In this document: positions 1 to 64,000 of the stretch, piece by piece
How positions within the stretch are numbered: position 1 is the first letter of the stretch
How the letters are laid out: every line of letters begins with the position of its first letter
Assembly: GCA_029573725.1 (NCBI GenBank)
Contig: JAKQDQ010000178.1
Coordinates: 248,001 to 312,000, forward strand
Length of the DNA stretch: 64,000 nucleotides
Reading direction: 5' to 3'
Source of the DNA: Verrucomicrobiota bacterium
GTDB taxonomy: Bacteria > Verrucomicrobiota > Verrucomicrobiia > Limisphaerales > JADLHS01
The notes under the pieces: model-generated
What the model was told of the DNA's origin: nothing
The model's database searches: none
Seen by the model: the letters and a program-made list of their open reading frames with translations, nothing else
Translations under genes and position numbers: made by a program

Positions 1-219
1 TTGGAGTTGCGCCCGCTGAGCTACACGTGGTTGAAAAAATTGCTGCAGGACAACCCCGCTGCGCTGCGGCACACCCTTGTGCGCGGTGGCGCCGGTGCGG
101 GCGACCGGGAGGAGCAACTGGTACTCACCGCCAACACCGCGGAATTGCAACAGTTCATTCGCCTGCATCTGGCAACGACCAACGCCTGGGGCCCACCCAT
201 CTGCCTGAAAAAACCGTGA
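1..219 (+). CDS. C-terminal end of an unidentified protein (5' truncated)
   Basis: The reading frame is open from the first base of the window and stops with TGA at 217-219, giving 72 residues. The TTG at position 1 could be read as a start but nothing supports it, so the gene most likely begins outside the window. The visible part is rich in Leu and Ala, contains a short glycine-rich stretch (VRGGAGAGDREEQ) and looks like an alpha/beta fold with an amphipathic helix near the end. I do not recognise the family. It lies 88 bp upstream of the heptose adenylyltransferase on the same strand, so it may be the preceding gene of that operon. Confidence 0.5.
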   Translation: MELRPLSYTWLKKLLQDNPAALRHTLVRGGAGAGDREEQLVLTANTAELQQFIRLHLATTNAWGPPICLKKP

Positions 220-307
220 TGCGCCCGGTTGGGAAGCAGCGCTTAACGCGAGACTCGCAGCATCAAAAGCGTTGCCAGAATGCAACCGTCCGGAGCAAGA
301 TGACCGT

Positions 308-793
308 GTGCATTTCCGGGACAAACTGATCGCGTGGGCGGATTTGCCGCAATGGCGGGAAGCGTTGCGGCAGCTCCGGCAAACCTTGGTGGTGACGAAT
401 GGTTGCTTTGATCTGCTGCACCTCGGACACGTCACTTATCTGGAAAGCGCGCGCAATCTCGGACACGCCTTGTTGGTGGGCGTGAATGGCGATGCTTCGG
501 TGCGCCAGCTTAAAGGCCCAAGCCGCCCGCTGCACACGGAGGTGGATCGCGCCTTGGTGCTGGCCGCGCTGGAAAGCGTCAGCGCCGTCTGCATTTTTCA
601 AGAGAAGGAGGCGACACGGTTCCTCTCCGCCGCCCAACCGGACCTTTATGTGAAAGGTGGCGACTACACCCTGGACACCCTGAACCAGGAGGAACGGCGC
701 GTGGTGGAAGCGGCGGGGGGCCGGATCCAGGTGTTGCCCGTGGTGGCGGGCAAATCCACCACCGCGTTGCTGGAGAAAATTGCGCGACTGTAA
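308..793 (+). CDS. rfaE2: D-glycero-beta-D-manno-heptose 1-phosphate adenylyltransferase (RfaE2/HldE C-terminal type)
   Basis: This cytidylyltransferase-fold enzyme transfers AMP from ATP to heptose 1-phosphate, giving the ADP-heptose needed for the LPS inner core. The signature is TNGCFDLLHLGH (residues 30-41), with the HxGH nucleotidyl-transfer motif at 38-41, followed by LVGVNGDASVRQLKGPSRP and the conserved KGGDY further on. At about 161 residues it is a stand-alone adenylyltransferase, not the fused HldE kinase-adenylyltransferase. I chose the GTG at 308, which has GGAG at 292-295. A TTG at 272 would add 12 residues that do not fit the family. Its presence implies a Gram-negative outer membrane with heptose in its glycans. 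Confidence 0.85.
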   Translation: MHFRDKLIAWADLPQWREALRQLRQTLVVTNGCFDLLHLGHVTYLESARNLGHALLVGVNGDASVRQLKGPSRPLHTEVDRALVLAALESVSAVCIFQEKEATRFLSAAQPDLYVKGGDYTLDTLNQEERRVVEAAGGRIQVLPVVAGKSTTALLEKIARL

Positions 794-849
794 TTGACGG
801 TCGCCGTGAAACGATGGAAACAATTTTGCCGCGGGATTACTCTTGAACC

Positions 850-1665
850 ATGAAATTTGCCATCTGCAACGAGATTTATCAGCACTGGCAGCTGGAGGAC
901 ATTTTCGCCCACGCCCGCAAGGTGGGCTACGCCGCGGTGGAGATCGCGCCGTTTACGCTGGCGGACTCGGTTCTTGATCTCTCCGCCACGGAACGGCAAC
1001 GCATCCGCGCGCTGGCGGCGCAATACCAAATGGAAATCGCCGGTTTGCACTGGCTGTTGGTGCGACCCGAAGGGCTGTATCTCAATCATCCCGAGGCGGC
1101 GCTTCGAACGAAAACCGCCAATTACTTTGTCGCCCTGGTGGATTGTTGCGCCGACCTCGGCGGGAAGGTGCTGGTGGTAGGGTCTCCCCAGCAGCGAAAC
1201 ATTCTGCCCGGAATTTCCGCCGACCAAGCCCGCGAATGGGCGGCCGCCACTTTTCGCGACGCCGTGAAGCGGGCGGAAGATCGCCAGGTGACGATCTGCT
1301 TCGAGCCGTTGTCGCCGGCGGAAACCAATTTCATCAATACCGCCGCCGCGGCGATCGAGTTTGTGCGACCGTTTCAATCGGACGCGTTCAAAATCATTCT
1401 TGATGTCAAGGCGATGTGTTCCGAGGCGAAACCCATTCCGCAAATCATCCGCGAAAGCTGGCCGCACTTTGCCCATTTTCATGCGAACGACCGGAACCTC
1501 AAGGGCCCGGGATTCGGGGCGGTGGATTTCCAGCCGATTGCCGCCGCGCTGCGCGAAGTGGGTTACACCGGTTACGTCTCCGTGGAAGTTTTCAATTTCG
1601 AGGAGGGGCCGGAAACCATCGCCAGCAAGAGCTTCGCCTGTCTGCACCGCGCATTCGGCACGTAG
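850..1665 (+). CDS. Sugar phosphate isomerase/epimerase, xylose-isomerase-like TIM barrel
   Basis: A 271-residue AP_endonuc_2/xylose-isomerase-like TIM barrel. Candidate metal ligands fall where the family has them: Glu in CFEPLS, Asp in IILDVKAM, His in HFHAND and Glu in VEVFNF near the C terminus. No signal peptide is visible, so it is cytoplasmic. The family covers hexulose and inosose epimerases and isomerases, and the substrate cannot be read from the sequence. It follows the heptose adenylyltransferase by 56 bp on the same strand, so a role in sugar metabolism is reasonable but not proven. It ends 21 bp before the stop of a convergent lipoprotein gene. Confidence 0.8.
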   Translation: MKFAICNEIYQHWQLEDIFAHARKVGYAAVEIAPFTLADSVLDLSATERQRIRALAAQYQMEIAGLHWLLVRPEGLYLNHPEAALRTKTANYFVALVDCCADLGGKVLVVGSPQQRNILPGISADQAREWAAATFRDAVKRAEDRQVTICFEPLSPAETNFINTAAAAIEFVRPFQSDAFKIILDVKAMCSEAKPIPQIIRESWPHFAHFHANDRNLKGPGFGAVDFQPIAAALREVGYTGYVSVEVFNFEEGPETIASKSFACLHRAFGT

Positions 1666-1686
1666 TCCCCCGCCCTCCGGCCGCGC

Positions 1687-2055
1687 CTACCGCACCGCCG
1701 CCACGACCACGGCGTTGTTGGTTTTGCGCAGGGTGATTTGCAACGGCGCATTGGTCTTCGACAAATTAAAACCGGTCGGCACGCGCACGAACCGCAAATG
1801 ATAGGTGCTCGATCCGCCGCGCCGGCTCCAGACCACCACCGAGCTGTTCGCCCCCAGTTGGACGGTGTAGATTTGTTTAATTCCGTTCAACGGCACGAAG
1901 GAAATCGTGCATTCCGCCGCGCCGGACGCCTCCAGAGTTTTCGCGCCGCCCGCCAGCGTCTCCGCCAGATGTACGCCATCGTCGCTCAACCACGAGCAGC
2001 CTGAACCCAGGAAGGCCATTCCCGCAATGCTGATGAGCAGCCATATTCTTTTCAT
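1687..2055 (-). CDS. Small predicted lipoprotein, function unknown
   Basis: This 122-residue protein has a type II signal peptide: a Lys/Arg start (MKRIW), a hydrophobic stretch and a lipobox ending LGSGC at Cys20. The mature part is beta-rich and resembles a small single domain (GIKQIYTVQLGANSSVVVWSRRGGSSTYHLRFVRVP). I do not recognise the family. The gene is convergent with the TIM-barrel gene and divergent from yebC, sharing a 168-bp intergenic region with the latter. Confidence 0.65.
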   Translation of the reverse strand: MKRIWLLISIAGMAFLGSGCSWLSDDGVHLAETLAGGAKTLEASGAAECTISFVPLNGIKQIYTVQLGANSSVVVWSRRGGSSTYHLRFVRVPTGFNLSKTNAPLQITLRKTNNAVVVAAVR

Positions 2056-2223
2056 GACCGCACCTTACGCGGCGGCCTGGGCGCTGGCGAATTGATAAAA
2101 CAATCGCCGCATTGATTCCATCGATGCCGCCCACCCGTTCCCGGACCCTGACCGCCGCGCACCGCGCAAATTCGGCCAAGCGTGTTCTTGTCGCTCCGGG
2201 AGGCTTTCGCTAGGTTTTTGGGC

Positions 2224-2955
2224 ATGGGACGTCAATGGTTGCATGCCAAACGTTTGGTTGCCGGACTCAAGAAGGGCCGGACAACCAGTAAACTGGTGCG
2301 GGAAATTTCCGTCGCCGCCAAGATGGGCGGCCCGGATCCCACCATGAACGCCCGCCTGTTCACCGCCGTGGAAAAGGCGAAGAAAGAGAGCGTGACGAAG
2401 GATGCGATCCAGCGCGCCATCAACAAGGGCGCGGGCATCGGCGATGAACACCTCGTCATGGAACACGTCGTGTTCGAGGGCAAAGCGCCTCATCACGTCC
2501 CGGTGATCGTCGAAGTTTACACCGACAATGTGAACCGCACCGCGCCTGAAATCCGGGTGCTGTTCAAGAAAGGCCAGCTGGGCACCGCCGGCGCCAACAA
2601 ATTTTTGTTTGACCACGTCGGCCTGGTGGAAGCGCATCATCCCGATGCCCACACCGACGCCGAGGCCGCGGCCATCGAGGCCGGCGCCAACGAGGTTGAA
2701 CCGCTCACGCACGAGCAGAATGATGACATTCCAGCCGGGGCGGCGGGGGCCAAGTTCATTTGCGAACGCACCGCCGTGGCCGAAGTCGCCCGGTGGCTGA
2801 CCGCCCATGGCTGGACCGTGGTGACCAGCGAACTGGGCTATGTGCCCAAGCAATTCCCCGAACTCACCGAGGAACAGAAGGCCGAAACCGGCGAGTTTCT
2901 GCAAGCATTGGAAGACCACCACGACGTCCATCGCGTCTGGGCGGCGATCAAATGA
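2224..2955 (+). CDS. yebC: YebC/PmpR (TACO1) family regulatory protein
   Basis: The protein has the YebC architecture, about 243 residues long. Its basic N terminus (GRQWLHAKRLVAGLKKGRTT) departs somewhat from the usual GHSKW..IKH.K opening. The conserved segments NARLFTAVEKAKKESVTKDAIQRAINKG, an acidic middle domain (VEVYTDNVNRTAPEIR, FKKGQLG) and the C-terminal TSELGYVPK are all present. The family acts in transcriptional or translational control, including relief of ribosome stalling. The ATG at 2224 matches the family start; an upstream in-frame GTG at 2182 would add 14 unrelated residues. The stop overlaps the next start as ATGA, suggesting translational coupling. Confidence 0.88.
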   Translation: MGRQWLHAKRLVAGLKKGRTTSKLVREISVAAKMGGPDPTMNARLFTAVEKAKKESVTKDAIQRAINKGAGIGDEHLVMEHVVFEGKAPHHVPVIVEVYTDNVNRTAPEIRVLFKKGQLGTAGANKFLFDHVGLVEAHHPDAHTDAEAAAIEAGANEVEPLTHEQNDDIPAGAAGAKFICERTAVAEVARWLTAHGWTVVTSELGYVPKQFPELTEEQKAETGEFLQALEDHHDVHRVWAAIK

Positions 2956-3773
2956 CGCGCGCCTGTCTCTGCGGCCTGTTGCTTTTGACGGTTGTCCTGC
3001 GGGGCGCGGCCCAGTTGGACGGCCCAGCCTCGACCGGGGTCAGCGCCTCCCTGATCCGCTTGTTTGGGACGAACCAGAATTTCACCGCGCAGGCCGAGGT
3101 CCAAGTGCTGGACCGGGCCAACCAGGAATTGATGGGCGTGCCCATGCGCCTGATGCGGGCCGGCAACAAAATTCGGGTGGAAGTGGACATGACCCGGATG
3201 CGGCACCGGCTGCGCCCCGACGCCGTCGCGCAGATGAAGCCGTTGGGACTGGATCAAACCGTCAGCATCATCCGTCCTGAAACACGCACCAATCTGGTGT
3301 ATTTCCCCAAGTTGCGAGCCTGTCTGCAATTGCAGATGCCCGCCAACGAAGCGGAGGCCTTTCTGAAGCGCGCGCGGGTGGAGCGCCAGACCCTCGGACG
3401 GGAAAAAATGCAAGGCTACCCATGCCTCAAACAACGCGTGACCATCACCGATGCGGCGGGGCAAAAATCGGAGGCGACGGTCTGGGTCGCGTCCACGCTG
3501 CGCGATTTTCCCGTCTGCGTCGCCACCCGCGAAAAGGAGGGGTTGGTCACGATGCGCTTTCGGCAGGTGAATTTTGATCCCGTGGCCGCCGCGCAGTTTG
3601 AACCGCCGGCCGGATTTGTCACGTTCACCGATTTGCAGGCGCTGATTGCCGGCCCGGGCATGAAATACCTGCTGGCCCAGGGCACAGGATGGAAATCACC
3701 CCCCTCCGCCCGATCCCGTACCACGCCATCAACTTCCCGTGTCACCCCAATGACCCGGGGCAAAAAAAATTAA
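2952..3773 (+). CDS. Exported LolA/DUF4412-like protein
   Basis: A 273-residue protein with a signal peptide (MTRACLCGLLLLTVVLRGAAQ) and a beta-rich mature region. The pattern MRLMRAGNKIRVEVDMTRM ... QTVSIIRPETRTNLVYFPKLRACLQLQM ... VRFRQVNF-type ending is what one sees in DUF4412 or LolA-like outer-membrane/periplasmic proteins: a stain-like half-barrel that reports on a polymer or lipid. The last 30 residues are low-complexity Ser/Thr/Arg/Pro, of doubtful relevance. Its start overlaps the yebC stop by 4 bp. The assignment is by pattern, not by a specific motif, and the role is unknown. Confidence 0.55.
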   Translation: MTRACLCGLLLLTVVLRGAAQLDGPASTGVSASLIRLFGTNQNFTAQAEVQVLDRANQELMGVPMRLMRAGNKIRVEVDMTRMRHRLRPDAVAQMKPLGLDQTVSIIRPETRTNLVYFPKLRACLQLQMPANEAEAFLKRARVERQTLGREKMQGYPCLKQRVTITDAAGQKSEATVWVASTLRDFPVCVATREKEGLVTMRFRQVNFDPVAAAQFEPPAGFVTFTDLQALIAGPGMKYLLAQGTGWKSPPSARSRTTPSTSRVTPMTRGKKN

Positions 3774-3774
3774 A

Positions 3775-4245
3775 TCAGGGCGCTGGTTTGCGCCGGTAGC
3801 GCAAAATTTTGAATTCGGGGGTGTCACGGATTTCTTCGGCCAGTTCGAAGTCCTCTTCAAACCTGGGAAAGAACGCGTCACCCGGGACCGCGCGTTTCAC
3901 CAGCGTGAGCAACAACTCCGAACACAGCGGCAACGCCCGGGCATAAACTTCCGCCCCGCCGCAAATGAAGACCTGCCGATCCGTGACCAGCGGGGCTAGC
4001 GCATCCAGGTCCCGGATGGTTTTGACCTCCGGATGCGACCACCCGGAGCGGCTCAGCACAATGGTTTCCCGCCGCGGCAACGGTTTGCCGATGGATTCAA
4101 ACGTCTTCCGGCCCATCACGAGGATGTGCCCGGTCGTAGTCGCCTTGAACCATTGGAAATCCCCGGGCAAATGCCAGGGAATTTGATTGCCGCTGCCGAT
4201 GACGCGATTCAGCGCCATCGCCGCGATGGCTGTGAAATTCTGCAC
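3775..4245 (-). CDS. folA: Dihydrofolate reductase
   Basis: NADPH-dependent reduction of dihydrofolate to tetrahydrofolate. The 156-residue length is normal. Conserved elements in order: AIAAMALNRVIGSGNQIPWHLPGD with the catalytic acid Asp29, a Thr-rich helix, VMGRKTFESIG (cofactor-binding region), IVLSR, and FICGGAEVYARALP. The gene reads in the same direction as the large secreted-protein gene upstream, but a strong terminator-like hairpin at 4314-4337 separates them, so it probably has its own promoter. Convergent with the LolA-like gene, with one base between the stops. Confidence 0.93.
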   Translation of the reverse strand: MQNFTAIAAMALNRVIGSGNQIPWHLPGDFQWFKATTTGHILVMGRKTFESIGKPLPRRETIVLSRSGWSHPEVKTIRDLDALAPLVTDRQVFICGGAEVYARALPLCSELLLTLVKRAVPGDAFFPRFEEDFELAEEIRDTPEFKILRYRRKPAP

Positions 4246-4279
4246 CCAACCATGCTGGGCGCATCAGCGTGCTGCGTCA

Positions 4280-4307
4280 ATGCCGCCGCCAACCGCGGCG
4301 GCGGCAT
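4280..4307. repeat. Stable GC-rich inverted repeat between folA and the secreted-protein gene
   Basis: Perfect 11-bp arms (ATGCCGCCGCC at 4280-4290 and GGCGGCGGCAT at 4297-4307) around a 6-base loop. It sits 35 bp upstream of the folA start on the minus strand and directly beyond the second hairpin at 4314-4337. It may reinforce termination of the upstream gene or fold in the folA leader. Confidence 0.55.
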
Positions 4308-4313
4308 GAGAAA

Positions 4314-4337
4314 GAGACCGGGCACCAGCCCGGTCTC
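4314..4337 (-). terminator. Probable intrinsic terminator of the large secreted-protein gene
   Basis: Perfect 10-bp arms GAGACCGGGC (4314-4323) and GCCCGGTCTC (4328-4337) with a 4-base loop, 28 bp beyond the stop of the minus-strand gene. In the minus direction it is followed by the pyrimidine run TTTCTC, short for a U-tract but consistent with termination. Confidence 0.6.
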
Positions 4338-4365
4338 CTGCAGATCCAATGGCGCGCGCGCGAGA

Positions 4366-7300
4366 TTACCTCCGGGCGCGATAGAACCGGGCGCCGCCGG
4401 TTGCCGGGGTGGTGTACGGCGATGTTGCCCCGGTCACGTCCGTGTAGGTGCCATTGACGGTCGTGGCGCTTTGCAGGATCCCCTCGAAGGTGATCACCAC
4501 ATCGGCACCGGCTCTGGCGATCGAGAGTGCCGGCGGCAGTTGGACCGTGACTGCGCGATACGCCATGATCGAGCCGGGAGTGTTGATGTCATTGATGAGC
4601 GTGTGGGTACCCTGCATGGCCAGCGTCTCGGCGGTGACATTGGCCCATTCGAAGCCGGCGCCGCCACCGCCCTGCTCGTAGAGCACATGAATCGGGTAGA
4701 GCCCGTCCTGTGGTGCAACAAAGTCGAAGTTCACCCAGCTCATGCCCTTGCCGTAGTCGGCGATGCCGATCTCCAGATGGGCATCCCGACCAATCGTGGC
4801 CACCAGGCCGGGCTGGGCCCAGACATCCTGTTCCTCGCCGCCAAACCCATTCACACAAAGGACGGGAATGGTGACCGGAGTGTCAGGGGTGTTGCCGCCC
4901 AAGACGTAGGGCAGGCCGTATTGGGCATCATTGATCACCACACACGCAATCGCCCCCATGGCCTGGGCCTGGGCCGCATATTCCCGGTCAAGGCAATTGT
5001 TGTTGTTGATCGCCGCGATTTTCCCGGTGAGATCCGTGGCCGGAAGCGGACAGCCCGCCGCGGCACTGAAATACACGACCGGCGCGGAGATCGGCACCAC
5101 GGGCAAGGAAGCCCCGAAACTGCTGTTGTTGGTCGAGGTCACCACGGCGGCCACGTCGCGATCAATCCCCGGGCCGGTGACATGGAGCACCTGCCGCGTG
5201 ATTCCAATGCCTTGAGTGACGCGAAAACCGTCATCACTGTTGATGCTCATGCGGTAGTAACCGGCGGTCAAGGGCAGCCAGCCCTCGATCCAGGCCGCGA
5301 AATTGTCATTTCGGGCGGTTGCGCCGGGTATGCCGGGGTTGAGCCGGTCATACATGAAATCACCGGCCGAGCCCGTGGCGTTAAAGTCCATCACGTCGTT
5401 GTAGAACCACTTGTTGTCCTCATCCGCCGGCACACCGGAATACCATCCCGCGACATCGGCGGTATTGGTGCCGTAGTACGGGAAGTAAAGGCCGCCAATC
5501 AACGCATCCATGGCATCCATCTGGTTGGGAAGTCCGTCATTCTGGCCCGGACGCGCAATGTCCGGGTCCATCTGCGCGACCGTGATGGTGAACCCGGGTT
5601 TTTCGGTGTCGGCCGCCGCGAGTGGCACACTCAACCCGGGGTTCAAAGTTGTGTACGGCGCCACGGTGAAGCTCCAGTTGTTGGACCGCGAAGTGCCGCC
5701 CATATCACTCCAGATCAGCGTGGCTGTATGCCCGCCGGCGGACATCAAATTCGCGGCGGAAAAACCTGCGGCCACCGTGGTGACCGCGCCCGCTTTGCTG
5801 ATGACCGGATTCACCGAAACACCATCCAGCAACAGTTGAATGCTCCCCTGGTTCACCGCACTCGCACCATCCGTGATCTGCGCTGCAAGCTTGTCGGCGC
5901 GGCAGCCCGTCGCTTGCGTATGCGGATAGAGATGGGAAACGTAGGCCGGAAGCGTGGGGCCCAGATAATAGGCGGCGACGCCGGTGGTGTTCGTTGCATC
6001 CGGATCATTGATGAGATATTTCACGCCATCCTTGATGGTGAACCATTCCAGGTTCGCGCCATTGCCCGTTCCCTCACCGGCGCCGTTTTCCCAGACCAGG
6101 CGCACGGGATAGATGCCGGCGTTGGTGACCGCAATGTTGAAGGCGACGTCACTCGCGCCTTTGCCCCCGTTGTAAAATCCGAGCCAGTTGGCAAAGCGAT
6201 CTATCGGATTTCTGCCTTCACTCACCAGGAAGCCGTCATCGCTGTTGACCACCATGGTGTAATAACCGGCGGCGTCGAACTTGAGGAACGTCAGCAGTTC
6301 AATCGCGGTGCTGCCTGTCATGCCGTTGGGGCCAGGAAGCCCCGGGAAGTGCGCATCCGGATAGCCGTTGCCGGTGTTGAAACTACCCGCGTCCCCATAG
6401 CCGTCACTGGCCGGGAAGACGTTGAAGTTGATCACGCCCTCGTAGTTGATGTAGCCGTTGTTGGTTGCGCTGGTTAAATCGGCCTCGTTATTGCCGTGCA
6501 AGCCCAGCAACTGTTCCTCCAACCAATAGAGCTGGTTCGGCTGGCCCGGCGACTGCCAGGGACGGATGCGGTAGCCGGGCTTGCCGGTGTCCACCCCGGT
6601 GACGGCGTCTGCGGCCGGAATGACAGCGAACGTCGGGGCGGTGAAAGGACGCTCGGCAGTGATCAAATTGCCGTTGCCATCTTTGCAGGTGAATTCCAGT
6701 GTGTAGGCGCCACCCGAAGTGAGCAAGGCGGGGAACCCGTGATACGCAAAGGTGGTGGTGGCCCCCGTCTTCGTGGCGGTGATCGGCGTGACGGGCACCC
6801 CGTTCAGTAGGGCTGTGGCGTCGGCCGTGGACGGGTCAACCACGCTCGCCCCGGAATCGGCGACATCCAGGGTAAAGCCATCGTGCTTGCCCACTGCGAA
6901 ACCCGCTTGCGCCAGGGTTGCGGCCACCGTCGTGATGGCAATATTGTCCACATCCTGATTTTGCCACGATCCGCCCGTGCGCCCTGCGAACACCAAGCGG
7001 CCGGGACTCGGATAGTAGGTCGTCTGGTAATCGGTCAGGATTTGTGTGCCCTTCCACCAAACATTGAGCTTGCCATCCGCCCCGAGCTGCACCTTCAGGT
7101 GCGCCCAGTGCAAATTATCGGTGCTCCCGCTGCCGTCGTAGGGGCCGGTTTGAATGGACGTGGGATCCGTCCAAGTGCTGGGATTGCGGGTGGGACACGC
7201 GTACTGTCGCACCAGGAGTCCATCCACCCGGACGGTCACCGCCGCCACATCCGGACCAATGTTCTGGTCCACAACCCCGCACAATGAGCCTGGCGTTCCC

Positions 7301-7761
7301 CCACTGTCCCAGGCATCAAACCCGATGCTGATTCCGGTCTGTGTTCCTTCCTCGGGAAGGTTGGCTTCACAGTTTTGTCCGGTCGCAAAATCGCCACCAG
7401 TAAGCACCGGATCGTTGGCCCGACAATAATTTACGCTGAAGCCGTCCGCCGGACTTTCCGTGCCGTTACCGATGCGCAAATCGCACTCAAACGTGAAAGC
7501 CTGGACAACGGCGCCGGCGTCAAAATCCGAGAAAATAACCCGGGTTTGTTGACTAAGACCATCGGTGATCTTCAAAAACCCGTCCGCGCTGTTGGTGGCC
7601 GCCCCAACACCACCGGAGGGATTCCAGTAGCCGCTGCCGGTAATCGTCATCAAACCCTCGCCCGAAGGATCCGTATTGAAATCAAACGCATACGTTCCCG
7701 CCCATGTCGAACCAGCACACAGCAGGCCGGCCACGATACTTGCGCATATCTTTGTTTTCAT
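4366..7761 (-). CDS. Large secreted multidomain protein with PA14-like and PA domains
   Basis: 1131 residues, starting at the ATG at 7759-7761 because MKTKICASIVAGLLCAGSTWAG is a clear signal peptide; the frame stays open 44 codons further upstream without similarity. The N-terminal third resembles a concanavalin/LamG-like lectin jelly roll (VQAFTFECDLRIGNGTESPADGFSVNY). Two copies follow of a unit made of an Ig-like segment (LLNGVPVTPI.., LLDGVSVNPV..) plus a PA14-like segment (AGYYTMVVNSDDGF and AGYYRMSINSDDGF). The second copy carries an inserted protease-associated (PA) domain around GKIAAINNNNCLDREYAAQAQAMGA. The C terminus (LSIARAGADVVITFEG.LQSATT...FYRARR) is a short domain shared with other secreted proteins of this lineage, probably a surface-sorting or carbohydrate-related module. 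Function unknown; glycan binding is plausible. Confidence 0.75.
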   Translation of the reverse strand: MKTKICASIVAGLLCAGSTWAGTYAFDFNTDPSGEGLMTITGSGYWNPSGGVGAATNSADGFLKITDGLSQQTRVIFSDFDAGAVVQAFTFECDLRIGNGTESPADGFSVNYCRANDPVLTGGDFATGQNCEANLPEEGTQTGISIGFDAWDSGGTPGSLCGVVDQNIGPDVAAVTVRVDGLLVRQYACPTRNPSTWTDPTSIQTGPYDGSGSTDNLHWAHLKVQLGADGKLNVWWKGTQILTDYQTTYYPSPGRLVFAGRTGGSWQNQDVDNIAITTVAATLAQAGFAVGKHDGFTLDVADSGASVVDPSTADATALLNGVPVTPITATKTGATTTFAYHGFPALLTSGGAYTLEFTCKDGNGNLITAERPFTAPTFAVIPAADAVTGVDTGKPGYRIRPWQSPGQPNQLYWLEEQLLGLHGNNEADLTSATNNGYINYEGVINFNVFPASDGYGDAGSFNTGNGYPDAHFPGLPGPNGMTGSTAIELLTFLKFDAAGYYTMVVNSDDGFLVSEGRNPIDRFANWLGFYNGGKGASDVAFNIAVTNAGIYPVRLVWENGAGEGTGNGANLEWFTIKDGVKYLINDPDATNTTGVAAYYLGPTLPAYVSHLYPHTQATGCRADKLAAQITDGASAVNQGSIQLLLDGVSVNPVISKAGAVTTVAAGFSAANLMSAGGHTATLIWSDMGGTSRSNNWSFTVAPYTTLNPGLSVPLAAADTEKPGFTITVAQMDPDIARPGQNDGLPNQMDAMDALIGGLYFPYYGTNTADVAGWYSGVPADEDNKWFYNDVMDFNATGSAGDFMYDRLNPGIPGATARNDNFAAWIEGWLPLTAGYYRMSINSDDGFRVTQGIGITRQVLHVTGPGIDRDVAAVVTSTNNSSFGASLPVVPISAPVVYFSAAAGCPLPATDLTGKIAAINNNNCLDREYAAQAQAMGAIACVVINDAQYGLPYVLGGNTPDTPVTIPVLCVNGFGGEEQDVWAQPGLVATIGRDAHLEIGIADYGKGMSWVNFDFVAPQDGLYPIHVLYEQGGGGAGFEWANVTAETLAMQGTHTLINDINTPGSIMAYRAVTVQLPPALSIARAGADVVITFEGILQSATTVNGTYTDVTGATSPYTTPATGGARFYRARR

Positions 7762-8129
7762 TTCTGGTTGGTTTTTGCCTTGTTTTGGTTTCTGAATGGT
7801 CAGGACTTCGCTCTGACGAGCCGCCCGCCACGCCTCTCCCAACCCAACACCCCGGCGAGTCCGACTGGATGTACCTTCCAGCGCGCGACACACGCATCGG
7901 TCGGGTCAGGCATTGCTCCGATTAAAGCCAACCCCAAGTTGTTTTGCAAGAAAATTTCAGCGACACGGAGCGCGCCGGGAGGATTCCCGCCCTGCCCACC
8001 CGCCCGGGTTGCGGGACGTGGAACGCCACCACCAGAAGACTTCGGGATGCCGGCGTCCAAGGTGTTGAGCGTGGAGATGAACTCACGCCAGGAATCGCTC
8101 TCCGACGGCATCGGCCAAGTGCGGATTTC
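7762..8129. other. 368-bp non-coding interval
   Basis: It lies between the start of the secreted-protein gene and the stop of the epimerase gene, both on the minus strand, and should hold the promoter of the secreted-protein gene. I see no convincing -35/-10 pair. Around 7960-8010 the minus strand translates as GRAGILPARS, a string I associate with dispersed intergenic repeats of Planctomycetota and Verrucomicrobiota, so part of the interval may be such a repeat. No other gene is supported. Confidence 0.4.
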
Positions 8130-9092
8130 CTATTGGGCGGCAGTGCGGCGGATGATTTCCTGCAGTGAGGTCTGTGGATAAAACCCAATGGTCCGCGCCA
8201 GTTTTTCGATGGACGGTTTGCGGCGGCGCATGTCTTCAAAACCTGGAGCGTAGGCTTGTTCATACGATACCAGCTCAATGCCGGATCGGGAATGCAAGGT
8301 GCGGATGACCAGTTGCGCCAGCTCGCAAATGGTCACCTCCTCCGTGCCGCCAACGTTGAAAATTTCGCCGTAAGCCGCGGGGGTATTGAGCAGGCGGATC
8401 AGGGCTTCGACGGTGTCCTGCACGTAACAGAAACAGCGGGTCTGCCGGCCATCCCCAAACACCCGCAGCGGCGCGTTTTGCCGGGCCGCAGCGATGAAGC
8501 GCGGCAGCACCATGCCGAACCGCCCGGTCTGGCGCGGGCCGACGGTGTTGAACATCCGCGCAATGACCACCGGCAGGTGACATTCGCAGGCGTAGGCCAG
8601 CGCGAGAAATTCATCCATCAACTTGGAACAGGCGTACCCCCAACGGGAATGGTGCGGCGGACCAATCAGCAAATCGTCATCTTCGCAAAATACGTCCTTC
8701 TCGCTCTTGCCATACACTTCGGAGGTGGAGGCCACGAGCGTGGGGCACGGCTGCTTGGCCGCCTGCGCGAGCAGGACTTCAGTCTCATGTTGATTGGTGG
8801 CCAGCACGTGAATGGGGGCTTGAATCACCAGATCCACGCCCACCGCGGCGGCCAGATGATAAATGGCGGCGGCCTCGGCCACCAGCTCCGGCAGTTCCAC
8901 ACAGGCGGAAATTTTTCCAACGATCAACCGCAGCTCCGGGTGCGCGAGCACCGGCGCCAGATTGGTCCGGCTGCCGGTGGAAAGATCGTCAATGACCACC
9001 ACCCGCTGCCCTTCGCGCAGCAGGCGTTCGACGAGATGCGACCCGATGAAGCCGGCGCCGCCGGTGACCAGAATGTGCCGGCGCGGACTCAT
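8130..9092 (-). CDS. NAD-dependent epimerase/dehydratase (extended SDR family)
   Basis: A 320-residue nucleotide-sugar SDR enzyme. It has the Rossmann motif GGAGFIGSHL (residues 10-19), DDLSTGSRTNL, the catalytic Ser/Thr in STSEVYG and the YxxxK motif in GYACSK, followed by RMFNTVGPRQ. The spacing and DDLSTG are typical of UDP-glucuronate decarboxylase or UDP-glucose 4-epimerase-like enzymes; the product cannot be fixed by eye. Start is the ATG at 9090-9092, overlapping the amidase stop as ATGA; the frame runs further upstream only as an antisense-like extension. Likely role: nucleotide sugar supply for surface polysaccharide. Confidence 0.85.
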   Translation of the reverse strand: MSPRRHILVTGGAGFIGSHLVERLLREGQRVVVIDDLSTGSRTNLAPVLAHPELRLIVGKISACVELPELVAEAAAIYHLAAAVGVDLVIQAPIHVLATNQHETEVLLAQAAKQPCPTLVASTSEVYGKSEKDVFCEDDDLLIGPPHHSRWGYACSKLMDEFLALAYACECHLPVVIARMFNTVGPRQTGRFGMVLPRFIAAARQNAPLRVFGDGRQTRCFCYVQDTVEALIRLLNTPAAYGEIFNVGGTEEVTICELAQLVIRTLHSRSGIELVSYEQAYAPGFEDMRRRKPSIEKLARTIGFYPQTSLQEIIRRTAAQ

Positions 9093-10225
9093 TCGAGCGC
9101 CTGCGCCACGGCCAGCGCGAGTTTCTGCCGATAGGCGGGATCGGCAATCTGACGGGCTTCGGTCGGATTGGACAGGTAGCCTCCTTCGATCAAGACGGCC
9201 GGACGTTGCTGGCCGGAGAGCACATTGAGAAAACGCGCGCGGCGCACCCCGCGGTCCTTCCCCCCGTTGACCGTCAATAACGCGGTATGCAGGCGCAAGG
9301 CATAGTAGAAATTTTGCGTGTCGTAGGCGTTGTTCGGAAAACTGGCATGCAGGTCGTCCGCATAGCCGCGTGTAATGGAGGAAGGCATGCCGACGGGCGG
9401 CAGATAGTAAGTTTCCAGCCCCGCGGGAAGACCGTTGCCGCTGCCCGTCGAGTTGAAGTGCAGGCTGAGAAACAGGTCCGCGTGATGCGCCTCGGCAAAT
9501 GCGACGCGATCCGCCAGGGACAGGGTGACATCGTTCGTCCGCGTCAAGAGCACCCGCCAGCCCGTCTGCCGCAGCAGCGGCGCCAGCCGCAGCGCCCAGT
9601 CCAGGGTATAATCCTTTTCGTACCGGCCGGTGACGATGTTGCGGGTGCCGGTGTGGGTCCCGCCATGGCCGGGGTCCACCACCACCAGTCGCGTGGCGGG
9701 TAAAGCGACGGATTCCCCGTTCGCCAACGGTTCCAAAATCTTCTGCACATCCAACGTGTGCAAATAAATTTGATCGCCGGCCAATTCGGGGGGAAACCCC
9801 AGCCGCACTTCCACCTGTCCCCAGAACGCGCTTAAACTGTTCGGGCGCACGGTGAACACGCCAAACCGCGTTGGCACCGAATACGCCGGGGGGTGGAGCG
9901 GCCGCAACCGCACCGCTCCCAGCTGTTTTTGCGCGGCCCATTGGTTGAGGGAGATCATCCCCGTTGCCGGGAGCGAAAGACCCGGGATCTGTCCCGTAGC
10001 GGGTGGCGGAGGTGGTTCGGAAAACGAAGGGCCGTTCCCCGGGCCCGCCGGGTGATCCGGCACGGTGACTGCGGGCGCCGGCGCGGCAGCCGCCTCCGCG
10101 AATGCGCCCGGTTCCGCGTCCCAGTCGGGCGGGAGCGGCGCTTTCTTCCAGGACCGCCTGGTAGGCGCGGCGCAGCCCACCAACAAAACGAGGGGGACCG
10201 CCAGGATGAACCGGGTTTTCGCCAC
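9089..10225 (-). CDS. N-acetylmuramoyl-L-alanine amidase (Amidase_3), predicted lipoprotein
   Basis: Cleaves the bond between N-acetylmuramic acid and the stem peptide of peptidoglycan. The 378-residue protein begins with a lipoprotein signal (LLVGC, Cys18), followed by a Pro/Ala-rich linker to about residue 75 and a small N-terminal region. The zinc amidase domain starts near residue 178. Expected ligands are visible: His187 (DPGHGG), Glu203 (RYEKDY), His256 (SLHFNS) and the catalytic Glu in VLIEGGYLSNPTEA. Lipidation would place it in the periplasm, anchored to a membrane. It is translationally coupled to the downstream epimerase and divergent from the ubiX-like gene. Confidence 0.88.
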   Translation of the reverse strand: MAKTRFILAVPLVLLVGCAAPTRRSWKKAPLPPDWDAEPGAFAEAAAAPAPAVTVPDHPAGPGNGPSFSEPPPPPATGQIPGLSLPATGMISLNQWAAQKQLGAVRLRPLHPPAYSVPTRFGVFTVRPNSLSAFWGQVEVRLGFPPELAGDQIYLHTLDVQKILEPLANGESVALPATRLVVVDPGHGGTHTGTRNIVTGRYEKDYTLDWALRLAPLLRQTGWRVLLTRTNDVTLSLADRVAFAEAHHADLFLSLHFNSTGSGNGLPAGLETYYLPPVGMPSSITRGYADDLHASFPNNAYDTQNFYYALRLHTALLTVNGGKDRGVRRARFLNVLSGQQRPAVLIEGGYLSNPTEARQIADPAYRQKLALAVAQALE

Positions 10226-10270
10226 GCCGCCATTTTGCGCAGGCGCGGAAGCAACTCAAGGCGTTTCGCC

Positions 10271-10888
10271 ATGGACGCAAACTTGTTCGCGTCCAGCCGA
10301 TGGGGCATACTCGGCGCAACGATTCGAAACTTGAAAATTCTCGTCGCCATCACCGGAGCCAGCGGCACCCTTTACGCGCAACGATTGCTCGAACATCTCG
10401 ATCCCGCGCAACACGACATCCGCGTGGTCCTGAGCAGTTACGCAAAACAGGTCATCGGGGTGGAGTTGCCGGGCGGTTTGCGCCTGCCGGCCGGCGTGCA
10501 GACCCACGGCGTCAAGAGCATGAACGTGCCCTTCGTCAGCGGCTCCAATCCCGCTGACGCCATGGTGGTGATTCCCTGCACGATGGGCACGCTGGGGCGG
10601 ATTGCCCACGGCCACAGCAGTGACGCCCTGTTGCGCGCCGCGGACGTGGCCTTGAAGGAGAGAAAAAAACTGATTCTCGTGCCGCGCGAAACACCCCTCA
10701 GCCTGGTGCATGTCAAAAATTACGAGCTGCTGTTGCTGGCGGGCGCGACGTTGATTCCGGCCAATCCCAGTTTTTATGCCGGAGCCGCCACGGTCACGGA
10801 ACTGGTGGACACCGTGGTCGGCCGCGTGCTGGACCATCTCGGCATCCCCAACCACCTCACGCCGCGCTGGACGGAAGGTGAGGAATAA
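10271..10888 (+). CDS. ubiX: UbiX-like flavin prenyltransferase
   Basis: UbiX enzymes prenylate FMN to make the cofactor of UbiD decarboxylases. Visible signatures: KILVAITGASGTLYAQRLLEHL (FMN-binding flavodoxin-like N terminus), VLSSYAKQV, VIPCTMGTLGRIAHGHSSDALLRAADVALKERKKLILVPRETPLS and the C-terminal NPSFYAGAATVTELVDTVVGRVLDHLG. The ATG at 10271 gives 205 residues. A TTG at 10331 starts right at LKILVAITGASG and gives the more usual 185, so the true start is uncertain. The ubiA-like gene follows after 30 bp; together they suggest a quinone pathway, ubiquinone-type or the futalosine menaquinone route (MqnM/MqnP). Confidence 0.85.
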   Translation: MDANLFASSRWGILGATIRNLKILVAITGASGTLYAQRLLEHLDPAQHDIRVVLSSYAKQVIGVELPGGLRLPAGVQTHGVKSMNVPFVSGSNPADAMVVIPCTMGTLGRIAHGHSSDALLRAADVALKERKKLILVPRETPLSLVHVKNYELLLLAGATLIPANPSFYAGAATVTELVDTVVGRVLDHLGIPNHLTPRWTEGEE

Positions 10889-10918
10889 CCAGATTACCTG
10901 CCACCCCGGACGCTTTTC

Positions 10919-11836
10919 ATGCCGAATCTTCTCCGTCCGTTTTTTGCCACCCTCTCGAACTGGGGCGGGTTTGTGCGCATCTCGCACACCCTGTTTGCGC
11001 TGCCGTTTGCGCTGGCCGCCATGTGTGTCGCGGCACGAGACCAGCGCGGCTGGCCCGGCTGGCGGGTGTTTGGATTGATTCTGGCCGCGATGGTGTGTGC
11101 CCGGACGTGTGCCATGGCCTTCAACCGGATCGTGGATCGGAAATTTGACGCCAAAAATCCGCGCACGGCGGATCGCCATCTTCCGACGGGAAAAATTTCC
11201 CTGCCGGCGGCGGGAATGTTGTGTGCCGGCGCCGCGCTGGGGCTGGTGGCCGCCAGTTACCTGCTGAACCCGTTATGTTTCTGGCTCTCGCCGGTGGCCC
11301 TGCTGGTGATCTGCTTTTACTCGCTGACCAAGCGCTTTACGGATTACACGCATGTTTTTCTCGGTCTCGCACTGGCGCTGGCGCCGGTGGGCGCCTGGCT
11401 GGCCGTGCGCGGCATGGAGATGCGGCCGCTGGAAATCATCCAGTTGCTGGTTTTGTCCAGCGCGGTGGTGCTCTGGCTCTTTGGTTTTGACATCATTTAT
11501 GCCCTGCAGGATTACGAGTTCGACAAGGCTGCCGGACTGCATTCGCTGGTGGTGGCGTGGGGGCCGCAGAACGCGCTCGCCGGCGCGTTCCTCGCCCACA
11601 TGGTCATGTGCGGCCTGTTGTTTGCGTTCGGCCTGTTGTGTCGCTTCCGCGTCGCCTATCTCATCGGCTGGATGATCATTGCGGGCTGCCTGGTGCTGGA
11701 ACACTGGATTGCGCGACGGCGCAGTATGCATTGGATCAACGTGGCGTTCTTTCGCTTGAATGCCGTGATCAGTGCGGTGTTTTTTATCGTGGTCGCCGCC
11801 GAAGTTGCCTTCAACGGAGGGTTCCGGCTACGCTAA
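10919..11836 (+). CDS. ubiA: UbiA-family prenyltransferase (4-hydroxybenzoate polyprenyltransferase-like, MqnP candidate)
   Basis: Integral membrane enzyme attaching a polyprenyl tail to an aromatic acid during quinone synthesis. The 305-residue protein has about eight hydrophobic segments. The first Asp-rich motif reads NRIVDRKFDAKNPRT and the second is DYEFDKAAGLHS, the two Mg-diphosphate sites of UbiA enzymes. The R(T)xxRxLPTG segment following the first motif is typical of the UbiA/MqnP group. Its pairing with ubiX and the lack of any other ubiquinone gene nearby make MqnP of the futalosine pathway a fair alternative name. Convergent with the beta-helix protein gene, 25 bp apart. Confidence 0.85.
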   Translation: MPNLLRPFFATLSNWGGFVRISHTLFALPFALAAMCVAARDQRGWPGWRVFGLILAAMVCARTCAMAFNRIVDRKFDAKNPRTADRHLPTGKISLPAAGMLCAGAALGLVAASYLLNPLCFWLSPVALLVICFYSLTKRFTDYTHVFLGLALALAPVGAWLAVRGMEMRPLEIIQLLVLSSAVVLWLFGFDIIYALQDYEFDKAAGLHSLVVAWGPQNALAGAFLAHMVMCGLLFAFGLLCRFRVAYLIGWMIIAGCLVLEHWIARRRSMHWINVAFFRLNAVISAVFFIVVAAEVAFNGGFRLR

Positions 11837-11861
11837 ACTTGGCTTGCGGGCGGGCAGAGGG

Positions 11862-12548
11862 TTACGTCGCGCGCGGCCGCCGCACCACCACTTCAATCGC
11901 GGCTTTATTTTTGGCGATATTGTTGGCGGGCAGAAATCCGCGCCAGTTGACCCCGGGATAGATGGTGGCCCCGCGGCCAACGATGCTGCCGGGATTCAAG
12001 ACGCTGTTGCAACCGATCTCCGCCCGATCGCCGATCAGCGCGCCAAATTTGCGCAGCCCCGTATCGAACGGCACGCCGTTCAACTCCACGGTGACATTCC
12101 CGGGAAAAGTGCGCAGGTTGGAAGCAATGACCCCCGCCCCCAAATGCGCCCGGGCCCCCAGGATGGAATCGCCCACGTAGTTGAAGTGCGGCACCTGACA
12201 GCCATTGAACAACAAGACGTTTTTCAATTCACAAGCATTTCCCACCACACAATCGTCACCCACCAGAACATTTTCGCGCACATAAGCGTTGTGGCGGATT
12301 TGACAATGACTCCCAATCAGGGCCGGCCCCTTGATGACCGCGCCGGCTTCCACCACTGTTCCGGCCCCGATGAAGATGTTCTCCCCCAGCCAGCGGCCGC
12401 CTCCGGCCGGTTCGCGGGCCAGGGTTTGCAGCCTGGCTTCGAGATAGGCGCCGATGTTGCGGAGCGCTTCCCAAGCGTAAGTACAGTCCGCAAAGAGCGC
12501 CCCGTGCCGGGTCTGGGTGAGGTCGAAAAGATCTGCCGCCGCGAACAT
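11862..12548 (-). CDS. Left-handed beta-helix (hexapeptide-repeat) protein, GlmU C-terminal-like
   Basis: A 228-residue protein whose central part consists of imperfect hexapeptide repeats ([LIV]GxxxxI) from about residue 55 to 200: GENIFIGAGTVVEAGAVIKGPALIGSHCQI ... VGDDCVVGNACELKN ... ILGARAHLGAGVIASNLRTFPGNVTVEL. The segment order resembles the acetyltransferase half of GlmU and stand-alone proteins annotated as UDP-N-acetylglucosamine diphosphorylase in Chlamydiae and Verrucomicrobia, but there is no nucleotidyltransferase domain. Probably an acyltransferase or part of a sugar-nucleotide pathway in the cytoplasm. Divergent from the cysteine desulfurase gene. Confidence 0.7.
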   Translation of the reverse strand: MFAAADLFDLTQTRHGALFADCTYAWEALRNIGAYLEARLQTLAREPAGGGRWLGENIFIGAGTVVEAGAVIKGPALIGSHCQIRHNAYVRENVLVGDDCVVGNACELKNVLLFNGCQVPHFNYVGDSILGARAHLGAGVIASNLRTFPGNVTVELNGVPFDTGLRKFGALIGDRAEIGCNSVLNPGSIVGRGATIYPGVNWRGFLPANNIAKNKAAIEVVVRRPRAT

Positions 12549-12679
12549 GGCAGCAGGCTATGGGGACTGGCGTCAAATTCCAAGCCACAAGCGAAGCTGA
12601 TTTCTTCGGACCTTGTGCCGACACGGCTTTCGTCTATGGTGCTGCCGATGGAAAGCGGATTCCCGCTTGTGTTTGCCCC

Positions 12680-13831
12680 ATGCCAGCCACGATTTATTTC
12701 GATTACAATGCCACGACGCCGCTGGATCCGGTGGTCCGTGCGGCCATGATGCCTTGCTTCGATGAAATTTGGGGCAATCCCTCGAGCGTGCATCGGATTG
12801 GACAGAACGCCCGGGCCGCCCTGGATGACTGGCGTGATCGCGCGGCGAACCTGCTGCGCGCCAAACCGAGCGAAATCATCTTTACCAGTGGCGGCACGGA
12901 ATCGAACAACCTCGCGATCCTCGGCACGGCCCGGTGTCGGGCCGGCCAAGGCAAACACCTGATTACTTCGACCATCGAACATCACGCGGTGCTTCGTTGT
13001 TTCGATTATTTGGAACGGCGCGAAAATTTTGTCGTCACCCGCCTGCCCGTGGATCGCACCGGCCGGGTCGCCCCGGAATCACTCGCCGCAGCGCTGCGAC
13101 CGGACACCACCCTGGTTTCGATCATGGCCGCAAACAATGAAATTGGCACAATCCAGCCCGTCGCCGCGCTGGGGGAGATTTGTCGGCAGCACGGCGTGCT
13201 GTTTCATACCGATGCGGCGCAATGGTTTGGCAAGGAACCGGTGGAAAACGTGGCCCAGTTCAACGCCGATTTGGTTTCGGTCTGCGCCCATAAGTTCCAC
13301 GGTCCCAAAGGCGCGGGCCTGCTTTTCATCCGCTCGCCGCTCCATCCGGAACCCATCCTTTTTGGCGGTGGTCAGGAGCATGAACGACGTGCCGGAACTG
13401 AAAATCTTCCCGCCATCGCCGGTCTGGTGACCGCCATGGAAAATTTTGTGGTCCGGCCGGTTTTTGACCGCACCCGGCTGGCGCCCCTGACCGAACGACT
13501 CATCACAGCCGGCAGCACCATCGCGGGCCTGCAATTTGTCGGGTCACGCCAGGAACGCCTGGCGAATACGGCCGCTTTTGTGATGTCGGGAACTGACAAC
13601 ATCGCACTGATGGCCTGCCTGGATTTGGAAGGTATTTGCGCCAGCAGCGGATCAGCCTGTTCCGCCGGCTCGTTGACTCCTTCCCACGTGGTCGCCGCGC
13701 TGGGCCTGGACCAAACACTGGCCAATTCGTTGATCCGCTTTTCACTCGGGCGCGACTCCACCGCCGCGGAGGTGGAAACGGTCATTGCCAGGTTGCCGGC
13801 AATTTTGCAGCGGGCAACAACCGGCCAATAG
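12680..13831 (+). CDS. Cysteine desulfurase (IscS/NifS type)
   Basis: PLP enzyme that takes sulfur from cysteine for iron-sulfur clusters and thio-modification. The 383-residue sequence has YFDYNATTP at the N terminus, the GGTESNN PLP-phosphate loop, the PLP-binding Lys205 in CAHKFHGPKG, RAGTEN, and the catalytic Cys327 in ASSGSACSAG. The short loop around the Cys is like group I IscS/NifS. The ATG at 12680 opens directly on the conserved N terminus; an upstream ATG in frame at 12560 adds 40 residues without family similarity and lies against the divergent gene. No iscU or other cluster gene is adjacent. Confidence 0.9.
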   Translation: MPATIYFDYNATTPLDPVVRAAMMPCFDEIWGNPSSVHRIGQNARAALDDWRDRAANLLRAKPSEIIFTSGGTESNNLAILGTARCRAGQGKHLITSTIEHHAVLRCFDYLERRENFVVTRLPVDRTGRVAPESLAAALRPDTTLVSIMAANNEIGTIQPVAALGEICRQHGVLFHTDAAQWFGKEPVENVAQFNADLVSVCAHKFHGPKGAGLLFIRSPLHPEPILFGGGQEHERRAGTENLPAIAGLVTAMENFVVRPVFDRTRLAPLTERLITAGSTIAGLQFVGSRQERLANTAAFVMSGTDNIALMACLDLEGICASSGSACSAGSLTPSHVVAALGLDQTLANSLIRFSLGRDSTAAEVETVIARLPAILQRATTGQ

Positions 13832-13867
13832 TTTCTGAACAACCCGGACCGGACCGGCCGGCCCGGT

Positions 13868-13894
13868 GAACAACCTGAATAACTTGTTCTTTTT
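13868..13894 (+). terminator. Possible intrinsic terminator after the cysteine desulfurase gene
   Basis: GAACAA (13868-13873) and TTGTTC (13884-13889) form a 6-bp stem with a 10-base loop, followed at once by five T residues. A GC-rich imperfect repeat of CCGG units lies just upstream (13842-13866). The stem is short, so this is tentative. Confidence 0.4.
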
Positions 13895-14033
13895 AGTCTG
13901 GCGTCAGGATTTTATTTACGATTTCATTTCTCGAAAGGACCGCTTCGTCACGCGCGGTTTGCGGCTTATTAGAGTTGTTCACCGGCTTTAATAATAATAC
14001 GTTTTTGCAGAAAATAATTTATTTATAGAGCGC

Positions 14034-15143
14034 ATGAATCTGACCATCAGCAAGGAGCAACTCCTCAACGGATTGCAGGCGGTACAAAACGTGGTGAGTG
14101 CACGTACAACCCTGCCGGTGCTCTCCAACGTGTTGATGCAAGCCGAAGGCAAAGGGGTGAAATTCATCGCCACGGATCTGGATGTCACGGTCTCCTGCTG
14201 CGTCGAGGCGAATGTGACCAAGGCCGGCAGCACCACGCTGCCCGTCAAAAAACTGTTCAGCATTGCCCGCGAACTCAACGGCGCAGAAATCGAGCTCACG
14301 GTGGACGACAAAAATGTTAGCAGCATCAGCTGCGGCTCCTCCTTTTATCGCATTCACGGGCTGCCACCCGAGGAGTTTCCCCCGCTGCGGAATTTCACCG
14401 ATGACAAGAGTGTGCAGGTGGAACAGAAGGCGTTGAAAGGAATGCTGAAAAAGACCTCCTTTGCCATGTCCGTGGACGAGGCGCGCTACGTTTTGAATGG
14501 AATTTTCATCAGTTGTAAAGAGCACAAAATGACGGTCGTCGCGACGGATGGCCGTCGCCTGGCCCTGACGGATGAGGAAGTGGATTTTTCGGAAAAAAGC
14601 CAGGGGGAATTTATCATTCCCGCCAAGGCCGTGAATGAACTGAATCGCCTGCTCCAGGACAAGGGCGAAGTCACCATCAAATACACGGAGAACCAGGCGG
14701 AATTCAGTCTGGCGGATGAAAATGCGTCGTCCGTGGTGATCGTTACGAAATTAATCGAGGGAAACTACCCCAATTACCGGCAGGTGATTCCCTCCGAGGC
14801 GAAGGAACGCATCAGCCTGCCGCGGGAGGAGTTTCTGCACGCGCTGAAGCGGGCGGAAATCATGACCAGCGACAAGACAAACTCGGTCAAGTTGACGTTC
14901 GGCAAAAACAACCTCGCCATCACTGCAAACAGTCCGGAAATCGGGGAAGCCCGCGAAAGTCTGGCAATCAACTACAAAGGTCGGGACCTCGCCATTGCGT
15001 TCAATCCAAAGTACATGATTGAGGCGCTGAACGCCCTGCCCAACGAGGAGGTGTTCATCGAACTGGTGGACGAGCTGAGTCCGGGCGTGATCAAGATCAA
15101 CGGTCCGTTTTTGTATGTGGTGATGCCCATGCGGCTGGGTTGA
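14034..15143 (+). CDS. dnaN: DNA polymerase III beta subunit (sliding clamp)
   Basis: The ring-shaped processivity clamp that holds replicative and translesion polymerases on DNA. 369 residues, the normal length, with the three clamp domains: the N terminus MNLTISKEQLLNGLQAVQNVVSARTTLPVLSNVLM, the hallmark VVATDGRRLAL in the middle, and the C terminus VVMPMRL that forms part of the peptide-binding pocket. It is preceded by a 200-bp AT-rich region. No dnaA or recF is adjacent, so it is not in the classical dnaA-dnaN-recF arrangement. It is the expected partner of the fused polymerase encoded at 38147-42535. Confidence 0.95.
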   Translation: MNLTISKEQLLNGLQAVQNVVSARTTLPVLSNVLMQAEGKGVKFIATDLDVTVSCCVEANVTKAGSTTLPVKKLFSIARELNGAEIELTVDDKNVSSISCGSSFYRIHGLPPEEFPPLRNFTDDKSVQVEQKALKGMLKKTSFAMSVDEARYVLNGIFISCKEHKMTVVATDGRRLALTDEEVDFSEKSQGEFIIPAKAVNELNRLLQDKGEVTIKYTENQAEFSLADENASSVVIVTKLIEGNYPNYRQVIPSEAKERISLPREEFLHALKRAEIMTSDKTNSVKLTFGKNNLAITANSPEIGEARESLAINYKGRDLAIAFNPKYMIEALNALPNEEVFIELVDELSPGVIKINGPFLYVVMPMRLG

Positions 15144-15194
15144 TTTTGGGTCCGGTGGGCGGACGAAAGCGGCGGGTGCGGCGCGCGGTGTATT

Positions 15195-17336
15195 TCAAGG
15201 AGGGCCTGCCGGTGTTGCAAAGAAGGCCGTCCGATCGCGGAAAACATGAAACACCGCGAGGAATTCCTGGGCCTGCTCCGGATCGTTCAAAGGAATGAAC
15301 CCGCTGCGCAAGCGTGGTTCCGGGTTGCCCTCGCAGAGCAACGGAAACCTCTGTTGTTGCTGGTTGACGTAATGGCCGAAGCCGGGGAAGCCCTGACGGC
15401 GAACAGAACGACAATTCAGCAACTCGAGCCGGCCGCAGCTGCCCGGATGGACCCGATGCATCAGTTCCACCAACACCCGACCCATCGTGTAACGTGGATT
15501 GATTTCCACCACCGGCTTGAGCCTTGGGGCGCCAGACGCGCCGGCGTACACCAGGGCGTCAATGCCGATCGGTCCCCGATAGGCAAACCCGTCAAGGGCC
15601 CTGCCGAGTTTGACAAAAAGTTCATCATAAAGTTGCCGGAGTGCGTCGCCCACTTGGGGAGTCAGCCCGAGTGCGCTTAAGACCCGTACCGGAAAGGACC
15701 TTCGATAATTGGGTTCCGCCCAATTGGCCCGGTATTGGCCGCGCACATCATTCACTAAACCCGTATAGCCGCATAGTTTGAGCCCGGTCGCGGTCATCTC
15801 CAGTTGGATGGAAAAATCCACGATCCGCTGCAGCCACGGTTCAATTACCACCCGACGGTGGCTGGCGAAAAGCCCTTCCAACCAGCGCCTGGGGCGGTCG
15901 GGCAACCCGGGTTCAAATAATCGCACGGCCTGACCGCCGGCGGCCCCAAGGGTTTCCTTTATGACCAGGGAGGCAAACCCCTTGCGCCGAAACGCGGCGA
16001 TGGCTGCCAGCGCCGCCTGCAGGGAATCAGCCGGGACGCCAACCACGGCTTCGGGACAAAACACGTCATTGGCTGCGGCAAAGCGCTGATGGCGACCGGC
16101 CGCCGCTGAAGGCAGAACGCGCAAAAAACGCCGCAGAAAATCAGCGCTCCAAGCCTTGCTGAACAACTCGACTGGTGTGGAGTGGATTCCTGGCCGCGGC
16201 GATTTCACGGGGCCGGTGAGATTGGAACATAACGGATGCAACAATTGCCAGCTGTCCGGACCCCAACCCCAGGGCCGCAATCCTCCCAGCTTGCGCCGGG
16301 TCAAGCACGCAGGGGATTCGACCAGCTCCGGCAGAATGAACTTGGCCGTCTTTAGCCGGTTAAGGAATGACCTCGAAGGGGTGCGTTCCACCAAGACAAT
16401 GTCGTCCTGCCGGCATAAAAACATTGGCAGGGTGGTGAGATCGCGTTGCAGGCGGACCTGATGCTGGTTGGGGGAAAAAGATTTCCCGGCGGCCAGGCGG
16501 GCTTCCACCAACGGATTGAAAAGGAAAACGGTTGGCGTACGTCCCTTGGATTGTGTGTAAATGTCGAGATTTGCGATGAAATCCGGCGTGAAACCCGCGG
16601 CTTTGCGGCCCGGAATATTGACTGAAAATCCTTTGGCGCGGGCGGGGGAGAGCGGGAACTTCAATTGCCGGCAAAAGGCGTCCCAATCACTCTCGTTTGG
16701 ATTTTTCCAGCGACGAAACCATTTCAGTCCGTAGGCCACGTGCCCAATTTCATCGTGATAAATTTTTTGCAGCAATCCCGCCGAATCAGCATCCCCGATT
16801 TGAGCGAAACATGCGGAAAAGTGCCGGGCAAAATCCAGATTGGCCTGTTCAAACGTGAGACTCAATCCAGCAACGTAGTCCATGGGGCTTTCCATGGCTG
16901 CGATCGCCCGCCAGAAATAACCACTTACCGGCAGCGAACCAAATTCGACGCCGTTGGCGCGCATGCGTGCCACGTAAAGTCGCGTGTGGTCCTGTTCGTC
17001 TTGCAAGGTCTTCAGCACCCCGCGGCGAAAAGCGGCGGGAGCGGCAGGAAATTTCAACAGCACGAGCGCCATCAATTCGGTGGCGAGTAATTCGTGATTC
17101 CCAAAAAAATGCAGCAGCCGGCCCCGTTCCGCCGGGGCTTCCAGGTGTCGGGTACCCGGGAACGCGCCGCGTGCGGCTCCGGTGGGTTTGAAGATCAGCT
17201 CGCGAGGGCGTCCGGGAGCGGCCGGGGCCGACATGGCCTTGCCGGGGTGTTCATCGGTGATGTCCACCGGTGGCTGGAGCTTTTCTTCCAACGAGCGGGA
17301 AAACAGAACACGTTCAGCAAATTCTCGGAGTTCCAT
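15195..17336 (-). CDS. DUF455 ferritin-like domain fused to an ATP-grasp domain
   Basis: 713 residues with two recognisable parts. Residues about 1-215 match the DUF455 ferritin-like family: GNHELLATELMALVLLKFP (E82, E87), LKTLQDEQDHTRLY (E114, H117), FEQANLDFA (E163) and IYHDEIGHVAYGLKWF (E196, H199). These supply the carboxylate/histidine set for a di-iron site. From about residue 280 onward the protein looks like an ATP-grasp ligase, with the diagnostic C-terminal KPVVEINPRYTMGRV and an upstream RRVVIEPWLQRIVDFSIQLEMT segment. The combination suggests an iron-dependent oxidation or hydroxylation coupled to a peptide-bond-forming or carboxylate-activating step. Substrate unknown. It lies alone between dnaN (convergent) and a long intergenic region. 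Confidence 0.75.
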   Translation of the reverse strand: MELREFAERVLFSRSLEEKLQPPVDITDEHPGKAMSAPAAPGRPRELIFKPTGAARGAFPGTRHLEAPAERGRLLHFFGNHELLATELMALVLLKFPAAPAAFRRGVLKTLQDEQDHTRLYVARMRANGVEFGSLPVSGYFWRAIAAMESPMDYVAGLSLTFEQANLDFARHFSACFAQIGDADSAGLLQKIYHDEIGHVAYGLKWFRRWKNPNESDWDAFCRQLKFPLSPARAKGFSVNIPGRKAAGFTPDFIANLDIYTQSKGRTPTVFLFNPLVEARLAAGKSFSPNQHQVRLQRDLTTLPMFLCRQDDIVLVERTPSRSFLNRLKTAKFILPELVESPACLTRRKLGGLRPWGWGPDSWQLLHPLCSNLTGPVKSPRPGIHSTPVELFSKAWSADFLRRFLRVLPSAAAGRHQRFAAANDVFCPEAVVGVPADSLQAALAAIAAFRRKGFASLVIKETLGAAGGQAVRLFEPGLPDRPRRWLEGLFASHRRVVIEPWLQRIVDFSIQLEMTATGLKLCGYTGLVNDVRGQYRANWAEPNYRRSFPVRVLSALGLTPQVGDALRQLYDELFVKLGRALDGFAYRGPIGIDALVYAGASGAPRLKPVVEINPRYTMGRVLVELMHRVHPGSCGRLELLNCRSVRRQGFPGFGHYVNQQQQRFPLLCEGNPEPRLRSGFIPLNDPEQAQEFLAVFHVFRDRTAFFATPAGPP

Positions 17337-17545
17337 GTGGAAATAGTTGAGAAAAATTTTTTGATAAGCGAGTCAGAGCTGTCGCGACGTCTTGGCGGAG
17401 ATCTGTCAGGACAAAATTGCGGGAGGTTCAGCAAGCGCACTGATCTTTTTTGGGAATTTCGTTTGTAAGTAATTTGTAGATAGTATTTTACAACCACGGT
17501 TGCACTCCCGCTACGGAAGCAGGAGAATTGGGAAATTGGTGGGCT

Positions 17546-17568
17546 TGCTAGAAGTAGAACTTCTAGCA
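17546..17568. repeat. Perfect 10-bp inverted repeat, possible operator
   Basis: Arms TGCTAGAAGT (17546-17555) and ACTTCTAGCA (17559-17568) with a 3-base centre. It lies 32 bp upstream of the -35 box at 17601. It has no following T-tract, so a regulator-binding site is more likely than a terminator, but either is inference. Confidence 0.55.
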
Positions 17569-17600
17569 TCTCAAAGGCCAACTCATTTTTTGCGGAATGT

Positions 17601-17629
17601 TTGACAAGCAGTACGGGTTGTGTTTTACT
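17601..17629 (+). promoter_or_regulatory. Sigma-70-like promoter for the candidate RNA
   Basis: A perfect -35 hexamer TTGACA (17601-17606), a 17-bp spacer and TTTACT (17624-17629, four of six matches to TATAAT). Predicted transcription start about 17636. It points toward the terminator at 17765-17808 and away from the DUF455 gene. Confidence 0.6.
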
Positions 17630-17635
17630 TAGGGC

Positions 17636-17808
17636 ACTAAGCAGAGCAGCGCGAACGCGGCCTGCATCGCTCTTTGAAGAAAATTTAGAATTTCCGTAAT
17701 TCGCTCGGTGCAGGCGGATTTCGGATGTCTCCGGATACCTACTGAAGCACCATTCGAAAATTCCCCGGGCCTCTCGGTCACCCCCTGATCGTTTGGCCCG
17801 GTTTTTTT
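17636..17808 (+). ncRNA. Candidate structured small RNA or leader RNA, about 170 nt
   Basis: No open frame fits this segment, yet it is bounded by a promoter and a strong intrinsic terminator. It folds into a long hairpin closed by GCCTGCA (17660-17666) with TGCAGGC (17709-17715), and a short hairpin TTCGGA/TCCGGA (17720-17735, loop TGTC). The final hairpin is the terminator. The length is like 6S RNA, but the usual single long hairpin with a central bubble closed by the two ends is not evident, and I find no match to a riboswitch core that I know. It could be an independent sRNA or an attenuating leader of scpA, whose start is 205 bp beyond the terminator. Confidence 0.5.
17765..17808 (+). 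terminator. Intrinsic terminator of the candidate RNA
   Basis: Outer stem CCGGGCC (17765-17771) with GGCCCGG (17795-17801), a symmetric 3x3 internal loop, inner stem CGGTCA (17775-17780) with TGATCG (17786-17791), then seven T residues (17802-17808). A textbook rho-independent terminator in the plus direction. Confidence 0.85.
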
Positions 17809-18013
17809 ATACCTTTCCCCAACCGTTTTACTCCGCCTTCGGGCAACACGGTTTCCAGTGGTTTCCCGGCGGAGCGCAACCTCAGGCTTTCAAAATTTCC
17901 AGACCCCAGGCGAGCTGGCCGCTGCGGTTTCTCTGCGGGCCTCGTTCAATCATTGCCAAGCCGGCTGCAGAATTTACAATTCAATTGCCGGCGCGAAGTC
18001 GTCCGCCGCGAGC

Positions 18014-18847
18014 ATGGCCGAATATACAGTAAAATTTGAGGTCTTTGAAGGTCCTTTGGATCTGCTTCTGTATCTGATCAAGAAGGAGGAGGTGGACATC
18101 TACGCTGTCAATCTGACCAGGCTTGCGGGGCAGTTCATTGAATACATCGAAATGATGCGGGAGTTCGATCTGGAGATTGCCGGGGAGTTCCTCGTCATGG
18201 CGGCGACGCTGATGTACATCAAAAGCCGGGAATTGCTGCCGGTGGATCAGCAGACGCAGATGGAGGAGGAAGACGAAGGCGACGATCCGCGTTGGGAACT
18301 GATCCGGCAGTTGGTGGAATATAAAAAATTCAAGGATGCCGCGGCCGGACTGCAGCAATTGGAAGCCTGCCAGGCTGAAATTTATCCACGTGAGCCGCTT
18401 GCCTCCTTGTGGACCGCGGAATCCGCACCGGCCAGAACCGAGGTAAGCGTCTTTGATCTGTTAAATGCGGTCAATGCGGTGCTCAAGCGGTTCGAGCAAC
18501 GGGATAATCCGCGCGAAATTTACGAGGACAAATGGTCGGTCAGCGAGAAGATCGAACAGATCGTGAATCTGATGGGCACACAACCGCAGGTGCGCTTTTC
18601 CGAATTGTTTGCGGCCGCCGGCAGCCGAGGTGAAGTGGTCTGCACCTTTCTGGCCCTGCTGGAATTGATCCGGCTCAAACAGCTGGTTTGTCAACAGGCT
18701 GAGGACTTCGGGGAAATCACCATTTGCCGCCGGGTGACCAATCAACCGCCGGCCGCCACCGCCGCGCCGGTGGAAATGGAAACCCCGACCGGGAGCGACA
18801 GCGGGGTCCCGGCACCCGTCGCCGCTCCGGAGCCTGCCGGGTCATGA
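18014..18847 (+). CDS. scpA: Segregation and condensation protein A (kleisin)
   Basis: The kleisin subunit of the bacterial Smc-ScpAB condensin. 277 residues. The N terminus YTVKFEVFEGPLDLLLYLIKKEEVDIY is the family hallmark, followed by AGEFLVMAATLMYIKSRELLP (Smc-neck-binding helices) and a C-terminal winged helix (VSVFDLLNAVNAVLKRF ... VRFSELFAAAGSRGEVVCTFLALLELIRLKQL). The last 40 residues are a Pro/Ala-rich tail. The ATG at 18014 opens on the hallmark. Stop overlaps the scpB start (ATGA), so the pair is co-translated. Confidence 0.95.
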   Translation: MAEYTVKFEVFEGPLDLLLYLIKKEEVDIYAVNLTRLAGQFIEYIEMMREFDLEIAGEFLVMAATLMYIKSRELLPVDQQTQMEEEDEGDDPRWELIRQLVEYKKFKDAAAGLQQLEACQAEIYPREPLASLWTAESAPARTEVSVFDLLNAVNAVLKRFEQRDNPREIYEDKWSVSEKIEQIVNLMGTQPQVRFSELFAAAGSRGEVVCTFLALLELIRLKQLVCQQAEDFGEITICRRVTNQPPAATAAPVEMETPTGSDSGVPAPVAAPEPAGS

Positions 18848-19563
18848 CGGTTCAACCGCAATCGGAAGCCAATCGCATGGAGTTGAAATTTATTCTCGAA
18901 GCCCTTCTCTTCACGGCCCAAAAGCCGTTGACGCCGGCGGAACTGCGCGAGGTGCTGGTCAAAACCGCCGGCGAGGAGAACGCAGACGCCTGCGCCAAAA
19001 GCTTGCGCAAGGTCAGGGAACCCGAAGTGGTTGCGGCGCTGGAAAGCCTGCAGCTGGAACATGAAACCGCCGCGCGCAGTTATCAGCTGCGCTGTGTGGC
19101 GGGGGCATGGCAATTTGTCGTCCAGCCGGCCTTTGCGCCGTGGCTGAAAATATTGCTGGGCGTCCGGGTGCGCCCGCCGCGTCTGTCCGCAGCCGCTTTG
19201 GAGACGTTGGCGATTGTGGCCTACCGCCAACCGATGACGCGCGCCGACATCGAGCAGATTCGCGGCGTCAGCGTGGACGGCACCATGCAAACGCTCCTGG
19301 AGCGCGGCCTGGTGGAGCAGAGCGGCCGGGCGGAAGTCATTGGCCGCCCCGCGTTGTATCGCACCACCCCGGCCTTCCTCGAATATCTGGGACTGGCCAG
19401 TCTCGAAGGGCTGCCGGCGGCGGACGAGCTGCGGCGGATTCCCATCGAGAAACCCGAGGCGCCGGTGACTGCGGAAGCCGGGCTGGCCACGGTGGCCCCC
19501 GGAGAATTGCAAGGAGCTCCCTCCCCGGCAACCCCGGCCGTCCCTGAAACCAGCGCCACATAA
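18844..19563 (+). CDS. scpB: Segregation and condensation protein B
   Basis: Dimeric winged-helix partner of ScpA in the Smc complex. 239 residues. It starts close to LKFILEALLFTAQKPLTPAELREVL and includes YQLRCVAGAWQFVVQPAFAPWLK, LSAAALETLAIVAYRQPMTRADIEQIRGVSVDGTMQTLLERGLVEQSGRAEVIGRPALYRTT and FLEYLGLASLEGLP, the core signature of ScpB. A Pro/Ala-rich tail of about 35 residues follows. Coupled to scpA by a 4-bp overlap. A second in-frame ATG at 18877 is an alternative start. Confidence 0.95.
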   Translation: MTVQPQSEANRMELKFILEALLFTAQKPLTPAELREVLVKTAGEENADACAKSLRKVREPEVVAALESLQLEHETAARSYQLRCVAGAWQFVVQPAFAPWLKILLGVRVRPPRLSAAALETLAIVAYRQPMTRADIEQIRGVSVDGTMQTLLERGLVEQSGRAEVIGRPALYRTTPAFLEYLGLASLEGLPAADELRRIPIEKPEAPVTAEAGLATVAPGELQGAPSPATPAVPETSAT

Positions 19564-19640
19564 TGTTGGCCGCGGTTGCCGCCGGGCGCTCCGGGACCAG
19601 CGTTCCTCCGCGCCGCTCGTGCGGCCGCCAATGTGGGTGA

Positions 19641-20282
19641 ATGATGAAACCGCTTGCGGATTGTAAACTCTACACTTTTGTGGATACCGCCTACCTGCGC
19701 GGGCGCGCTCCCGAACGGGTGGCGCAACACCTTTGTGACGGGGGGGCAGACCTGATTCAACTGCGGGCCAAAACCTCCCGCCCCGACGAGATCCGGCGCA
19801 TGGCCGAGGCAATCCTGCCCGTGACCCGCCGCGCCAACGTTGGCCTGGTGATCAATGATCATCTGGATATTGCGCAGGAGGTTGGCGCGGAGTTTTGTCA
19901 CTTGGGACAGGAGGATTTTTTCGGGGCAGGTTATACGCATGTGACGCAACTGGCCAAAGGAAGGGAGCGGATTCCACTCGGCCTGAGTTCGCACGCCCCC
20001 GCGCAAGCCGAACGCGCGCTGGCCGCCGGAGCCGATTACCTGGCCATCGGTCCCGTCTTCGCGACGAACACCAAGCCCACGGCCAAACCGGTCACGCTGG
20101 AATATGTCCGCTGGGCCAAAGCAAACTTGAAAGGGCCATGGTTCGCCATCGGAGGCGTGAATGGGACGACGCTCGACGCCGTGCTCGCCGCGGGGGCGAC
20201 GCGCATCTGCGTGGTTTCCGCGATTCTCAATGCACCCGATGTCACGCGCGCCTGCGCGGAATTCCGGAGGCGGCTGGGCTGA
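19641..20282 (+). CDS. thiE: Thiamine phosphate synthase
   Basis: Joins the thiazole phosphate and HMP diphosphate halves of thiamine. 213 residues, the usual size of this TIM barrel. Characteristic segments: GGADLIQLRAKTS, GLVINDHLDIAQEVGAEFCHLGQED (diphosphate/Mg site), PLGLSSHAPAQAERALAAGADYLAIGPVFATNTKP and WFAIGGVNGTTLDAVLAAGATRICVVSAI. No TPP riboswitch signature is seen in the 77 bp upstream and no other thiamine gene is adjacent. Confidence 0.92.
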   Translation: MMKPLADCKLYTFVDTAYLRGRAPERVAQHLCDGGADLIQLRAKTSRPDEIRRMAEAILPVTRRANVGLVINDHLDIAQEVGAEFCHLGQEDFFGAGYTHVTQLAKGRERIPLGLSSHAPAQAERALAAGADYLAIGPVFATNTKPTAKPVTLEYVRWAKANLKGPWFAIGGVNGTTLDAVLAAGATRICVVSAILNAPDVTRACAEFRRRLG

Positions 20283-20390
20283 CGGCGCCGCGTTTCGCCA
20301 ACCGGGTGGAGGGGGATTTTCTCTCATCAATTTCCCCGTGCGCCACTTTCCGCTTTGGCAGGGGAATGCCGCTCCTTAGACTCGCCGCCG

Positions 20391-21959
20391 ATGTCGCAGA
20401 TGTTGAAATCCTCCGGCGCCATGGCCGCCGCGACCATGACCAGTCGCGTCCTGGGCCTGGTCCGGGAGGTGGTTTACGCGTCGTTCATGGGCACGGGTCC
20501 GGTGGCCAGCGCCTTCAAGCTGGCGTTCATGATTCCGAATCTTTTCCGCCGTTTGCTGGGTGAAGGGGCGTTGACTGCGGCCTTTATTCCCATCTTCAAG
20601 CACAAGGAGGTGCAGGAGGGCGATGCGGAAATGTGGCGGGCCGCCAATGCCGTGATCTCCGCGTTGTGCGCGGCCGCCGGCGGCGTTTGCGTGCTGGTGG
20701 TCCTGGGGCTTTCGGGCGCCTTGTGGCTTGGCCGATTCAGCGCGGAGACCACGCTCATGTTGCAGTTGTTGCGCTTGATGTTTCCTTACATGCTGCTGGT
20801 TTGTCTGGCGGCCGTGTTCATCGGCATGGCCAACGCCCGCGGTCATTTTTTTGTGCCGGCCCTCGGCTCGGTCATGTTGAATGCGGTCATGATTTCCAGC
20901 GTGCTGGCCACCTACCTCCAGCCGTTCAAGAACTGGCCACTGGAGCAACGTATTTTCGGCCTCGCCGTGGGGGTGTTGATTGCCGGGTTGGTGCAAATGG
21001 TTTTTCAACTTCCGAGCCTGCATCACGAAGGCTATCGGCTGCGCTGGGTGCCGCCCTGGCAGGATTCCACGGTGCGCGCGGTCGTAAAAAAAATGATCCC
21101 GGGTTCGATCGGCGTCGCGGCCTTTCAAATCAATGTGCTGGTGACGCAGACCTATGTGTTTTTTGTGGACCCCACCAAAACCATCAACGCCACGTTTGAT
21201 GTGGCCGTGCGTCTGATGGAATTTCCGCAGGGGGTCTTCGGCATTTCCCTCGCCACCTTCCTGTTGCCCACCTTGTCGGGATTGGCGGCCGCCAGGAAAT
21301 ATCCGGAGTTCCGGGCCACGCTCAACCAGGGCCTGAATTACCTTTCGTTCAGCAACCTGATCGCAGCCGCCGTGGCGTTCGCGCTGGCCGAGCCCATCGT
21401 GCGGCTGTTGTTTGAACACGGCAAATTCGGGCCGGACGCCACCCGGCGGGTGGCGTTGACGCTGCAATGTTTTGCGCCCGGATTGGTGTTGTTCTCGATG
21501 AACAACATTCTGGCCCGCGCGTTTTTTGCGCTCAACGACATCAAGACACCGATGCAGGTCAGTGTGTTTTGCCTGGTGCTGAATCTTGGGCTGGCGGTGG
21601 TGCTGGTGCATCCGTTTCGGGAAGCCGGACTGGCCGTCGCCAACACGGGCAGTGCGATCCTCAATGCCGGACTGCTCCTGTATGCGCTGCGCCGCAGACT
21701 GGCGCGGCTGGACCTGGTGGGGCTTAATCGCCATGTGAGCCTGCTGCTTGCCGCCGCCGTGCTCTCCGGCCTGCTGGCCCACGGTGTGTTTCGCTGGTGG
21801 GATGACGCGCACGGGCATCAGGTGTTGACCGCGCGGCTGGGGGGGGTGCTGTTGCCGATTGCCGCCGCTGGCGCGGCTTATTGGTTGCTGGCGTTGTCCG
21901 CGAAGGTCCCCGCCGCCCATGATGTCCTGCACCTGCTGTTGCGGCGGTGGCGCCGGTAG
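20391..21959 (+). CDS. murJ: Lipid II flippase MurJ
   Basis: Integral membrane MOP-superfamily transporter that flips the peptidoglycan precursor lipid II to the periplasmic face. 522 residues with about 14 hydrophobic segments. Recognisable family strings: TMTSRVLGLVREVVYASFMGTGPVASAFKLAFMIPNLFRRLLGEGALTAAFIPIF at the N terminus, then FPYMLLVCLAAVFIGMANARGHFFVPALGSVMLN and VRLMEFPQGVFGISLATFLLPTLS. The ATG at 20391 starts directly before the first membrane helix; the 12 codons upstream in frame lack similarity. Confidence 0.93.
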   Translation: MSQMLKSSGAMAAATMTSRVLGLVREVVYASFMGTGPVASAFKLAFMIPNLFRRLLGEGALTAAFIPIFKHKEVQEGDAEMWRAANAVISALCAAAGGVCVLVVLGLSGALWLGRFSAETTLMLQLLRLMFPYMLLVCLAAVFIGMANARGHFFVPALGSVMLNAVMISSVLATYLQPFKNWPLEQRIFGLAVGVLIAGLVQMVFQLPSLHHEGYRLRWVPPWQDSTVRAVVKKMIPGSIGVAAFQINVLVTQTYVFFVDPTKTINATFDVAVRLMEFPQGVFGISLATFLLPTLSGLAAARKYPEFRATLNQGLNYLSFSNLIAAAVAFALAEPIVRLLFEHGKFGPDATRRVALTLQCFAPGLVLFSMNNILARAFFALNDIKTPMQVSVFCLVLNLGLAVVLVHPFREAGLAVANTGSAILNAGLLLYALRRRLARLDLVGLNRHVSLLLAAAVLSGLLAHGVFRWWDDAHGHQVLTARLGGVLLPIAAAGAAYWLLALSAKVPAAHDVLHLLLRRWRR

Positions 21960-22073
21960 GTTGAATCACCGCGCGGGGCTGCGCATTCTGGCATTGGCTT
22001 TTTGCCGGCGGCGCCGGAATATTCGTCGTTGCGACAATTCAACCCGCGAGGGTTGGCGTAACGAAAGTGAGCC

Positions 22074-23612
22074 ATGCGCCTGAAATTTATCCTAAGGATG
22101 GCGGGACTGGTGCTGGGGGTGGGTTGCGTTTCGCTCCCCGCCCAGCGTGTTCCGGTCATTGAGAAAACCCTCCCCAACGGCATGCGTCTGCTGTTGGTCG
22201 AGCGGCACGACGATCCTTCCATCGCCGGAGGATGGGTGGCGCACGTCGGCAGTGCCAACGAGCGCCCGGGCATCACCGGCATCGCGCACCTGTTCGAACA
22301 CATGATGTTCAAGGGCACACCGACCATCGGCACGCTGGACTTTGCCCGGGACGTGGAAATCATCGCCGCGCAGGAAGCGCTGCGCGACCAGATGCGGATC
22401 GAGGAAGCCAGGATGCGCGCTGCGTATCGGGCGGGGACGATTGATGACGTGTTCAAACCGGAGAACCGGACCGCGCGGTACCGGGAATTGGAACAGCAGT
22501 TTAATGAATTGATCGCGGAACAGCGCAAAATCCTGGTGAAGAATGAATTTGATCGCATTTACAATCGCGCGGGCGGTGCCGGCATGAATGCGTTCACCTC
22601 GGACGACATGACCGCCTACTTCATCAGCGTGCCGGCGAACAAATTGGAACTCTGGATGTGGATGGAATCCGAGCGCATCCTGCGGCCGGTGTTCCGGGAG
22701 TTTTATGCTGAACGCGACGTGGTGTTTGAGGAGCGGCGGATGCGCACGGAAGCCACGCCGCTGGGTAAATTTGCGGAAACTTTCAACTCGATGTTTTGGG
22801 AGTCGCACCCCTACGGCTGGCCGACGGTCGGCTGGCCTTCGGACATTCCGGCCATTTCCAAAGCCCAGGCGGACGACTTTTACGCCACCTATTACGCCCC
22901 GCAAAACATCACCCTGGTGTTGGTGGGGGATTTCCAGGCCGGACCCGCGGCGGCGCTGGCGGAAAAGTATTTCTCCCGGATTCCACGCGGGGCGCAGGAC
23001 GCGCCGGATGTGGTGACCTTGGAAGTCAAACAACCCGCCGAAAAACGCATGGACGCGGAGGCCGAGGCCAATCCCCAGGTGGACATCCTCTGGCACACCG
23101 TGCCGTTCGGACACAAGGATTCCTATCCGCTCGCCATCCTTGCCCAAATTCTTTCCACCCGCACCGGACGTTTGTACAAGGGGTTGGTGTTGACCAATGA
23201 CATTGCCACCGAAACCTGGGCCTGGCAGGGCGCGCAGAAATGGGCGGGACTGTTCAACATTGGCGGCGAAGCCAAGGACGGGCGTACCCCGGCGGAAGTC
23301 GAGGCGGCCATCTACGCGGAACTGGATCGGCTCGCCCGGGAGGAGGTGTCCGCCGAGGAGCTGCAAAAAGTGAAAAACAACTTTGCCGCCGCCGAATATC
23401 GCAAGCTGTCCTCCAACCTCGCCATCTTGATGCAGTTGTTACAATACGACGGGCTGGGCAACTGGCATGAGATCAATGACGCCGCCGCCAAGTATCAGGC
23501 CGTGACGGCGGCGGATGTGCAACGGGTCGTCCAAACTTATTTCACGCCGGAAAATCGCGCCGTGGCCACTTACGTGCGCAAGCCGGAAGCTCGCAGGAAA
23601 TCGAAGTCATGA
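22074..23612 (+). CDS. M16-family zinc peptidase (catalytic subunit)
   Basis: A 512-residue exported member of the pitrilysin/insulinase family. A signal peptide (MRLKFILRMAGLVLGVGCVSLPAQ) precedes the M16 domain, with the inverted zinc motif HLFEH (His72, Glu75, His76) in ITGIAHLFEHMMFKGT. The third ligand is expected in ERDVVFEERRM. A helical, charge-rich insertion (about residues 100-165) lies between the zinc motif and the third ligand, as in other bacterial periplasmic M16 proteins. The start of the next gene overlaps its stop as ATGA; the two probably form a heterodimer in the periplasm. Confidence 0.88.
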   Translation: MRLKFILRMAGLVLGVGCVSLPAQRVPVIEKTLPNGMRLLLVERHDDPSIAGGWVAHVGSANERPGITGIAHLFEHMMFKGTPTIGTLDFARDVEIIAAQEALRDQMRIEEARMRAAYRAGTIDDVFKPENRTARYRELEQQFNELIAEQRKILVKNEFDRIYNRAGGAGMNAFTSDDMTAYFISVPANKLELWMWMESERILRPVFREFYAERDVVFEERRMRTEATPLGKFAETFNSMFWESHPYGWPTVGWPSDIPAISKAQADDFYATYYAPQNITLVLVGDFQAGPAAALAEKYFSRIPRGAQDAPDVVTLEVKQPAEKRMDAEAEANPQVDILWHTVPFGHKDSYPLAILAQILSTRTGRLYKGLVLTNDIATETWAWQGAQKWAGLFNIGGEAKDGRTPAEVEAAIYAELDRLAREEVSAEELQKVKNNFAAAEYRKLSSNLAILMQLLQYDGLGNWHEINDAAAKYQAVTAADVQRVVQTYFTPENRAVATYVRKPEARRKSKS

Positions 23613-25159
23613 AAACCGCGTTTGATTTGGCGCCCGTCGCCCTGGCGGTGGTGTTGCTGGCAGGATGCCGCACCCAGCCTCCGCACTCGGGCCCTCGCGC
23701 CATCGCCACCGGCCCGGAAGTCAATTACATCAAGTCCTATCCGGCGATTCCGGCCCGGCCGGAAGCGTTGCAGTTTCCGCCCTTTCATTTTCAACCGCCG
23801 CACGCGGCGACCTATCGCGTCCCGCTGACGAGCGGCCCTGTGGCTTACGTGGCGGAAGACCGCGAGCTGCCGCTGGTTACCATTACCTTGTCAGTCCACA
23901 CCGGGGACTGGGTTGAACCGCCGGGCAAGGAGGGTTTGACCGATCTGTGCGGCCAGCTGCTGACGCGCGCCGGCACCGCCCACCGCACCGCCCAGGAGCT
24001 GGACGAGCGGCTGGCCTTTTTGGCGGCAAACCTCTCCTCCAGCATGGGCGGGGCGCAAGGCAGCGTCACCTTGAACCTGCTGTCCAAAGACCTGGACGAG
24101 GGACTGGCAATTTTGCGGGAAGTGCTGACGCAGCCACGGTTTCAGGAAGATCGGCTGGCGCTTTACAAACAACAATCGTTGCAGACGATGAAACAGCGCA
24201 ACGACGAATCCGCGAACATCGAACGCCTGGAGACCGGCTATCTCGCCTACGGTGAGCAATTCTGGGACAATCGCAACGCCACCGCCGCCTCCCTGGCCTC
24301 CGTCACCCGCGAGGACTTGCTCGCCTTCCACCGGCGCTGGTTTTTTCCCTCCAATTTTGTGGTGGCCGCCAGTGGCGACTTCGATCGGGCCACCCTGGTG
24401 ACCAAACTCGAACAGCTCTTTGCCCACTGGCCCTGGACGGATGCTCCGCCACCGCCCATTCCGCAGGCAGTCACCATGGCCCCGGCGGGCATTTATCTGA
24501 TGGACAAGGACGTGAACCAGGGCCGGGTCACCCTGTTGTTGCCGGGCATCATGCGGGACAACCCGGATTATTTCCCGATTCTCATCATGAACGAGATTTT
24601 TGGCGGTGGCGGGTTCACGGCGCGTATTGTGAACCGTGTGCGTTCCGATGAAGGCCTGGCCTACGCCGTGGGCTCCTCGTTTCCCGGCGGCGTGTATTTT
24701 CCATCCTGCTTTCGCGCGAGTTTCCAGTCCAAATCCCGCACCGTGGCGTATGCGCTCTCTCTCATCATCGAGGAAATGAAACGCATGGCGGCTGAACCGG
24801 TGAGCACGGAAGAACTGGAGAACGCCAAGAGTGGCTTCATTGACCGGCTACCGCGCAGTTTTGCCTCCAAAAGTCAGATCGTAGGCATGTTGGCCGGCGA
24901 GGAATTTACGGGTCGCTATCAAACCGATCCGGATTTCTGGCAACACGTCGCCGCGAAAGTTCGCGCGGTGACCAAGGCCGACGTGCAGCGGGTGGCGCAA
25001 CAGTATCTCACTCCGGATCGCCTCGTCATTCTCATTGTCGGCGACAAGGCGGAGATCCTCAAAGGCCATCCCAACCACGCCGTGAAACTGGAGTCCTTGG
25101 GGACAATTCATGACCGCCCGCTCCGCGATCCCTTGACGCTCGAGCCGCTGCACCAGTGA
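23609..25159 (+). CDS. M16-family peptidase-like protein (non-catalytic partner), lipoprotein
   Basis: 516 residues with a lipobox (VVLLAGC, Cys20). It follows the M16 fold, including the C-terminal half with GGGGFTARIVNRVRSDEGLAYAVGSSF and the R/Y-type substrate-grip region, but the zinc motif is missing: the equivalent segment reads GLTDLCGQLLTRAGT with no HxxEH. Such inactive partners pair with an active M16 subunit, here the upstream gene with which it is translationally coupled. Lipidation would hold the pair on a membrane. Confidence 0.87.
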   Translation: MKTAFDLAPVALAVVLLAGCRTQPPHSGPRAIATGPEVNYIKSYPAIPARPEALQFPPFHFQPPHAATYRVPLTSGPVAYVAEDRELPLVTITLSVHTGDWVEPPGKEGLTDLCGQLLTRAGTAHRTAQELDERLAFLAANLSSSMGGAQGSVTLNLLSKDLDEGLAILREVLTQPRFQEDRLALYKQQSLQTMKQRNDESANIERLETGYLAYGEQFWDNRNATAASLASVTREDLLAFHRRWFFPSNFVVAASGDFDRATLVTKLEQLFAHWPWTDAPPPPIPQAVTMAPAGIYLMDKDVNQGRVTLLLPGIMRDNPDYFPILIMNEIFGGGGFTARIVNRVRSDEGLAYAVGSSFPGGVYFPSCFRASFQSKSRTVAYALSLIIEEMKRMAAEPVSTEELENAKSGFIDRLPRSFASKSQIVGMLAGEEFTGRYQTDPDFWQHVAAKVRAVTKADVQRVAQQYLTPDRLVILIVGDKAEILKGHPNHAVKLESLGTIHDRPLRDPLTLEPLHQ

Positions 25160-25755
25160 AACATCGGGATCGTGGCGGCCGGCCATTGCGGGCGCCTGCA
25201 GCCAGTGTGGGCGCTCCTGAGGATAATCGCTCCATCGGCGATTGATCGCCGGCCCGGAACCGAAACGGGAGCGAAAGAGCCCAGACTGCTGTCGTTGGTG
25301 TCCCGGATCAACGGTCCGGCAGGAATTTTTATCCGCCCGCCACTGGGATCAGTTTCGAGTTCCATTACCAGCGCCGTCCACCCTTGAATGTGCCGCTGCC
25401 GGTGCGTTGTGCCGGCGCGCTCCAAAACCCCGGCGGATAATTTGGAATCGCCACTTTCGTCAGGACGGCTCGTGTTCAAAACCAAGACGGCCGGGGGGAT
25501 GACTGACAGGAGACTGTAATGTGTGCCTGGCGATCATTTCCCCACGTCTTCGCTGCGGTGCCGAGTCTCGCTCCGCGCCCGAATTCCGGGGTCGAATTGC
25601 TCCATAGCCCGGGAGTCGGACACCGTGAATGACCCCGCATTTTCTCAATTTTTGATTGAACATCTTCACGATTGTTGCTATAACTCCTCCAGTTCCACCT
25701 GCAAATTGCGATCCGCGATTTCAACCCACCCAAAATCACGTAATCCGTGAAAATC
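25160..25755. other. 596-bp intergenic region
   Basis: Most of this stretch carries no gene I can support. On the minus strand a 125-codon frame (25108-25485) overlaps the end of the M16 gene and has coding-like composition, but I cannot tie it to a family and it lacks a clear ribosome binding site. A promoter for the downstream secreted-protein block is visible at 25656-25684. Confidence 0.4.
25656..25684 (+). promoter_or_regulatory. Sigma-70-like promoter upstream of the secreted-protein block
   Basis: TTGAAC (25656-25661), a 17-bp spacer and TATAAC (25679-25684), matching consensus at four and five of six positions. Predicted start about 25691, leaving a leader of about 65 nt before the ATG at 25756. 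Confidence 0.5.
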
Positions 25756-27363
25756 ATGAAAATCAAATACTGCCTCCACTACGCCAGCCTCGCGCTGGGT
25801 TTAGCCTTGAGCCTTTCCGCTTCCGGCTTGCTCGCTCAAGGATCCGTGTTCACCTACCAGGGCCGCCTCACCGATGGTACCAACCCTGCCAGCGGCTCCT
25901 ACGACATCCGTGCCCAGCTTTACAACCGCGCCATCGCCGGGCAGCCCGGTGATGCCCAGATTGGCGGGACGCTGGAGTTCAGCAATGTGGCCGTGACCAA
26001 TGGCCTGCTGACTCTGTCGCTGGATTTCGGCGCTGGTCCGTTCAATGGCGAAGCCCGCTGGTTGCAACTCGTCGTGCGCACGAACGGCGGCGGGGCGTAC
26101 ACCACGCTAACGCCACGACAGGCATTAACGGCTGCTCCGTATGCGATTCTCTCCGGCAATCTTTCCGGTGCGCTGGCCACTGCGTCGCTGCCTTCCGGTG
26201 GCAACTGGGCGTTGAGCTCCACCCTCACGCTGGACACGAGCACGCTCGCCATTGACCCTATCAACAACCGCGTGGGCATCGGGACCGCCAGCCCGACCTG
26301 GCCTCTGCATCTTTCCGCCGGACAGAGTGTGGCGCGGCTCGATTCTACGGCCAACGTCTTCGGCTCGGTGCTCGAGTTGCGGAACAACACCGCCTCACCC
26401 ATTTATCTGGGTGCGATCAACTTCAACAACGCGGCCAGCACGTATCCCGGCCAGATTGGCTATTTGGGTACGGACGCCTTCAGCTTTCGTACCGCGGGCG
26501 CCGAGCGCATGCACCTGGACAACCGGGGGCAATTGGACGTCACCTCGGCCGATTCTGAGGTCGGTTTGAATGTGCTCACACACTACCTCGGTATTCCTCT
26601 GCCCACAGCGATCCGGGGTACGTGCGATTCGTCGTTTGGTACGGCGGTTTTTGGATCGAGCGCCAACGGCACCGCCATCTACGGAACCAGCGCCAACGGC
26701 CTTGCCGGCAGTTTCTCCGGCGCCGTAAACATCAACTACGCTTCCCCCTTCAACAAGGCACAATTGAGGTTAAGGGACCCGTCAGACACGGGCTGGGTGC
26801 GGTTGCGGTTGCAGACCGGCACGAAACCTTTTTGGGATTTTGCCTTGGGTGGGGAGAACTCATTGCGCTTTTATGCCGACGGCAACGGCGATGTGATGTC
26901 GCTGAACACCAACGGCACGTTGTTTGTGAAAGTACTCACCATCACCGGCGGCGCGGACATTGCCGAGCCGTTCAGAATGTCGGAGGCGAATCTCGCAGAA
27001 GGGTCCGTGGTGGTGATTGACGAAGCCCACCCCGGTCAATTGAAACTCAGTACCGAACCCTATGACCGGCGCGTGGCGGGCGTCATCAGCGGCGCGGGTG
27101 GCGTCAGTCCGGGCTTGAGTCTCCAGCAGAAGGGGCGCGTCGAGGGCGATCAACAGGTGGCTCTGACCGGTCGGGTGTATGTTCAGGCCGACACGAGCAA
27201 TGGCCCGATCAAACCCGGCGATTTGCTGACGACTTCCGCCCAGCCCGGCCATGCGATGAAAGTCACCGACCACGCCCGCGCCCAGGGCGCCATCCTCGGC
27301 AAAGCCATGACGAGTTTGAAAGAGGGCACGGGCTTGGTGCTCGTGCTGGTCACCCTTCAATGA
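25756..27363 (+). CDS. Secreted FTYQGRL-type protein with tail-fibre-like C terminus
   Basis: 535 residues from the ATG at 25756 (a GTG at 25747 is possible). Signal peptide MKIKYCLHYASLALGLALSLSASGLLAQ. Residues about 30-135 form a beta-rich module beginning VFTYQGRLTDGTNPASGSYDIR and ending TPRQALTAAPYAI, which recurs in the protein at 29083-30864. The middle holds phage-fibre-like repeats (VGIGTASPTWPLHL, TAVFGSSANGTAIYGTSANGLAGSF). The C terminus (GGADIAEPFRMSEANLAEGSVVVIDEAHPG ... GRVYVQADTSNGPIKPGDLLTTSAQPGHAMKV) is a conserved domain seen in secreted proteins of Verrucomicrobia and Planctomycetes. Role unknown; extracellular structure or adhesion is inference. Confidence 0.75.
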   Translation: MKIKYCLHYASLALGLALSLSASGLLAQGSVFTYQGRLTDGTNPASGSYDIRAQLYNRAIAGQPGDAQIGGTLEFSNVAVTNGLLTLSLDFGAGPFNGEARWLQLVVRTNGGGAYTTLTPRQALTAAPYAILSGNLSGALATASLPSGGNWALSSTLTLDTSTLAIDPINNRVGIGTASPTWPLHLSAGQSVARLDSTANVFGSVLELRNNTASPIYLGAINFNNAASTYPGQIGYLGTDAFSFRTAGAERMHLDNRGQLDVTSADSEVGLNVLTHYLGIPLPTAIRGTCDSSFGTAVFGSSANGTAIYGTSANGLAGSFSGAVNINYASPFNKAQLRLRDPSDTGWVRLRLQTGTKPFWDFALGGENSLRFYADGNGDVMSLNTNGTLFVKVLTITGGADIAEPFRMSEANLAEGSVVVIDEAHPGQLKLSTEPYDRRVAGVISGAGGVSPGLSLQQKGRVEGDQQVALTGRVYVQADTSNGPIKPGDLLTTSAQPGHAMKVTDHARAQGAILGKAMTSLKEGTGLVLVLVTLQ

Positions 27364-27384
27364 TTCTGCAATCGCACCTTCCTT

Positions 27385-28461
27385 ATGAAATCGCCAACCA
27401 GTCGAGCAGTGAACGGAGTTTATCTCCCGGTTCTGGTCTTGTTGCTGCTTGCGGCTACCCTGAGCAGCCAGGCCCAATACATTGAAATACGTGTCTCGAC
27501 CAAGTTCATCCTCAATGGCTCAAGCCAGCCTCCCACCGGTGGCTATACCACCTCCAACCAGTGGCGTCAGGCCATTGACACCGCCAATGCAGGCAATGCG
27601 CGTTTCGGGCGCGGTTTCCGTTACCAATATCCCAGTTTCGACGGCTCGGTGAACGGTTACTCCCAGTACTACAACCTCGATCAAAGCGAGGCGGTTCCGT
27701 TTGAGTACTCCATCCGCACCAACGCCGCTCAAACCGGATGGCGAGCTGACGCCCTGAATGTCTATATCGTCAACCGCAACCTGGGCCCTGCGGGCAATGA
27801 GTGGTGTGCCGGCTGGGCTTCCAACCCCGAGGACGCGCTAGCCAACTATGCGCCCTACAATACGATGAACGGTCGCATCGCTGTCTTTTGCGCAGGAGTC
27901 CAAGGTGCGCCCGGAAGTGAACTGAGCATCGTCGCGCATGAGTTTGGACACCACATGGGGCTGATCCACACCTGGGCCGATGACCGCGTCGCTGACACAG
28001 TGGTTGACGCTGATCCGACAGTTTGTGAACAACCTGGAGTCCCGGATTGGTGCAGTTGCAAGTTCAACAACACTTTGGCCCGGGCTGCTCAGTTGGGGTG
28101 GTCCGCCGCCGTCTTGCGGGTCGCCACCAATAACATCATGAGTTATCACTGCGACAATGATCTCGACTTCGACTTGACCGAGGGGCAACTCGATCGTTGG
28201 GCCGACATCGCGCGTCGTTACCTGGCCTCGGAAATGACCGGAGTGACGTACTTTGTGGACCGGAACAACGCTCAAGGCGGCAACGATGGATATAGTACCA
28301 ATCCCTATCGTCTGGTGCAGACGGGCGTCACCGCTGCGACGGCAACGAGCGGCAACATAGTCATGATCCGCCCCGGAAATTACGACGAACAATTCACAAT
28401 CTCCAAACCCGTAACGCTGCGTGCCACCCGCTCCGGATGGGTCACCATCGGCAAACCTTGA
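27385..28461 (+). CDS. Secreted metzincin metalloprotease
   Basis: 358 residues with a signal peptide (hydrophobic segment to about residue 30). It contains the metzincin zinc site HEFGHHMGLIH with His185, His189 and His195 and the catalytic Glu186, plus a Met-turn (NIMSYH, Met252) downstream. Several Cys residues (140, 169, 214, 223, 225) fit an extracellular disulfide-bonded fold; pappalysin-like M43 is one possible subgroup. From about residue 285 a new module begins (VTYFVDRNNAQGGNDGYSTNPYRLVQ ... NIVMIRPGNYDEQFTISKPVTLRAT). It looks like the opening strands of a parallel beta-helix, cut short, so the C terminus may be truncated. Confidence 0.75.
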   Translation: MKSPTSRAVNGVYLPVLVLLLLAATLSSQAQYIEIRVSTKFILNGSSQPPTGGYTTSNQWRQAIDTANAGNARFGRGFRYQYPSFDGSVNGYSQYYNLDQSEAVPFEYSIRTNAAQTGWRADALNVYIVNRNLGPAGNEWCAGWASNPEDALANYAPYNTMNGRIAVFCAGVQGAPGSELSIVAHEFGHHMGLIHTWADDRVADTVVDADPTVCEQPGVPDWCSCKFNNTLARAAQLGWSAAVLRVATNNIMSYHCDNDLDFDLTEGQLDRWADIARRYLASEMTGVTYFVDRNNAQGGNDGYSTNPYRLVQTGVTAATATSGNIVMIRPGNYDEQFTISKPVTLRATRSGWVTIGKP

Positions 28462-28475
28462 ACCCAACAACCACT

Positions 28476-29048
28476 ATGAAACCTCCGAATTCCGAACCGC
28501 GAAATCCAAAGAACCCAACAGGAAACGGCGACTTGGCAAACCGGCGAAACGGCGGCCCGATCAGATGGCCCGCGCGCCGTTTCTCTGTCTCTCCGTTTCT
28601 TCGTTTCGGCCTTCTCCTCTGGCTCTCCACCGTCATCTTTCAACCTTCAACCTGCCTCGCTCAATTCTCAATCAACTGGTACACGATTGACGGCGGCGGC
28701 GGGACGAGCACGGGTGGCGTTTATTCCGTCACCGGCACCATCGGCCAGCCGGATGCCGGCGCACTGATGGTCGGTGGCAACTACACCCTGCAAGGCGGTT
28801 TCTGGGCCATCCAAGCCGTGCAGACTCCCGGCGCACCAACACTCACGATCGCGCGCACCACCACCAACACCGTGGCCGTGTGGTGGCCGTCACCTTCTAC
28901 GGGCTGGGTGTTGCAGCAAAACACCAACAGCGTCGCCAGCGTGAACTGGAGCAACGTCACCGACACCCTCCAGGACGACGGCACGACGAAAACCCTCATC
29001 GTCAATCCGCCCACCGGGAATCGGTTCTACCGGCTGTTCAAGCCTTGA
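28476..29048 (+). CDS. Small secreted protein, INWYTIDGGG family
   Basis: 190 residues from the ATG at 28476. After an unusually long, charged leader (about 40 residues of Pro/Asn/Arg) comes a hydrophobic segment ending STCLAQ, then the conserved opening FSINWYTIDGGGGTSTGGVYSVTGTIGQPDAG and GGNYTLQGGFW. This family is frequent in Verrucomicrobia. The final 70 residues (PTLTIARTTTNTVAVWWPSPSTGWVLQQNTN ... GNRFYRLFKP) are an Ig-like C-terminal module related to the end of the large protein at 4366-7761. Function unknown. Confidence 0.65.
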   Translation: MKPPNSEPRNPKNPTGNGDLANRRNGGPIRWPARRFSVSPFLRFGLLLWLSTVIFQPSTCLAQFSINWYTIDGGGGTSTGGVYSVTGTIGQPDAGALMVGGNYTLQGGFWAIQAVQTPGAPTLTIARTTTNTVAVWWPSPSTGWVLQQNTNSVASVNWSNVTDTLQDDGTTKTLIVNPPTGNRFYRLFKP

Positions 29049-29082
29049 TCTCGCTCCTCAGACTTAATCCCAACAAAACATT

Positions 29083-30864
29083 ATGAACACCCGATCCAAA
29101 TCCAGAATCGCAGCAGCCTTGGTTCTGCTCTCAACCCTCATCCCTCAACTCTCAACCTGCCTCGCCCAGGGCACGGCCTTCACTTATCAAGGCCGCCTCA
29201 ATGATGGCTCAACTCCCGCCAACGGCATTTACGATTTGCGATTTACGATTTACGACTCGGCGGGCGGGCCGGGCATCGTCGCGGGGCCGTTGACGAATTC
29301 GCCGGTTGCCGTGAGCAACGGACTGTTCACGGTCACGCTCGATCCGGGCGCGGGCGTGTTCACGGGCGACCCGCGCTGGCTGGAGATTGCCGTGCGCGCC
29401 AGTGGCGGCGGCGCATTCACGCCGCTGACGCCGCGCCAGGCATTGACGGCCACGCCTTACGCAATCACCGCCGGCGGCATCACGGGTGAAATCAACGGCG
29501 GGCAGATTCTTGCCGGCACGATTGCCGGTGCGCAACTGGCTGCGGGTGCGGTCCAGGCCGCAAACATCGCCCCCGGCGCCATCACCGCCGCGCAACTGGC
29601 CAAACCGCCGCGTTCGGGCACGGTGTCATCCGGAGCATTCGCCGTGGACTTCGGCCAGGGGGATTTCGTGGTGGCGTTCAATCCCGCGTTCAGCAACACG
29701 CCCGTCGTCACTTTGGGACTGCAACCGGGATACCCTCCCACTCTGGGGGAACAGGCCGCGCTTTACGTGAAGTCCCGGTCGGCCTCTGGGTTCACCGGCC
29801 GGTTCAGTTCGCCGGCGGCGGTGCAAAAGCTGTCCGAATACGGGGTTCATTCATCCCTGGCGCTGCTGACCAACGGTGCGGTGGCCCTCGCTGCCCAAGG
29901 CACGCCCGCCTGCATCCAATACCTGCGGGGATACTCCACAGGGACCGGTTGGAGCGCGCCGCTCAAACTTTTGCTGGGCCGCGGCGGGCAGGATTACATC
30001 CGGCTGGCCGTGGTCAACGGCCATCCCGCCATCGCGTATCATTCAGTCACCGGTGCGGTGCAATTCATCCGCGCGACCGACGTGGACGGCACGGCGTGGG
30101 GATCCCCCACCGACGTGGTTGCCTCCACCAGCACGAGTTTCTCGTATGTTTCACTCGCGATCGTGAATGGCCATCCCGCCATCGCCTGGTTTGAGTCTCC
30201 CAACTGGGATGTGAAGTATGCCCGCGCCACCGACGCCAACGGCACCGCTTGGGGCGCACCCGTGGCGGTGCAAACGGCGGGCCAGGTCGGACGCACGCTT
30301 TCGCTGGCCGTCGTCAACGGCGCCCCCGCCATCAGCTATGAAGATTTCTCCGCCGGCGCGCTGAAATATATCCGCGCGACCGACGCCGACGGGACGGCGT
30401 GGGGCGCGCCCGTGACGGTGGACGCGACGCAAAGCTGGCAAACCTCGCTGGCCGTGGTGAACGGCCGGCCCGCCATCGGTTACGCCCGGCCCGCCGGCGG
30501 CACGCGGTTCGTGCGCGCCGCCGACGCCAACGGCGCGGCTTGGGGAACGCCCGTGCAGGTGGGCGATTACGGCGCGGACATTTCCCTGCAAGTGGTGAAC
30601 GGCCGACCCGCCATGAGTTTCATCAGCGGACGGTTGCAATACGTGCGGGCCGCGGACGCCGACGGGACGGTGTGGAACTCGCCGGCCCTGTTGGACCCGG
30701 AGGCGAGCGCGGCCGCCGGCACATCCTTGATCGTGCTGCCGACGGGCGTTCCGGCCATCAGCTACTACGGCCAATTCAGTTTCGCCGAACCGTCGGGCAC
30801 ACTGAGGTTGGTCCGTGAACCGCAACTCACCTTCGACATCAACTGGATCGCATTGGAACCCTGA
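29083..30864 (+). CDS. Secreted FTYQGRL-type protein with a repeat propeller
   Basis: 593 residues. A signal peptide (to about STCLAQ) is followed by the same N-terminal module as the 25756 protein (FTYQGRLNDGSTPANGIYDLR to TPRQALTATPYAI). A linker with GQILAGTIAGAQLAAGAVQAANIAPGAITAAQLA leads to about seven repeats of roughly 47 residues from residue 250 onward. Each carries a VVNGHPAIxYxx core and an RATDxDGTAWGxPV tail; five are clear and the first and last are degenerate. Seven such units suggest a seven-bladed beta-propeller. Within the N-terminal module, 29227-29256 is built from the heptamer TTTACGA. Likely cell-surface or extracellular; target unknown. Confidence 0.7.
   Translation: MNTRSKSRIAAALVLLSTLIPQLSTCLAQGTAFTYQGRLNDGSTPANGIYDLRFTIYDSAGGPGIVAGPLTNSPVAVSNGLFTVTLDPGAGVFTGDPRWLEIAVRASGGGAFTPLTPRQALTATPYAITAGGITGEINGGQILAGTIAGAQLAAGAVQAANIAPGAITAAQLAKPPRSGTVSSGAFAVDFGQGDFVVAFNPAFSNTPVVTLGLQPGYPPTLGEQAALYVKSRSASGFTGRFSSPAAVQKLSEYGVHSSLALLTNGAVALAAQGTPACIQYLRGYSTGTGWSAPLKLLLGRGGQDYIRLAVVNGHPAIAYHSVTGAVQFIRATDVDGTAWGSPTDVVASTSTSFSYVSLAIVNGHPAIAWFESPNWDVKYARATDANGTAWGAPVAVQTAGQVGRTLSLAVVNGAPAISYEDFSAGALKYIRATDADGTAWGAPVTVDATQSWQTSLAVVNGRPAIGYARPAGGTRFVRAADANGAAWGTPVQVGDYGADISLQVVNGRPAMSFISGRLQYVRAADADGTVWNSPALLDPEASAAAGTSLIVLPTGVPAISYYGQFSFAEPSGTLRLVREPQLTFDINWIALEP
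29227..29256. repeat. TTTACGA heptamer repeat inside a coding region
   Basis: Four imperfect tandem copies of a TTTACGA/TTTGCGA unit, encoding YDLRFTIYD in the FTYQGRL domain. The same unit occurs in the intergenic tract at 31278-31312. Confidence 0.5.
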
Positions 30865-31195
30865 AGACAAACCCGCTCTGCATGAACAACAAGGCTGCCC
30901 GCGCCGCCACCGATGAATGTTCGTGCTGCTCCCGGCGAACAAGCTTGCCGCGAATCTTGACGCGAGCATAATACAGGGTTGTGGGCTTGATTGGCAGCCA
31001 GCGCGGCGCTTTCCGAAACGCCCTCCGTTTCCGCCGGGGCAAGGCCGGCACGCGCAATGGCTGGCCTGTTTGCGCTCCCGCGCCGCTGGGGAGGTCTTGC
31101 GGTGCGGTTGCGCCGCGGGAAAGCATCACGGGATACAACGGCAGAGGTTTCGCAGGACGTCCGTGAATCCGCCAGTCGCTTAACTGAAATTGCGT
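30865..31195. other. 331-bp interval upstream of tRNA-Arg
   Basis: Between the propeller-protein stop and the tRNA. No gene is supported on either strand; the open frames there are uninterrupted only because of the high GC. I see neither a clear terminator nor a convincing tRNA promoter (a TTGACG at 30957 and CATAAT at 30968 are too close together). Confidence 0.4.
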
Positions 31196-31272
31196 GCGCC
31201 CGTAGCTCAGTTGGATAGAGCATCTGCCTTCTAAGCAGAGGGTCGCGTGTTCGACTCACGCCGGGCGCGCCA
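31196..31272 (+). tRNA. tRNA-Arg (anticodon TCT)
   Basis: 77 nt including an encoded CCA end. Acceptor GCGCCCG (31196-31202) pairs with CGGGCGC (31262-31268); D stem GCTC/GAGC; anticodon stem TCTGC/GCAGA with loop CTTCTAA, so the anticodon is TCT, reading AGA/AGG. The T stem GCGTG/CACGC has loop TTCGACT. All four stems pair fully. Confidence 0.97.
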
Positions 31273-31277
31273 TTCCC

Positions 31278-31312
31278 GTTTACGATTTCAGATTTACGAT
31301 TTACGATTTCCC
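31278..31312. repeat. TTTACGAT tandem repeat after the tRNA
   Basis: Three to four imperfect copies of TTTACGAT immediately downstream of tRNA-Arg. The same motif occurs inside the gene at 29227-29256 and once at 13914-13921. It lies between the tRNA and the start of the DHPS-like gene. Confidence 0.5.
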
Positions 31313-31315
31313 GAA

Positions 31316-32203
31316 GTGCTGCAACTTGAACAACTCGCCGAATTGGCCGCGCAAAACCGGGCGGCGCTTGCTGCCAAGGTAAAGGAATTCTCGCTGGGCG
31401 GAAAAACTTTCACCTTCAATCAGCGGCCCGCGATCATGGGCGTGGTGAATCTCTCCCCCGATTCCTGGTATCGCGAGAGCGTTTGTCTCACAGCCGAAAG
31501 CGCGATTCAACGGAGCCGAACGCTGGCGGCACAGGGCGCGGACATCGTGGACCTCGGCGCGGAATCCACGCTGGCTCAGGCGGCGCGCGTGGAGGCGGCC
31601 GGACAAAATTCCAAGTTGCTGCCCGTCATCAAAGCCTTGCGCGAGGCGAACATTCTCGTGTCCGTCGAGACTTATCAACCTGCCGTCACTCGCGCCTGCC
31701 TCGAAGCCGGCGCGAACGTCCTCAACCTCACGGGTACGCATCGCAACGACGAACTGTTCCGCATGGTTGCCGCCCACGCCGCCGCCGTGATCATCTGTTA
31801 CGTCCAGGGCCGGAACGTCCGCGAGGTCGGCGACTTCGATCTCAACGCCGACCCAATCCCGATGATGCACGATTACTTCGCGCGCCAGATTGAGACCGCG
31901 CAACGCCACGGCGTCGAACGCATCTTCATTGATCCGGGCCTGGGCTTTTACTACCGCAACTTGCAGGACAGCGCCGTCCGTGTGCGGCATCAGATGAAGG
32001 TTTTCCTGAACACGTTTCGCCTGCGCACACTGGGTTTTCCCCTCTGCCATGCCCTGCCCCATGCCTTCGAGAATTTTGGCGAGGAAGTCCGCTGCGCCGA
32101 GCCGTTCTTCGCGGTGCTGGCGTCCCTTGGAAAGACCGATCTGTTCCGCACCCACGAAGTCCCGCGCATCAAGGCCGTGCTCGACACTCTGCGAACTTAC
32201 TGA
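31316..32203 (+). CDS. Dihydropteroate synthase-like protein
   Basis: 295 residues from a GTG at 31316; the frame continues upstream into the tRNA, which cannot be coding. The core IMGVVNLSPDSWY is the DHPS N-terminal signature, followed by GADIVDLGAEST, SVETYQPAVTRACLEAGANVLNLTG, IFIDPGLGFYY and a C-terminal RTHEVPRIKAV that matches the usual R.HDV ending. Differences from canonical FolP, such as NLTGTHR in place of the ND(V/I)xG pterin site and a FYY run after DPGLGF, suggest a diverged homologue with perhaps another pterin-like substrate. If the GTG is wrong, the ATG at 31436 is next. Its stop overlaps the 3' end of the methyltransferase gene by 7 bp. Confidence 0.7.
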   Translation: MLQLEQLAELAAQNRAALAAKVKEFSLGGKTFTFNQRPAIMGVVNLSPDSWYRESVCLTAESAIQRSRTLAAQGADIVDLGAESTLAQAARVEAAGQNSKLLPVIKALREANILVSVETYQPAVTRACLEAGANVLNLTGTHRNDELFRMVAAHAAAVIICYVQGRNVREVGDFDLNADPIPMMHDYFARQIETAQRHGVERIFIDPGLGFYYRNLQDSAVRVRHQMKVFLNTFRLRTLGFPLCHALPHAFENFGEEVRCAEPFFAVLASLGKTDLFRTHEVPRIKAVLDTLRTY

Positions 32204-33180
32204 CGCGCGCACAGAAAAATGCCTTCCTCGCCCGAGCGGGTCAGCCAGCGGGCCTTGACCTGCAGACCGGCGCGGGCCAGATGCTCGCCCGCCAAATCCG
32301 GCGTGTAGCGGTAGGAGAAGAACAGCCGCAGTGCGGAACCGCGTTCGAACCGCATATTCGCCGCATCCACCGTGAGACGGCGGGCGCGGCGAAAACGGAA
32401 GTGCGCGACCACCCGTTGCAAGCCGGAGGCGGTGCGCTCGATTCCGAAGGTGACGGCGCCATCCGCACGCGCGATGCCGAGTCGCAACAAAAAGGTCAGC
32501 AGCCATTCACGGGTGAGCGCGTTGTTGTATTGTGGCAGGACGCGTTGCAGGCCCTGTGCGTAATCGCTGCCGGGCGCCAGATTGGCGCTGAACAGCAACC
32601 GATCCTCCCGCCGGCGCAACAGTTGACGCAAAACCGGCAGCACCTGCTGCGGTTCGAAATTTGGAATCATGCCGAAGAACGTGATCAAGCGCGCCGCCCG
32701 CGGGGGCGCGGTCGCGTTCAGCACTGTCGGGAGATCGCGCGCCACGGCCAGATCACAGACCAACGGGAACTGGCGCGCGGACGGCAGGATGCGGCGCGCG
32801 GTCCGCTGGGCCACCAGCACCATGGCGGTGCTGACGTCCACCGGGGCGTAGGTCAGTTGTTTGCCACGGGTGCGCAGCCGGCGCAGCAGGCGCGTGTCTT
32901 TTTGGCCGCCGCCACACCCCAGCCCGATGAGATGAACTGCGCGGGCCGCGATTTGCCCTGTGACGGCCGCGAAGGCGCGCTGGTAGGTGGCTCTGCAGTC
33001 GGCGTCGTTGCGGGATGGCGACCAGGCCTGGTGCAACGCGAGCCACTGGTGCGTCTGCTGGACGGAATCGTAGTGAAACTTGTGATTGATGCGGCGGGTG
33101 CGCAACGATTGCAGCAGCGCGCGCCGGACGTTTTCCGGCGTCTGGCTCGAATGGATGGCGACGTTTACGACGGACGGCAT
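32197..33180 (-). CDS. SAM-dependent methyltransferase, EgtD (histidine Nalpha-methyltransferase) family
   Basis: 327 residues with the EgtD architecture: INHKFHYDSVQQTHQWLALHQAWSPSRNDADCR (substrate-side N-terminal segment), the SAM-binding loop HLIGLGCGGGQKD, YAPVDVS, ITFFGMIPNFEP and FSANLAPG. EgtD trimethylates histidine in ergothioneine synthesis, but the family also holds enzymes acting on other amino acids. No EgtB-like sulfoxide synthase or EgtE is in the window, so the product is open. The gene is convergent with the DHPS-like gene. Confidence 0.7.
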   Translation of the reverse strand: MPSVVNVAIHSSQTPENVRRALLQSLRTRRINHKFHYDSVQQTHQWLALHQAWSPSRNDADCRATYQRAFAAVTGQIAARAVHLIGLGCGGGQKDTRLLRRLRTRGKQLTYAPVDVSTAMVLVAQRTARRILPSARQFPLVCDLAVARDLPTVLNATAPPRAARLITFFGMIPNFEPQQVLPVLRQLLRRREDRLLFSANLAPGSDYAQGLQRVLPQYNNALTREWLLTFLLRLGIARADGAVTFGIERTASGLQRVVAHFRFRRARRLTVDAANMRFERGSALRLFFSYRYTPDLAGEHLARAGLQVKARWLTRSGEEGIFLCARQ

Positions 33181-33240
33181 GCGCCGGTCGTGGCAGATTT
33201 GCGGCGGGAATGCAAGCCCGGGAACCCCGGTGCCGCGCCG

Positions 33241-33459
33241 TCAGAATTCGCGGAACGTGATGCGCGCCTTGCCGAGATCGTACGGCGACATTTCGACTTT
33301 GACCTTGTCGCCGACATTGATGCGGATCCAATTCTTGCGCATTTTGCCGGAGATGTGCGCGAGGACTTCGTGCCCGTTGGCGAGGGAGACACGGAACATG
33401 GTTCCCGGCAGGACCTGGCTGACCGTGCCCGTCAATTCAATTGCTTCTTCTTTTGCCAC
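33241..33459 (-). CDS. infA: Translation initiation factor IF-1
   Basis: The 72-residue S1/OB-fold factor that occupies the ribosomal A site during initiation. The sequence [70 protein letters not shown] matches the family along its whole length. The start codon is GTG at 33457-33459, placed by the conserved AKEE N terminus; no ATG is available in frame nearby. The frame is open further upstream but has no similarity there. An AGAG sequence lies about 8 bp before the start. Confidence 0.95.
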
Positions 33460-33584
33460 AAAACAATCTCTTGCCGGAAATCCTAATGAAATTGCAAAAA
33501 ATAAAGCAACCGCTTTCCGGCGGCAGTTGCCGTCACCCGGGCGTGGGCGGCGTTCTCCGCAACCGCCCGCGGGGGCCGCGGACC

Positions 33585-34373
33585 TCACGGCGGGACCGGT
33601 GCATCCCCCATTAATTCCGCCAGTTTCGGTTCCATGATCTCCGCCCAGAGCCGGTAACCGTATGGCGTGGGATGTACGGCGTCCCCCATCAGGGTCTTGG
33701 GGATCCGGCCCTGACGGTCCAGGAAGATGTAACCGAAGTCGAGGAAATGAATCCACTCCCCGTCATCCAGTTGGTGCAGCGCCTGATTGACCTCCAGCAC
33801 CTTGGCGCGTTGCGGGTGGAAATCCTCGCGGAAGGGGAAGATGCCCAGCAGCAGGATCTTGGTTTGCGGCAGTTTTTCGCGCAGCCGGGAAACCACCGCG
33901 GTGACGCCCTCCAGGATCATTCGCGGGGTGTTGCTTTCATCGGGCGCGTTGTTGACGCCGATCAACACCACGGCGACGCGGGGATGCAGGCCTTCGAGGT
34001 TGCCGTGATCCAGCCGCCAGAGCACGTGTTGCGTGTGATCGCTGCCAATGCCGAGATTCAGTGCGTGGCGGTGCGCGTAGTATTTGGTCCAAACTTCGCT
34101 GCCACTGCCCTCCCAGCCCTGCGTGATGGAATCGCCCACGAAGATCAATTGTGCCTGGCCGGCGTTTTCCCGGACCCGTCGGTTCAATTCCGCCAGGCGG
34201 TTGGTGGCGCGTTCGTCCGTGCGCGGCACGGGAACGACACAGCGATTGGTGCCGGCCGGGATGTCGGCGCGGGCGGTGGCGGCGCATCCCATGAGCAGCA
34301 AGGCGGCCAAGCAACGCCAGCCGCGGGAAGGGCGCGCGCTGGAGAACGGGCGGAATCCGGTCGTGATTTGCAT
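33585..34373 (-). CDS. SGNH/GDSL hydrolase, predicted lipoprotein
   Basis: 262 residues from the ATG at 34371-34373. A signal peptide with lipobox-like LLLMGC (Cys30) precedes an SGNH hydrolase domain. Block [10 protein letters not shown] carries the catalytic Ser82, block III is [11 protein letters not shown], and block [12 protein letters not shown] supplies the Asp-x-x-His pair. Members deacetylate or de-esterify polysaccharides or lipids; the PAF-acetylhydrolase-like subgroup fits best ([20 protein letters not shown]). Divergent from rhaA, so it may act on a rhamnose-containing glycan, but that is inference from position only. Confidence 0.85.
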
Positions 34374-34517
34374 AGGCGTTGGAAGGTGGTAAAGGTTCAG
34401 GCGGCGCTCAAGCAAGAATTCTTCGCGGCAACCGGATGTGGCCGCGGCCGCCCGCCCCGGGCCCGGCCGGTTTTCCGCTTGCCCTGGAAACCCTTTAGCT
34501 GGTGATATGGCGTTACT

Positions 34518-35798
34518 ATGAGCAAAGCCAGGTTTTCCGATCGTCGCCTCGACAGCGCCTACCGGCTCGCCCGCGAACGTTATGCCGGGCTGGGTGTGAA
34601 CACCGACCAGGTGCTGCGACAACTCGTCAAAGTGCCGGTGTCGCTGCACTGCTGGCAGGGTGACGACGTGGGCGGATTTGAGAATTTCGGCGGGGCGTTG
34701 ACCGGCGGCATCCTGGCCACGGGCAATTATCCGGGCAAGGCGCGCACGCCGGAGGAGTTGCGGGCGGATGCCACCAAGGCACTCGCGCTGATTCCGGGCC
34801 GGCATCGGTTCAATTTGCACGCCAGCTACGGTGAATTCGGCGGCCGGAAGGTGGAGCGCAACGCCATTGAACCCCGTCATTTCCGCAACTGGATCGCGTG
34901 GGCCAGGTCCCTGGGCATCGGGCTGGACTTCAATCCCACCTGTTTCTCGCATCCCAAATCCGCCAGCGGTTTCACGCTCTCGCATCGTGACAAAGGCATT
35001 CGCCAGTTCTGGATCGAGCATTGCCAGCGCAGTCGCGAAATCGGGGCCGCCATGGGCCGCGCGCTGGGCACGCCGACCGTGACCAATGTCTGGATCCCCG
35101 ACGGCATGAAGGACACGCCGGCGGACCGCCGCGGTCCGCGCGAGCGGTTACAGGAATCACTGGATGCCGTGTTCAAAAAGCAGCTGAATCCCAAACACCA
35201 CCTGGATGCGGTCGAGGGCAAATTGTTCGGCATCGGCGCGGAGAGTTACACCGTGGGCATGCACGAGTTTTACCTCGGCTACGCGGTGCAACATCAGACA
35301 CTGGTCTGCCTGGATGCCGGGCACTACCACCCCACCGAAAACATGGCGGATAAAATTTCCTCGGTGCTGTGTTTTGTGCCGGAGATTTTGTTGCACGTCA
35401 GCCGCGGGGTGCGGTGGGACAGTGATCACGTGGTCACACTGACGGACGACTTGCAGGCCATCGCGCAGGAACTGGTGCGCGGCCATTACCTGCACCGCAC
35501 GCACATCGGCCTCGATTTCTTCGATGCCAGCATCAACCGGCTCGCCGCCTGGGTCATCGGGACGCGCAACATGCTGCGCGCGCTGTGCCTGGCCATGCTT
35601 GAACCCCATGCGCGTTACCAGCAACTGGAGCGCGCCGGCGATTACACGGCGCGCCTGGCATTGATGGAGGAGGCCAAGACCCTGCCCTTTGGCGCGGTCT
35701 GGGATTATTATTGCTGGCAACAGGGTGTGCCCGTGGGCGAAGCGTGGCTGGTCGAAGTGAAAAATTACGAGCGGGACGTGTTGAGCCGGCGCCTTTAA
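34518..35798 (+). CDS. rhaA: L-rhamnose isomerase
   Basis: Converts L-rhamnose to L-rhamnulose. 426 residues, the usual length, with many family strings: [116 protein letters not shown] and [13 protein letters not shown]. These contain the His, Asp and Glu residues that bind the two metal ions. The rhaB start is only 4 bp beyond the stop, so the two form an operon. No rhaD aldolase, transporter or AraC regulator is seen next to it. Confidence 0.95.
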
Positions 35799-35802
35799 GC
35801 TC

Positions 35803-37245
35803 ATGACCGGGAAGGTTTATTTGGCGGTGGATTTGGGCGCCGAAAGCGGCCGGGTCATCGCCGGGATTTGGAACGGCCGGCGGTTGCGGCTGGAGGAAGT
35901 GCATCGCTTCCCGAACGGCGGGGTGGTGCTGGGAGATTCGTTGCGCTGGGATCTGCTGCGGCTCTGGGCGGAAATTCAGACCGGCCTCGCGCTGGCGCAG
36001 CAGAAGCATGGGCGGCGGATCGTCTCGGTGGGGGCGGACACCTGGGGGGTGGATTTTGTTCTGCTCAACCGGCAGAACGAAATTTTGGGCCAACCCTATC
36101 ACTACCGCGACGCCCGCACGCGCGGGGCGTTGGCGCGGGCGTTCAAACAGGTGCCCCGCGCGGCGATTTTCGCGCAATCCGGCCTGCAATTTCTGGAGTT
36201 CAATTCGCTCTACCAGCTGCTGGCTTGGCAACGGCACGCGCCCGAACTGCTGGCCGCTGCCCAGACCCTGCTCTTCATCCCGGACTTTCTGCATTGGGCG
36301 CTGTGCGGCGTGAAACGCGCGGAATTCACCATCGCTTCGACCTCGCAATTTGTGCATCCGCGCCATCGCAGTTGGTCGCTGGCCTTGCTCAAGCAGTTCG
36401 GGCTGCCCGCGCATTTTCTGCCAAAAATCGTTCCGCCGGGCACGACGCTGGGACCGTTGCGAAAATCCCTGGCCGCGCCAACCGGCCTGGTGGGCGTGAA
36501 AGTTGTGGCGCCACCTTCGCACGATACCGCTTCGGCCGTGGCCGGCGTTCCCACGGCCCACACGGGAAAGGCCAACTGGGCCTACCTGAGTTCCGGCACG
36601 TGGTCGCTGCTGGGCGTGGAAGTGTCCGCGCCGGTGCTGTCCCGGCGGGCGCTGGAATTGAACCTGACCAATGAAGGCGGCATTGACGGCACATACCGGC
36701 TGCTGAAAAACATCATGGGTTTGTGGCTCGTTCAGCAATGCCGGCGCGCCCTTGCCGCCGGTGGAAAAAATTACAACTACGATCAACTCGCGGCACTGGC
36801 CGCCCAAGCGCGCCCCGGGCGCTCGCTTGTTGATGCGAATGACCCGCGCTTTCTGAATCCGCCGCACATGCCGCGCGCCATTCAGGATTTCTGCCGGGAA
36901 ACACGGCAGCCCCTGCCACGGAGCGCCGGGGAACTGGTGCGCTGCTGTTATGACAGCCTGGCGTTGAAATATCGCGAAACCCTGGCCGCGCTCGAGGAGC
37001 TCACCGCCACGCCCTGTGAAGTCATTCACATTGTTGGCGGCGGTTCGCAGAGTGAATTGTTGAACCAACTTACCGCTGACGCGTGCCAGCGACCGGTCGT
37101 GGCCGGACCAGTGGAGGCGACGGCGCTCGGCAACCTGCTTACGCAAGTCCGTGCCGATGGCGAACTCAGATCGCTGGCCGAAATGCGCGCCGTCGTGCGC
37201 GCTTCCAGTTCCGTAAGACAGTACGATCCGCGTCCGGCAAAGTAG
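35803..37245 (+). CDS. rhaB: L-rhamnulokinase
   Basis: FGGY-family sugar kinase phosphorylating L-rhamnulose. 480 residues. N-terminal YLAVDLGAESGRVIAG (phosphate-1 motif), IVSVGADTWGVDFVLL, PYHYRDARTRG, GLQFLEFNSLYQLLA, PSHDTASAVAGVP with SSGTWSLLGVE in the second lobe, and the IHIVGGGSQSELLNQLTADACQRPVVAGPVEATALGN adenosine-binding region. Order and spacing match RhaB rather than xylulokinase or glycerol kinase. It follows rhaA closely, so the window encodes the first two steps of rhamnose catabolism. Confidence 0.94.
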   Translation: MTGKVYLAVDLGAESGRVIAGIWNGRRLRLEEVHRFPNGGVVLGDSLRWDLLRLWAEIQTGLALAQQKHGRRIVSVGADTWGVDFVLLNRQNEILGQPYHYRDARTRGALARAFKQVPRAAIFAQSGLQFLEFNSLYQLLAWQRHAPELLAAAQTLLFIPDFLHWALCGVKRAEFTIASTSQFVHPRHRSWSLALLKQFGLPAHFLPKIVPPGTTLGPLRKSLAAPTGLVGVKVVAPPSHDTASAVAGVPTAHTGKANWAYLSSGTWSLLGVEVSAPVLSRRALELNLTNEGGIDGTYRLLKNIMGLWLVQQCRRALAAGGKNYNYDQLAALAAQARPGRSLVDANDPRFLNPPHMPRAIQDFCRETRQPLPRSAGELVRCCYDSLALKYRETLAALEELTATPCEVIHIVGGGSQSELLNQLTADACQRPVVAGPVEATALGNLLTQVRADGELRSLAEMRAVVRASSSVRQYDPRPAK

Positions 37246-37269
37246 GGCGGTTCCGCGCGCCGGAAGGCT

Positions 37270-37286
37270 CCGCCCGGACCGGGCGG
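37270..37286 (+). terminator. Possible hairpin after rhaB
   Basis: CCGCCC (37270-37275) with GGGCGG (37281-37286) and a 5-base loop, 25 bp beyond the rhaB stop. There is no T-tract, so termination here would need Rho or another context. Confidence 0.3.
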
Positions 37287-37427
37287 TGCGGATGTGCGTC
37301 CCCGTGTCCCGGATGATTCCGTTTCCGGGAGGCGCCGGCTTCCACGCCCCCCCGCCGGGCCGCCGCAGGCAAATAATCACTCCGCCGCCATGCCGGCCGG
37401 GCCGGGATTTGCGTCTGCACAGTGTGG

Positions 37428-37455
37428 TTGACAGGCTGCCAGGAGCTGATACTGT
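37428..37455 (+). promoter_or_regulatory. lexA promoter
   Basis: A perfect -35 TTGACA (37428-37433) and, after 16 bp, TACTGT (37450-37455) as -10, which is also part of the SOS box. Expected transcription start about 37462, leaving almost no leader before the ATG at 37469, so the mRNA may be near-leaderless. Confidence 0.7.
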
Positions 37456-37470
37456 TTAGACGAACAGTAT
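37449..37470. promoter_or_regulatory. LexA operator (SOS box) overlapping the lexA start codon
   Basis: Perfect inverted repeat ATACTGTT (37449-37456), 6-bp spacer, AACAGTAT (37463-37470). The core is TACTG-N10-CAGTA, the same as the E. coli SOS consensus. It covers the -10 box and the first two bases of the lexA ATG, so LexA binding should block both polymerase entry and initiation. Confidence 0.85.
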
Positions 37471-38092
37471 GATGAAGTTGACCGTGAAACAACAGCGCGT
37501 TCTGGATTTCATCCATAAATGCCAGCAAACGCAGGGCGTGACGCCGACGCACCAGGAAATCGCCGCGCATTTCGGCTTTCGCAGTCCAAACGCGGCGACG
37601 GAACACTTGCGTTTGATCCGGCGCAAAGGCTTCCTGGAATCCGTTCCCCGCAAGGCGCGCGCTCTGCGCGTCACGTCGGCGCTGCTGAAACTGCGGGGCC
37701 GGCTTGCGGACATTCCACTTTACGGAACGATTCCCGCCGGCTTTTCGGCCGATCGCGAGCAGCAACCGGATGGTTGCGTCACCGTGGACGTGGCCAGCAT
37801 CGGCTTCAAACCGACGCGCAACACATTTGCGCTTCGCGTTGCGGGTGATTCCATGATCGGCAGACATATTTGCGACGGTGACATTGCCGTATTTGAACAC
37901 GGTGCGGAGCCGCGCCCGGGGCAGATTGTGGCGGCGCTGATTGATCGCCAGAGCACCCTCAAAACTTTTGTCGTTAAAAATGGCCGACCGTTTCTGAAGG
38001 CTGAAAACCCGAAATATCCCGATCTGATTCCCTCGGAGGAACTGGTGATTCAAGGCGTGTTTCGCGCGTTGATCCGGCAGACAAACGAATGA
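37469..38092 (+). CDS. lexA: LexA repressor
   Basis: The SOS-response repressor, cleaving itself when RecA is activated. 207 residues: an N-terminal winged helix (TPTHQEIAAHFGFRSPNAATEHLRLIRRKGFLE, with the recognition helix around 36-50), the Ala90-Gly91 cleavage bond in TIPAGFSAD, Ser128 of the catalytic dyad in RVAGDSMIGRHI and Lys165 in STLKTFVVK. All residues needed for autocleavage are present. Its own operator lies at the start codon, indicating autoregulation. A second in-frame ATG at 37472 is possible. The fused polymerase gene follows after 54 bp without a visible terminator, so the two are probably one SOS-regulated transcript. Confidence 0.95.
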   Translation: MMKLTVKQQRVLDFIHKCQQTQGVTPTHQEIAAHFGFRSPNAATEHLRLIRRKGFLESVPRKARALRVTSALLKLRGRLADIPLYGTIPAGFSADREQQPDGCVTVDVASIGFKPTRNTFALRVAGDSMIGRHICDGDIAVFEHGAEPRPGQIVAALIDRQSTLKTFVVKNGRPFLKAENPKYPDLIPSEELVIQGVFRALIRQTNE

Positions 38093-38146
38093 AGGAGAGG
38101 CCGGTTTTGCCCCCGGACGCACCGGCCGGCTGGAGCACGTTGCCGC

Positions 38147-41100
38147 ATGTCGTTTCCCCGCACCATTGTGCATCTGGATGCCGACGCTTTTTTCGCCGCC
38201 GTGGAGCAGGCGGCGGACGTCAAACTGCGCGGCAAGCCCGTGGCGGTGGGTGGCGGCGCGCGCGGCATCATCGCTTCAGCCTCCTATGAAGCCCGCCGGT
38301 GGGGGGTTTACACGCCCATGCCCGCCGCGCGCGCGCGCAAGCTTTGCCCGAAACTTATTGTGCTGCCGGGTGACTTCGAGCGCTACGAACAATTTTCGCA
38401 CTGGATGTTCGGTTACTGTTATGACTTCACGCCGGACGTGGAACAGACTTCGATTGACGAGGGTTACTTCGACCTGACGGGGCATCGCCGCCAGGCGCCG
38501 GTGGAAATTGCCCGGACCATCCGCAAGGCCATTGGCCAACGCCTCAAAATCACCGTCAGCGAGGGTATTGCCACGAACAAACTGGTCAGCGCCATCGCTT
38601 CCAAACTCCATAAACCCGGCGCGTTTCAAGTCGTTCCCCCGGGCGAGGAGGCGGTGTTTTTGCAACCACTGTCCAGTCAATGGTTGCCGGGCATCGGTCC
38701 CCAAACCGGGGCGCGTCTGTGTGCCGCCGGGCTGGCAACGATTGGCCAGGTTGCGGGCACGCCTTTGGAAATGTTGGAGTTGTTGCTGGGCGCGTCCGCG
38801 CGGTGCATCCGCCAGTTTGCGCACGGCATTGATGAACGTCCGCTTGTGCCGAAGCGTGATCCGCAAAAGACGTTCAGCCGGCAGGAGACGTTTGCCGCCG
38901 ACATCACGGACGAGGAATACGTCGAGGCGACGCTGCGCCACATGGCCGACCGGTTGTTTGCCCGGGTGCGGGAGGAAGGCCGCAGCATCCGCACCCTCAC
39001 GGTCAGGGTGCGTTACAACGACCGGGACGAAGATCAGGTGAGTGAGAGCCTGCGTGAACCGACGGATCTTGAAACAGACATCTACGGACGCCTGCGCATC
39101 ATGCTGCGGGCAGCCTGGCGGCGGCGGGTCAGTCTGCGGTTGGTGGCGCTCAAACTGGGCAATGTTTATGACGGTCGGTTTCGTGCCGAGCTGCCTCTGG
39201 AGGTTTCCGTTCAGCGACGCGAAGCAGCAGGCCGGCTGGCCGGGGCGATTGATGCGCTCCGGCGCGCGCGCGGATACGCAACCATTTTACGCGGACACGA
39301 TCTGCGTCTGCGCCTGCCGCCGCGGGCTCCGACGGCGCATCCGGCGGTGCCGGGCGAAGGCTCGCGGGGGATTCAAATCCTGTCCCGCCCGCGTCCGGTT
39401 GCCGGCTATGTTCCGCTGCGAACGCACAGCCACTACTCGTTCCTGGACTCGGTGTTGTCGCCTGCGGCCATTGTGCAACTGGCCCGGCAGCACGGTTTGC
39501 CGGCCGTGGCGCTGACGGATTCCGGCAATCTGCACGGTGCGGTGGAATTTGTGCAGGCCGCCAAACAACAGGGGGTGAAACCGGTTCTTGGTGTCGAGTT
39601 GAACGTGCGCGGCCAACCGCTGCTGCTCTACGTTGCATCGGCGCGCGGATATCATCAGCTTTGCCAACTGCTCTCGCACCCGGCGGCGGCGCCTCCCGGC
39701 CATGGAGAGGCGTCCGTGGTCAGCCAGCCGCGCCGGGCGTTGCGTTGCGAGGAACTGGCCGGGCGGACGGAGGGGTTGATCGCCGTCGGCAGCGATCCGG
39801 CCCTGGCTGAGTTGTTCCCGCAGCGTTTTTATCAGCTCGCCACCGGGGGACAGCGCGCCGGCAAATTTCCCGGCGTTGTCGGGCCCGCCATCCGGTACGC
39901 CATGCCCGGCGACCGGCAGCGATACGACATCGTGCAAAGCATTCGCACGCGGACGCTTTTGCGCCAGCCGCACCCTGAAAAAGATCTGGCCGGACAGTTT
40001 CATTTTCGCACTCCGGAGGAAATGGCCCGCGCCGCTTACGAGCATCCGGATTGGTTGCAGCATACGCATGAAATTGCCGCGCGTTGCCAGTTTGAGCTGC
40101 CTTTCGGCCAGCCGCAGTTCCCCGCCTACGTTCCTCCGGACGGGACCTCCCCGGGTGAATTTCTGCGACAACTGGTATGGCGGGGGTTGCGCGAACGTTA
40201 CGGCGCGCGCGCCGCTCGCCACCGTTCCCAGGCGCGGGAGGAACTCGACATCATCAACGCCATAGGGTACGCGGAATATTTCCTGGTTACCTGGGATTTG
40301 TTGCAGGCCTGCCGCCAACGCGGCATCTCCTGGATCACGCGGGGCAGCGCGGCGGACAGCCTGGTTTGCTACGGCCTGGGCATCAGCGGCGTTTGTCCGG
40401 TTCGTTTCAACCTCTACTTCCGCCGTTTTCTCAATCGTGAGCGCATGGCGCGGCACAAGCTGCCGGACATTGACATTGATTTTCCACACGACCAGAAGGA
40501 CGCCGTCATCAATCTCATCTTCGCCAAATACGGTCCGGCGCACTGTGCGGTGGTGGGCGGCTTTGCGACGTTTCAAGCCCGCAGCGCCTTTGCCGAGGTG
40601 GCCAAGGTGCTGGGGGTGGCGGAGCACATGGTGCGGCGGTTCACGGAGCATTTCCCGTGGAGTTTCCGTGGCTGTTGGAAATCGGACGTGGAAACGCCTG
40701 GTGGCGGGATGCGGTTGATTGACAAACTCGAAGCCAGCCCGGTGAACCGCTTCCTGCCGTTGCGCGATGAACCGTACCGCACCGCGCTGCTCATGGCCGG
40801 GGGGCTCGATGGCGTGCCGCGCCATCCCAAAATGCATCCCTGCGGCCTCGTTCTCTCGCGGCAGCCACTGCACGAACTGATGCCCACGTTCATGGCCCAG
40901 AAAGGTTACGCCACCACACACTTCGACATGGATGCCGTGGAGGCGGTCGGCCTGGTAAAAATGGACATTCTCGCGCAAGGCGGGCTGGCGGTGATGCGTG
41001 ATGTTCAGACGCTGCTGGCACCGCGCGGCCTGGTCGTGGATCTGGAAGCGTGCGTCGCACGGCGGCAATCCGATGGTTGTGTGCGGTGGGGCGACCCCCG

Positions 41101-42535
41101 GGCCGCCGAGCCGTGGCAGGATCCGCGCGTGTGGGCAATGATCGCCGCCGGCGACGCCCGCGCCGTGCATCATATCGAATCGCCCGCCATGATCGGGTTG
41201 TGCCGCAGGTGCAACGTGCGCGACATTGACGGGCTGGTGGCCATCGTCAGTGTGATCCGCCCCGGCGCGGCCAATGAAGGCAAAAAGCAATCGTTCGCCC
41301 GGCGTTATCAGGGATTGGAACCGATCACCTGCCCGCATCCGGATCTGGCATCCTGTCTGCGCAGCACCTTCGGCCTGGTCGTGTATGAGGAGCACATTCT
41401 GCAAATCTGCGAAATCTTTGCCGGACTGCCGCCGGGTCGGGGCGACGTTTTGCGGCGCGCCTTGAACAAACAGGACCCTGCCGTCATTGCCGGATTCCAA
41501 ACCGAATTCACCGCCGCCGCAAGGCAGCGTGGGCACACCCCGGAAACGATCGCGGAAGTCTGGCGTCTGATCACCGGGTTTGCCGGTTACGCCTTCTGCA
41601 AGGCGCACTCGGCCGCTTACGGCGTGGAAGCCTACCAGTCCGCCTGGTTGAAGCATTATTTCCCGGCGGAATTCATGGCCGCGGTGCTGACCAACGGCAA
41701 GGGTTTCTATGATCCATTGGTTTACGTTCTCGAATGCCACCGGCTGGGATTGAAATTTTTGCCGCCTTCCATCAATGAACCCGGTCCGATGTTTGCGGTG
41801 CATGGCCGCGCCATTCGTGTGCCGCTGGTTCGCGCGAAAGGGCTGACCGATCGCACCCGCCAGCGCCTGCTGGCCGAGCGCGCGCGCCGCGCCTTCGCCT
41901 CTTTGGCGGACTTTTGTCATCGTGTGCAACCGTTGCCGGAAGAATTGGAAACCATGATCCGCGCGGGCGGGTTCGATGAATTTGGCCAGCCCCGCACCCG
42001 GCAATTTTGGGAGGCACAACATTGGCGCCGGATCTGCAGCCGTTCGGATGTGTCGGACCAGGAATGGCTGTTGCCGCCCCCGGGCCTGGCACCATTTCCG
42101 GCAATGCCTTTGCGTGAACCGACCCGCCGGGAACGGCTTGAAAGTGAAAATGAATTGTTCGGCTATCCGGTCAGCGGCCATCCGCTGGAACGCTTCGCGG
42201 ACATTGCGTGGGAAACCTATTGTCCGGTGGCGCAATTACGGCAACACCCCGGCGCAACAGTCGTCGCTTGCGGATTGGTGATCGAGCAGCGCACCTACCA
42301 TCAGGTCACTGGTGAGCCCATGAAATTTCTTACCCTTGCCGACTGGACGGGCATGGTTGAGACCGAGCTGTTCGCGCCCGCCTATCGCCGCCATGGTCTG
42401 GCCACGGTTCGTTATCCGGTTCTCGAAGTCACGGCCGCCGTTGAGCCATTCGAAAACGGACGCGGCTTTTCATTGCGTGTGCTGCACGCCGGACCGCCCC
42501 GCCGCCGGCCGGACCGCGGCGCCGCGCGCCGGTGA
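38147..42535 (+). CDS. Fused DNA polymerase: Y-family DinB (Pol IV) plus C-family DnaE2/DnaE polymerase
   Basis: A single uninterrupted 1462-residue frame. Residues 1 to about 400 are a Y-family translesion polymerase: HLDADAFFAAVEQ (Asp11, Asp13), SYEARRWGVYTPMPAARARKLCP, the catalytic SIDEGYFDLTG (Asp104, Glu105), GIATNKLVSAIASKLHKP, a HhH (LPGIGPQTGARLCAAGL) and the little finger (FSRQETFAADI). After a short linker, residues 420-1462 are a C-family polymerase. It has a PHP domain opening THSHYSFLDS (427-435), GSAADSLVCYGLGIS, the catalytic PDIDIDF (Asp774, 776, 778), KMDILAQGG (Asp940) and a C-terminal OB fold. Both active sites look intact. Length and OB-fold position fit DnaE2. It follows lexA at 54 bp and should be SOS induced. 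Confidence 0.9.
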   Translation: MSFPRTIVHLDADAFFAAVEQAADVKLRGKPVAVGGGARGIIASASYEARRWGVYTPMPAARARKLCPKLIVLPGDFERYEQFSHWMFGYCYDFTPDVEQTSIDEGYFDLTGHRRQAPVEIARTIRKAIGQRLKITVSEGIATNKLVSAIASKLHKPGAFQVVPPGEEAVFLQPLSSQWLPGIGPQTGARLCAAGLATIGQVAGTPLEMLELLLGASARCIRQFAHGIDERPLVPKRDPQKTFSRQETFAADITDEEYVEATLRHMADRLFARVREEGRSIRTLTVRVRYNDRDEDQVSESLREPTDLETDIYGRLRIMLRAAWRRRVSLRLVALKLGNVYDGRFRAELPLEVSVQRREAAGRLAGAIDALRRARGYATILRGHDLRLRLPPRAPTAHPAVPGEGSRGIQILSRPRPVAGYVPLRTHSHYSFLDSVLSPAAIVQLARQHGLPAVALTDSGNLHGAVEFVQAAKQQGVKPVLGVELNVRGQPLLLYVASARGYHQLCQLLSHPAAAPPGHGEASVVSQPRRALRCEELAGRTEGLIAVGSDPALAELFPQRFYQLATGGQRAGKFPGVVGPAIRYAMPGDRQRYDIVQSIRTRTLLRQPHPEKDLAGQFHFRTPEEMARAAYEHPDWLQHTHEIAARCQFELPFGQPQFPAYVPPDGTSPGEFLRQLVWRGLRERYGARAARHRSQAREELDIINAIGYAEYFLVTWDLLQACRQRGISWITRGSAADSLVCYGLGISGVCPVRFNLYFRRFLNRERMARHKLPDIDIDFPHDQKDAVINLIFAKYGPAHCAVVGGFATFQARSAFAEVAKVLGVAEHMVRRFTEHFPWSFRGCWKSDVETPGGGMRLIDKLEASPVNRFLPLRDEPYRTALLMAGGLDGVPRHPKMHPCGLVLSRQPLHELMPTFMAQKGYATTHFDMDAVEAVGLVKMDILAQGGLAVMRDVQTLLAPRGLVVDLEACVARRQSDGCVRWGDPRAAEPWQDPRVWAMIAAGDARAVHHIESPAMIGLCRRCNVRDIDGLVAIVSVIRPGAANEGKKQSFARRYQGLEPITCPHPDLASCLRSTFGLVVYEEHILQICEIFAGLPPGRGDVLRRALNKQDPAVIAGFQTEFTAAARQRGHTPETIAEVWRLITGFAGYAFCKAHSAAYGVEAYQSAWLKHYFPAEFMAAVLTNGKGFYDPLVYVLECHRLGLKFLPPSINEPGPMFAVHGRAIRVPLVRAKGLTDRTRQRLLAERARRAFASLADFCHRVQPLPEELETMIRAGGFDEFGQPRTRQFWEAQHWRRICSRSDVSDQEWLLPPPGLAPFPAMPLREPTRRERLESENELFGYPVSGHPLERFADIAWETYCPVAQLRQHPGATVVACGLVIEQRTYHQVTGEPMKFLTLADWTGMVETELFAPAYRRHGLATVRYPVLEVTAAVEPFENGRGFSLRVLHAGPPRRRPDRGAARR

Positions 42536-42541
42536 AGCACA

Positions 42542-42577
42542 GTGCCGGTGCAGGCGTCCGCAGGTCTGCACCGGCAC
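42542..42577. terminator. Bidirectional terminator-like hairpin between convergent genes
   Basis: Perfect 12-bp arms GTGCCGGTGCAG (42542-42553) and CTGCACCGGCAC (42566-42577) with a 12-base loop, set between the stops of the fused polymerase and the metallo-hydrolase. No T-tract follows on either side, so it may act as a barrier or with Rho. Confidence 0.5.
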
Positions 42578-42594
42578 CCTGCTGCTGCCCGCGT

Positions 42595-43566
42595 TTAGAT
42601 GATGGTGGCCGTTTCGCCAATCTGCGTTAGGGCCAGCCGATCGCGTTCCTGTGCGATGGCCTTCTGAAAGCGTTCCAGCGGTTCGTTCATCGGTTCGTCG
42701 CTGAGTTTGAACGTGGAGTGGTGCATGGGTGCGACGAGTTCTGCGCCCGCCATGTCGGCCATCTGCAGGGCCTCCTCGGGGGTGCAGTGATTGCGGATCC
42801 AGGGATCATAGGCGCCGATCGGCATCAGCGCGGCGGCATAAGTTGCATGGGGCGAACGCAGGTTGCGAAAGAGCGGCGTCAGCGCGGTATCCCCGCCGAA
42901 AATCATGGCGCGCCCTTCGCGGCGCAGCACGTATCCGTTGTAACCGCGCGGCTTGTCGCCGGGCCAGCGTTCCCCCCAGTGTTTGACTTCGAAGGCTTCA
43001 ATGCGTAATTCGCCGCGCGGGGTTTGCAGGGTGGAGGCGTCCCCCCAACCCAGCTCAGTCACCCGGGCAAAACCCAGGGGGCGCACAAGGTCTGCTGTTT
43101 CCCGGGCAGTGACGATGGGATGCGTGCGTTTGAATTTGGCCAGCGAGGGCAGGTCCAGGTGGTCCATGTGCGCGTGCGAGAGCAACAGCAAATCAATCGG
43201 CGGCAACCGGGTCAACTGGAGCGCCGGCGCATAATAACGCTTGGGGCCGAGCGTGCCGAGGCCCAGGTTGAAGCCGACCCGGGGGCTGAACACCGGATCG
43301 GTAAGGATGTGTACGCCGTAGAAATTGATCAGGAGGGTGGCGTGTCCGAGCCAGGCAAAGGTGATGCGCTGGTCATCCCAACGTTCAGGCGTCGGCACCA
43401 CGGGCGGCGGCGCCGGCGCGCGCAGGGTGTCCCCGGCCAGCTGCCGCGCCAGTCGCGCCAGCCGGGATTGCGACAATCCCATCCAGGCGGCCCCGGCGGC
43501 GGCGAACACGCCGGCCGCCGCGCCACTTACTTTCAAGAACTTTCGCCGCGTGGAATTCACCGCCAC
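42595..43566 (-). CDS. Metallo-beta-lactamase-fold hydrolase with Tat signal
   Basis: 323 residues. The N terminus STRRKFLKVSGAAAG has the twin-arginine motif (Arg7-Arg8) and a hydrophobic segment, so the protein is probably folded with its metals before export. The MBL fold is shown by AWLGHATLLINFYGVHILTDPVF, the metal motif SHAHMDHLD (His131, His133, Asp135, His136), AFEVKHWG, MIFGGDTAL and VAPMHHSTF. This layout is that of UlaG/NAPE-PLD-like hydrolases acting on phospholipids or lactones. Substrate unknown. It stands alone and is convergent with the polymerase fusion. Confidence 0.8.
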   Translation of the reverse strand: MAVNSTRRKFLKVSGAAAGVFAAAGAAWMGLSQSRLARLARQLAGDTLRAPAPPPVVPTPERWDDQRITFAWLGHATLLINFYGVHILTDPVFSPRVGFNLGLGTLGPKRYYAPALQLTRLPPIDLLLLSHAHMDHLDLPSLAKFKRTHPIVTARETADLVRPLGFARVTELGWGDASTLQTPRGELRIEAFEVKHWGERWPGDKPRGYNGYVLRREGRAMIFGGDTALTPLFRNLRSPHATYAAALMPIGAYDPWIRNHCTPEEALQMADMAGAELVAPMHHSTFKLSDEPMNEPLERFQKAIAQERDRLALTQIGETATII

Positions 43567-43664
43567 AGGAGAACAAAGTAACCACCGGTCAAGAGCGCGG
43601 CAACCGCCTCCGCGCCGCGGGTCAATGATGGAGCGAACATGATGATTGGTTCAACCTCCGGGCG

Positions 43665-44228
43665 TTAATTCCACGACAAATCCTCGGGCGATTGCGCGAG
43701 GATTTGATTGCGCCAACCGCCTTTGTGGCGCAGGACGGTTGGCCACAGGTTTTCGGGAGCCACATCAAAAATCAGTTCCAGGGATGCCGGATGCGTCAGC
43801 CAGACCTTGCGCTGCATTTCGCTTTCGAGCTGGCCGGGACTCCAGCCGGCGTAGCCGGCAAAGATTTTGACTTTTTTCGATGGCGAAAAGGATTCTCCCA
43901 GCGCCCGCAAATCGTCCGCCGAATGACCGAGCCCCAGGTTGGGCAGGATGGTGGCGTCCGGCAGCAGCTTGTCCGTGTGCAAAAAGCTGAGGGCGCTCGG
44001 TTGCACGGGGCCCCCAATGAAAAGTTGTTGTTCGCGAAACACTTCAGGGAGGTCCACCAAAATCAAATCGTCCGCCCGGCTGCCGCTGCTCCGGTTCAGC
44101 ACGAGACCGAACGCGCCTTCGGCATCGTGCTGGCAGATCAGCAGGACAGTGCGTTGAAAAAACGAGCCGCGCAGTTCGCCGCGGTCCAGCAACAGCTGGC
44201 CTTTAAGGTACTGGGAGGGTGCTGCCAT
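43665..44228 (-). CDS. yqgE: YqgE/AlgH family protein
   Basis: 187 residues from the ATG at 44226-44228; a GTG or other codon up to 44246 would add six residues. The family core is visible: YLKGQLLLDRGELRGSFFQRTVLLICQHDAEGAFGLVLNRSS, QLFIGGPVQPSALSFLH, KIFAGYAGWSPGQLESEMQRKVWLTHPASLELIFD. YqgE proteins are widespread and of unknown molecular function, named AlgH after a possible role in alginate regulation. Divergent from a small lipoprotein gene. Confidence 0.88.
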   Translation of the reverse strand: MAAPSQYLKGQLLLDRGELRGSFFQRTVLLICQHDAEGAFGLVLNRSSGSRADDLILVDLPEVFREQQLFIGGPVQPSALSFLHTDKLLPDATILPNLGLGHSADDLRALGESFSPSKKVKIFAGYAGWSPGQLESEMQRKVWLTHPASLELIFDVAPENLWPTVLRHKGGWRNQILAQSPEDLSWN

Positions 44229-44289
44229 GTGCCGTGAGTGCAGCATGCCTCAAGCTTGCCGTCCTGACAAACTCGAATACAGTGAAGCC

Positions 44290-44412
44290 ATGAAAAAATT
44301 CGGCTTCTGGTTGACGCTGGTCATCTTGGGGCTCGCCCTGACCGGTTGCCAGTCACAGCATTCCGGCAGTCGCGAATACATTCCGGGCAAGGGCTGGATG
44401 CACAATGATTGA
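44290..44412 (+). CDS. Very small lipoprotein (40 residues)
   Basis: MKKFGFWLTLVILGLALTGC is a full lipoprotein signal peptide with lipobox ALTGC (Cys20), followed by only 20 mature residues (QSQHSGSREYIPGKGWMHND). The ATG at 44290 is chosen because the signal begins there; the frame is open upstream to 44227. The YIPGKGW ending recurs, as far as I recall, in small lipoproteins of this phylum. Role unknown; entericidin-like in layout only. Confidence 0.65.
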   Translation: MKKFGFWLTLVILGLALTGCQSQHSGSREYIPGKGWMHND

Positions 44413-44438
44413 GGTCCGGGGGCGGCGGCGGCCCTGGT

Positions 44439-45149
44439 TCAGGGATGGAAATAGCCCAGCTCCCGCAGCGAGGCATAATCCCTGGCCCGGCCGGCAGTGG
44501 CCCGGCCAAGAATGATGTGATCCAGTACTTCAATCTTCAGTAATTGTCCGGCCCGGATCAGGTCGCGGGTCACCTTGAGATCGGCCTCGCTGGGCGAGGG
44601 GTCGCCGCTCGGATGATTGTGTACGAGAACAATCGCGGCCGCATTGGCCGAGATGGCGGCACGAAACACCTCGCGCGCATGCACCAGCAGCGTATCCAGC
44701 GTGCCCTCGGAAACTTCTTCAAGCCGGATCAGCCGGCGCCGCGTGTTCAACAGCAGCACCTGCAATGTTTCCACCTCCTTGCCGAGATTTTGGGCGCGGA
44801 GCAGCTGCACGATGCTTTCGGGATTGTCCAGCACCGGAGATTCCATTTGGAGTTCCTGCGCCATTTTGTGCGCCAGCGCGAACGCGGCGACCAGGGTCAC
44901 GGCCTTGTCCCGGCCGACGCCTTTCGTCTGGCGCAACTGATCCACGGAGGCGGCGGCCAGCGCCTGGAGGGAGCTGAAACGTGCCAGCAACTGCTGGCCG
45001 ATCGCGACCGCGTTGTGGCCCTTGCAACCCGTGCGCAACAGAATCGCCACCAGCTCGGCATGGCTCAGGGCCGCGGCGCCGTGCGCCAGCAGCCGTTCGC
45101 GCGGCCGCTCGCCGGCCGGCTGATCTTTGATTTTGAGCGAGGTGGACAT
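44439..45149 (-). CDS. radC: RadC family protein (JAMM metalloprotease domain)
   Basis: 236 residues. N-terminal HhH-like region (RPRERLLAHGAAALSHAELVAILLRTG ... VGRDKAVTLVAAFALAHKM), then the C-terminal JAMM/MPN domain with HNHPSGDPSPSEAD (His177, His179, Asp190) and the Glu in LIRLEEVSEGTLD. Despite its name a role in repair is not established; the domain predicts a metal-dependent peptidase or isopeptidase. The gene is separated from the LigA-like fragment gene by a 174-bp divergent region. Confidence 0.93.
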   Translation of the reverse strand: MSTSLKIKDQPAGERPRERLLAHGAAALSHAELVAILLRTGCKGHNAVAIGQQLLARFSSLQALAAASVDQLRQTKGVGRDKAVTLVAAFALAHKMAQELQMESPVLDNPESIVQLLRAQNLGKEVETLQVLLLNTRRRLIRLEEVSEGTLDTLLVHAREVFRAAISANAAAIVLVHNHPSGDPSPSEADLKVTRDLIRAGQLLKIEVLDHIILGRATAGRARDYASLRELGYFHP

Positions 45150-45323
45150 GGGAAATTTCTACGCCGCCGCCGGCAGAAACACACGAAGATTTTTCGCTGC
45201 CGGCGTCCCGGGCCGACAGGCCGGGTGGAACCCGGGCCGGCACCCAACCCGGGCACCAACAATGCGACCCGGGCCGCGTCATTCTGTTCTTGCCGTGACG
45301 CCATTCCCGCAGATGCTGGGGCC

Positions 45324-45941
45324 ATGCTCAAATGGCTCGACAAACTTTTCGCGAGGAGCGCCGGGGCGACCACGGAGATTTCTGCGACCCGGGTTTGCCC
45401 CGAGTGCGGTTCGCGACTGATCGGTGAACCCGCCGCCCCCGATGCAGCGGCGGGCGGGAGCTGTCCGAATCCGGATTGTCCGCCGCGGGTGCGGCAGCGG
45501 GTGATCCTCTGGGCGTCCAAGGACGCGATGGATATTTCCAACGACACGGCGTTGCTGGAACAGCTCGTCCGGCGTGGTCTGGTATTGGACGTGGCCGAAT
45601 TTTACCGGCTCAAAGTGAAAGAACTCGCGGCTCTTGACGGAATGGACCCGGACCGTGCCAAAGTGTTTTGGGATGCGATTCATGCCAGCAAGTCGCGAGG
45701 ATTGTTTTGTGTGTTGTTTGGTTTGGGCATCCCACAAATCGGTTCTGGAGAAGCGGAAATTCTCGCCGGTCATTTCGCTTCGCTGGAAGCGTTGTTCGCT
45801 GCGGACTTTCAACAGTTATCGCGACTGACCGGAGTCTCGGAAGCGATGGCGCGCTGTGTGGTGCGCTGGGCCGATGACCCGGTGAATCGGAAACTGGTGC
45901 GTCGGTTGCGTCGTGCCGGCGTGAAACTGGAACGCGACTGA
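45324..45941 (+). CDS. Stand-alone zinc-finger and HhH module related to NAD-dependent DNA ligase C-terminal part
   Basis: 205 residues from the ATG at 45324. A four-Cys zinc finger (RVCPECGS ... GGSCPNPDCPPR) is followed by WASKDAMDISNDTALLEQLVRRGLVLDVAEFYRLKVKELAALDGM, ASKSRGLFCVLFGLGIPQIGSGEAEILAGHFASLEALFAADFQQLSRLTGVSEAMARCVVRW and LVRRLRRAGVKLE. This is the order of the zinc finger and helix-hairpin-helix region of LigA, but without the adenylation domain, OB fold or BRCT. No catalytic Lys is present, so it is not a ligase; DNA binding is likely. The open frame upstream to 44544 is antisense to radC. Complete stand-alone gene or remnant: its start and length favour a real gene. Confidence 0.7.
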   Translation: MLKWLDKLFARSAGATTEISATRVCPECGSRLIGEPAAPDAAAGGSCPNPDCPPRVRQRVILWASKDAMDISNDTALLEQLVRRGLVLDVAEFYRLKVKELAALDGMDPDRAKVFWDAIHASKSRGLFCVLFGLGIPQIGSGEAEILAGHFASLEALFAADFQQLSRLTGVSEAMARCVVRWADDPVNRKLVRRLRRAGVKLERD

Positions 45942-46044
45942 GTCTCGCATCGCCTGCGCATAATTTGCACGGCGGAATGGGCGGCTGCGCAACGCATGCG
46001 CGATCCAGTGCCCGTTTCCTTTGAATTCATTGAGATTTTTGCCG

Positions 46045-46060
46045 TGGCACGAACTTTGCA
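46045..46060 (+). promoter_or_regulatory. Sigma-54 (RpoN) promoter
   Basis: TGGCACG (46045-46051), 4 bp, TTGCA (46056-46060): a full match to the -24/-12 consensus TGGCACG-N4-TTGCW, with the GG and GC elements 10 bp apart as required. The start would be about 46072 and the first gene begins at 46139. Nothing resembling an enhancer-binding palindrome stands out in the 100 bp upstream. Confidence 0.7.
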
Positions 46061-46138
46061 ATGGCGCGATTCAGGGCGAAGTCATGGGTGTGACTTTGCG
46101 AATGTTCGGATTAAACAAATCACTGCAGGAGAGTAGAT

Positions 46139-46678
46139 ATGAAATTAAATCAAGCACTGAAGGTACTCAGCCTCACCGCCATTCTGGCGTTGGGCGCGCA
46201 AACCGTCATGGCGCAGGACGGCGGCAATCGCCCCCGCCGCAACCGTGACGGACAGGATAATAATCAACGGGGCGAATGGCAGGGACGCCGCGGCAACTTC
46301 GATCCGGCGGAAATGCGCCAGCGCATGTTGGAGCGGACGCGCGAGGAACTGGAAATCACCGATGATACGGAATGGAAAGCGATCGAGCCCTTGATCACCA
46401 AGGTTGGCGAAGCCCGGATGGCCATTGGCTTCGGCCGGTTCGGCGGCCGCGGCGGGCCCGGGGGGCCCGGCGGGTTTGGGGCGAACAATCCTGCGGCCGA
46501 AACATTGCAGAAAGTGATTGATGCCAAGGCGTCCAACAAGGAGACTAAAGCGGCGCTGGCGAAATATGTGGCGGATCGCAAAGCCAGGCAGGCCAGGTTG
46601 GAACAGGCGCAGGAGGATTTGCGCAAGGTGCTGACCCCGCGCCAGGAAGCCATCGCCACGTTGCGCGGATTGCTCTAA
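46139..46678 (+). CDS. Small exported Gly-rich protein
   Basis: 179 residues with a signal peptide (MKLNQALKVLSLTAILALGAQTVMAQ). The mature part has an Arg/Asn-rich stretch, a helix with EMRQRMLERTREELEITDDTEWKAIEPLI, a Gly/Pro run (GGRGGPGGPGGFG) and a C-terminal charged helix (KARQARLEQAQEDLRKVLTPRQEAIATLRGLL). The layout is reminiscent of CpxP/Spy-like periplasmic helical proteins, but no motif proves it. RBS AGGAGAG lies about 6 bp before the ATG. It sits between the sigma-54 promoter and gspE, with 38 bp to gspE, so it is probably the first gene of that operon. Confidence 0.65.
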   Translation: MKLNQALKVLSLTAILALGAQTVMAQDGGNRPRRNRDGQDNNQRGEWQGRRGNFDPAEMRQRMLERTREELEITDDTEWKAIEPLITKVGEARMAIGFGRFGGRGGPGGPGGFGANNPAAETLQKVIDAKASNKETKAALAKYVADRKARQARLEQAQEDLRKVLTPRQEAIATLRGLL

Positions 46679-46716
46679 TTCCGCGCGCGCGCACCCAAGC
46701 TGCTGGCATCGACTCC

Positions 46717-48456
46717 ATGGAAACCACGCAACCTTCATCCGAGCTGCTGGACCGCATGATGGCGGCCCGGCAGCTTTCCGCCGTGGATGCGGCGGGACTG
46801 ACGCGACAGAGGGAAATCCCGCTGCAGCGCGAGGAGGACGTCCTGCGCTGGCTGGCGGGCGAGTACGATCTGGCCTACACCGCGTTGGATGACGTGGAGC
46901 CCGATCGCCAGCTGCTTTCCCTGTTTCCCGCGCGAATTCTGCTCAAGGAGGAACTGCTGCCGCTCCGCCGTGTGAACGGAACGGTGGAAATCGCCACCAG
47001 CCGCCTGTTTGCCACACAGGGATTGGACACGCTGAAAACATTGACCGGCCTGAACCTGCGGCCGGTGTTGACTCCGACGGAAGCGTTGCGGCGCGAATTG
47101 AAGAAGCGGTTGGGTGTGGGCGCGGACACCATGGGCGAACTGGCCGAGGATGCCGCGTTGCAGGTGGTGGATGAAAATCAGGAGGACAACGACCTCGACG
47201 TGGATGCCGAGGACGCCTCGATCATCCGCTTTGTCAATCAAGTCCTCCGGGATGCGATCGAACTGCGCGCGTCGGACATCCACCTTGAGCCCTTCGAGCA
47301 TGAATTCCACATTCGCTACCGTGTGGACGGGGTGTTGCAGAGCATTCCGGTGCCGGCACAGATCAAGCGTTTTCAGCCGGCCATCGTTTCGCGTCTGAAA
47401 ATTCTGAGCCATTTGAACATTGCCGAAAAGCGGTTGCCCCAGGATGGCCGCATCAAAATTCGATTGGATGAGCACGAGGTGGACATCCGCGTGTCGGTGA
47501 TTCCGATGTTGCACGGGGAAGCCGTGGTGCTGCGGTTGTTGCGGCAGAACGCGACGTTGTTGGGGATGGCCGAACTGGGGATGGATGCGCGCGAGCTGGG
47601 CGCGTTCAAGCGGGTGCTGGCCCTGCCCCACGGGATCATTCTGGTGACCGGCCCCACGGGAAGCGGCAAAACCACGACGCTGTATACCGCGTTGAATGAG
47701 ATCAACGATCAGGTCCGCAAGATCATCACCATTGAGGACCCGATTGAATATCAGCTCAACGGCATCAATCAAATCCAGGTCTCGGAGAAGGCCGGGCTGA
47801 CCTTCGCCCGTGGGCTGCGCTCGATCTTGCGGCACGATCCCGATGTGATTCTGGTGGGGGAAATTCGTGATCGCGAGACGGCGCAGATTGCCGTGCAGGC
47901 GTCACTGACCGGCCATCTGGTTTTTTCCACGTTGCACACCAACGACGCGCCCGGTGCGGTGACGCGCTTGATTGACATGGGCGTCGAGCCGTATCTCGTG
48001 GCGTCTTCGCTCGAAGCGGTGCTGGCGCAGCGCCTCGTGCGGGTGCTGTGCCGCCATTGCAAGCAACCCGATGCTTCGCCCACCACCGCGGCGCTCAAGG
48101 CGCAAGTCGGGATCCCCGCAGGGGAAACCCTCTATCGTGCGGTTGGCTGTCGCGAGTGCCGGCAGACTGGATACCACGGGCGGCACGCCATTTTTGAATG
48201 GATGGATGTGGACAATGACCTGCGCGAAGTGGTGCTGAAAAATGCCTCCTCCGGAGAAATCGCCACACAGGCGCGGCGCGCGGGCTTGCGCACGTTGAAC
48301 GAGGACGGCTGGCGGCTGGTCCGCCAGGGGGTCACCACGCCCGAGGAAGTGTTGCGCGTGGCCAAGGATCAGACCGTCAATCACCTGGGGCCCGAAGCCG
48401 CGCCAAAACCGGCCATCGCAGTGCAGGCGCCGCGAAGAAATCATGCCGTTGTTTAA
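46717..48456 (+). CDS. gspE: Type II secretion ATPase GspE/PulE
   Basis: Cytoplasmic ATPase that powers pseudopilus assembly. 579 residues. An N-terminal GspE/MshEN domain precedes the ATPase core: Walker A GPTGSGKTT (about 312-320), the Asp box IITIEDPIEYQ, Walker B DVILVGEIRDRETAQIA, the His box GHLVFSTLHTND and a zinc site from CRHC (LVRVLCRHCK) and CREC (GCRECRQTGY). Overlaps gspF by 14 bp. The same fold drives type IV pili, but the neighbouring gspF, G-K and secretin genes settle the T2SS assignment. Confidence 0.94.
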   Translation: METTQPSSELLDRMMAARQLSAVDAAGLTRQREIPLQREEDVLRWLAGEYDLAYTALDDVEPDRQLLSLFPARILLKEELLPLRRVNGTVEIATSRLFATQGLDTLKTLTGLNLRPVLTPTEALRRELKKRLGVGADTMGELAEDAALQVVDENQEDNDLDVDAEDASIIRFVNQVLRDAIELRASDIHLEPFEHEFHIRYRVDGVLQSIPVPAQIKRFQPAIVSRLKILSHLNIAEKRLPQDGRIKIRLDEHEVDIRVSVIPMLHGEAVVLRLLRQNATLLGMAELGMDARELGAFKRVLALPHGIILVTGPTGSGKTTTLYTALNEINDQVRKIITIEDPIEYQLNGINQIQVSEKAGLTFARGLRSILRHDPDVILVGEIRDRETAQIAVQASLTGHLVFSTLHTNDAPGAVTRLIDMGVEPYLVASSLEAVLAQRLVRVLCRHCKQPDASPTTAALKAQVGIPAGETLYRAVGCRECRQTGYHGRHAIFEWMDVDNDLREVVLKNASSGEIATQARRAGLRTLNEDGWRLVRQGVTTPEEVLRVAKDQTVNHLGPEAAPKPAIAVQAPRRNHAVV

Positions 48457-49699
48457 TTACAAGGCGATTCAGGGAAACGGCGCGGTGGCGCAGGGCCAGC
48501 TTGAAGCCGCCGGTCGGGCCGAGGCGTTTCGCCAAATGGAGGGATTGGGTCTGCGCCCCATATCCCTCGCGGAACTGAGCCCCGGTGCCGTCGCCCGCAA
48601 GCGCCCCGCGCCCGAAGGGGGGCGCACCTGGCGGCGTTTCCTGATGCGGCTGGGCCGCGACAAGGTTGCGGCACGGGATCTGGAGAATTTTACGCGTCTG
48701 CTCTCGAGTCTGCTGGCCGCCGGCGTGCCGCTGAGCCGGGCTCTGGTGATTTTATACAAGGAGGCCTCCTCGCCGGCTGCCGCCGCCCAGTGGAAGGAGA
48801 TCCACGATCTGGTGGTGGACGGCCTGTCGCTGGCGGAAGCCATGGCGCGGGCGCCGGAAACCTTTCCGCGCGTGTATATCGCCATGGTGCAGGCGGGTGA
48901 GACGGGTGGTTTCCTGGACCTGGTGCTGGCGCAGATTGCCGATTTTCAGGCGCGTGAAAAGGAGCTGCGCGGCAAGGTGCTGACCGCCATGCTGTATCCG
49001 GCGGTGCTGTTCGTGCTGGCCATCGCCGTCGTGATTTTCCTGCTGGTGTTTTTCATTCCCAAGTTTCAGGCCATGTTTTCCTCCTCGGGCAACACCCTGC
49101 CGGCATTGACCGAAATGATCATCGCCTTGAGTCATGGTTTGCGCGCGTACGGGCTGATTCTGTTGATTGGCCTGGCGGGATTGGGCTATTCGCTGCGCAC
49201 CTGGGCGACTTCGGAAGGTGGAAGACGGACCTGGGAGGGGTTCATTCTGCGGGCGCCCGTCGTGGGGCCACTGGTGGCGCAGTTTGCCATGGCGCGCTTT
49301 TGCCGGATGTTGGGCACGTTGCTCGGCGCGGGGGTGAACCTGGTGCAGGCGTTGAACGTCGCCCGCAAATCCATCGGCAACCAGATTCTCGTGGATGCGG
49401 TGGCCGACTCGATCACGCGCGTTTCGGAAGGTGGTCAGTTGGGTCAAAGTCTGGCTAACTGCCGCGCGTTGTTTTCCGGGTCCACGTTGGAAATGATTTC
49501 CGTGGCGGAAGAAAGCGGGCGGCTTGACACCGAACTGGTGCGCATCGCCACCGTCACGGAGGGTGACCTGGATCGAAATTTGAAAACCGGCGTGGCCTTG
49601 TTGGAGCCGTTGATGTTGTTTTTGATCGCCGGGTTCATCGGGACCATTTTCATCGGCATGGTCCTGCCCATTTTCACCATGCAACAAAACATCAAATAA
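48443..49699 (+). CDS. gspF: Type II secretion inner-membrane protein GspF
   Basis: Platform protein of the pseudopilus assembly machine. 418 residues, with the duplicated GspF domain (LENFTRLLSSLLAAGVPLSRALVILYKEA and MARFCRMLGTLLGAGVNLVQALNVARKS) and three membrane segments. Strings VAMVQAGETGGFLD-type and ISVAEESGRLD are the repeat signatures. Translationally overlaps gspE. Confidence 0.94.
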   Translation: MPLFNYKAIQGNGAVAQGQLEAAGRAEAFRQMEGLGLRPISLAELSPGAVARKRPAPEGGRTWRRFLMRLGRDKVAARDLENFTRLLSSLLAAGVPLSRALVILYKEASSPAAAAQWKEIHDLVVDGLSLAEAMARAPETFPRVYIAMVQAGETGGFLDLVLAQIADFQAREKELRGKVLTAMLYPAVLFVLAIAVVIFLLVFFIPKFQAMFSSSGNTLPALTEMIIALSHGLRAYGLILLIGLAGLGYSLRTWATSEGGRRTWEGFILRAPVVGPLVAQFAMARFCRMLGTLLGAGVNLVQALNVARKSIGNQILVDAVADSITRVSEGGQLGQSLANCRALFSGSTLEMISVAEESGRLDTELVRIATVTEGDLDRNLKTGVALLEPLMLFLIAGFIGTIFIGMVLPIFTMQQNIK

Positions 49700-49718
49700 A
49701 CGTCAACCTCTGGCCCTT

Positions 49719-50162
49719 ATGAAACTGAACATAATCCGATCCCCCCGCCGCTCTGCGGCTGGTGGTTTTACTTTGGTGGAAATGCTGCTCGTGCTGGTCA
49801 TTCTGGCCACGCTGGCCGCCATCGTTTATCCGAAACTGGCCGGACGCAGTGAGCAGGCCCGCGTGACGGCCGCCCAGACCCAGATCTCTTCGTTCTCGAC
49901 GGCACTGGACGCCTTCGAGGTGGACAACGGCTATTATCCGCGCGGAAAGAGCGGATTGCAGGAGCTGGTGCAACAACCGCGCGACGCGCAAAACTGGCGC
50001 GGTCCCTATCTGAAGGAAATACCGAAGGACCCGTGGGGCAATGAATACATTTATGAATGTCCCGGCCGCGTCAACGGCACATCCTACGACCTGACTTCCG
50101 CCGGACCGGATGGCAAGGCTGGCAGCGAAGACGACATTTCCAACACCGGCGGCAAGAAATAG
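49719..50162 (+). CDS. gspG: Major pseudopilin GspG
   Basis: 147 residues. The leader ends in Gly followed by FTLVEMLLVLVILATLAAIVYPKL, the prepilin cleavage site and methylated Phe with Glu5, then the hydrophobic helix. The C-terminal beta domain has the Ca-binding type ending TSAGPDGKAGSEDDISNTG, and DPWGNEYIYECPGRVN matches the family loop. This subunit forms the bulk of the pseudopilus that pushes substrates through the secretin. Confidence 0.95.
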   Translation: MKLNIIRSPRRSAAGGFTLVEMLLVLVILATLAAIVYPKLAGRSEQARVTAAQTQISSFSTALDAFEVDNGYYPRGKSGLQELVQQPRDAQNWRGPYLKEIPKDPWGNEYIYECPGRVNGTSYDLTSAGPDGKAGSEDDISNTGGKK

Positions 50163-50175
50163 CGGAGCCTCCACC

Positions 50176-50778
50176 ATGCGTCCCGGCAGTCAGTCACCAT
50201 CAGCATCACCATCCAGCCGGCGGGCCTTTACGCTGGTGGAGTTGATTGCCGTGATGGCGCTGCTGGTGACGGTGATCGCGATTGCCTCGCCCTCGTTGGC
50301 GGGATTTTTCCGCGGGCGCGCCCTGGATGCGGAAGCACGACGGTTACTGGCTTTGACCCGTCAGGGCCAGAGTCGGGCGATTGCCGAAGGGCTGCCCACG
50401 ATTTTATGGCTGGACCTGAATCAACGCACCTACGGTTTGGAAACGGATTCCAGTTTTGTGGATAATGATCCGCAAGCGGTGGAATACACGCTGGATGACA
50501 GCCTGACACTGGACCTGGGCGTGACCGACACTGCGCTCCAGACCTTCATTACCGGCAACACGTTGTTCGACAATGACGCCGCCGCCGGAAACAGCCGGCA
50601 TGCCTCGCTGCCGAACATCCGTTTCGAGGCGGACGGCAGCCTTGGCGGCGGCAGCCGGGAGAACCTGCGGCTCACCGATCGCGACGGCAACTCGCTCTGG
50701 GTGGGACTGGCCGCCAATCGTTTGAATTATGAAATTCGCAACCAAGCAGCGTCCCGCACAACGATCCGGCGGCGTTAA
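50176..50778 (+). CDS. gspH: Minor pseudopilin GspH-like
   Basis: 200 residues from the ATG at 50176. A prepilin leader of about 24 residues ends Arg-Arg-Ala before FTLVELIAVMALLVTVIAIASPSLAGFFRG; Ala rather than Gly stands at -1. The rest is an Asp/Asn-rich beta domain. Order in the operon and length fit GspH. It overlaps gspI by 50 bp, a long overlap in another frame. Confidence 0.8.
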   Translation: MRPGSQSPSASPSSRRAFTLVELIAVMALLVTVIAIASPSLAGFFRGRALDAEARRLLALTRQGQSRAIAEGLPTILWLDLNQRTYGLETDSSFVDNDPQAVEYTLDDSLTLDLGVTDTALQTFITGNTLFDNDAAAGNSRHASLPNIRFEADGSLGGGSRENLRLTDRDGNSLWVGLAANRLNYEIRNQAASRTTIRRR

Positions 50779-51139
50779 TGCCTTTACGCTCGCCGAGGTG
50801 TTGGCGGCGCTCGTGTTTATGGCGATCGTCATTCCGGTCGCGTTGCAGGGGCTGCGCATTGCCGGTCGGGCCGGCGAAGTCGCCGGGCGCAAGCGGGAAG
50901 CCGCGCGGGTGGCGGAACGCATTTTGAATGAGAACATTATTTTGACGAATTGGAATCGCACCGCCCTGAACGGCACGGTGCAGGAGGCGGATCGGAACTA
51001 TAACTGGACACTGCGAACTGAAACGTGGACCGAAACTACGACCCGGTCCGCCATGCAATTGCTGACGGTGTCAGTCGAGTACCCGGTTCAAGGCGATAAA
51101 TACACCGTGGAATTAAGCACTTTAGCCGCGCCCAATTGA
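50729..51139 (+). CDS. gspI: Minor pseudopilin GspI-like
   Basis: 136 residues. Leader ends GGVNA before FTLAEVLAALVFMAIVIPVALQGLRIAGRAG; again Ala at -1 and Glu5 present. The C-terminal beta part (NYNWTLRTETWTETTTRSAMQLLTVSVEYPVQGDKYTVELSTL) resembles GspI. The stop shares a base with the gspJ ATG. Confidence 0.85.
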   Translation: MKFATKQRPAQRSGGVNAFTLAEVLAALVFMAIVIPVALQGLRIAGRAGEVAGRKREAARVAERILNENIILTNWNRTALNGTVQEADRNYNWTLRTETWTETTTRSAMQLLTVSVEYPVQGDKYTVELSTLAAPN

Positions 51140-51858
51140 TGCAAGTCAACGCCACCATCCGAACGCAGAACCGCGCCTTCACGCTGCTTGAAGTGCTGCT
51201 GGCGGTCGGCATTTTTGCAATTGTGCTGTTCGCCATCAATACGGTGTTCTTCAGTGCCCTGCGCTTGGAACGCGCCACGAGTCGGAATCTGGATGAACGG
51301 CTGCCTTTGAATCAGGCGCTCGACATTCTGCGGCGCGACCTGCAAGGGGCGGTGCCACCACTGACCAATTCCACTCTGTTGCCGCGACATTTCATCGTCA
51401 CCGGCAGCGGCGGTCGCTTCGATAACCGGGCCGCCAGCAGTTTGGAATTCTACACCACCACCGGCGTGATCTCCGATGATGAACCGTGGGGTGACATCCA
51501 ACGCGTGCGCTACGAACTGTTGCCCTCGACGGATCCGAACAATTCCCACGGACTGGAACTGGTGCGTTCCGTTTGGCGCAACATCCTGGCGATCAATGCC
51601 GAGGATGAGGACGAACAGTTGCTGGCCGAGAATATCGCAAGTCTGGATTTTCTCTGTTACGACGGCAGCACCTGGCGCAACGGTTGGGATACGGAGTCGG
51701 GCGGCGATGAAGGCTTGCCGCAGGCGGTGCAGGTGCAACTGCAATTGGCCGGCAGTTCCCCCAACCAAACGCAGCCGACGTTCCAGGAGCCGATTGAATT
51801 ATTGGTCCCAATCACCACGCAACTGTTGGAATACCCAATCACGGAGGGCGCGGAATGA
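51139..51858 (+). CDS. gspJ: Minor pseudopilin GspJ-like
   Basis: 239 residues from the ATG at 51139 (TTG at 51136 is a codon earlier). Leader ends QNRA before FTLLEVLLAVGIFAIVLFAINTVFF. The mature part has DERLPLNQALDILRRDLQGAVPP, typical of GspJ, and ends PIELLVPITTQLLEYPITEGAE. Overlaps gspK by 4 bp. Confidence 0.85.
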   Translation: MQVNATIRTQNRAFTLLEVLLAVGIFAIVLFAINTVFFSALRLERATSRNLDERLPLNQALDILRRDLQGAVPPLTNSTLLPRHFIVTGSGGRFDNRAASSLEFYTTTGVISDDEPWGDIQRVRYELLPSTDPNNSHGLELVRSVWRNILAINAEDEDEQLLAENIASLDFLCYDGSTWRNGWDTESGGDEGLPQAVQVQLQLAGSSPNQTQPTFQEPIELLVPITTQLLEYPITEGAE

Positions 51859-53186
51859 GACCGCTCCAACCAGCGTCATCACGAAAGCGGATGGCCGCCT
51901 CGGTGCTGATCATTGTGTTGTGGGTCGCACTCGGTCTGGTGGCCTTGGCGCTGTATTTCGGCAACTCGATGCGCCTGGAATTGCGCGCCTCGGAAAATCG
52001 CGTCGCCATGCTCACCGCCGATCAGGCCATTGAAGGGGCCGCCCGGTACGTCGCGCAAATTCTCACCGAACAAGCCACCAATGGCCTCGTGCCCTTTCCC
52101 GAAGATTACGCCAGTGAAGCCGTGCCGCTGGGTGACGCGCAGTTCTGGTTGATTGGACGCAACGATGGCCAATCCGCCCCGAACGAAGTCGTGTTTGGAT
52201 TGGTGGACGAGGGGGCCAAACTCAACGTCAACAACACCAATGTCACTCAGGATATGTTGGAATTGCTGCCCGGCATGACTTCCGATCTCGCGGCGGCGAT
52301 TGTGCATTGGCGCAGCCCCACTTCCGGGGACAGTGCGGACAGCGGCGAGGAGCAAATTTATGCGCGTTATCAACCGCCCTATTACGCAAAAGGCGCCCCG
52401 TTTGATTCCGTGGATGAACTGCGGCTGCTGAACGGCGCGACGCTGGACGTTCTGCTCGGGGAGGATTTGAATCGCAACGGCATCTTGGACCCGAACGAAA
52501 CGGACAATAATCGCAATGGCCTCGCGGATCCCGGCGTGTTGGAATACCTCACCGTTTGGAGCCGGGAATCCAATCTCGACAGCGCGGGGACCAATCGCGT
52601 GAACATCAATTCCAGTCGCGATGACCTTGCCAGTTTGCTCACGGACCTTCTGGGCAGCGGCGTGGCGGATCGTGTCCAACAAGCGGCGTTGAGCAATCCG
52701 AACCGGCAATTCAGCAGCATCCTGGAATTTTACCTGGATTCCACCCTGACCGAGGAAGAGTTCATGCAGATCGAAACGGAGATCACCACCGAGGACGGCA
52801 CGATGCTGCCGGGCAAGGTGAACGTGAACACCGCCAGCGCGGCAGTTTTGGCCTGCGTTCCCGGCGTGGGTGACGATCAGGCGGCGGCACTGGTCAGTTA
52901 CCGCCAATCCAATATCGCTGGAATCAATTCCGTGGCGTGGGTGACCAAGGTGTTGACGCGTGATCAGGTCCTGGATGCCGGGCCGTACCTCACTGGTCAG
53001 AGTTATCAGTTTTCCGCCGATATCGCAGCGCTCGGAAAATTCGGGCGCGGCTACCGTCGCACCAAGTTTGTTTTGGATGTCACGGAGGGCGCGCCCAAAG
53101 TGGTTTACCGCCAAAACCTGAGTCACCTGGGTTGGGCGTTGGGGCGGGAGGTGCGGGATTATTGGTTGGCCAAGGCACTGCCATGA
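51855..53186 (+). CDS. gspK: Minor pseudopilin GspK-like
   Basis: 443 residues. Short basic N terminus, then a membrane segment (MAASVLIIVLWVALGLVALALYFG) without Glu5, as usual for GspK, the tip subunit of the pseudopilus. The mature region contains SAM-like helical repeats, with LPGKVNVNTASAAVLACVPGVGDDQAAALVSYR matching the GspK helix-hairpin-helix. Around residues 204-228 a DLNRNGILDPNETD...DNNRNGLADPG stretch has two EF-hand-like calcium loops. Overlaps gspL-like by 4 bp. Confidence 0.85.
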   Translation: MRPLQPASSRKRMAASVLIIVLWVALGLVALALYFGNSMRLELRASENRVAMLTADQAIEGAARYVAQILTEQATNGLVPFPEDYASEAVPLGDAQFWLIGRNDGQSAPNEVVFGLVDEGAKLNVNNTNVTQDMLELLPGMTSDLAAAIVHWRSPTSGDSADSGEEQIYARYQPPYYAKGAPFDSVDELRLLNGATLDVLLGEDLNRNGILDPNETDNNRNGLADPGVLEYLTVWSRESNLDSAGTNRVNINSSRDDLASLLTDLLGSGVADRVQQAALSNPNRQFSSILEFYLDSTLTEEEFMQIETEITTEDGTMLPGKVNVNTASAAVLACVPGVGDDQAAALVSYRQSNIAGINSVAWVTKVLTRDQVLDAGPYLTGQSYQFSADIAALGKFGRGYRRTKFVLDVTEGAPKVVYRQNLSHLGWALGREVRDYWLAKALP

Positions 53187-54631
53187 TTGATTTGAACACA
53201 ACACAATCCAAGCGACACAAGCCGGTCACTTCCGTTTTGGGACTGACGCTGGACGGCGGCCGGCTGGAAGGTGTCTGGTTGAAACGCACGAACGGCGCGG
53301 CGCGCGTCGCCGGTTCCTTCACGGTGACCCTCACGCTGGATCCGCTCACCGCCGCCGCGGAACTGGTGGGGCGCGAAATCCGCAACCACCTCGATGCCGC
53401 CGGGATTCGCGAACGCCGGTGCGTGGTGGGGCTGCCGCTCAAATGGGCCTTGTTGACGCAAACGCAAATGCCGGCGTTGTCCGAACCGGATCAAACCAGC
53501 TTTTTGCAAACTGAAGCGGAACGAAATTTTCCCTGCGACGTGGCCACCCTGGTCACCGCGTGGTCGCGCTGCCAGATGGCGGGTTCCGTCGAAACGGTCA
53601 CGTTTGCCGGCATGCCGCGCGATCATGTTGGTGCGCTGACCGCCGCCTTGCGGGCCGCGGGATTGAAGCCGCTGAGTTTTGCCCTCGGCATTACCGCGTT
53701 GCAACCTCCCACTCCCGAGCCGGTCCTGGCCATTCTGCTCGGCGTCCATCAGGCGGACCTGCAAATCACCTGCGGGGGCGGGGTGTTGAAGCTGCGCAGT
53801 CTTGAGGGCGCGATGGATGGCTCGGGAGGGCGCGCCCGGCTGCAGCCGGACGTCATGGCGCGGGAGGTGCGGATTACGCTGGGACAATTGCCCGAGACCA
53901 TCCGCACCGGCCTGCGCCGTCTGCGCGTTTTTGGACCGGCAGACCTGGGCGAAACCTTGAGTGCCGAATTGCAGGCGCGGCTCGCTGAATTCGGGTTGCA
54001 GGTGATGTGGGTTGCGCGCGATGACGCCGCCGCCGTTCCGGGTGGCCTGGAGGCGGACACACCCGTGTCCCCCGCGCTCAGCCTGGCGGCCGGATGTCTG
54101 GCGGGAACGCCGTCGCATTGGGAGTTCTTACCGCCGCAAGTTTCTGCCGCGCAGCAGATGTTCTCGCGGTATGGCTCCGGCAAATGGCGCAAGGCGGGGC
54201 TGGCCGCGGCCGGAGCAATGGTGGCGGTCGGGCTGGCCTTCCTCGGCCAGCAAGCGCTGTTGTGGCACTATCAATCGCGCTGGGATGCCGTCAAAACCCG
54301 GGTTGTGGACCTGGAAACGATCCAGAATAAAATCAAACAGTTCCGTCCCTGGTTCGACAAGTCGGTGCGCAGCCTCAATATTTTGAAGCAGTTGACCCAG
54401 GCGTTTCCCGAAGACGGCGACGTGACGGCCAAGACGGTGGAAATTCGCGAAGCCAATCAGGTCACCTGCACCGGAACGGCGAAGGACAATGCGGCCCTGC
54501 TGCACACGTTGGACCGGTTGCGTCAGGTGCGTTCCATTGCCGATCTGAAGGTGAATCGCATTCAAGGGAAAACGCCGTTGCAATTTACTTTTGATTTTCG
54601 CTGGGTGGAAGGAGGCGTCGATGCCCATTAA
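53183..54631 (+). CDS. GspL/PilM-PilN-like inner-membrane assembly protein
   Basis: 482 residues from the ATG at 53183. The first 330 residues resemble the actin-like cytoplasmic domain of GspL/PilM (VLGLTLDGGRLEGVWLKR ... VVGLPLKWALLTQTQMPALSE ... LEAGL-like segments). A single membrane segment follows (AGLAAAGAMVAVGLAFLGQQALLWHY), then a coiled coil and a PilN-like periplasmic ferredoxin-type domain (VTAKTVEIREANQVTCTGTAKDNAALLHTLDRLRQV). This is the GspL architecture. It would recruit GspE to the membrane. Overlaps the next gene by 11 bp. Confidence 0.75.
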   Translation: MIDLNTTQSKRHKPVTSVLGLTLDGGRLEGVWLKRTNGAARVAGSFTVTLTLDPLTAAAELVGREIRNHLDAAGIRERRCVVGLPLKWALLTQTQMPALSEPDQTSFLQTEAERNFPCDVATLVTAWSRCQMAGSVETVTFAGMPRDHVGALTAALRAAGLKPLSFALGITALQPPTPEPVLAILLGVHQADLQITCGGGVLKLRSLEGAMDGSGGRARLQPDVMAREVRITLGQLPETIRTGLRRLRVFGPADLGETLSAELQARLAEFGLQVMWVARDDAAAVPGGLEADTPVSPALSLAAGCLAGTPSHWEFLPPQVSAAQQMFSRYGSGKWRKAGLAAAGAMVAVGLAFLGQQALLWHYQSRWDAVKTRVVDLETIQNKIKQFRPWFDKSVRSLNILKQLTQAFPEDGDVTAKTVEIREANQVTCTGTAKDNAALLHTLDRLRQVRSIADLKVNRIQGKTPLQFTFDFRWVEGGVDAH

Positions 54632-55160
54632 GAACCGCCAACAACTGCTGCTGGTGCTGGCCGGCCTTGCGGTCGGGCTGCTGGTCGCGGATGCGTTCAT
54701 CTTCACCCCGCTGACCAAGGCATGGCGTGACCGGGCGGCGCGCATTACGGCGTTGCGGTCCAGGCTGGAGGCCGGCGGGAAACTGCTCGAACGCGCGGAG
54801 GTGCTAAATGCCCGGTGGGCGCAGATGCAGCAACAGGCGCTGCCCAGCAATAATTCCACCGCTGAACAGCAGGTCCTGAATGCGTTCGACCAATGGGCGC
54901 GAGACGCCCAGATCAGCGTGAATTCGATCACGCCCCAGTGGCGGCGCGACCGGGACGAGCGGCTGACGTTGCAGTGCCGGATGGATGCCGCTGGCAGCCT
55001 CGGCACGCTGGCCAGATTCCTCTACAACGTGGAGCGCGATCCCATGGCCCTGAAAATTGATTCGGTGGAAATCGCCGCGCGCGACAAAGACGGCCAGAAT
55101 TTGTCGCTCGGCCTGCAAGTCAACGGCCTGGTCCTGGACAATCTGGAGGCGAAGCAATGA
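54621..55160 (+). CDS. GspM/PilO-like inner-membrane protein
   Basis: 179 residues. GGAGG (54611) precedes the ATG at 54621. One N-terminal membrane segment (LLLVLAGLAVGLLVADAFIF), a coiled coil (RAARITALRSRLEAGGKLLERAEVLNARWAQMQQQ), then a PilO/GspM-like ferredoxin fold (ISVNSITPQWRRDRDERLTLQCRMDAAGSLGTLARFLYNVERDPMALKIDSVEI). Partner of the GspL-like protein. Overlaps the following gene by 4 bp. Confidence 0.78.
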   Translation: MPIKNRQQLLLVLAGLAVGLLVADAFIFTPLTKAWRDRAARITALRSRLEAGGKLLERAEVLNARWAQMQQQALPSNNSTAEQQVLNAFDQWARDAQISVNSITPQWRRDRDERLTLQCRMDAAGSLGTLARFLYNVERDPMALKIDSVEIAARDKDGQNLSLGLQVNGLVLDNLEAKQ

Positions 55161-55891
55161 AACCACCGTGCCCAAAGCTGTCCGGTCCCGGTTTGCGGGT
55201 GGTTTTTCCGCGACTAACGCTTATGTTGCTGTTGATGAGCGGCACCGCAAAATTTTCCAGCCGGGCGGAGACAACCAACGCGCCGGCGCAACTGGACTAC
55301 GCGGCGTTTCGGATGATCAGCGACCGGAACATCTTTAATCCGAACCGGCGCCCGGGCACGGCGGCCCGCGCCGTCACCCGGCCCGCGGCGGCCGCCCAGG
55401 TGGAAGCGATTTCGCTGGTCGGCATCATGGCCTACGAAAAAGGCACGTTCGCCTTCTTCGACGGCACACAACCCGATTATCAGCAGGTCCTGCCGTCCGG
55501 CACCAACATCGGTGAATATCACATCGCCCAAATCACGCCGGACCGGGTCCGGCTGACGCAGGGCACGAATGTCTACGATTTGAAAGTGGGCATGGAAATG
55601 CGTCGGGAGGATGAGGGAAGTTGGTTTCTTACCGACAGCAGCGAGCCGCCGAAACGGCGCGTGGCCGGCGGGCGCGTGTGGAATCGCGGCGGCGCGACCG
55701 GGGCGGGAAAAACCGGCGAGGAGAACCCCGAGGGAGAAGGCGGTCCGGAAGTGATTGTGGTGACTGGAAACGAGAATGGATTCAACGGAGAAGGGGCACC
55801 GGAGGGCGAGCCGCAAGTGGAAGCCGACGCGCCGCCAACCGATCCGGTGCTGTTACGATTATTGCAACGACGACAGGAAATGAGCCGATGA
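55157..55891 (+). CDS. GspC-like inner-membrane/periplasmic protein
   Basis: 244 residues with an N-terminal hydrophobic segment (FPRLTLMLLLMSGTAKFSS). The region DYAAFRMISDRNIFNPNRRPG ... VEAISLVGIMAYEKGTFAFFDGTQPDYQQVLPSGTNIGEYHIAQITPDRVRLTQGTNVYDLKVG resembles the homology region of GspC/PilP, which docks onto the secretin N0 domain. The Gly/Glu-rich C-terminal tail is low complexity. Overlaps the secretin N-domain gene by 4 bp. Confidence 0.72.
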   Translation: MKPPCPKLSGPGLRVVFPRLTLMLLLMSGTAKFSSRAETTNAPAQLDYAAFRMISDRNIFNPNRRPGTAARAVTRPAAAAQVEAISLVGIMAYEKGTFAFFDGTQPDYQQVLPSGTNIGEYHIAQITPDRVRLTQGTNVYDLKVGMEMRREDEGSWFLTDSSEPPKRRVAGGRVWNRGGATGAGKTGEENPEGEGGPEVIVVTGNENGFNGEGAPEGEPQVEADAPPTDPVLLRLLQRRQEMSR

Positions 55892-57138
55892 AGACGAAAT
55901 TATCCATGACCTTGCTGGCGCTGGCAACCGTCACGAGTCCATGCCTGGCCGAAGACCCGCCCGCCCCGTCACCGGCGGCAGGCGAAACTCCCGCGCCGTT
56001 GGCGGCACCAATCCCGCCGGAAACTCCGGCTGTCGCGGCGCTGGCCGATACGAACGGGCCGATCCTGCTGCCCAATGGCGAACCGGGATTGCGCCTCAAC
56101 TTCCGGAACGCCTCGCTGGATCAGGTGCTGAATTATCTCAGTGAAGCAGCGGGATTCGTCATTGTGTTGGACACCAAAATCACCGGCAAGGTGGATGTTT
56201 GGAGCAACCAACCCGTGAGCCGGGATGAGGCGGTGGAGCTGTTGAACTCCGTCTTGAACCGGAACGGCTACGCCGCCATCCGCAACGACCGGATCCTGAC
56301 CATCGTCAACAAGGAGGACGCCAAGACGCGGGATATCCCCGTGGTTCTGGGCAACGATCCCGATCGCATTCCAAAAACGGACGAGATGGTCACGCAGATT
56401 TTGCCGGTGCGTTACATTGAGGCCACGCAGTTGTTGAAAGATCTCCAGCCGCTCGTCAGCACCAGTACGACCATGTCCGCCAACGAGGCGGGCAACGCCA
56501 TCATCATGACCGACACCCGTGCCAACATCAATCGTGTGGCGCAGATCATCAAGGCGGTGGACACCAGCGCGGAGGATGTCACCGAAGTGCGCGTCTTCCA
56601 TCTCGAATACGCCGATCCAACGGAGATGGCGACCCTGCTCAGCAATCTGTTTCCCGATGACACGCGCTCGGGGGGCAACAGCCAGAATCAATTCCAGTTC
56701 GGTCGGGGTGGCTTCGGCCGGTTCTTCGGTGGGGGTGGGGGGAACAATGCCAATGCCGGTGGCGATGCCCAGGCCCAGCGGGTCAAGAAACGCGCCCGCG
56801 TCATCGCCGTGGCGGATCAACGCACCTCCTCCATTATTGTCAGCGCCGCCAGCGGTTTGATGGCCCAGGTCGAAGAGATGATCCGACAACTGGACGCCAA
56901 CCCGGCCAAGAAGCAAAAGGTGTACGTGTACCAGGTCAATCCGGGCGACGTGTCGCAGGTGCAGCAAATTCTCGAGGACATGTTCCAGGACAACACCACC
57001 GTCAATCGCAATCGGCGCAACAACCAGGCCCTGCAAAATACCACCCTGCAAAACCGGGCCACCCAGAATTCAACGGTCAACACCACCCGCTCAAGCTCGC
57101 GCACGAGCAACCGCGGCACCGGTGGCGGTGGCTTCTGA
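55888..57138 (+). CDS. Secretin N-terminal periplasmic domains (GspD part 1)
   Basis: 416 residues, starting at the ATG at 55888 with a signal peptide (MKTKLSMTLLALATVTSPCLAE). After a Pro/Ala linker come N-type secretin domains: LRLNFRNASLDQVLNYLSEAAGFVIVLDTKITGKVDVWS (N0/STN-like), VTQILPVRYIEATQLLKDLQPLVS ... GNAIIMTDTRANINRVAQIIKAVDT (N1), VFHLEYADPTEMATLLSNLFP (N2) and a last partial repeat (VYVYQVNPGDVSQVQQILEDMF). It ends in a Ser/Thr/Asn-rich tail with no secretin pore domain; that domain is encoded by the next gene with its own signal peptide. The two would have to assemble together in the outer membrane complex. Confidence 0.82.
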   Translation: MKTKLSMTLLALATVTSPCLAEDPPAPSPAAGETPAPLAAPIPPETPAVAALADTNGPILLPNGEPGLRLNFRNASLDQVLNYLSEAAGFVIVLDTKITGKVDVWSNQPVSRDEAVELLNSVLNRNGYAAIRNDRILTIVNKEDAKTRDIPVVLGNDPDRIPKTDEMVTQILPVRYIEATQLLKDLQPLVSTSTTMSANEAGNAIIMTDTRANINRVAQIIKAVDTSAEDVTEVRVFHLEYADPTEMATLLSNLFPDDTRSGGNSQNQFQFGRGGFGRFFGGGGGNNANAGGDAQAQRVKKRARVIAVADQRTSSIIVSAASGLMAQVEEMIRQLDANPAKKQKVYVYQVNPGDVSQVQQILEDMFQDNTTVNRNRRNNQALQNTTLQNRATQNSTVNTTRSSSRTSNRGTGGGGF

Positions 57139-57164
57139 CCAGGGCACATCCACAAACACCATTT

Positions 57165-58337
57165 ATGAAACATTCCCTTCTGTTCGCCGCGTTCGGTTTG
57201 AGTTTGGGACTGACCAGCACCGGGCTCGCGCAGTTTCCGGGACCGTTCGGCAATTTCAACCGCCAAAATCCCGGCACCAGCAACACCCGCCAATACAACA
57301 GCAGCACCCAGGTCGGCAGCGCGACCATCTCCAGCGATCCGGAAACGGGCCGGATCATCGTCATCACCGACGAGGAAACCAGCGAGCACATCGCACAGGT
57401 CATTACCAACCTGGACATTCCCAAGCCGCAAGTGCTCATCAAGGTGGTGTTTCTGGAAGTCACCTACAACAACGGTCTCGATATCGGGATCGAAGGGGGC
57501 TTCAAGAACCAGACCGTCGGCGGTGGTTCCAGCCAGGGCTCGGTTTCCGGTGCGAACGCCTTTGGCGCGTCGGCACTGACCAGCCTGACGACGAACCTCA
57601 ACGCCCTGGGGCTGCCGATCTCCGCGTTCGGCAACACCCCGCCCGGCGCCGGCTTTTACCAGGTGATCGGAAATGATTATCAAGCCACGCTGCGCGCCAT
57701 TGCCACGGCGGGAAAAACCGAGGTGTTGTCACGCCCCTCCATCCTCGCCCGCAACAATCAGCCGGCCGTCATCACCGTCGGACAATCCGTGCCGCTCATC
57801 ACCAACGTGCGTTACGACAATTTTGGCAACGCCATTAACTCGGTCAGCTACGAGGACGTGGGCATCATTTTGCGGGTTACGCCGTTCATCGCCAATGACG
57901 GACAGGTGGAAATGATTGTCTCACCGGAAATCTCCTCGCTGACGGATCAGACCGTGACGATTGCCAACGGGGTCAGCGTGCCGGTCATCGCCAAGCGTTC
58001 CGCGGACACGGTGGTGGTCACGCCCGACGGCCAGCCGGTCATCATCGGTGGCTTGATGCAGAACAACAAGACCGGCACGGATTACAAGATTCCGCTGCTG
58101 GGGGACATTCCCCTGTTGGGCAACCTGTTCAAGCGGCGGACCAAGAGCAACAGCAAGACCGAGCTGCTGATTTTCCTGACGCCGCACATCGTGCAGTCCC
58201 CCGCCCAGTTGGCGGCCCTGTCTGAACGGGAGCGCGCAGCCTCGGTGCTGCCCGCCAAAGCCTTCTCGGAACAGGAGCTTGATCAATTCCTGAATGAGTT
58301 GCCCAAGAAGGGCGACCCCGCCGCCACCAAGCAATAA
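57165..58337 (+). CDS. Secretin pore domain (GspD part 2)
   Basis: 390 residues with its own signal peptide (MKHSLLFAAFGLSLGLTSTGLAQ). A short N-type segment (TGRIIVITDEETSEHIAQVITNLDIPKPQVLIKVVFLEV) leads into the pore domain: VLSRPSILARNNQPAVITVGQSVPLIT, GIILRVTPFIANDGQVEMIVSPEISSLT, TPDGQPVIIGGLMQNNKTGTDYKIPLLGDIPLLGNLFKRRTKSNSKTELLIFLTPHIV. This is the conserved secretin end. Gap of 26 bp after the preceding gene. Its separate export and start codon make this a two-gene secretin and not a frameshift artefact, since the frames are separated by a stop and a new signal peptide. Confidence 0.88.
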   Translation: MKHSLLFAAFGLSLGLTSTGLAQFPGPFGNFNRQNPGTSNTRQYNSSTQVGSATISSDPETGRIIVITDEETSEHIAQVITNLDIPKPQVLIKVVFLEVTYNNGLDIGIEGGFKNQTVGGGSSQGSVSGANAFGASALTSLTTNLNALGLPISAFGNTPPGAGFYQVIGNDYQATLRAIATAGKTEVLSRPSILARNNQPAVITVGQSVPLITNVRYDNFGNAINSVSYEDVGIILRVTPFIANDGQVEMIVSPEISSLTDQTVTIANGVSVPVIAKRSADTVVVTPDGQPVIIGGLMQNNKTGTDYKIPLLGDIPLLGNLFKRRTKSNSKTELLIFLTPHIVQSPAQLAALSERERAASVLPAKAFSEQELDQFLNELPKKGDPAATKQ

Positions 58338-58385
58338 CCGGGTCGTGGGCGGCGCCCATGAAATCAACGCCTTGACGAGTCGCGC

Positions 58386-59879
58386 ATGGAAGCCCGCCGC
58401 AATACCTACTGGGGGATGGGGTTGTTATTGGTGGCGTGGATGTTGATCCTCGGCTGGCAGGTGCTCGAACATTCCCGGGTCAAGGCGCAGGCGCGCGTGG
58501 AGTTGCGCAATCGCGCCAAGGACATCTCCACCACCGTCGGCATTGTGCTGCGCTCGCAACGGCGTTTCGGTGTGATTTCCAAGGAGCGCATCGAATCCGC
58601 CTTGTCCGGGCTCATCCGGCCCCAGGAATTGAGCACGGTCGCCCTGTTGAATGCCGCCGGGGAAATTGTGGCCGCCGCGCCGACCAATAGCGGTTTCCAC
58701 ATCCGGATTGATTTGCATCAGCCCGAACAGTGGGGGCGGGATGCCGTCACGATCATCAACCTGGTGGATTTGGGCAGCAATGTGGCGCCGGAACTGGAAA
58801 GTCCAAATCCCACCATTGTGCTGTCCCGGGAAAATTTCAATCGCCCGGGCGAAACGAATCGACCGCCCCCCGAAGCCCGCTTTCACGCCGGCCCGCCTGA
58901 ACACCCTCCCGGCGGACGCGCCCCGACCGAACCCGACCCGCACCTGCGCGGCCGCGAGGGTGGCCGCTTCCGTTTTGGTCGTCCGCCCTGGATGAGTGAA
59001 CCCGAGTTCCGGGCCATCAGTGCCAAGCAGGGAGTGCATAGTTTTCTGCTGATTCTATCCACGCGGACGGTTCAGGAGGCGCTGCAACGCGACCTGTGGC
59101 TGCGCTGCGTCATCGTCGGCCTGGCGACGTTGTCCGTGGGGGCCATTGCCTTTGCCTGGCGCAAAACCGTCAAGACCGCCGACCTGCAAATCCGCCTGGT
59201 GCGCGCGAGCGAAATGAATTCGCACCTCAAGGAAATGAATCTGGCCGCCGCCGGGCTGGCGCACGAAACCCGCAATCCGCTCAACATCATTCGGGGGCTG
59301 GCCCAGATGGTCTCCAAGCGCACCGACACACCGGACGAGGTCAAAACGCGCGCGTTGGAGATTGTGAACGAGGCGGACCGGGTCGCGGGACAGTTGAACG
59401 AATTCATCAATTACTCGCGGCCACGCGAAGTGCGCCGCACGCCGGTCGGCTTGAATCGCGTGGCGGAAGAGGTCGGCCGTGCCCTTTCCTTCGACATTGC
59501 GGAAAAGCAAATCCAGCTCCGCACCACCGGGGACGTTGTAACGGTGGAGGCGGACGAACCATTGTTGCGGCAGGCGTTGTTCAATCTGGTCATCAACGCG
59601 GTGCAGGCGGTGGCCCCCGGCGGCCAGATTGAAATCCGGATGCGGAAGGATTCCGCCACGGAAGCCACGTTGGAGGTGCGTGATGATGGTCCCGGCGTTC
59701 CCGCCGGGGAGCGCGTGGAAATTTTCAAACCCTACTTCACGACTACACAACAAGGCACGGGTCTGGGACTGGCCGTGGCGCAGCAAATCGTCCTGGCCCA
59801 CGGCTGGGAAATTGAGTGTGGCGCGAATGAACCCCGCGGCGCGTGCTTCCGCATCCAGCATCTGAAACTCGCGCGGTAA
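58386..59879 (+). CDS. Sensor histidine kinase, NtrB-like
   Basis: 497 residues. An N-terminal membrane segment, a periplasmic region of about 200 residues with a Pro/Arg-rich loop, a second membrane segment (CVIVGLATLSVGAIAFAWR) and then a HisKA/HATPase core. The phospho-acceptor His293 sits in LAHETRNPLNIIRGLAQM, the N box in NLVINAVQAV, G1 in DDGPGVP and G2 in GTGLGLAV. The LAHETRNPLN H-box type is common in NtrB-like kinases that serve sigma-54 response regulators. The response regulator is not in the window. It lies 48 bp after the secretin gene in the same direction, so it may be co-transcribed. Confidence 0.88.
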   Translation: MEARRNTYWGMGLLLVAWMLILGWQVLEHSRVKAQARVELRNRAKDISTTVGIVLRSQRRFGVISKERIESALSGLIRPQELSTVALLNAAGEIVAAAPTNSGFHIRIDLHQPEQWGRDAVTIINLVDLGSNVAPELESPNPTIVLSRENFNRPGETNRPPPEARFHAGPPEHPPGGRAPTEPDPHLRGREGGRFRFGRPPWMSEPEFRAISAKQGVHSFLLILSTRTVQEALQRDLWLRCVIVGLATLSVGAIAFAWRKTVKTADLQIRLVRASEMNSHLKEMNLAAAGLAHETRNPLNIIRGLAQMVSKRTDTPDEVKTRALEIVNEADRVAGQLNEFINYSRPREVRRTPVGLNRVAEEVGRALSFDIAEKQIQLRTTGDVVTVEADEPLLRQALFNLVINAVQAVAPGGQIEIRMRKDSATEATLEVRDDGPGVPAGERVEIFKPYFTTTQQGTGLGLAVAQQIVLAHGWEIECGANEPRGACFRIQHLKLAR

Positions 59880-59907
59880 ACCGGCGTTGCCGCGAGGCGC
59901 CGGGTCG

Positions 59908-61191
59908 TCAAGGGGATACCATGAAGGCGGCAAACTCGGCGTGGTAATGCGGCGGAATGCGCGCCTTGAACCGGGTCACCCTGGACAGGTACTTCCGCTC
60001 CAGCACCTGGCCGACCTGGTGCAGCCGCGCAATGCGGTCCGCCTTGTCGTGCGGAATCTTCAGCTCCACCCATTCGCGCTCGGGCCGGATCTGGCTGCCA
60101 ATGGCATCGAGCAATTCCCGCACGCCCGCGCCGGTGTGCGCGGACACCGCCACCGAGTTGGGATGCCGTTCGCGCAACCGCGACAACGTCGCCCCTGCGT
60201 GGGCGCGGTCAATCTTGTTGAAAACCATCAAGGTGGGTTTGTCCCCCGCACCCAGTTCGGCCAGCACCTGGTTCACCGCCGCCACGTGCTCCTCGGCCAG
60301 CGGATGGCTGATGTCCACCACATGCACCAGCAGGTCCGCCTGCACCACCTCTTCGAGCGTGGCCTTGAACGATTCCACCAGGCCATGCGGCAGCTTGCGG
60401 ATGAACCCCACCGTGTCCGTGAGCAGAATGTTTTGATTGGTCGGCAGGCGCAGCCGCCGCGTGGTCGGATCCAGCGTGGCGAACAGGATGTCTTTCACCA
60501 TCACCTCCGCCCCGGTGAGCCGGTTGAGCAGGGTGGATTTGCCGGCGTTGGTGTAACCCACGATGGAAGCCAGTGGCCACTGGTTGCGCCGCCGTCCGGT
60601 CCGTTGCGTTTCGCGTTGCTGGCGCACTGCGGCCAGATCCCGGGTGATGCGGTCAATCCGCTCGCTGACCTTCCGGCGGTCCGCCTCCAGTTGCGATTCG
60701 CCCTCGCCGCCGCGCATCCCGATGCCGCCTTTTTGCCGGGACAAGTGTCCCCAGTAGCGGGTCAGGCGCGGGCGCAAATGTTGCAGCTGGGCCAGCTCGA
60801 TCTGCAGCTTGCCCTCGCGCGTTCGCGCCCGTTGCGAGAAAATGTCCAGAATCAGCGCGGTGCGATCGAGAATCTTGGCATTGAAGATCTTTTCCAAATT
60901 GCGCGTCTGCGCCGGGGAGAGTTCATCGTCGAAAATGACCGTGTCCACATGGAGCGCCTTGCATTGGGCGGCGAGCGCCTCCGCCTTGCCCCTGCCGATG
61001 TAGGTGGCCGGATGCGTGCCCATCACTTTCTGGGTGCCTTCGCCAACCACAGTGCCGCCAGCGGTTTGCGCGAGTTCCGCCAATTCATCCAGGGACTCGC
61101 GCAAGGCCTGGGCGACGTTGGATTTTAATTCGACTCCGACCAGGAAGACCCGTTCAGTCCGGGTGGTGCGGGTTTCAATTAGGGCTTTCAA
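59908..61191 (-). CDS. hflX: GTPase HflX
   Basis: Ribosome-associated GTPase that splits or rescues stalled 70S ribosomes. 427 residues. N-terminal domain with GTHPATYIGRGKAEALAA and VDTVIFDDELSPAQTRNLE, then RQKGGIGMRGGEGESQLE, then the G domain: P-loop GYTNAGKST, DPTTR, LLTDTVGFIRKLPHGLVESF (G3), NKID and a C-terminal domain with VSAHTGAGVRELL. All G motifs are intact. It begins 6 bp beyond the end of the short truncated toxin-like gene. Confidence 0.94.
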   Translation of the reverse strand: MKALIETRTTRTERVFLVGVELKSNVAQALRESLDELAELAQTAGGTVVGEGTQKVMGTHPATYIGRGKAEALAAQCKALHVDTVIFDDELSPAQTRNLEKIFNAKILDRTALILDIFSQRARTREGKLQIELAQLQHLRPRLTRYWGHLSRQKGGIGMRGGEGESQLEADRRKVSERIDRITRDLAAVRQQRETQRTGRRRNQWPLASIVGYTNAGKSTLLNRLTGAEVMVKDILFATLDPTTRRLRLPTNQNILLTDTVGFIRKLPHGLVESFKATLEEVVQADLLVHVVDISHPLAEEHVAAVNQVLAELGAGDKPTLMVFNKIDRAHAGATLSRLRERHPNSVAVSAHTGAGVRELLDAIGSQIRPEREWVELKIPHDKADRIARLHQVGQVLERKYLSRVTRFKARIPPHYHAEFAAFMVSP

Positions 61192-61197
61192 GCGGAT

Positions 61198-61374
61198 CTA
61201 GGTAAAGTTGATTTTTCGTCGCAAACCGCTCTTGCGGGCAGCTGCCGCCGCAAGCACTGCGCGATCCGAAGACTCGATGGGCAGATGGTCGCGAAGGCGC
61301 AACACTTCGTGTCCTGTCGGTTGAATGACCCGCGCGATCGGACCAGGGACATTCTGCTCCAAAAGAAAGGTCAT
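61198..61374 (-). CDS. Truncated DUF5615-like (PIN-type) toxin, probable remnant
   Basis: 58 residues, overlapping the DUF433 gene by ATGA. The N-terminal half (MTFLLEQNVPGPIARVIQPTGHEVLRLRDHLPIESSDRAVLAAAAARKS) fits DUF5615-like proteins, PIN-domain toxin relatives normally near 110 residues; the family continues with an acidic site such as VT.D.DF. Here the sequence drifts out of the family at about residue 48 and stops at TAG, 6 bp before hflX. The second half of the active site is lost, so a working toxin is unlikely. Confidence 0.55.
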   Translation of the reverse strand: MTFLLEQNVPGPIARVIQPTGHEVLRLRDHLPIESSDRAVLAAAAARKSGLRRKINFT

Positions 61375-61631
61375 TTGCTGGCATCCGCCATGTGGTGGGC
61401 AACCAAATAATCGATCTCCGCCAGATGATGCTCATAACAGGCCAGACATGCATACGCCTGCGCTCGGGTAACTCCGGGAAATTGACGTGTGGCGGACTCG
61501 CCCGTTTTCCCAGTTTGCAAAAGCCCGATTACCTCATGAACGCCGATGCGCGTATTTTGAATACACGCTTTGCCGCCACAGACGTCGGCCGCCTTGACGA
61601 TGTAACGACAGGTTTCGGCGGTTGCAGCCAT
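61371..61631 (-). CDS. DUF433 family antitoxin-like protein
   Basis: 86 residues. The DUF433 pattern is clear: RYIVKAADVCGGKACIQNTRIGVHEVIGLLQTGKTGESATRQFPGVTRAQAYACLACYEHHLAEIDYLV, a winged-helix-like fold usually found as the antitoxin partner of DUF5615 or other PIN-type toxins. The start is ATG at 61629-61631. Its stop overlaps the truncated toxin-like gene. Confidence 0.78.
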   Translation of the reverse strand: MAATAETCRYIVKAADVCGGKACIQNTRIGVHEVIGLLQTGKTGESATRQFPGVTRAQAYACLACYEHHLAEIDYLVAHHMADASK

Positions 61632-61681
61632 GTCTGGACTTTACAATAGGATACCGGAATCGCCAATGCCGATGTTTTCCG

Positions 61682-61816
61682 TTAATTTTGCCGGGCTTTC
61701 CGACGGTATTCGTCCACTTCTTCTGGCAGCGCGGGCGCGGGCCAGACGTAATCCTTCCGCCGCCACAAGTCCCGGCTTTCGACGCCTTCGGACAACGTCA
61801 GGTCGCCACCGTCATC
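61682..61816 (-). other. Out-of-frame tail of the neighbouring membrane-anchored protein
   Basis: Read in another frame, this stretch encodes DDGGDLTLSEGVESRDLW then RRKDYVWPAPALPEEVDEYRR and a TAA stop, continuing directly from the SVGEDG end of the upstream protein. The phase change is explained by one missing base near 61817 (AAG reduced to AG). Family members, as I know them, end in a GEDGKDDGGD-type string. A sequencing error or a real frameshift are both possible. Confidence 0.5.
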
Positions 61817-63246
61817 CTTCCGTCTTCACCCACCGAATAGAGCGTGAAACTGCCATCGCCGTTGAGCCGATACTTGATGGGGTTGCCGTCCATGTAATCC
61901 ACCGGCACGGCAGGAAGAAATTCCGGCACGAGCGCATCCAGTTTGGCGGGGTAATTGCCGTGGCGGAGTGAGTAGCGTTTCAACGCGATGGCGGTGATGC
62001 AAAGGGCGCGGTCGGCCTCGACGCGCAAAGATCTTTTAACAGCAAAAGCCAGGGTTGCGATGCTGTCGGGCGGAGGAAATCGCAGCCGGTCGTAAAAATT
62101 CTTGTTCCTTGATTTGAGCATCAGCGCGTTCAAATCCTCTTCGACCGCCGGGAACGAGGTGTTGTTCGTGAGAGCCCGAGTTAGTTCGATGAGCGTTTGC
62201 ATGTCCTTCAGGAGTCTCAGTTCTGCTTGATGCGCCCACGCGAAACGCCAGACCCGGCAATAGATTTGCTTCCGCAAGCCTTCTAACAACTCTTCGCCAT
62301 AGGGCATTTGTTTGAACCATGTCACCCACTTAGGCTCATCTTCATCGCTAAAAAAAGCGGCATACTCGCCAAACATCCATTTATACGTCTCGTCGTTGGA
62401 ATCACGCAATTGTTGCGCGGTTTGCTCCATGTAAACCCGTTCCCCTGCAAGATTGTATGCCATTGAAGCCGCAAAATGTTGCGTTTCCCAGGCGCTCTGA
62501 ATGGCGGCCAAATCCGCATCCGCCCAACCGTCCGTCTGCAACGCCTCCCAGGTGTCGGTTTTGGCAATCGCACCAACGGCCATGCGCACCAGTTCGCTGA
62601 TGACAACGCCATCCTCCGCCAACAGACGGAGTGCATTGATTTCGGAACTGAGATGCTTCGCCGCCTCCGCAGTGCGGCCTTTGTGCAAAGCCAGCTGGCT
62701 TGCACCGCCAAACCAATGGGTCAGGGATTTGACGGACACGAGATGCGGGAATTGCAAGTTGTGCCCTTCCGCGAGGTTCAATCGGTTGTGCAACACCGGC
62801 TTCATCAGCGCGGCCTGGATTTCGTTCAAGGCGGGAGTATTGGTCTGCAAATCGGCGGCAAGATCACTCCAGTGGTTGGTGAAGATTCCTTCAAGGGGTT
62901 CGCCGTTGCGATAAGGATTCTTTTCCACCCAATCCGGTTCACGGAATCCGACGATGGCCCGGCCAGACTCAAGCACCCTCATGCGAGGCGGGTGGCTGTC
63001 TGGCAGGACGACTCCCTTGGTCAGGCTTTTGATGGTTGCAAAGATGGTGGGCGCGCCGTTGTCGGCCTCCGCAAAGTTCGCCACGAAATCCTGCGGTGAT
63101 AATTTTTCGCCTTTGGCGGTGAGTTCCTGCTTGTAGTGCGTCAGCGCGATTTGGCCGCGAAACCGTTCGAACAACAGGAACGCCACCCATAGCAACGCGA
63201 GCGCGAGCAGCGCCGTGGCGCAAAGTTTGAGTCGTCGCTTGGACAT
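61798..63246 (-). CDS. Membrane-anchored protein of unknown function (apparent C-terminal frameshift)
   Basis: 482 residues as read. It starts with a basic segment and one membrane helix (KLCATALLALALLWVAFLLFERF), so the rest is probably periplasmic. The body is alpha-helical and without a motif I know; the C-terminal section (HGNYPAKLDALVPEFLPAVPVDYMDGNPIKYRLNGDGSFTLYSVGEDG) resembles the beta loop of pseudopilins such as GspG, a combination common in Verrucomicrobia. The in-frame stop at 61798-61800 follows only six residues (RMTVAT) after the conserved SVGEDG, while the expected ending continues in another frame to 61682. The coding sequence probably belongs together with that tail. Confidence 0.65.
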   Translation of the reverse strand: MSKRRLKLCATALLALALLWVAFLLFERFRGQIALTHYKQELTAKGEKLSPQDFVANFAEADNGAPTIFATIKSLTKGVVLPDSHPPRMRVLESGRAIVGFREPDWVEKNPYRNGEPLEGIFTNHWSDLAADLQTNTPALNEIQAALMKPVLHNRLNLAEGHNLQFPHLVSVKSLTHWFGGASQLALHKGRTAEAAKHLSSEINALRLLAEDGVVISELVRMAVGAIAKTDTWEALQTDGWADADLAAIQSAWETQHFAASMAYNLAGERVYMEQTAQQLRDSNDETYKWMFGEYAAFFSDEDEPKWVTWFKQMPYGEELLEGLRKQIYCRVWRFAWAHQAELRLLKDMQTLIELTRALTNNTSFPAVEEDLNALMLKSRNKNFYDRLRFPPPDSIATLAFAVKRSLRVEADRALCITAIALKRYSLRHGNYPAKLDALVPEFLPAVPVDYMDGNPIKYRLNGDGSFTLYSVGEDGRMTVAT

Positions 63247-63399
63247 GCCCGCAGTTTAACGGGTGGTGGTTCGCTGCCAATGGCAACTTCCGGCCGAATT
63301 TGGAGAGAATTGATCCGCTCGTACAGGTCGTCTGGTATGCTGGCAAATTCCGCGCTGGCGTTGCGGGTGTGGCTGCGGCAATTTGTGGATCTTCGCGAC

Positions 63400-64000
63400 A
63401 TGACAAAGACTAATTCCGCACCGACCCTCCCGCCGGCGGGAGGATGGCTCACCCGGGCCGGGTTCGTTCTGTTGACGAGTGTTTCGCTGGCCACCGCACT
63501 GTCCGCCCGGATTGATGCGCGCATGATGCGGCAGCCGGACGTGTCCGCCACGCACATCGCGTTTGTTTATGCGGGCGATATTTGGGTCGCGCCCAAGACC
63601 GGAGGCGAAGCGGTCCGGCTCAGTTCGCCGCGCGGCGAGGAATCATTCCCCAAATTTTCGCCGGACGGCCGCACCATTGCCTTCAGCGGCAATTACGACG
63701 GCAACGTGGATATTTACATCGTGCCGGTTGCGGGCGGGGTGCCCCGGCGCATCACGCATCACGGTGCGCCGGATCGGGTGATTGATTGGTATCCGGACGG
63801 CCGGAGCCTGTTGTTCGCCACCACCATGACGAGTTTCAAGGACCGGTTCAACCAGCTCTACAAGGTTGCGGCCACGGGCGGTCTGCCGGAAAAGTTGCCC
63901 ATGCCCTATGGCGAGTTCGGCGCCATCTCCCCCGACGGAAAGTCCATCGTCTTCACCACCATCAGCGTGGATTTCCGGACCTGGAAACGTTACCGCGGGG
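63400..64000 (+). CDS. Tricorn/TolB-like propeller protein (3' truncated by the window end)
   Basis: The frame is open from the ATG at 63400 to the last base. An N-terminal membrane or signal segment (AGFVLLTSVSLATALSA) is followed by RMMRQPDVSATHIAFVYAGDIWVAPKTGGEAVRLSS, ESFPKFSPDGRTIAFSGNYDGNVDIYIVPVAGGVPRRITHH, DWYPDGRSLLFATTM and GAISPDGKSIVFTT. These are WD40-like/TolB repeats, as in the N-terminal propeller of Tricorn proteases, which carry a C-terminal S41 peptidase domain. That domain would lie beyond the window, so the protease assignment remains inference. Confidence 0.7.
   Translation, partial: MTKTNSAPTLPPAGGWLTRAGFVLLTSVSLATALSARIDARMMRQPDVSATHIAFVYAGDIWVAPKTGGEAVRLSSPRGEESFPKFSPDGRTIAFSGNYDGNVDIYIVPVAGGVPRRITHHGAPDRVIDWYPDGRSLLFATTMTSFKDRFNQLYKVAATGGLPEKLPMPYGEFGAISPDGKSIVFTTISVDFRTWKRYRG

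Follow-up and report, generated by a model that had tools for sequence, protein, structure and literature searches.

A predicted LexA operator on the lexA start codon and a candidate self-contained SOS switch for a fused two-polymerase gene in Limisphaerales

Why does a LexA box of Escherichia coli appearance lie across the start codon of a verrucomicrobial lexA gene, and what does the repressor that would bind it control? The question is raised by a 64,000-nucleotide stretch of contig JAKQDQ010000178.1 (assembly GCA_029573725.1, Verrucomicrobiota, order Limisphaerales), hereinafter the window, on the forward strand of which all its features discussed below are located. Broad bacterial groups are said to keep stable LexA motifs, of which 17 have been reported for bacteria as a whole, and the published model of motif change invokes duplication, divergence and loss (PMC8565304). 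Behind the present question stands the more general one of how a repressor can change its motif without losing its function.

The palindrome noticed in the first-pass annotation is real. It consists of ATACTGTT-TAGACG-AACAGTAT, 22 bp at positions 37449-37470, and encompasses TACTG-N10-CAGTA, of which the window holds one copy; we predict that the complete element, ATACTGTTTAGACGAACAGTAT (37449..37470), is a LexA operator, given that the letters of such boxes co-vary with the recognition helix of LexA. The final A of its 20-bp core, TACTGTTTAGACGAACAGTA (37450-37469), also opens the lexA ATG (37469-37471), and the first six bases of that core, TACTGT (37450-37455), are the likely -10 element, 16 bp downstream of a -35 element, TTGACA (37428..37433); among 113 lexA loci from the order, 88 have TTGAC at 25-34 bp 5' of the centre of the box. 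Because of this placement, the lexA transcript would be expected to carry a leader of some 6-7 nt, that is, to be nearly leaderless. Within the interval from -30 to +10, palindromes with at least 7 of 10 paired positions are present at 70% of 151 lexA starts compared with 10% of dinucleotide shuffles, and those with at least 8 paired positions at 50% compared with 1.8%, an excess that argues against a chance origin of the start-codon palindrome.

The lexA gene (37469..38092) encodes a protein of 207 amino acids that contains both the winged-helix DNA-binding domain (PF01726) and the S24 self-cleaving domain (PF00717) and passes the TIGR00498 cut-off (138.7 bits against 110.95). The cleavage site A84-G85 and the catalytic residues S119 and K156 (E. 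coli numbering, here and below) are all in place, and the same four residues A84, G85, S119 and K156 are kept in 99-100 of 100 relatives. The recognition helix reads SPNAATEH, compared with SPNAAEEH in E. coli, so that P40, N41, A42 and E45 are common to both. The nearest relatives, from 81% identity down, belong to Verrucomicrobia subdivision 3 or Limisphaerales; the matches in the PDB, E. coli LexA structures among them, are far more distant, and include 3JSO, a complex of LexA with DNA. This is the only PF01726 protein of its genome. A second S24 protein (L084) was considered as another LexA and rejected on account of its resemblance to signal peptidase I.

A gap of 54 bp separates the end of lexA at 38092 from the start of the co-oriented dinB::dnaE gene (38147..42535, 1462 amino acids), as the first-pass annotation had it and the reading-frame coordinates confirm. 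Judging from Pfam domains, NCBIfam and motifs, the fusion protein begins with a Y-family polymerase, which has the DAD and SIDE motifs, and continues with a PHP/DnaE part that has a PDIDIDF motif, both halves thus keeping their active-site motifs. As the genome encodes a separate DnaE (L337), the fused polymerase is an additional one. We found no publication on such a Y-family/DnaE fusion in a literature search. The fused gene lies 3' of lexA in 84 of the 152 distinct lexA loci that we collected and examined, which makes the earlier suggestion of its co-regulation with lexA likely. With lexA directly upstream and in the same orientation, the locus has the layout of a lexA-regulated translesion polymerase operon, and would work like one.

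We propose, with a probability of about 0.78, that lexA and dinB::dnaE form a self-contained LexA switch, with the palindrome as its autoregulatory operator, that this LexA has few or no other strong targets, and that letters 3, 4, 5 and 7 of the box are read by LexA residues 45, 42, 41 and 40, respectively. On this proposal, a LexA dimer bound at the palindrome, which takes in the -10 element and runs into the lexA ATG, would cover both and repress lexA along with the dinB::dnaE gene behind it; RecA filaments would stimulate self-cleavage of LexA and so release the whole operon; and the joint induction of lexA and dinB::dnaE would lead to translesion synthesis by the fused enzyme.

Across the order, a palindrome lies near the start codon of 113 lexA genes, 95 of which have the box centre 8-14 bp 5' of that codon. 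The 87 symmetric boxes, a set that may include a few loci of uncertain placement, fall into 19 different core pentamers (letters 3-7), among them CTGTT, CTGTA, CTATC, GTGAA, CTGTC, CCGTA, CTACT, CTATA and CTGCT. The distance from the -35 element to the box centre is 30 bp where residue 41 is R or K (21 of 27 loci with TTGAC) and mostly 32-33 or 27-28 bp where it is not, from which we infer that the part of the box serving as -10 shifts with the letters. In two lexA genes with the helix SQTAAVNH (L300, L323), the palindrome is TAGTGTTCA-TGAACAC(T/C)A, with a centre shorter than in the usual register.

What, then, sets the letters of the box? When the roughly 2000 residue/letter pairs are ranked by excess mutual information, 40-7, 41-5, 42-4 and 45-3 come out on top, as if the recognition helix were read in order against the half-site; in E. 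coli LexA, the DNA contacts are made by S39, N41, A42, E44 and E45 (PMC3091678). Counted in half-sites, R or K at residue 41 goes with A at letter 5 (47/48 and 21/24), and N, T, S or Y with G (44/48, 38/40, 16/16 and 12/12); A at residue 42 goes with T at letter 4 (149/152) and T with C (20/22); and at letter 3, D and C at residue 45 go with C (70/74 and 53/54) and K with G (10/10). The association survives in phylogenetically independent contrasts on a tree built from the LexA C-terminal domain only: all 20 contrasts between 41R/K and other residues show a difference at letter 5, letter 4 follows 42T in 7 of 8, and letter 3 follows 45G/N/K in 6 of 6. A stricter set of boxes gave the same picture. 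Letters 3-8 are predicted correctly in 81% of cases from nearest neighbours in the recognition helix, in 61% from nearest neighbours in the C-terminal domain and in 55% at random. In held-out lexA genes from elsewhere in the phylum, the rules for residues 42 and 41 hold well (10/10, 53/66, 6/8 and 52/68, the first being C4 with 42T, the third A5 with 41R/K and the fourth G5 with other residues at 41). The letter-3 rule for residue 45 failed outside the order as scored, with 15 of 38, a score partly due to one clade whose boxes were not located. This covariation of box letters with DNA-contacting residues supports the autoregulation of lexA that had been suggested for the window. The box there resembles that of E. 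coli because its LexA has the E. coli residues P40, N41, A42 and E45, and in an order with at least 19 cores the designation "gammaproteobacterial", used in the first pass, is misleading.

How could a repressor and its operator have changed together? Among close relatives, some LexA pairs are discordant: identity amounts to 86-95% in the C-terminal domain and falls to 42-54% in the DNA-binding domain, and the boxes are different. At the DNA level, identity in these pairs is about 45-55% from upstream of the gene to about codon 66 and 70-90% from there through the C-terminal domain, and onwards through dinB where both members of a pair have it; the window shows the same break, less sharp, against L004 and L006. 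The break at the domain boundary delimits, in the window, a DNA-binding domain of about residues 1-66 (37469..37667) that we propose to be swapped with the operator. Distances correlate better within domains (0.46-0.58) than between them (0.21-0.33), with a dip at residues 54-70. The N-terminal and C-terminal LexA trees strongly reject each other. Such topological conflict was discarded as evidence of exchange, given that the two halves of the C-terminal domain also reject each other (relative loss 0.12-0.14 compared with 0.14-0.20), and the case for exchange therefore rests on the identity profiles, the distance correlations and the synonymous codons.

We conclude that the operator probably travels together with the LexA DNA-binding domain, the two making up a lock-and-key module. 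For the order as a whole, we regard it as moderately likely that operator, core promoter and DNA-binding domain form a contiguous module of about 230 bp that is swapped by recombination, the cleavage domain and the polymerase staying in place, so that orthogonal, private SOS switches arise that can coexist in one genome, their specificity governed by the 40-7/41-5/42-4/45-3 code. We propose that so compact a module is possible because the box sits on the start codon. The reading that competes with the exchange part, and with that part only, is drift by point mutation, with the DNA-binding domain under diversifying selection; such drift would account for both the covariation and the low N-terminal identity with no exchange of modules. 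The published model is of this kind, with co-drift following gene duplication (PMC8565304), and some close pairs, such as L023/L025, differ by few residues; nevertheless, drift is hard to reconcile with the abruptness of the break in DNA identity at the domain boundary. Moreover, synonymous-codon identity in the discordant pairs is lower in the N-terminal half than in the C-terminal half (0.42 against 0.54), whereas it is even in concordant pairs (0.66 and 0.65) and in distant pairs (0.38 and 0.39), and a reciprocal case exists within a single genome (G161), where L012 and L148 have a DNA identity of 80-92% up to bp 240 and of about 70% beyond it. We regard drift as the less likely account.

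Several genomes harbour lexA copies with differing helices and boxes (for example, G187, G138, G143, G280, G095, G019 and G012), which would fit selection for switches without cross-talk; near-identical copies occur in G107 and G209. Some copies that lack the polymerase fusion adjoin defence-like genes (L005:3834-4673, L049:3661-6609, L135:2-919 and 1322-2332), encoding type IIG-like methylases, a DruE/DpdJ-like DEAD helicase and a PDC-S60-like protein, and may couple defence to DNA damage. Limisphaerales-type lexA genes were also found in records titled Akkermansia muciniphila or Klebsiella pneumoniae (L006, L012, L022, L026); these names, given to metagenome-assembled genomes, look wrong.

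So is the window box one site among many in a canonical SOS response, with LexA in control of a genome-wide DNA-damage regulon? An intact, cleavable LexA that is the sole PF01726 protein of the genome would befit such a role, as would the global regulatory role of E. coli LexA, whose contact residues are almost identical. The genome argues otherwise. The first-pass annotation had proposed to look for a regulon by means of the box, an idea to be abandoned if repair genes carried no further copies and DNA damage did not induce the operon. The sequence side of this turns out against a regulon: in the 4.28-Mb genome (an assembly of 187 contigs, 96% complete), TACTG-N10-CAGTA has a single exact copy, a scan with TACTGTT-N6-AACAGTA found no site with one mismatch, and recA has no box upstream, its best match being 7 of 14 letters. 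Two sites with two mismatches were set aside, one (L069) at the nusA promoter, where its TACGGT would serve as -10, and the other (L070) inside open reading frames. Scans that allow so few mismatches miss weak operators. When relatives were scanned for their own version of the lexA box, at up to 2 mismatches in 16 letters, the sites lay directly at lexA, the two in G209 being those of its two lexA genes, with the one exception of a further 1-mismatch site in G252. A regulon is detectable by such a search, as shown by the positive control, a Verrucomicrobiaceae genome (G294) with 13 exact TGTTC-N4-GAACA sites and none for the reversed pattern. Furthermore, of 154 good genomes in the order, no more than 73 encode a PF01726 LexA, some of them in several copies, as would be expected of an accessory module more than of a housekeeping regulator; with about half of these genomes devoid of it, recA may be regulated by something else. 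Thus, a canonical regulon is improbable, and the LexA of the window appears, from the genome scan, to act strongly at few other sites, if at any. Acquisition of box and LexA from a gammaproteobacterium, to which the exact TACTG-N10-CAGTA and the residues P40, N41, A42 and E45 might point, can hardly be entertained when the nearest relatives of this LexA are from Limisphaerales, the PDB LexA proteins are much more distant, and its own clade contains a series of intermediate boxes and helices.

The proposed self-contained switch would have implications beyond this locus. A single order holds at least 19 core motifs together with matching repressors and a testable recognition code, and the data add a lock-and-key swap, as a proposed mechanism, to the model of duplication, divergence and loss. 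The same diversity of LexA and operator, here linked to a fused two-polymerase enzyme, would supply many natural, mutually independent LexA/operator pairs as genetic switches.

Among known systems, the closest in appearance is LexA of E. coli and its SOS box (CTGT-N8-ACAG), with which the window shares the register, the letters TACTGT, the residues P40, N41, A42 and E45, and the self-cleavage site and catalytic residues; unlike that system, the window box overlaps the start codon, has no detectable regulon and would drive a dinB::dnaE fusion, and T44 replaces E44. In Verrucomicrobia, the LexA motif is said, in work attributed to Erill in 2016, to be TGTTC-N4-GAACA. The window comes from the same phylum and its box has the same register (T4 G5 T6 T7 C8), with a right half that reads TACTGTTC; however, no exact copy of that motif is present in the window, the lexA box being one mismatch away (TGTTT-N4-GAACA) and so outside the group, and whereas the published motif marks a regulon of several sites (13 in G294), the window box has no detectable regulon and belongs to an order with at least 19 cores.

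In operon layout, the counterparts are the lexA2-imuA-imuB-imuC(dnaE2) cassettes, for instance in Pseudomonas putida, where lexA is co-transcribed with the translesion polymerase operon under its control (PMC5261740), and the lexA operons with polymerase of Geobacter, in which LexA does not bind recA (PMC6511836). Neither the fusion nor the exchange of modules was found described in these two papers (PMC5261740, PMC6511836). The window likewise joins lexA to a translesion polymerase operon; unlike in the cassettes, lexA is followed by one fused gene that has the active-site motifs of both the Y and the C family, its Y-family part with DAD and SIDE, and by no imuA or imuB directly downstream, so that it is not an imuA-imuB-dnaE2 cassette. 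The diversity of operators and the apparent exchange of DNA-binding domains set it apart from both.

With respect to specificity, the variant LexA408, carrying P40A, N41S and A42S, reportedly reads CCGT. This laboratory LexA of altered DNA specificity (PMC9614035) is a precedent for a specificity change based in the helix, and the natural 42T proteins of the order have CCGT as well; unlike this single engineered case, the variation seen here arose in nature and also involves letters 3, 5 and 7. With respect to exchange, the immunity modules of lambdoid phages are a parallel, in which a repressor and its cognate operators are exchanged together as a specificity unit. Here, by contrast, the setting is the autoregulation of a chromosomal LexA through one operator, and the C-terminal cleavage domain stays in place.

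Follow-up and report, generated by a model that had tools for sequence, protein, structure and literature searches.

A fused Y-family and DnaE2-like DNA polymerase encoded behind lexA in Verrucomicrobiota: a candidate covalent translesion mutasome

A reading frame in the window (the whole stretch of 64,000 nucleotides that was analysed) raises the question of whether two damage-tolerant polymerases, which are separate proteins in other bacteria, have become one polypeptide, and of what such an enzyme would do. The evidence for mutasomes that pair a PolY with DnaE2 consists so far mostly of gene neighbourhoods and models, and the roles of inserter and extender appear to be unsettled. In a large group of Verrucomicrobia the two polymerases are joined, and one molecule may cross a DNA lesion and continue copying past it. 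Since the two halves come in a set composition and ratio, the two-polymerase model could be tested on a single purified protein, with mutants in the active site of each half.

The ORF check of the window gave one ATG-started frame of 1462 aa at 38147-42535, without internal stops, as a first-pass annotation of this DNA had claimed. This frame, and all features below for which a strand applies, lie on the forward strand. The chain begins with a Y-family polymerase, continues through a variable linker, and ends with a DnaE2-like C-family polymerase. Pfam placed six domains in this order, every one scoring above its gathering score: IMS (the Y-family polymerase domain, residues 10-153; 38174-38605), IMS_C (the little finger, 241-340; 38867-39166), PHP (424-547; 39416-39787), DNA_pol3_alpha (672-943; 40160-40975), the C-family finger domain (989-1128; 41111-41530), and the helix-hairpin-helix HHH_6 (1201-1284; 41747-41998). 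The annotation had called the DnaE-type half complete; Pfam recovers it from PHP to HHH_6 but did not find the C-terminal OB fold, which we place instead by the alignment to Pol III alpha and by what we take to be the domain limits. The description of a genuine fusion behind lexA was borne out, with lexA ending 54 nt upstream on the same strand and with full-length, collinear homologues (57-70% identity) in independent assemblies.

Forty-eight fusions were aligned, among which three pairs of rows are more than 90% identical. The active-site residues named by the annotation (Asp11, Asp13 and Asp104-Glu105 in the Y half; Asp774, Asp776 and Asp778 of PDIDIDF, residues 773-779, and Asp940 in the C half) are all found at those positions. 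Among rows with letters, D11 and D13 are kept in 46 of 46, D104 and E105 in 47 of 47, and the four aspartates of the C half in 47 of 47. Purifying selection acts on both halves: omega in eight pairs is 0.06-0.21 for the Y half and 0.08-0.16 for the C half; for the linker it is 0.14-0.64. The alignment, omega, and model confidence all mark residues 390-420 (39314-39406) as a hypervariable linker. Its length ranges from 24 to 166 aa and is usually 25-37 aa, hardly enough to accommodate an ImuB-C domain. Structure prediction of the linker, which the annotation had proposed, placed it inside the lowest-confidence stretch of an AlphaFold model that was built from 7 sequences for residues 1-700, but at a mean pLDDT of 56.8 the model is too weak to orient the halves.

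Judged from its sequence, the C half is DnaE2-like, as had been suggested. It matched Pol III alpha among PDB sequences (E 2.1e-112) up to residue 1065 of the 1160 in the E. coli protein; the fusion ends near there, with no C-terminal domain past the OB region. The absence of this domain after the OB region is a mark of DnaE2 according to PMC3919608. The fusion scored 493.9 bits with the NCBIfam model for DnaE2 (NF004225), below the cut-off of 939, and 620.5 bits with the DnaE1 model (NF004226), below the cut-off of 1002. The C halves of the fusions form a clade of their own on a long branch (SH-aLRT 100) in a quick tree whose deep joins are short and in which several reference rows are long. 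Beside the fusion, the source genome encodes a separate DnaE frame of 1214 aa, the replicative DnaE1.

The PHP metal site of the C half is probably degenerate. Position 459 is histidine in none of the 48 fusions and is histidine in the genome's own DnaE1. The check covered four of the nine metal positions; the columns taken for them read HHDH in 0 of 48 fusions. The same columns read H, E, D, H in the genome's own DnaE1, so one of them may be misplaced, and the test leans on position 459. A putative beta-clamp motif, QEWLL (42059-42073; consensus QGWL[LI]), stands at the usual DnaE position, opposite QLDLF of E. coli alpha (5fku), and a clamp-like motif is found there in 39 of 46 rows with letters. 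The annotation had proposed a clamp contact shared by the halves. The DnaE-position motif agrees with this, but the Y half does not: none of the 48 fusions has the QxxLF pattern after the little finger (Q348 with F352 or L352), where an ELPLE-like sequence is found instead.

The Y half falls within the DinB-like Y-family, with IMS and IMS_C above their gathering scores and the catalytic D, D, and D-E present, and it matched DNA polymerase IV among PDB sequences (E 3.8e-55). Its tree contains long rows (ImuB_G245 and Streptomyces) and comes with a warning of false joins. The Y half ends in a segment resembling the RecA N terminus (residues 360-388; 39224-39310; consensus RRLAAVVDELRRARGRSVILRGHDFR), conserved across the 48 fusions with near-invariant positions. 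When the RecA N terminus of the same genome was run along the whole fusion profile, the best offset was this segment. The match has a p value of 0.002 within the tail and 0.08, not significant, over the whole protein. Among other tails, that of Persicobacter scored 30 and that of candidate division B38 scored -1, i.e., no score. The segment was absent from the first-pass annotation, and it suggests control of the fusion by RecA. The source genome, a 96% complete draft, has two Y-family matches (the fusion and DinB) and one RecA-family match. A search of this draft found no ImuA or ImuB, the sole PF00154 match being RecA itself; a very divergent ImuA could escape such a search.

The upstream gene encodes a LexA of 207 aa (37469-38092; TIGR00498, 138.7 bits against a cut-off of 110.95), whose A90-G91 cleavage site, S128, and K165 are kept in 39 of 39 sequences. 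Of the 45 loci examined, 42 have lexA as a same-strand neighbour of the fusion; two (L045 and L134) lack it there, and in L138 it lies on the other strand. The -35-like element TTGACA of the lexA-fusion promoter is at 37428-37433, and 37 of 42 loci have TTGAC ahead of lexA. A palindromic site resembling a LexA operator, TACTGTTTAGACGAACAGTA (37450-37469), covers the -10 region and extends by one base into the lexA start codon. Of 42 loci, 39 have a palindrome at lexA, where shuffled sequences would give 4.8. Within the source genome the exact core CTGTT-N6-AACAG is found a single time, and no CTGT-N8-ACAG sites were present in the stretches around its own recA and dinB. The lexA operator differs from genome to genome, remains palindromic, and covaries with the LexA recognition helix; these variable operators of a single operon are a natural data set on the joint change of a repressor and its DNA site.

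We favour, as the likelier course of events, a covalent translesion mutasome, that is, an SOS-induced inserter-extender enzyme. DNA damage would give rise to RecA filaments and self-cleavage of LexA, and the cleaved repressor would free the palindrome over the -10 region of the lexA-polY::dnaE2 promoter. The product would be a single polypeptide in which a flexible tether connects two polymerase active sites. Our best-supported guess from these features, and that of the first-pass annotation, is that the halves act in turn: the Y half would use its DinB-like active site to insert opposite the lesion, and the DnaE2-like half, with its seemingly degenerate PHP proofreading site, would extend the distorted terminus. 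The segment at 360-388 may dock on RecA, substituting for the missing ImuA, while the QGWL[LI] motif may hold the clamp. The fusion would thus substitute for the protein-protein contact that recruits DnaE2 to a separate PolY, and set a 1:1 ratio. Its probable origin is a lexA-polY-dnaE2 operon in which two adjacent genes became joined. The fuller version, in which this single-chain Y-inserter and C-extender is activated by docking on RecA, LexA serves essentially one operon, and operator and recognition helix drift together, is offered more tentatively.

An alternative is that two independent polymerases were joined just for equal amounts, with no hand-off between active sites. This explanation, which we consider rather unlikely, is consistent with a linker conserved in neither sequence nor length, and with the existence of separate-gene versions. 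In the survey of fusion frequency and lineages envisaged by the first-pass annotation, at least 75 of the 196 genomes sampled from the source's order, spread over 33 of 62 families, have the two halves joined in a single frame. The family count suggests that the tether itself matters, though not strongly, as separate versions were surveyed in part. Rather than an isolated case, the fusion is a common form of the lexA-polY-dnaE2 cassette in its order. The cassette is also patchy, since at least 20 genomes of the same order gave no match at 1e-100. The halves are apart in relatives G052, G071, G311, and G313, G067 keeps the Y half with no C half found, and the C half of G182 is in broken frames; therefore, the fusion is not indispensable. 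With fused, separate, and Y-only forms all present, one bacterial class offers a natural series for comparison.

The DnaE half might also bypass lesions alone, with the Y half as a RecA-binding tether whose active site is kept but plays no part in bypass. The precedent is ImuB, an inactive Y-family homologue that partners DnaE2 (PMC6511836). Candidate division B38 and other genomes of its phylum (L040, L042, L124-L126, and L131) have lexA, polY, and dnaE in the fusion's order as separate genes, as does GB_MAG SS3, and 4 of 6 PolYs checked in the phylum of B38 are without catalytic residues, so scaffold-like PolYs are common in related operons. Against an unused site, D11, D13, D104, and E105 are invariant in the fusions, their equivalents are present in 8 of 8 separately encoded verrucomicrobial PolYs checked, and G067 retains its Y half; we judge this explanation, too, to be rather unlikely. 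In B38 the polY and dnaE coding regions are in one frame, split by a single TAG.

An error of assembly or annotation, or an internal start that yields two proteins, is scarcely credible: contigs of G173 and G105 end in or near the linker and some drafts have the halves on different contigs, but the halves are not always separate genes, the pattern that the annotation had tied to an assembly artefact, and the single frame shared by 75 or more of the 196 sampled genomes, including one of a single 4.73 Mb contig (L141), refutes such an artefact at the DNA level, while an ATG with a Shine-Dalgarno-like sequence occurs in 1 of 48 linkers and none is conserved, which makes re-initiation unlikely.

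The favoured inserter-extender enzyme resembles, in covalent form, the published mutasomes of PolY and DnaE2B (and RecA). An active PolY and DnaE2B as separate genes are described for Bacteroidetes in PMC6511836 and PMC12926913. Shared with that DnaE2B-PolY-RecA mutasome are an intact PolY beside a DnaE2-type polymerase, the lack of ImuA and ImuB, and a putative RecA-like docking segment. In contrast to those separate polypeptides, the fusion is one chain, with lexA in its operon, no QxxLF after the little finger, and a C-half clade of its own. The ImuA-ImuB-DnaE2 mutasome likewise has a LexA-linked cassette, a Y-family protein with a DnaE2-type partner, and a degenerate PHP, whereas here the Y half is catalytically intact, an ImuA match is absent, and the halves are covalent. 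The Y half aligns to E. coli Pol IV (DinB), and RecA-dependent activation has been proposed as for Pol V (UmuD'2C-RecA; PMC6511836); unlike both, the Y half here is fused to a C-family polymerase. Our literature search, with supplements and most subscription papers outside its scope, found no description of a PolY-DnaE2 fusion.

Plasmids showed no fusion: 818 records gave a match, and the only one in which it spanned 80% or more of the query has two genes in separate frames. In Persicobacter psychrovividus (L143), the PolY/DnaE2 pair is encoded by neighbouring separate genes, and we infer that it belongs to the published DnaE2B-PolY-RecA group. A 1629-aa frame in G245 (L056) was considered as a second type of fusion and rejected; its DnaE2-like part begins only at residue 605, and a weak match to the Y family, at 24% identity, is in a different frame, which makes this an ImuB/DnaE2-like pair.

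The first-pass annotation had described a Y-family and a C-family DNA polymerase within one uninterrupted frame. This was confirmed: the frame at 38147-42535 (+) runs through 1462 codons without a stop, and the Pfam domains IMS, IMS_C, PHP, DNA_pol3_alpha, finger, and HHH_6 follow one another in that order, each above its cut-off. The N-terminal Y half has sequence matches among DNA polymerase IV proteins of known structure, and the DnaE2-like C half matches Thermus and E. coli Pol III alpha. A 982-aa frame on the reverse strand (39287-42235), opposite the fusion, was regarded as a shadow frame within coding DNA. The lexA gene (37469-38092) lies on the same strand as the fusion, across a gap of 54 nt. 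Immediately 5' of the lexA promoter are genes for an L-rhamnose isomerase and an FGGY-family kinase (34518-37245, +); downstream of the fusion, on the opposite strand, is a radC-like gene (RadC JAB domain, UPF0758_N; 44439-45149, -). The source genome is a 4.28-Mb draft in 187 contigs, 96% complete. Besides the fusion, it encodes one DnaE, in a frame of 1214 aa and with 34% identity to the C half, and one DinB, which shares 36% identity with the Y half. A PF00817 search of this genome returned the fusion and DinB as its only Y-family proteins, and searches with PF00154 and PF01726 found one RecA and one LexA, respectively.

The fusion is real, occurs in many families of one order, and is under selection. 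How often and in which lineages the two domains are fused had been raised in the first-pass annotation; at least 75 of 196 genomes of the order (source genome counted), from 33 of 62 families, carry the Y and C parts in one open frame, a lower bound because the count covers the strongest matches listed and because contigs break in many drafts. These genomes were counted from the order-wide match list, except G171, which was taken from examination of its locus. Full-length matches in the order are 57-70% identical to the fusion, and one (locus L141) lies in a genome consisting of a single 4.73-Mb contig. The cassette is patchy: at least 20 genomes of the same order had no match at 1e-100 in a class-wide search of 236 genomes. 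In this class, six genomes outside the order (G211, G274, G296, G309, G352, and G364) have a one-frame fusion. In a phylum sample of 288 genomes, an E-value of 1e-128 was reached only by the source genome, G296, and G593, the match in G593 being restricted to the C half. The fusion is most likely a covalent PolY-DnaE2 mutasome. Covalent joining is a variation on already known PolY-DnaE2 mutasomes, not a separate type of system; no published description of the fusion was found in the literature searched, including the available portions of PMC12926913, PMC3919608, and PMC6511836.

The halves are apart in genomes G052, G071, G311, and G313, in the last of these in tandem on the same contig. In G067, the Y half and lexA are present; the C half was looked for in this genome and not found. 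G182 (loci L069 and L068) has an intact Y half, and its C half lies on another contig in several broken frames. Loss of one polymerase and sequencing errors are both possible explanations, the latter because the lexA ahead of the Y half is also split over two frames. In G173 and G105, a contig ends within or near the linker. Two genomes each contain two full-length fusions: G095 (L025 and G095:C31) and G161 (L027 and G161:C70). Some genomes (loci L134, L135, L023, L140, L045, and others) have in-frame insertions of 21-112 aa, both in the linker and at other points of the polymerase, after positions equivalent to residues 402, 518, 689, 974, 989, 1216, 1219, and 1321 of the fusion in the window; some are repeat-like, e.g., SPSPQPSPAGRGG and PHPGPLPRGEGG.

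We aligned 48 fusions (54 frames minus six redundant ones; three pairs remain more than 90% identical). As first proposed, the Y half retains its catalytic residues: D11 and D13 are present in 46/46 and D104 and E105 in 47/47 rows with letters. In the C half, D774, D776, D778, and D940 are present in 47/47 such rows. Judged by these residues, both halves look active, and insertion and extension are predicted roles of the fusion. The D, D, D, E set is also intact in each of the eight verrucomicrobial PolYs examined that are encoded by a gene of their own; among six PolYs beside dnaE in the B38 phylum, the catalytic residues are absent in four (L123, L106, L125, and L131) and kept in L093 and L126. 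Selection on the fusion is directly observed: in eight pairs, with some dS values near saturation, dN/dS ranged over 0.06-0.21 in the Y half and 0.08-0.16 in the C half, and in the linker it was 0.14-0.64. The linker value was not above that of the Y half in the pair L018/L023. From known PHP motifs, we assigned four columns that we take to be the PHP metal positions. None of the 48 fusions has H, H, D, H at these columns, one of which may be misplaced because the residues found there in the source-genome DnaE1 are H, E, D, H. At position 459, the clearest case, no fusion has H (n=48). Most DnaE2 proteins are reported to have degenerate PHP sites (PMC3919608 and PMC12926913).

Linker residues 390-420 are free to vary in sequence, and linker length ranges from 24 to 166 aa, mostly 25-37 (48 rows). 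Internal initiation in the linker is unlikely: just 1 of 48 linkers combines an ATG with a Shine-Dalgarno-like sequence, and 6 have any start together with such a sequence. The segment just ahead of the linker (360-388) is nearly fixed, with R372 and H384 in 48/48 and D369, G376, R382, G383, and D385 in 47/48 fusions. Many Y-family proteins are described as carrying a RecA-N-terminus-like motif at the corresponding place (PMC6511836). When the N terminus of the source-genome RecA was scored on the fusion profile, residue 360 was the best of all offsets (Z 4.4), with p 0.002 against tail shuffles and p 0.08 against 200 whole-protein shuffles; in the scoring of PolY tails, Persicobacter scored and B38 did not. 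On these results, we regard the segment as likely to be such a motif; contact with RecA is a predicted role. R-G-H-D of the segment is found in seven of eight separately encoded verrucomicrobial PolYs (absent in G032), and since most keep it, the segment is more than part of a tether.

Past the little finger, none of the 48 fusions combines Q348 with F352 or L352, the sequence there being ELPLE-like; several PolYs of separate operons have QLTLF, QMDLF, QIDLF, or similar. At the DnaE position facing QLDLF of 5fku, 39 of 46 rows match Q..[LF][LIFV], chiefly QGWL[LI]. Set against each other, these counts point to a single predicted clamp contact: judged at the two usual positions, the fusion seems to keep one, in its DnaE half.

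In candidate division B38 (L040) and GB_MAG SS3 (L042), lexA, polY, and dnaE are three consecutive genes; polY and dnaE share a frame, and their junction TAGGAAAAAAAGATG is a stop overlapping AGGA, then a start. The three genes occupy adjacent or overlapping frames at B38-phylum loci L124, L125, L126, and L131, as do polY and dnaE in Persicobacter (Bacteroidota). The gene order of the B38-phylum operons is that of the fusion locus, whereas their genes stay separate. The C halves from Verrucomicrobia group in a single clade (SH-aLRT 100 in a quick tree), as do the Y halves (100/100). The C half of G052 is nested deep in the fused clade, and we infer that separation in this genome is later than fusion. 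The C half of G311 is sister to all other C halves.

In all 31 best-matching loci, which are not a random sample, lexA adjoins the fusion on the same strand, 4-676 nt apart; with 11 further loci, this holds for 42 of 45. No lexA was found beside the fusion at L045 and L134, and at L138 it lies on the opposite strand. The 45 loci omit L142 and L081 (repeats of L031 and L037) and loci with cut frames or little upstream sequence. The region upstream of lexA contains a palindrome (each arm at least 6 long) in 39/42 loci (near-duplicates included) versus 4.8 expected from 50 mononucleotide shuffles, and TTGAC in 37/42. The window palindrome, TACTGT-N8-ACAGTA (37450-37469), resembles the E. coli LexA box, CTGT-N8-ACAG (PMC8565304). 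In the source genome, the exact core CTGTT-N6-AACAG has a single occurrence; the count of looser sites covered the window and the surroundings of recA and dinB. LexA may control essentially a single operon here.

The operator covaries with the LexA recognition helix. The loci have 33 distinct palindrome arm strings, some being length variants of the same core. With relatedness only partly removed, operator distance correlates with recognition-helix distance (r 0.40, p 0.0002, 35 loci), also with the rest of LexA taken out (partial Mantel r 0.37, p 0.0002). The correlation is maximal (0.54) at LexA residues 31-43, compared to 0.07-0.50 in other N-terminal windows and -0.24 to 0.23 in the catalytic domain. 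The operator sequence differs even inside the source genus (L001, L010, and L019).
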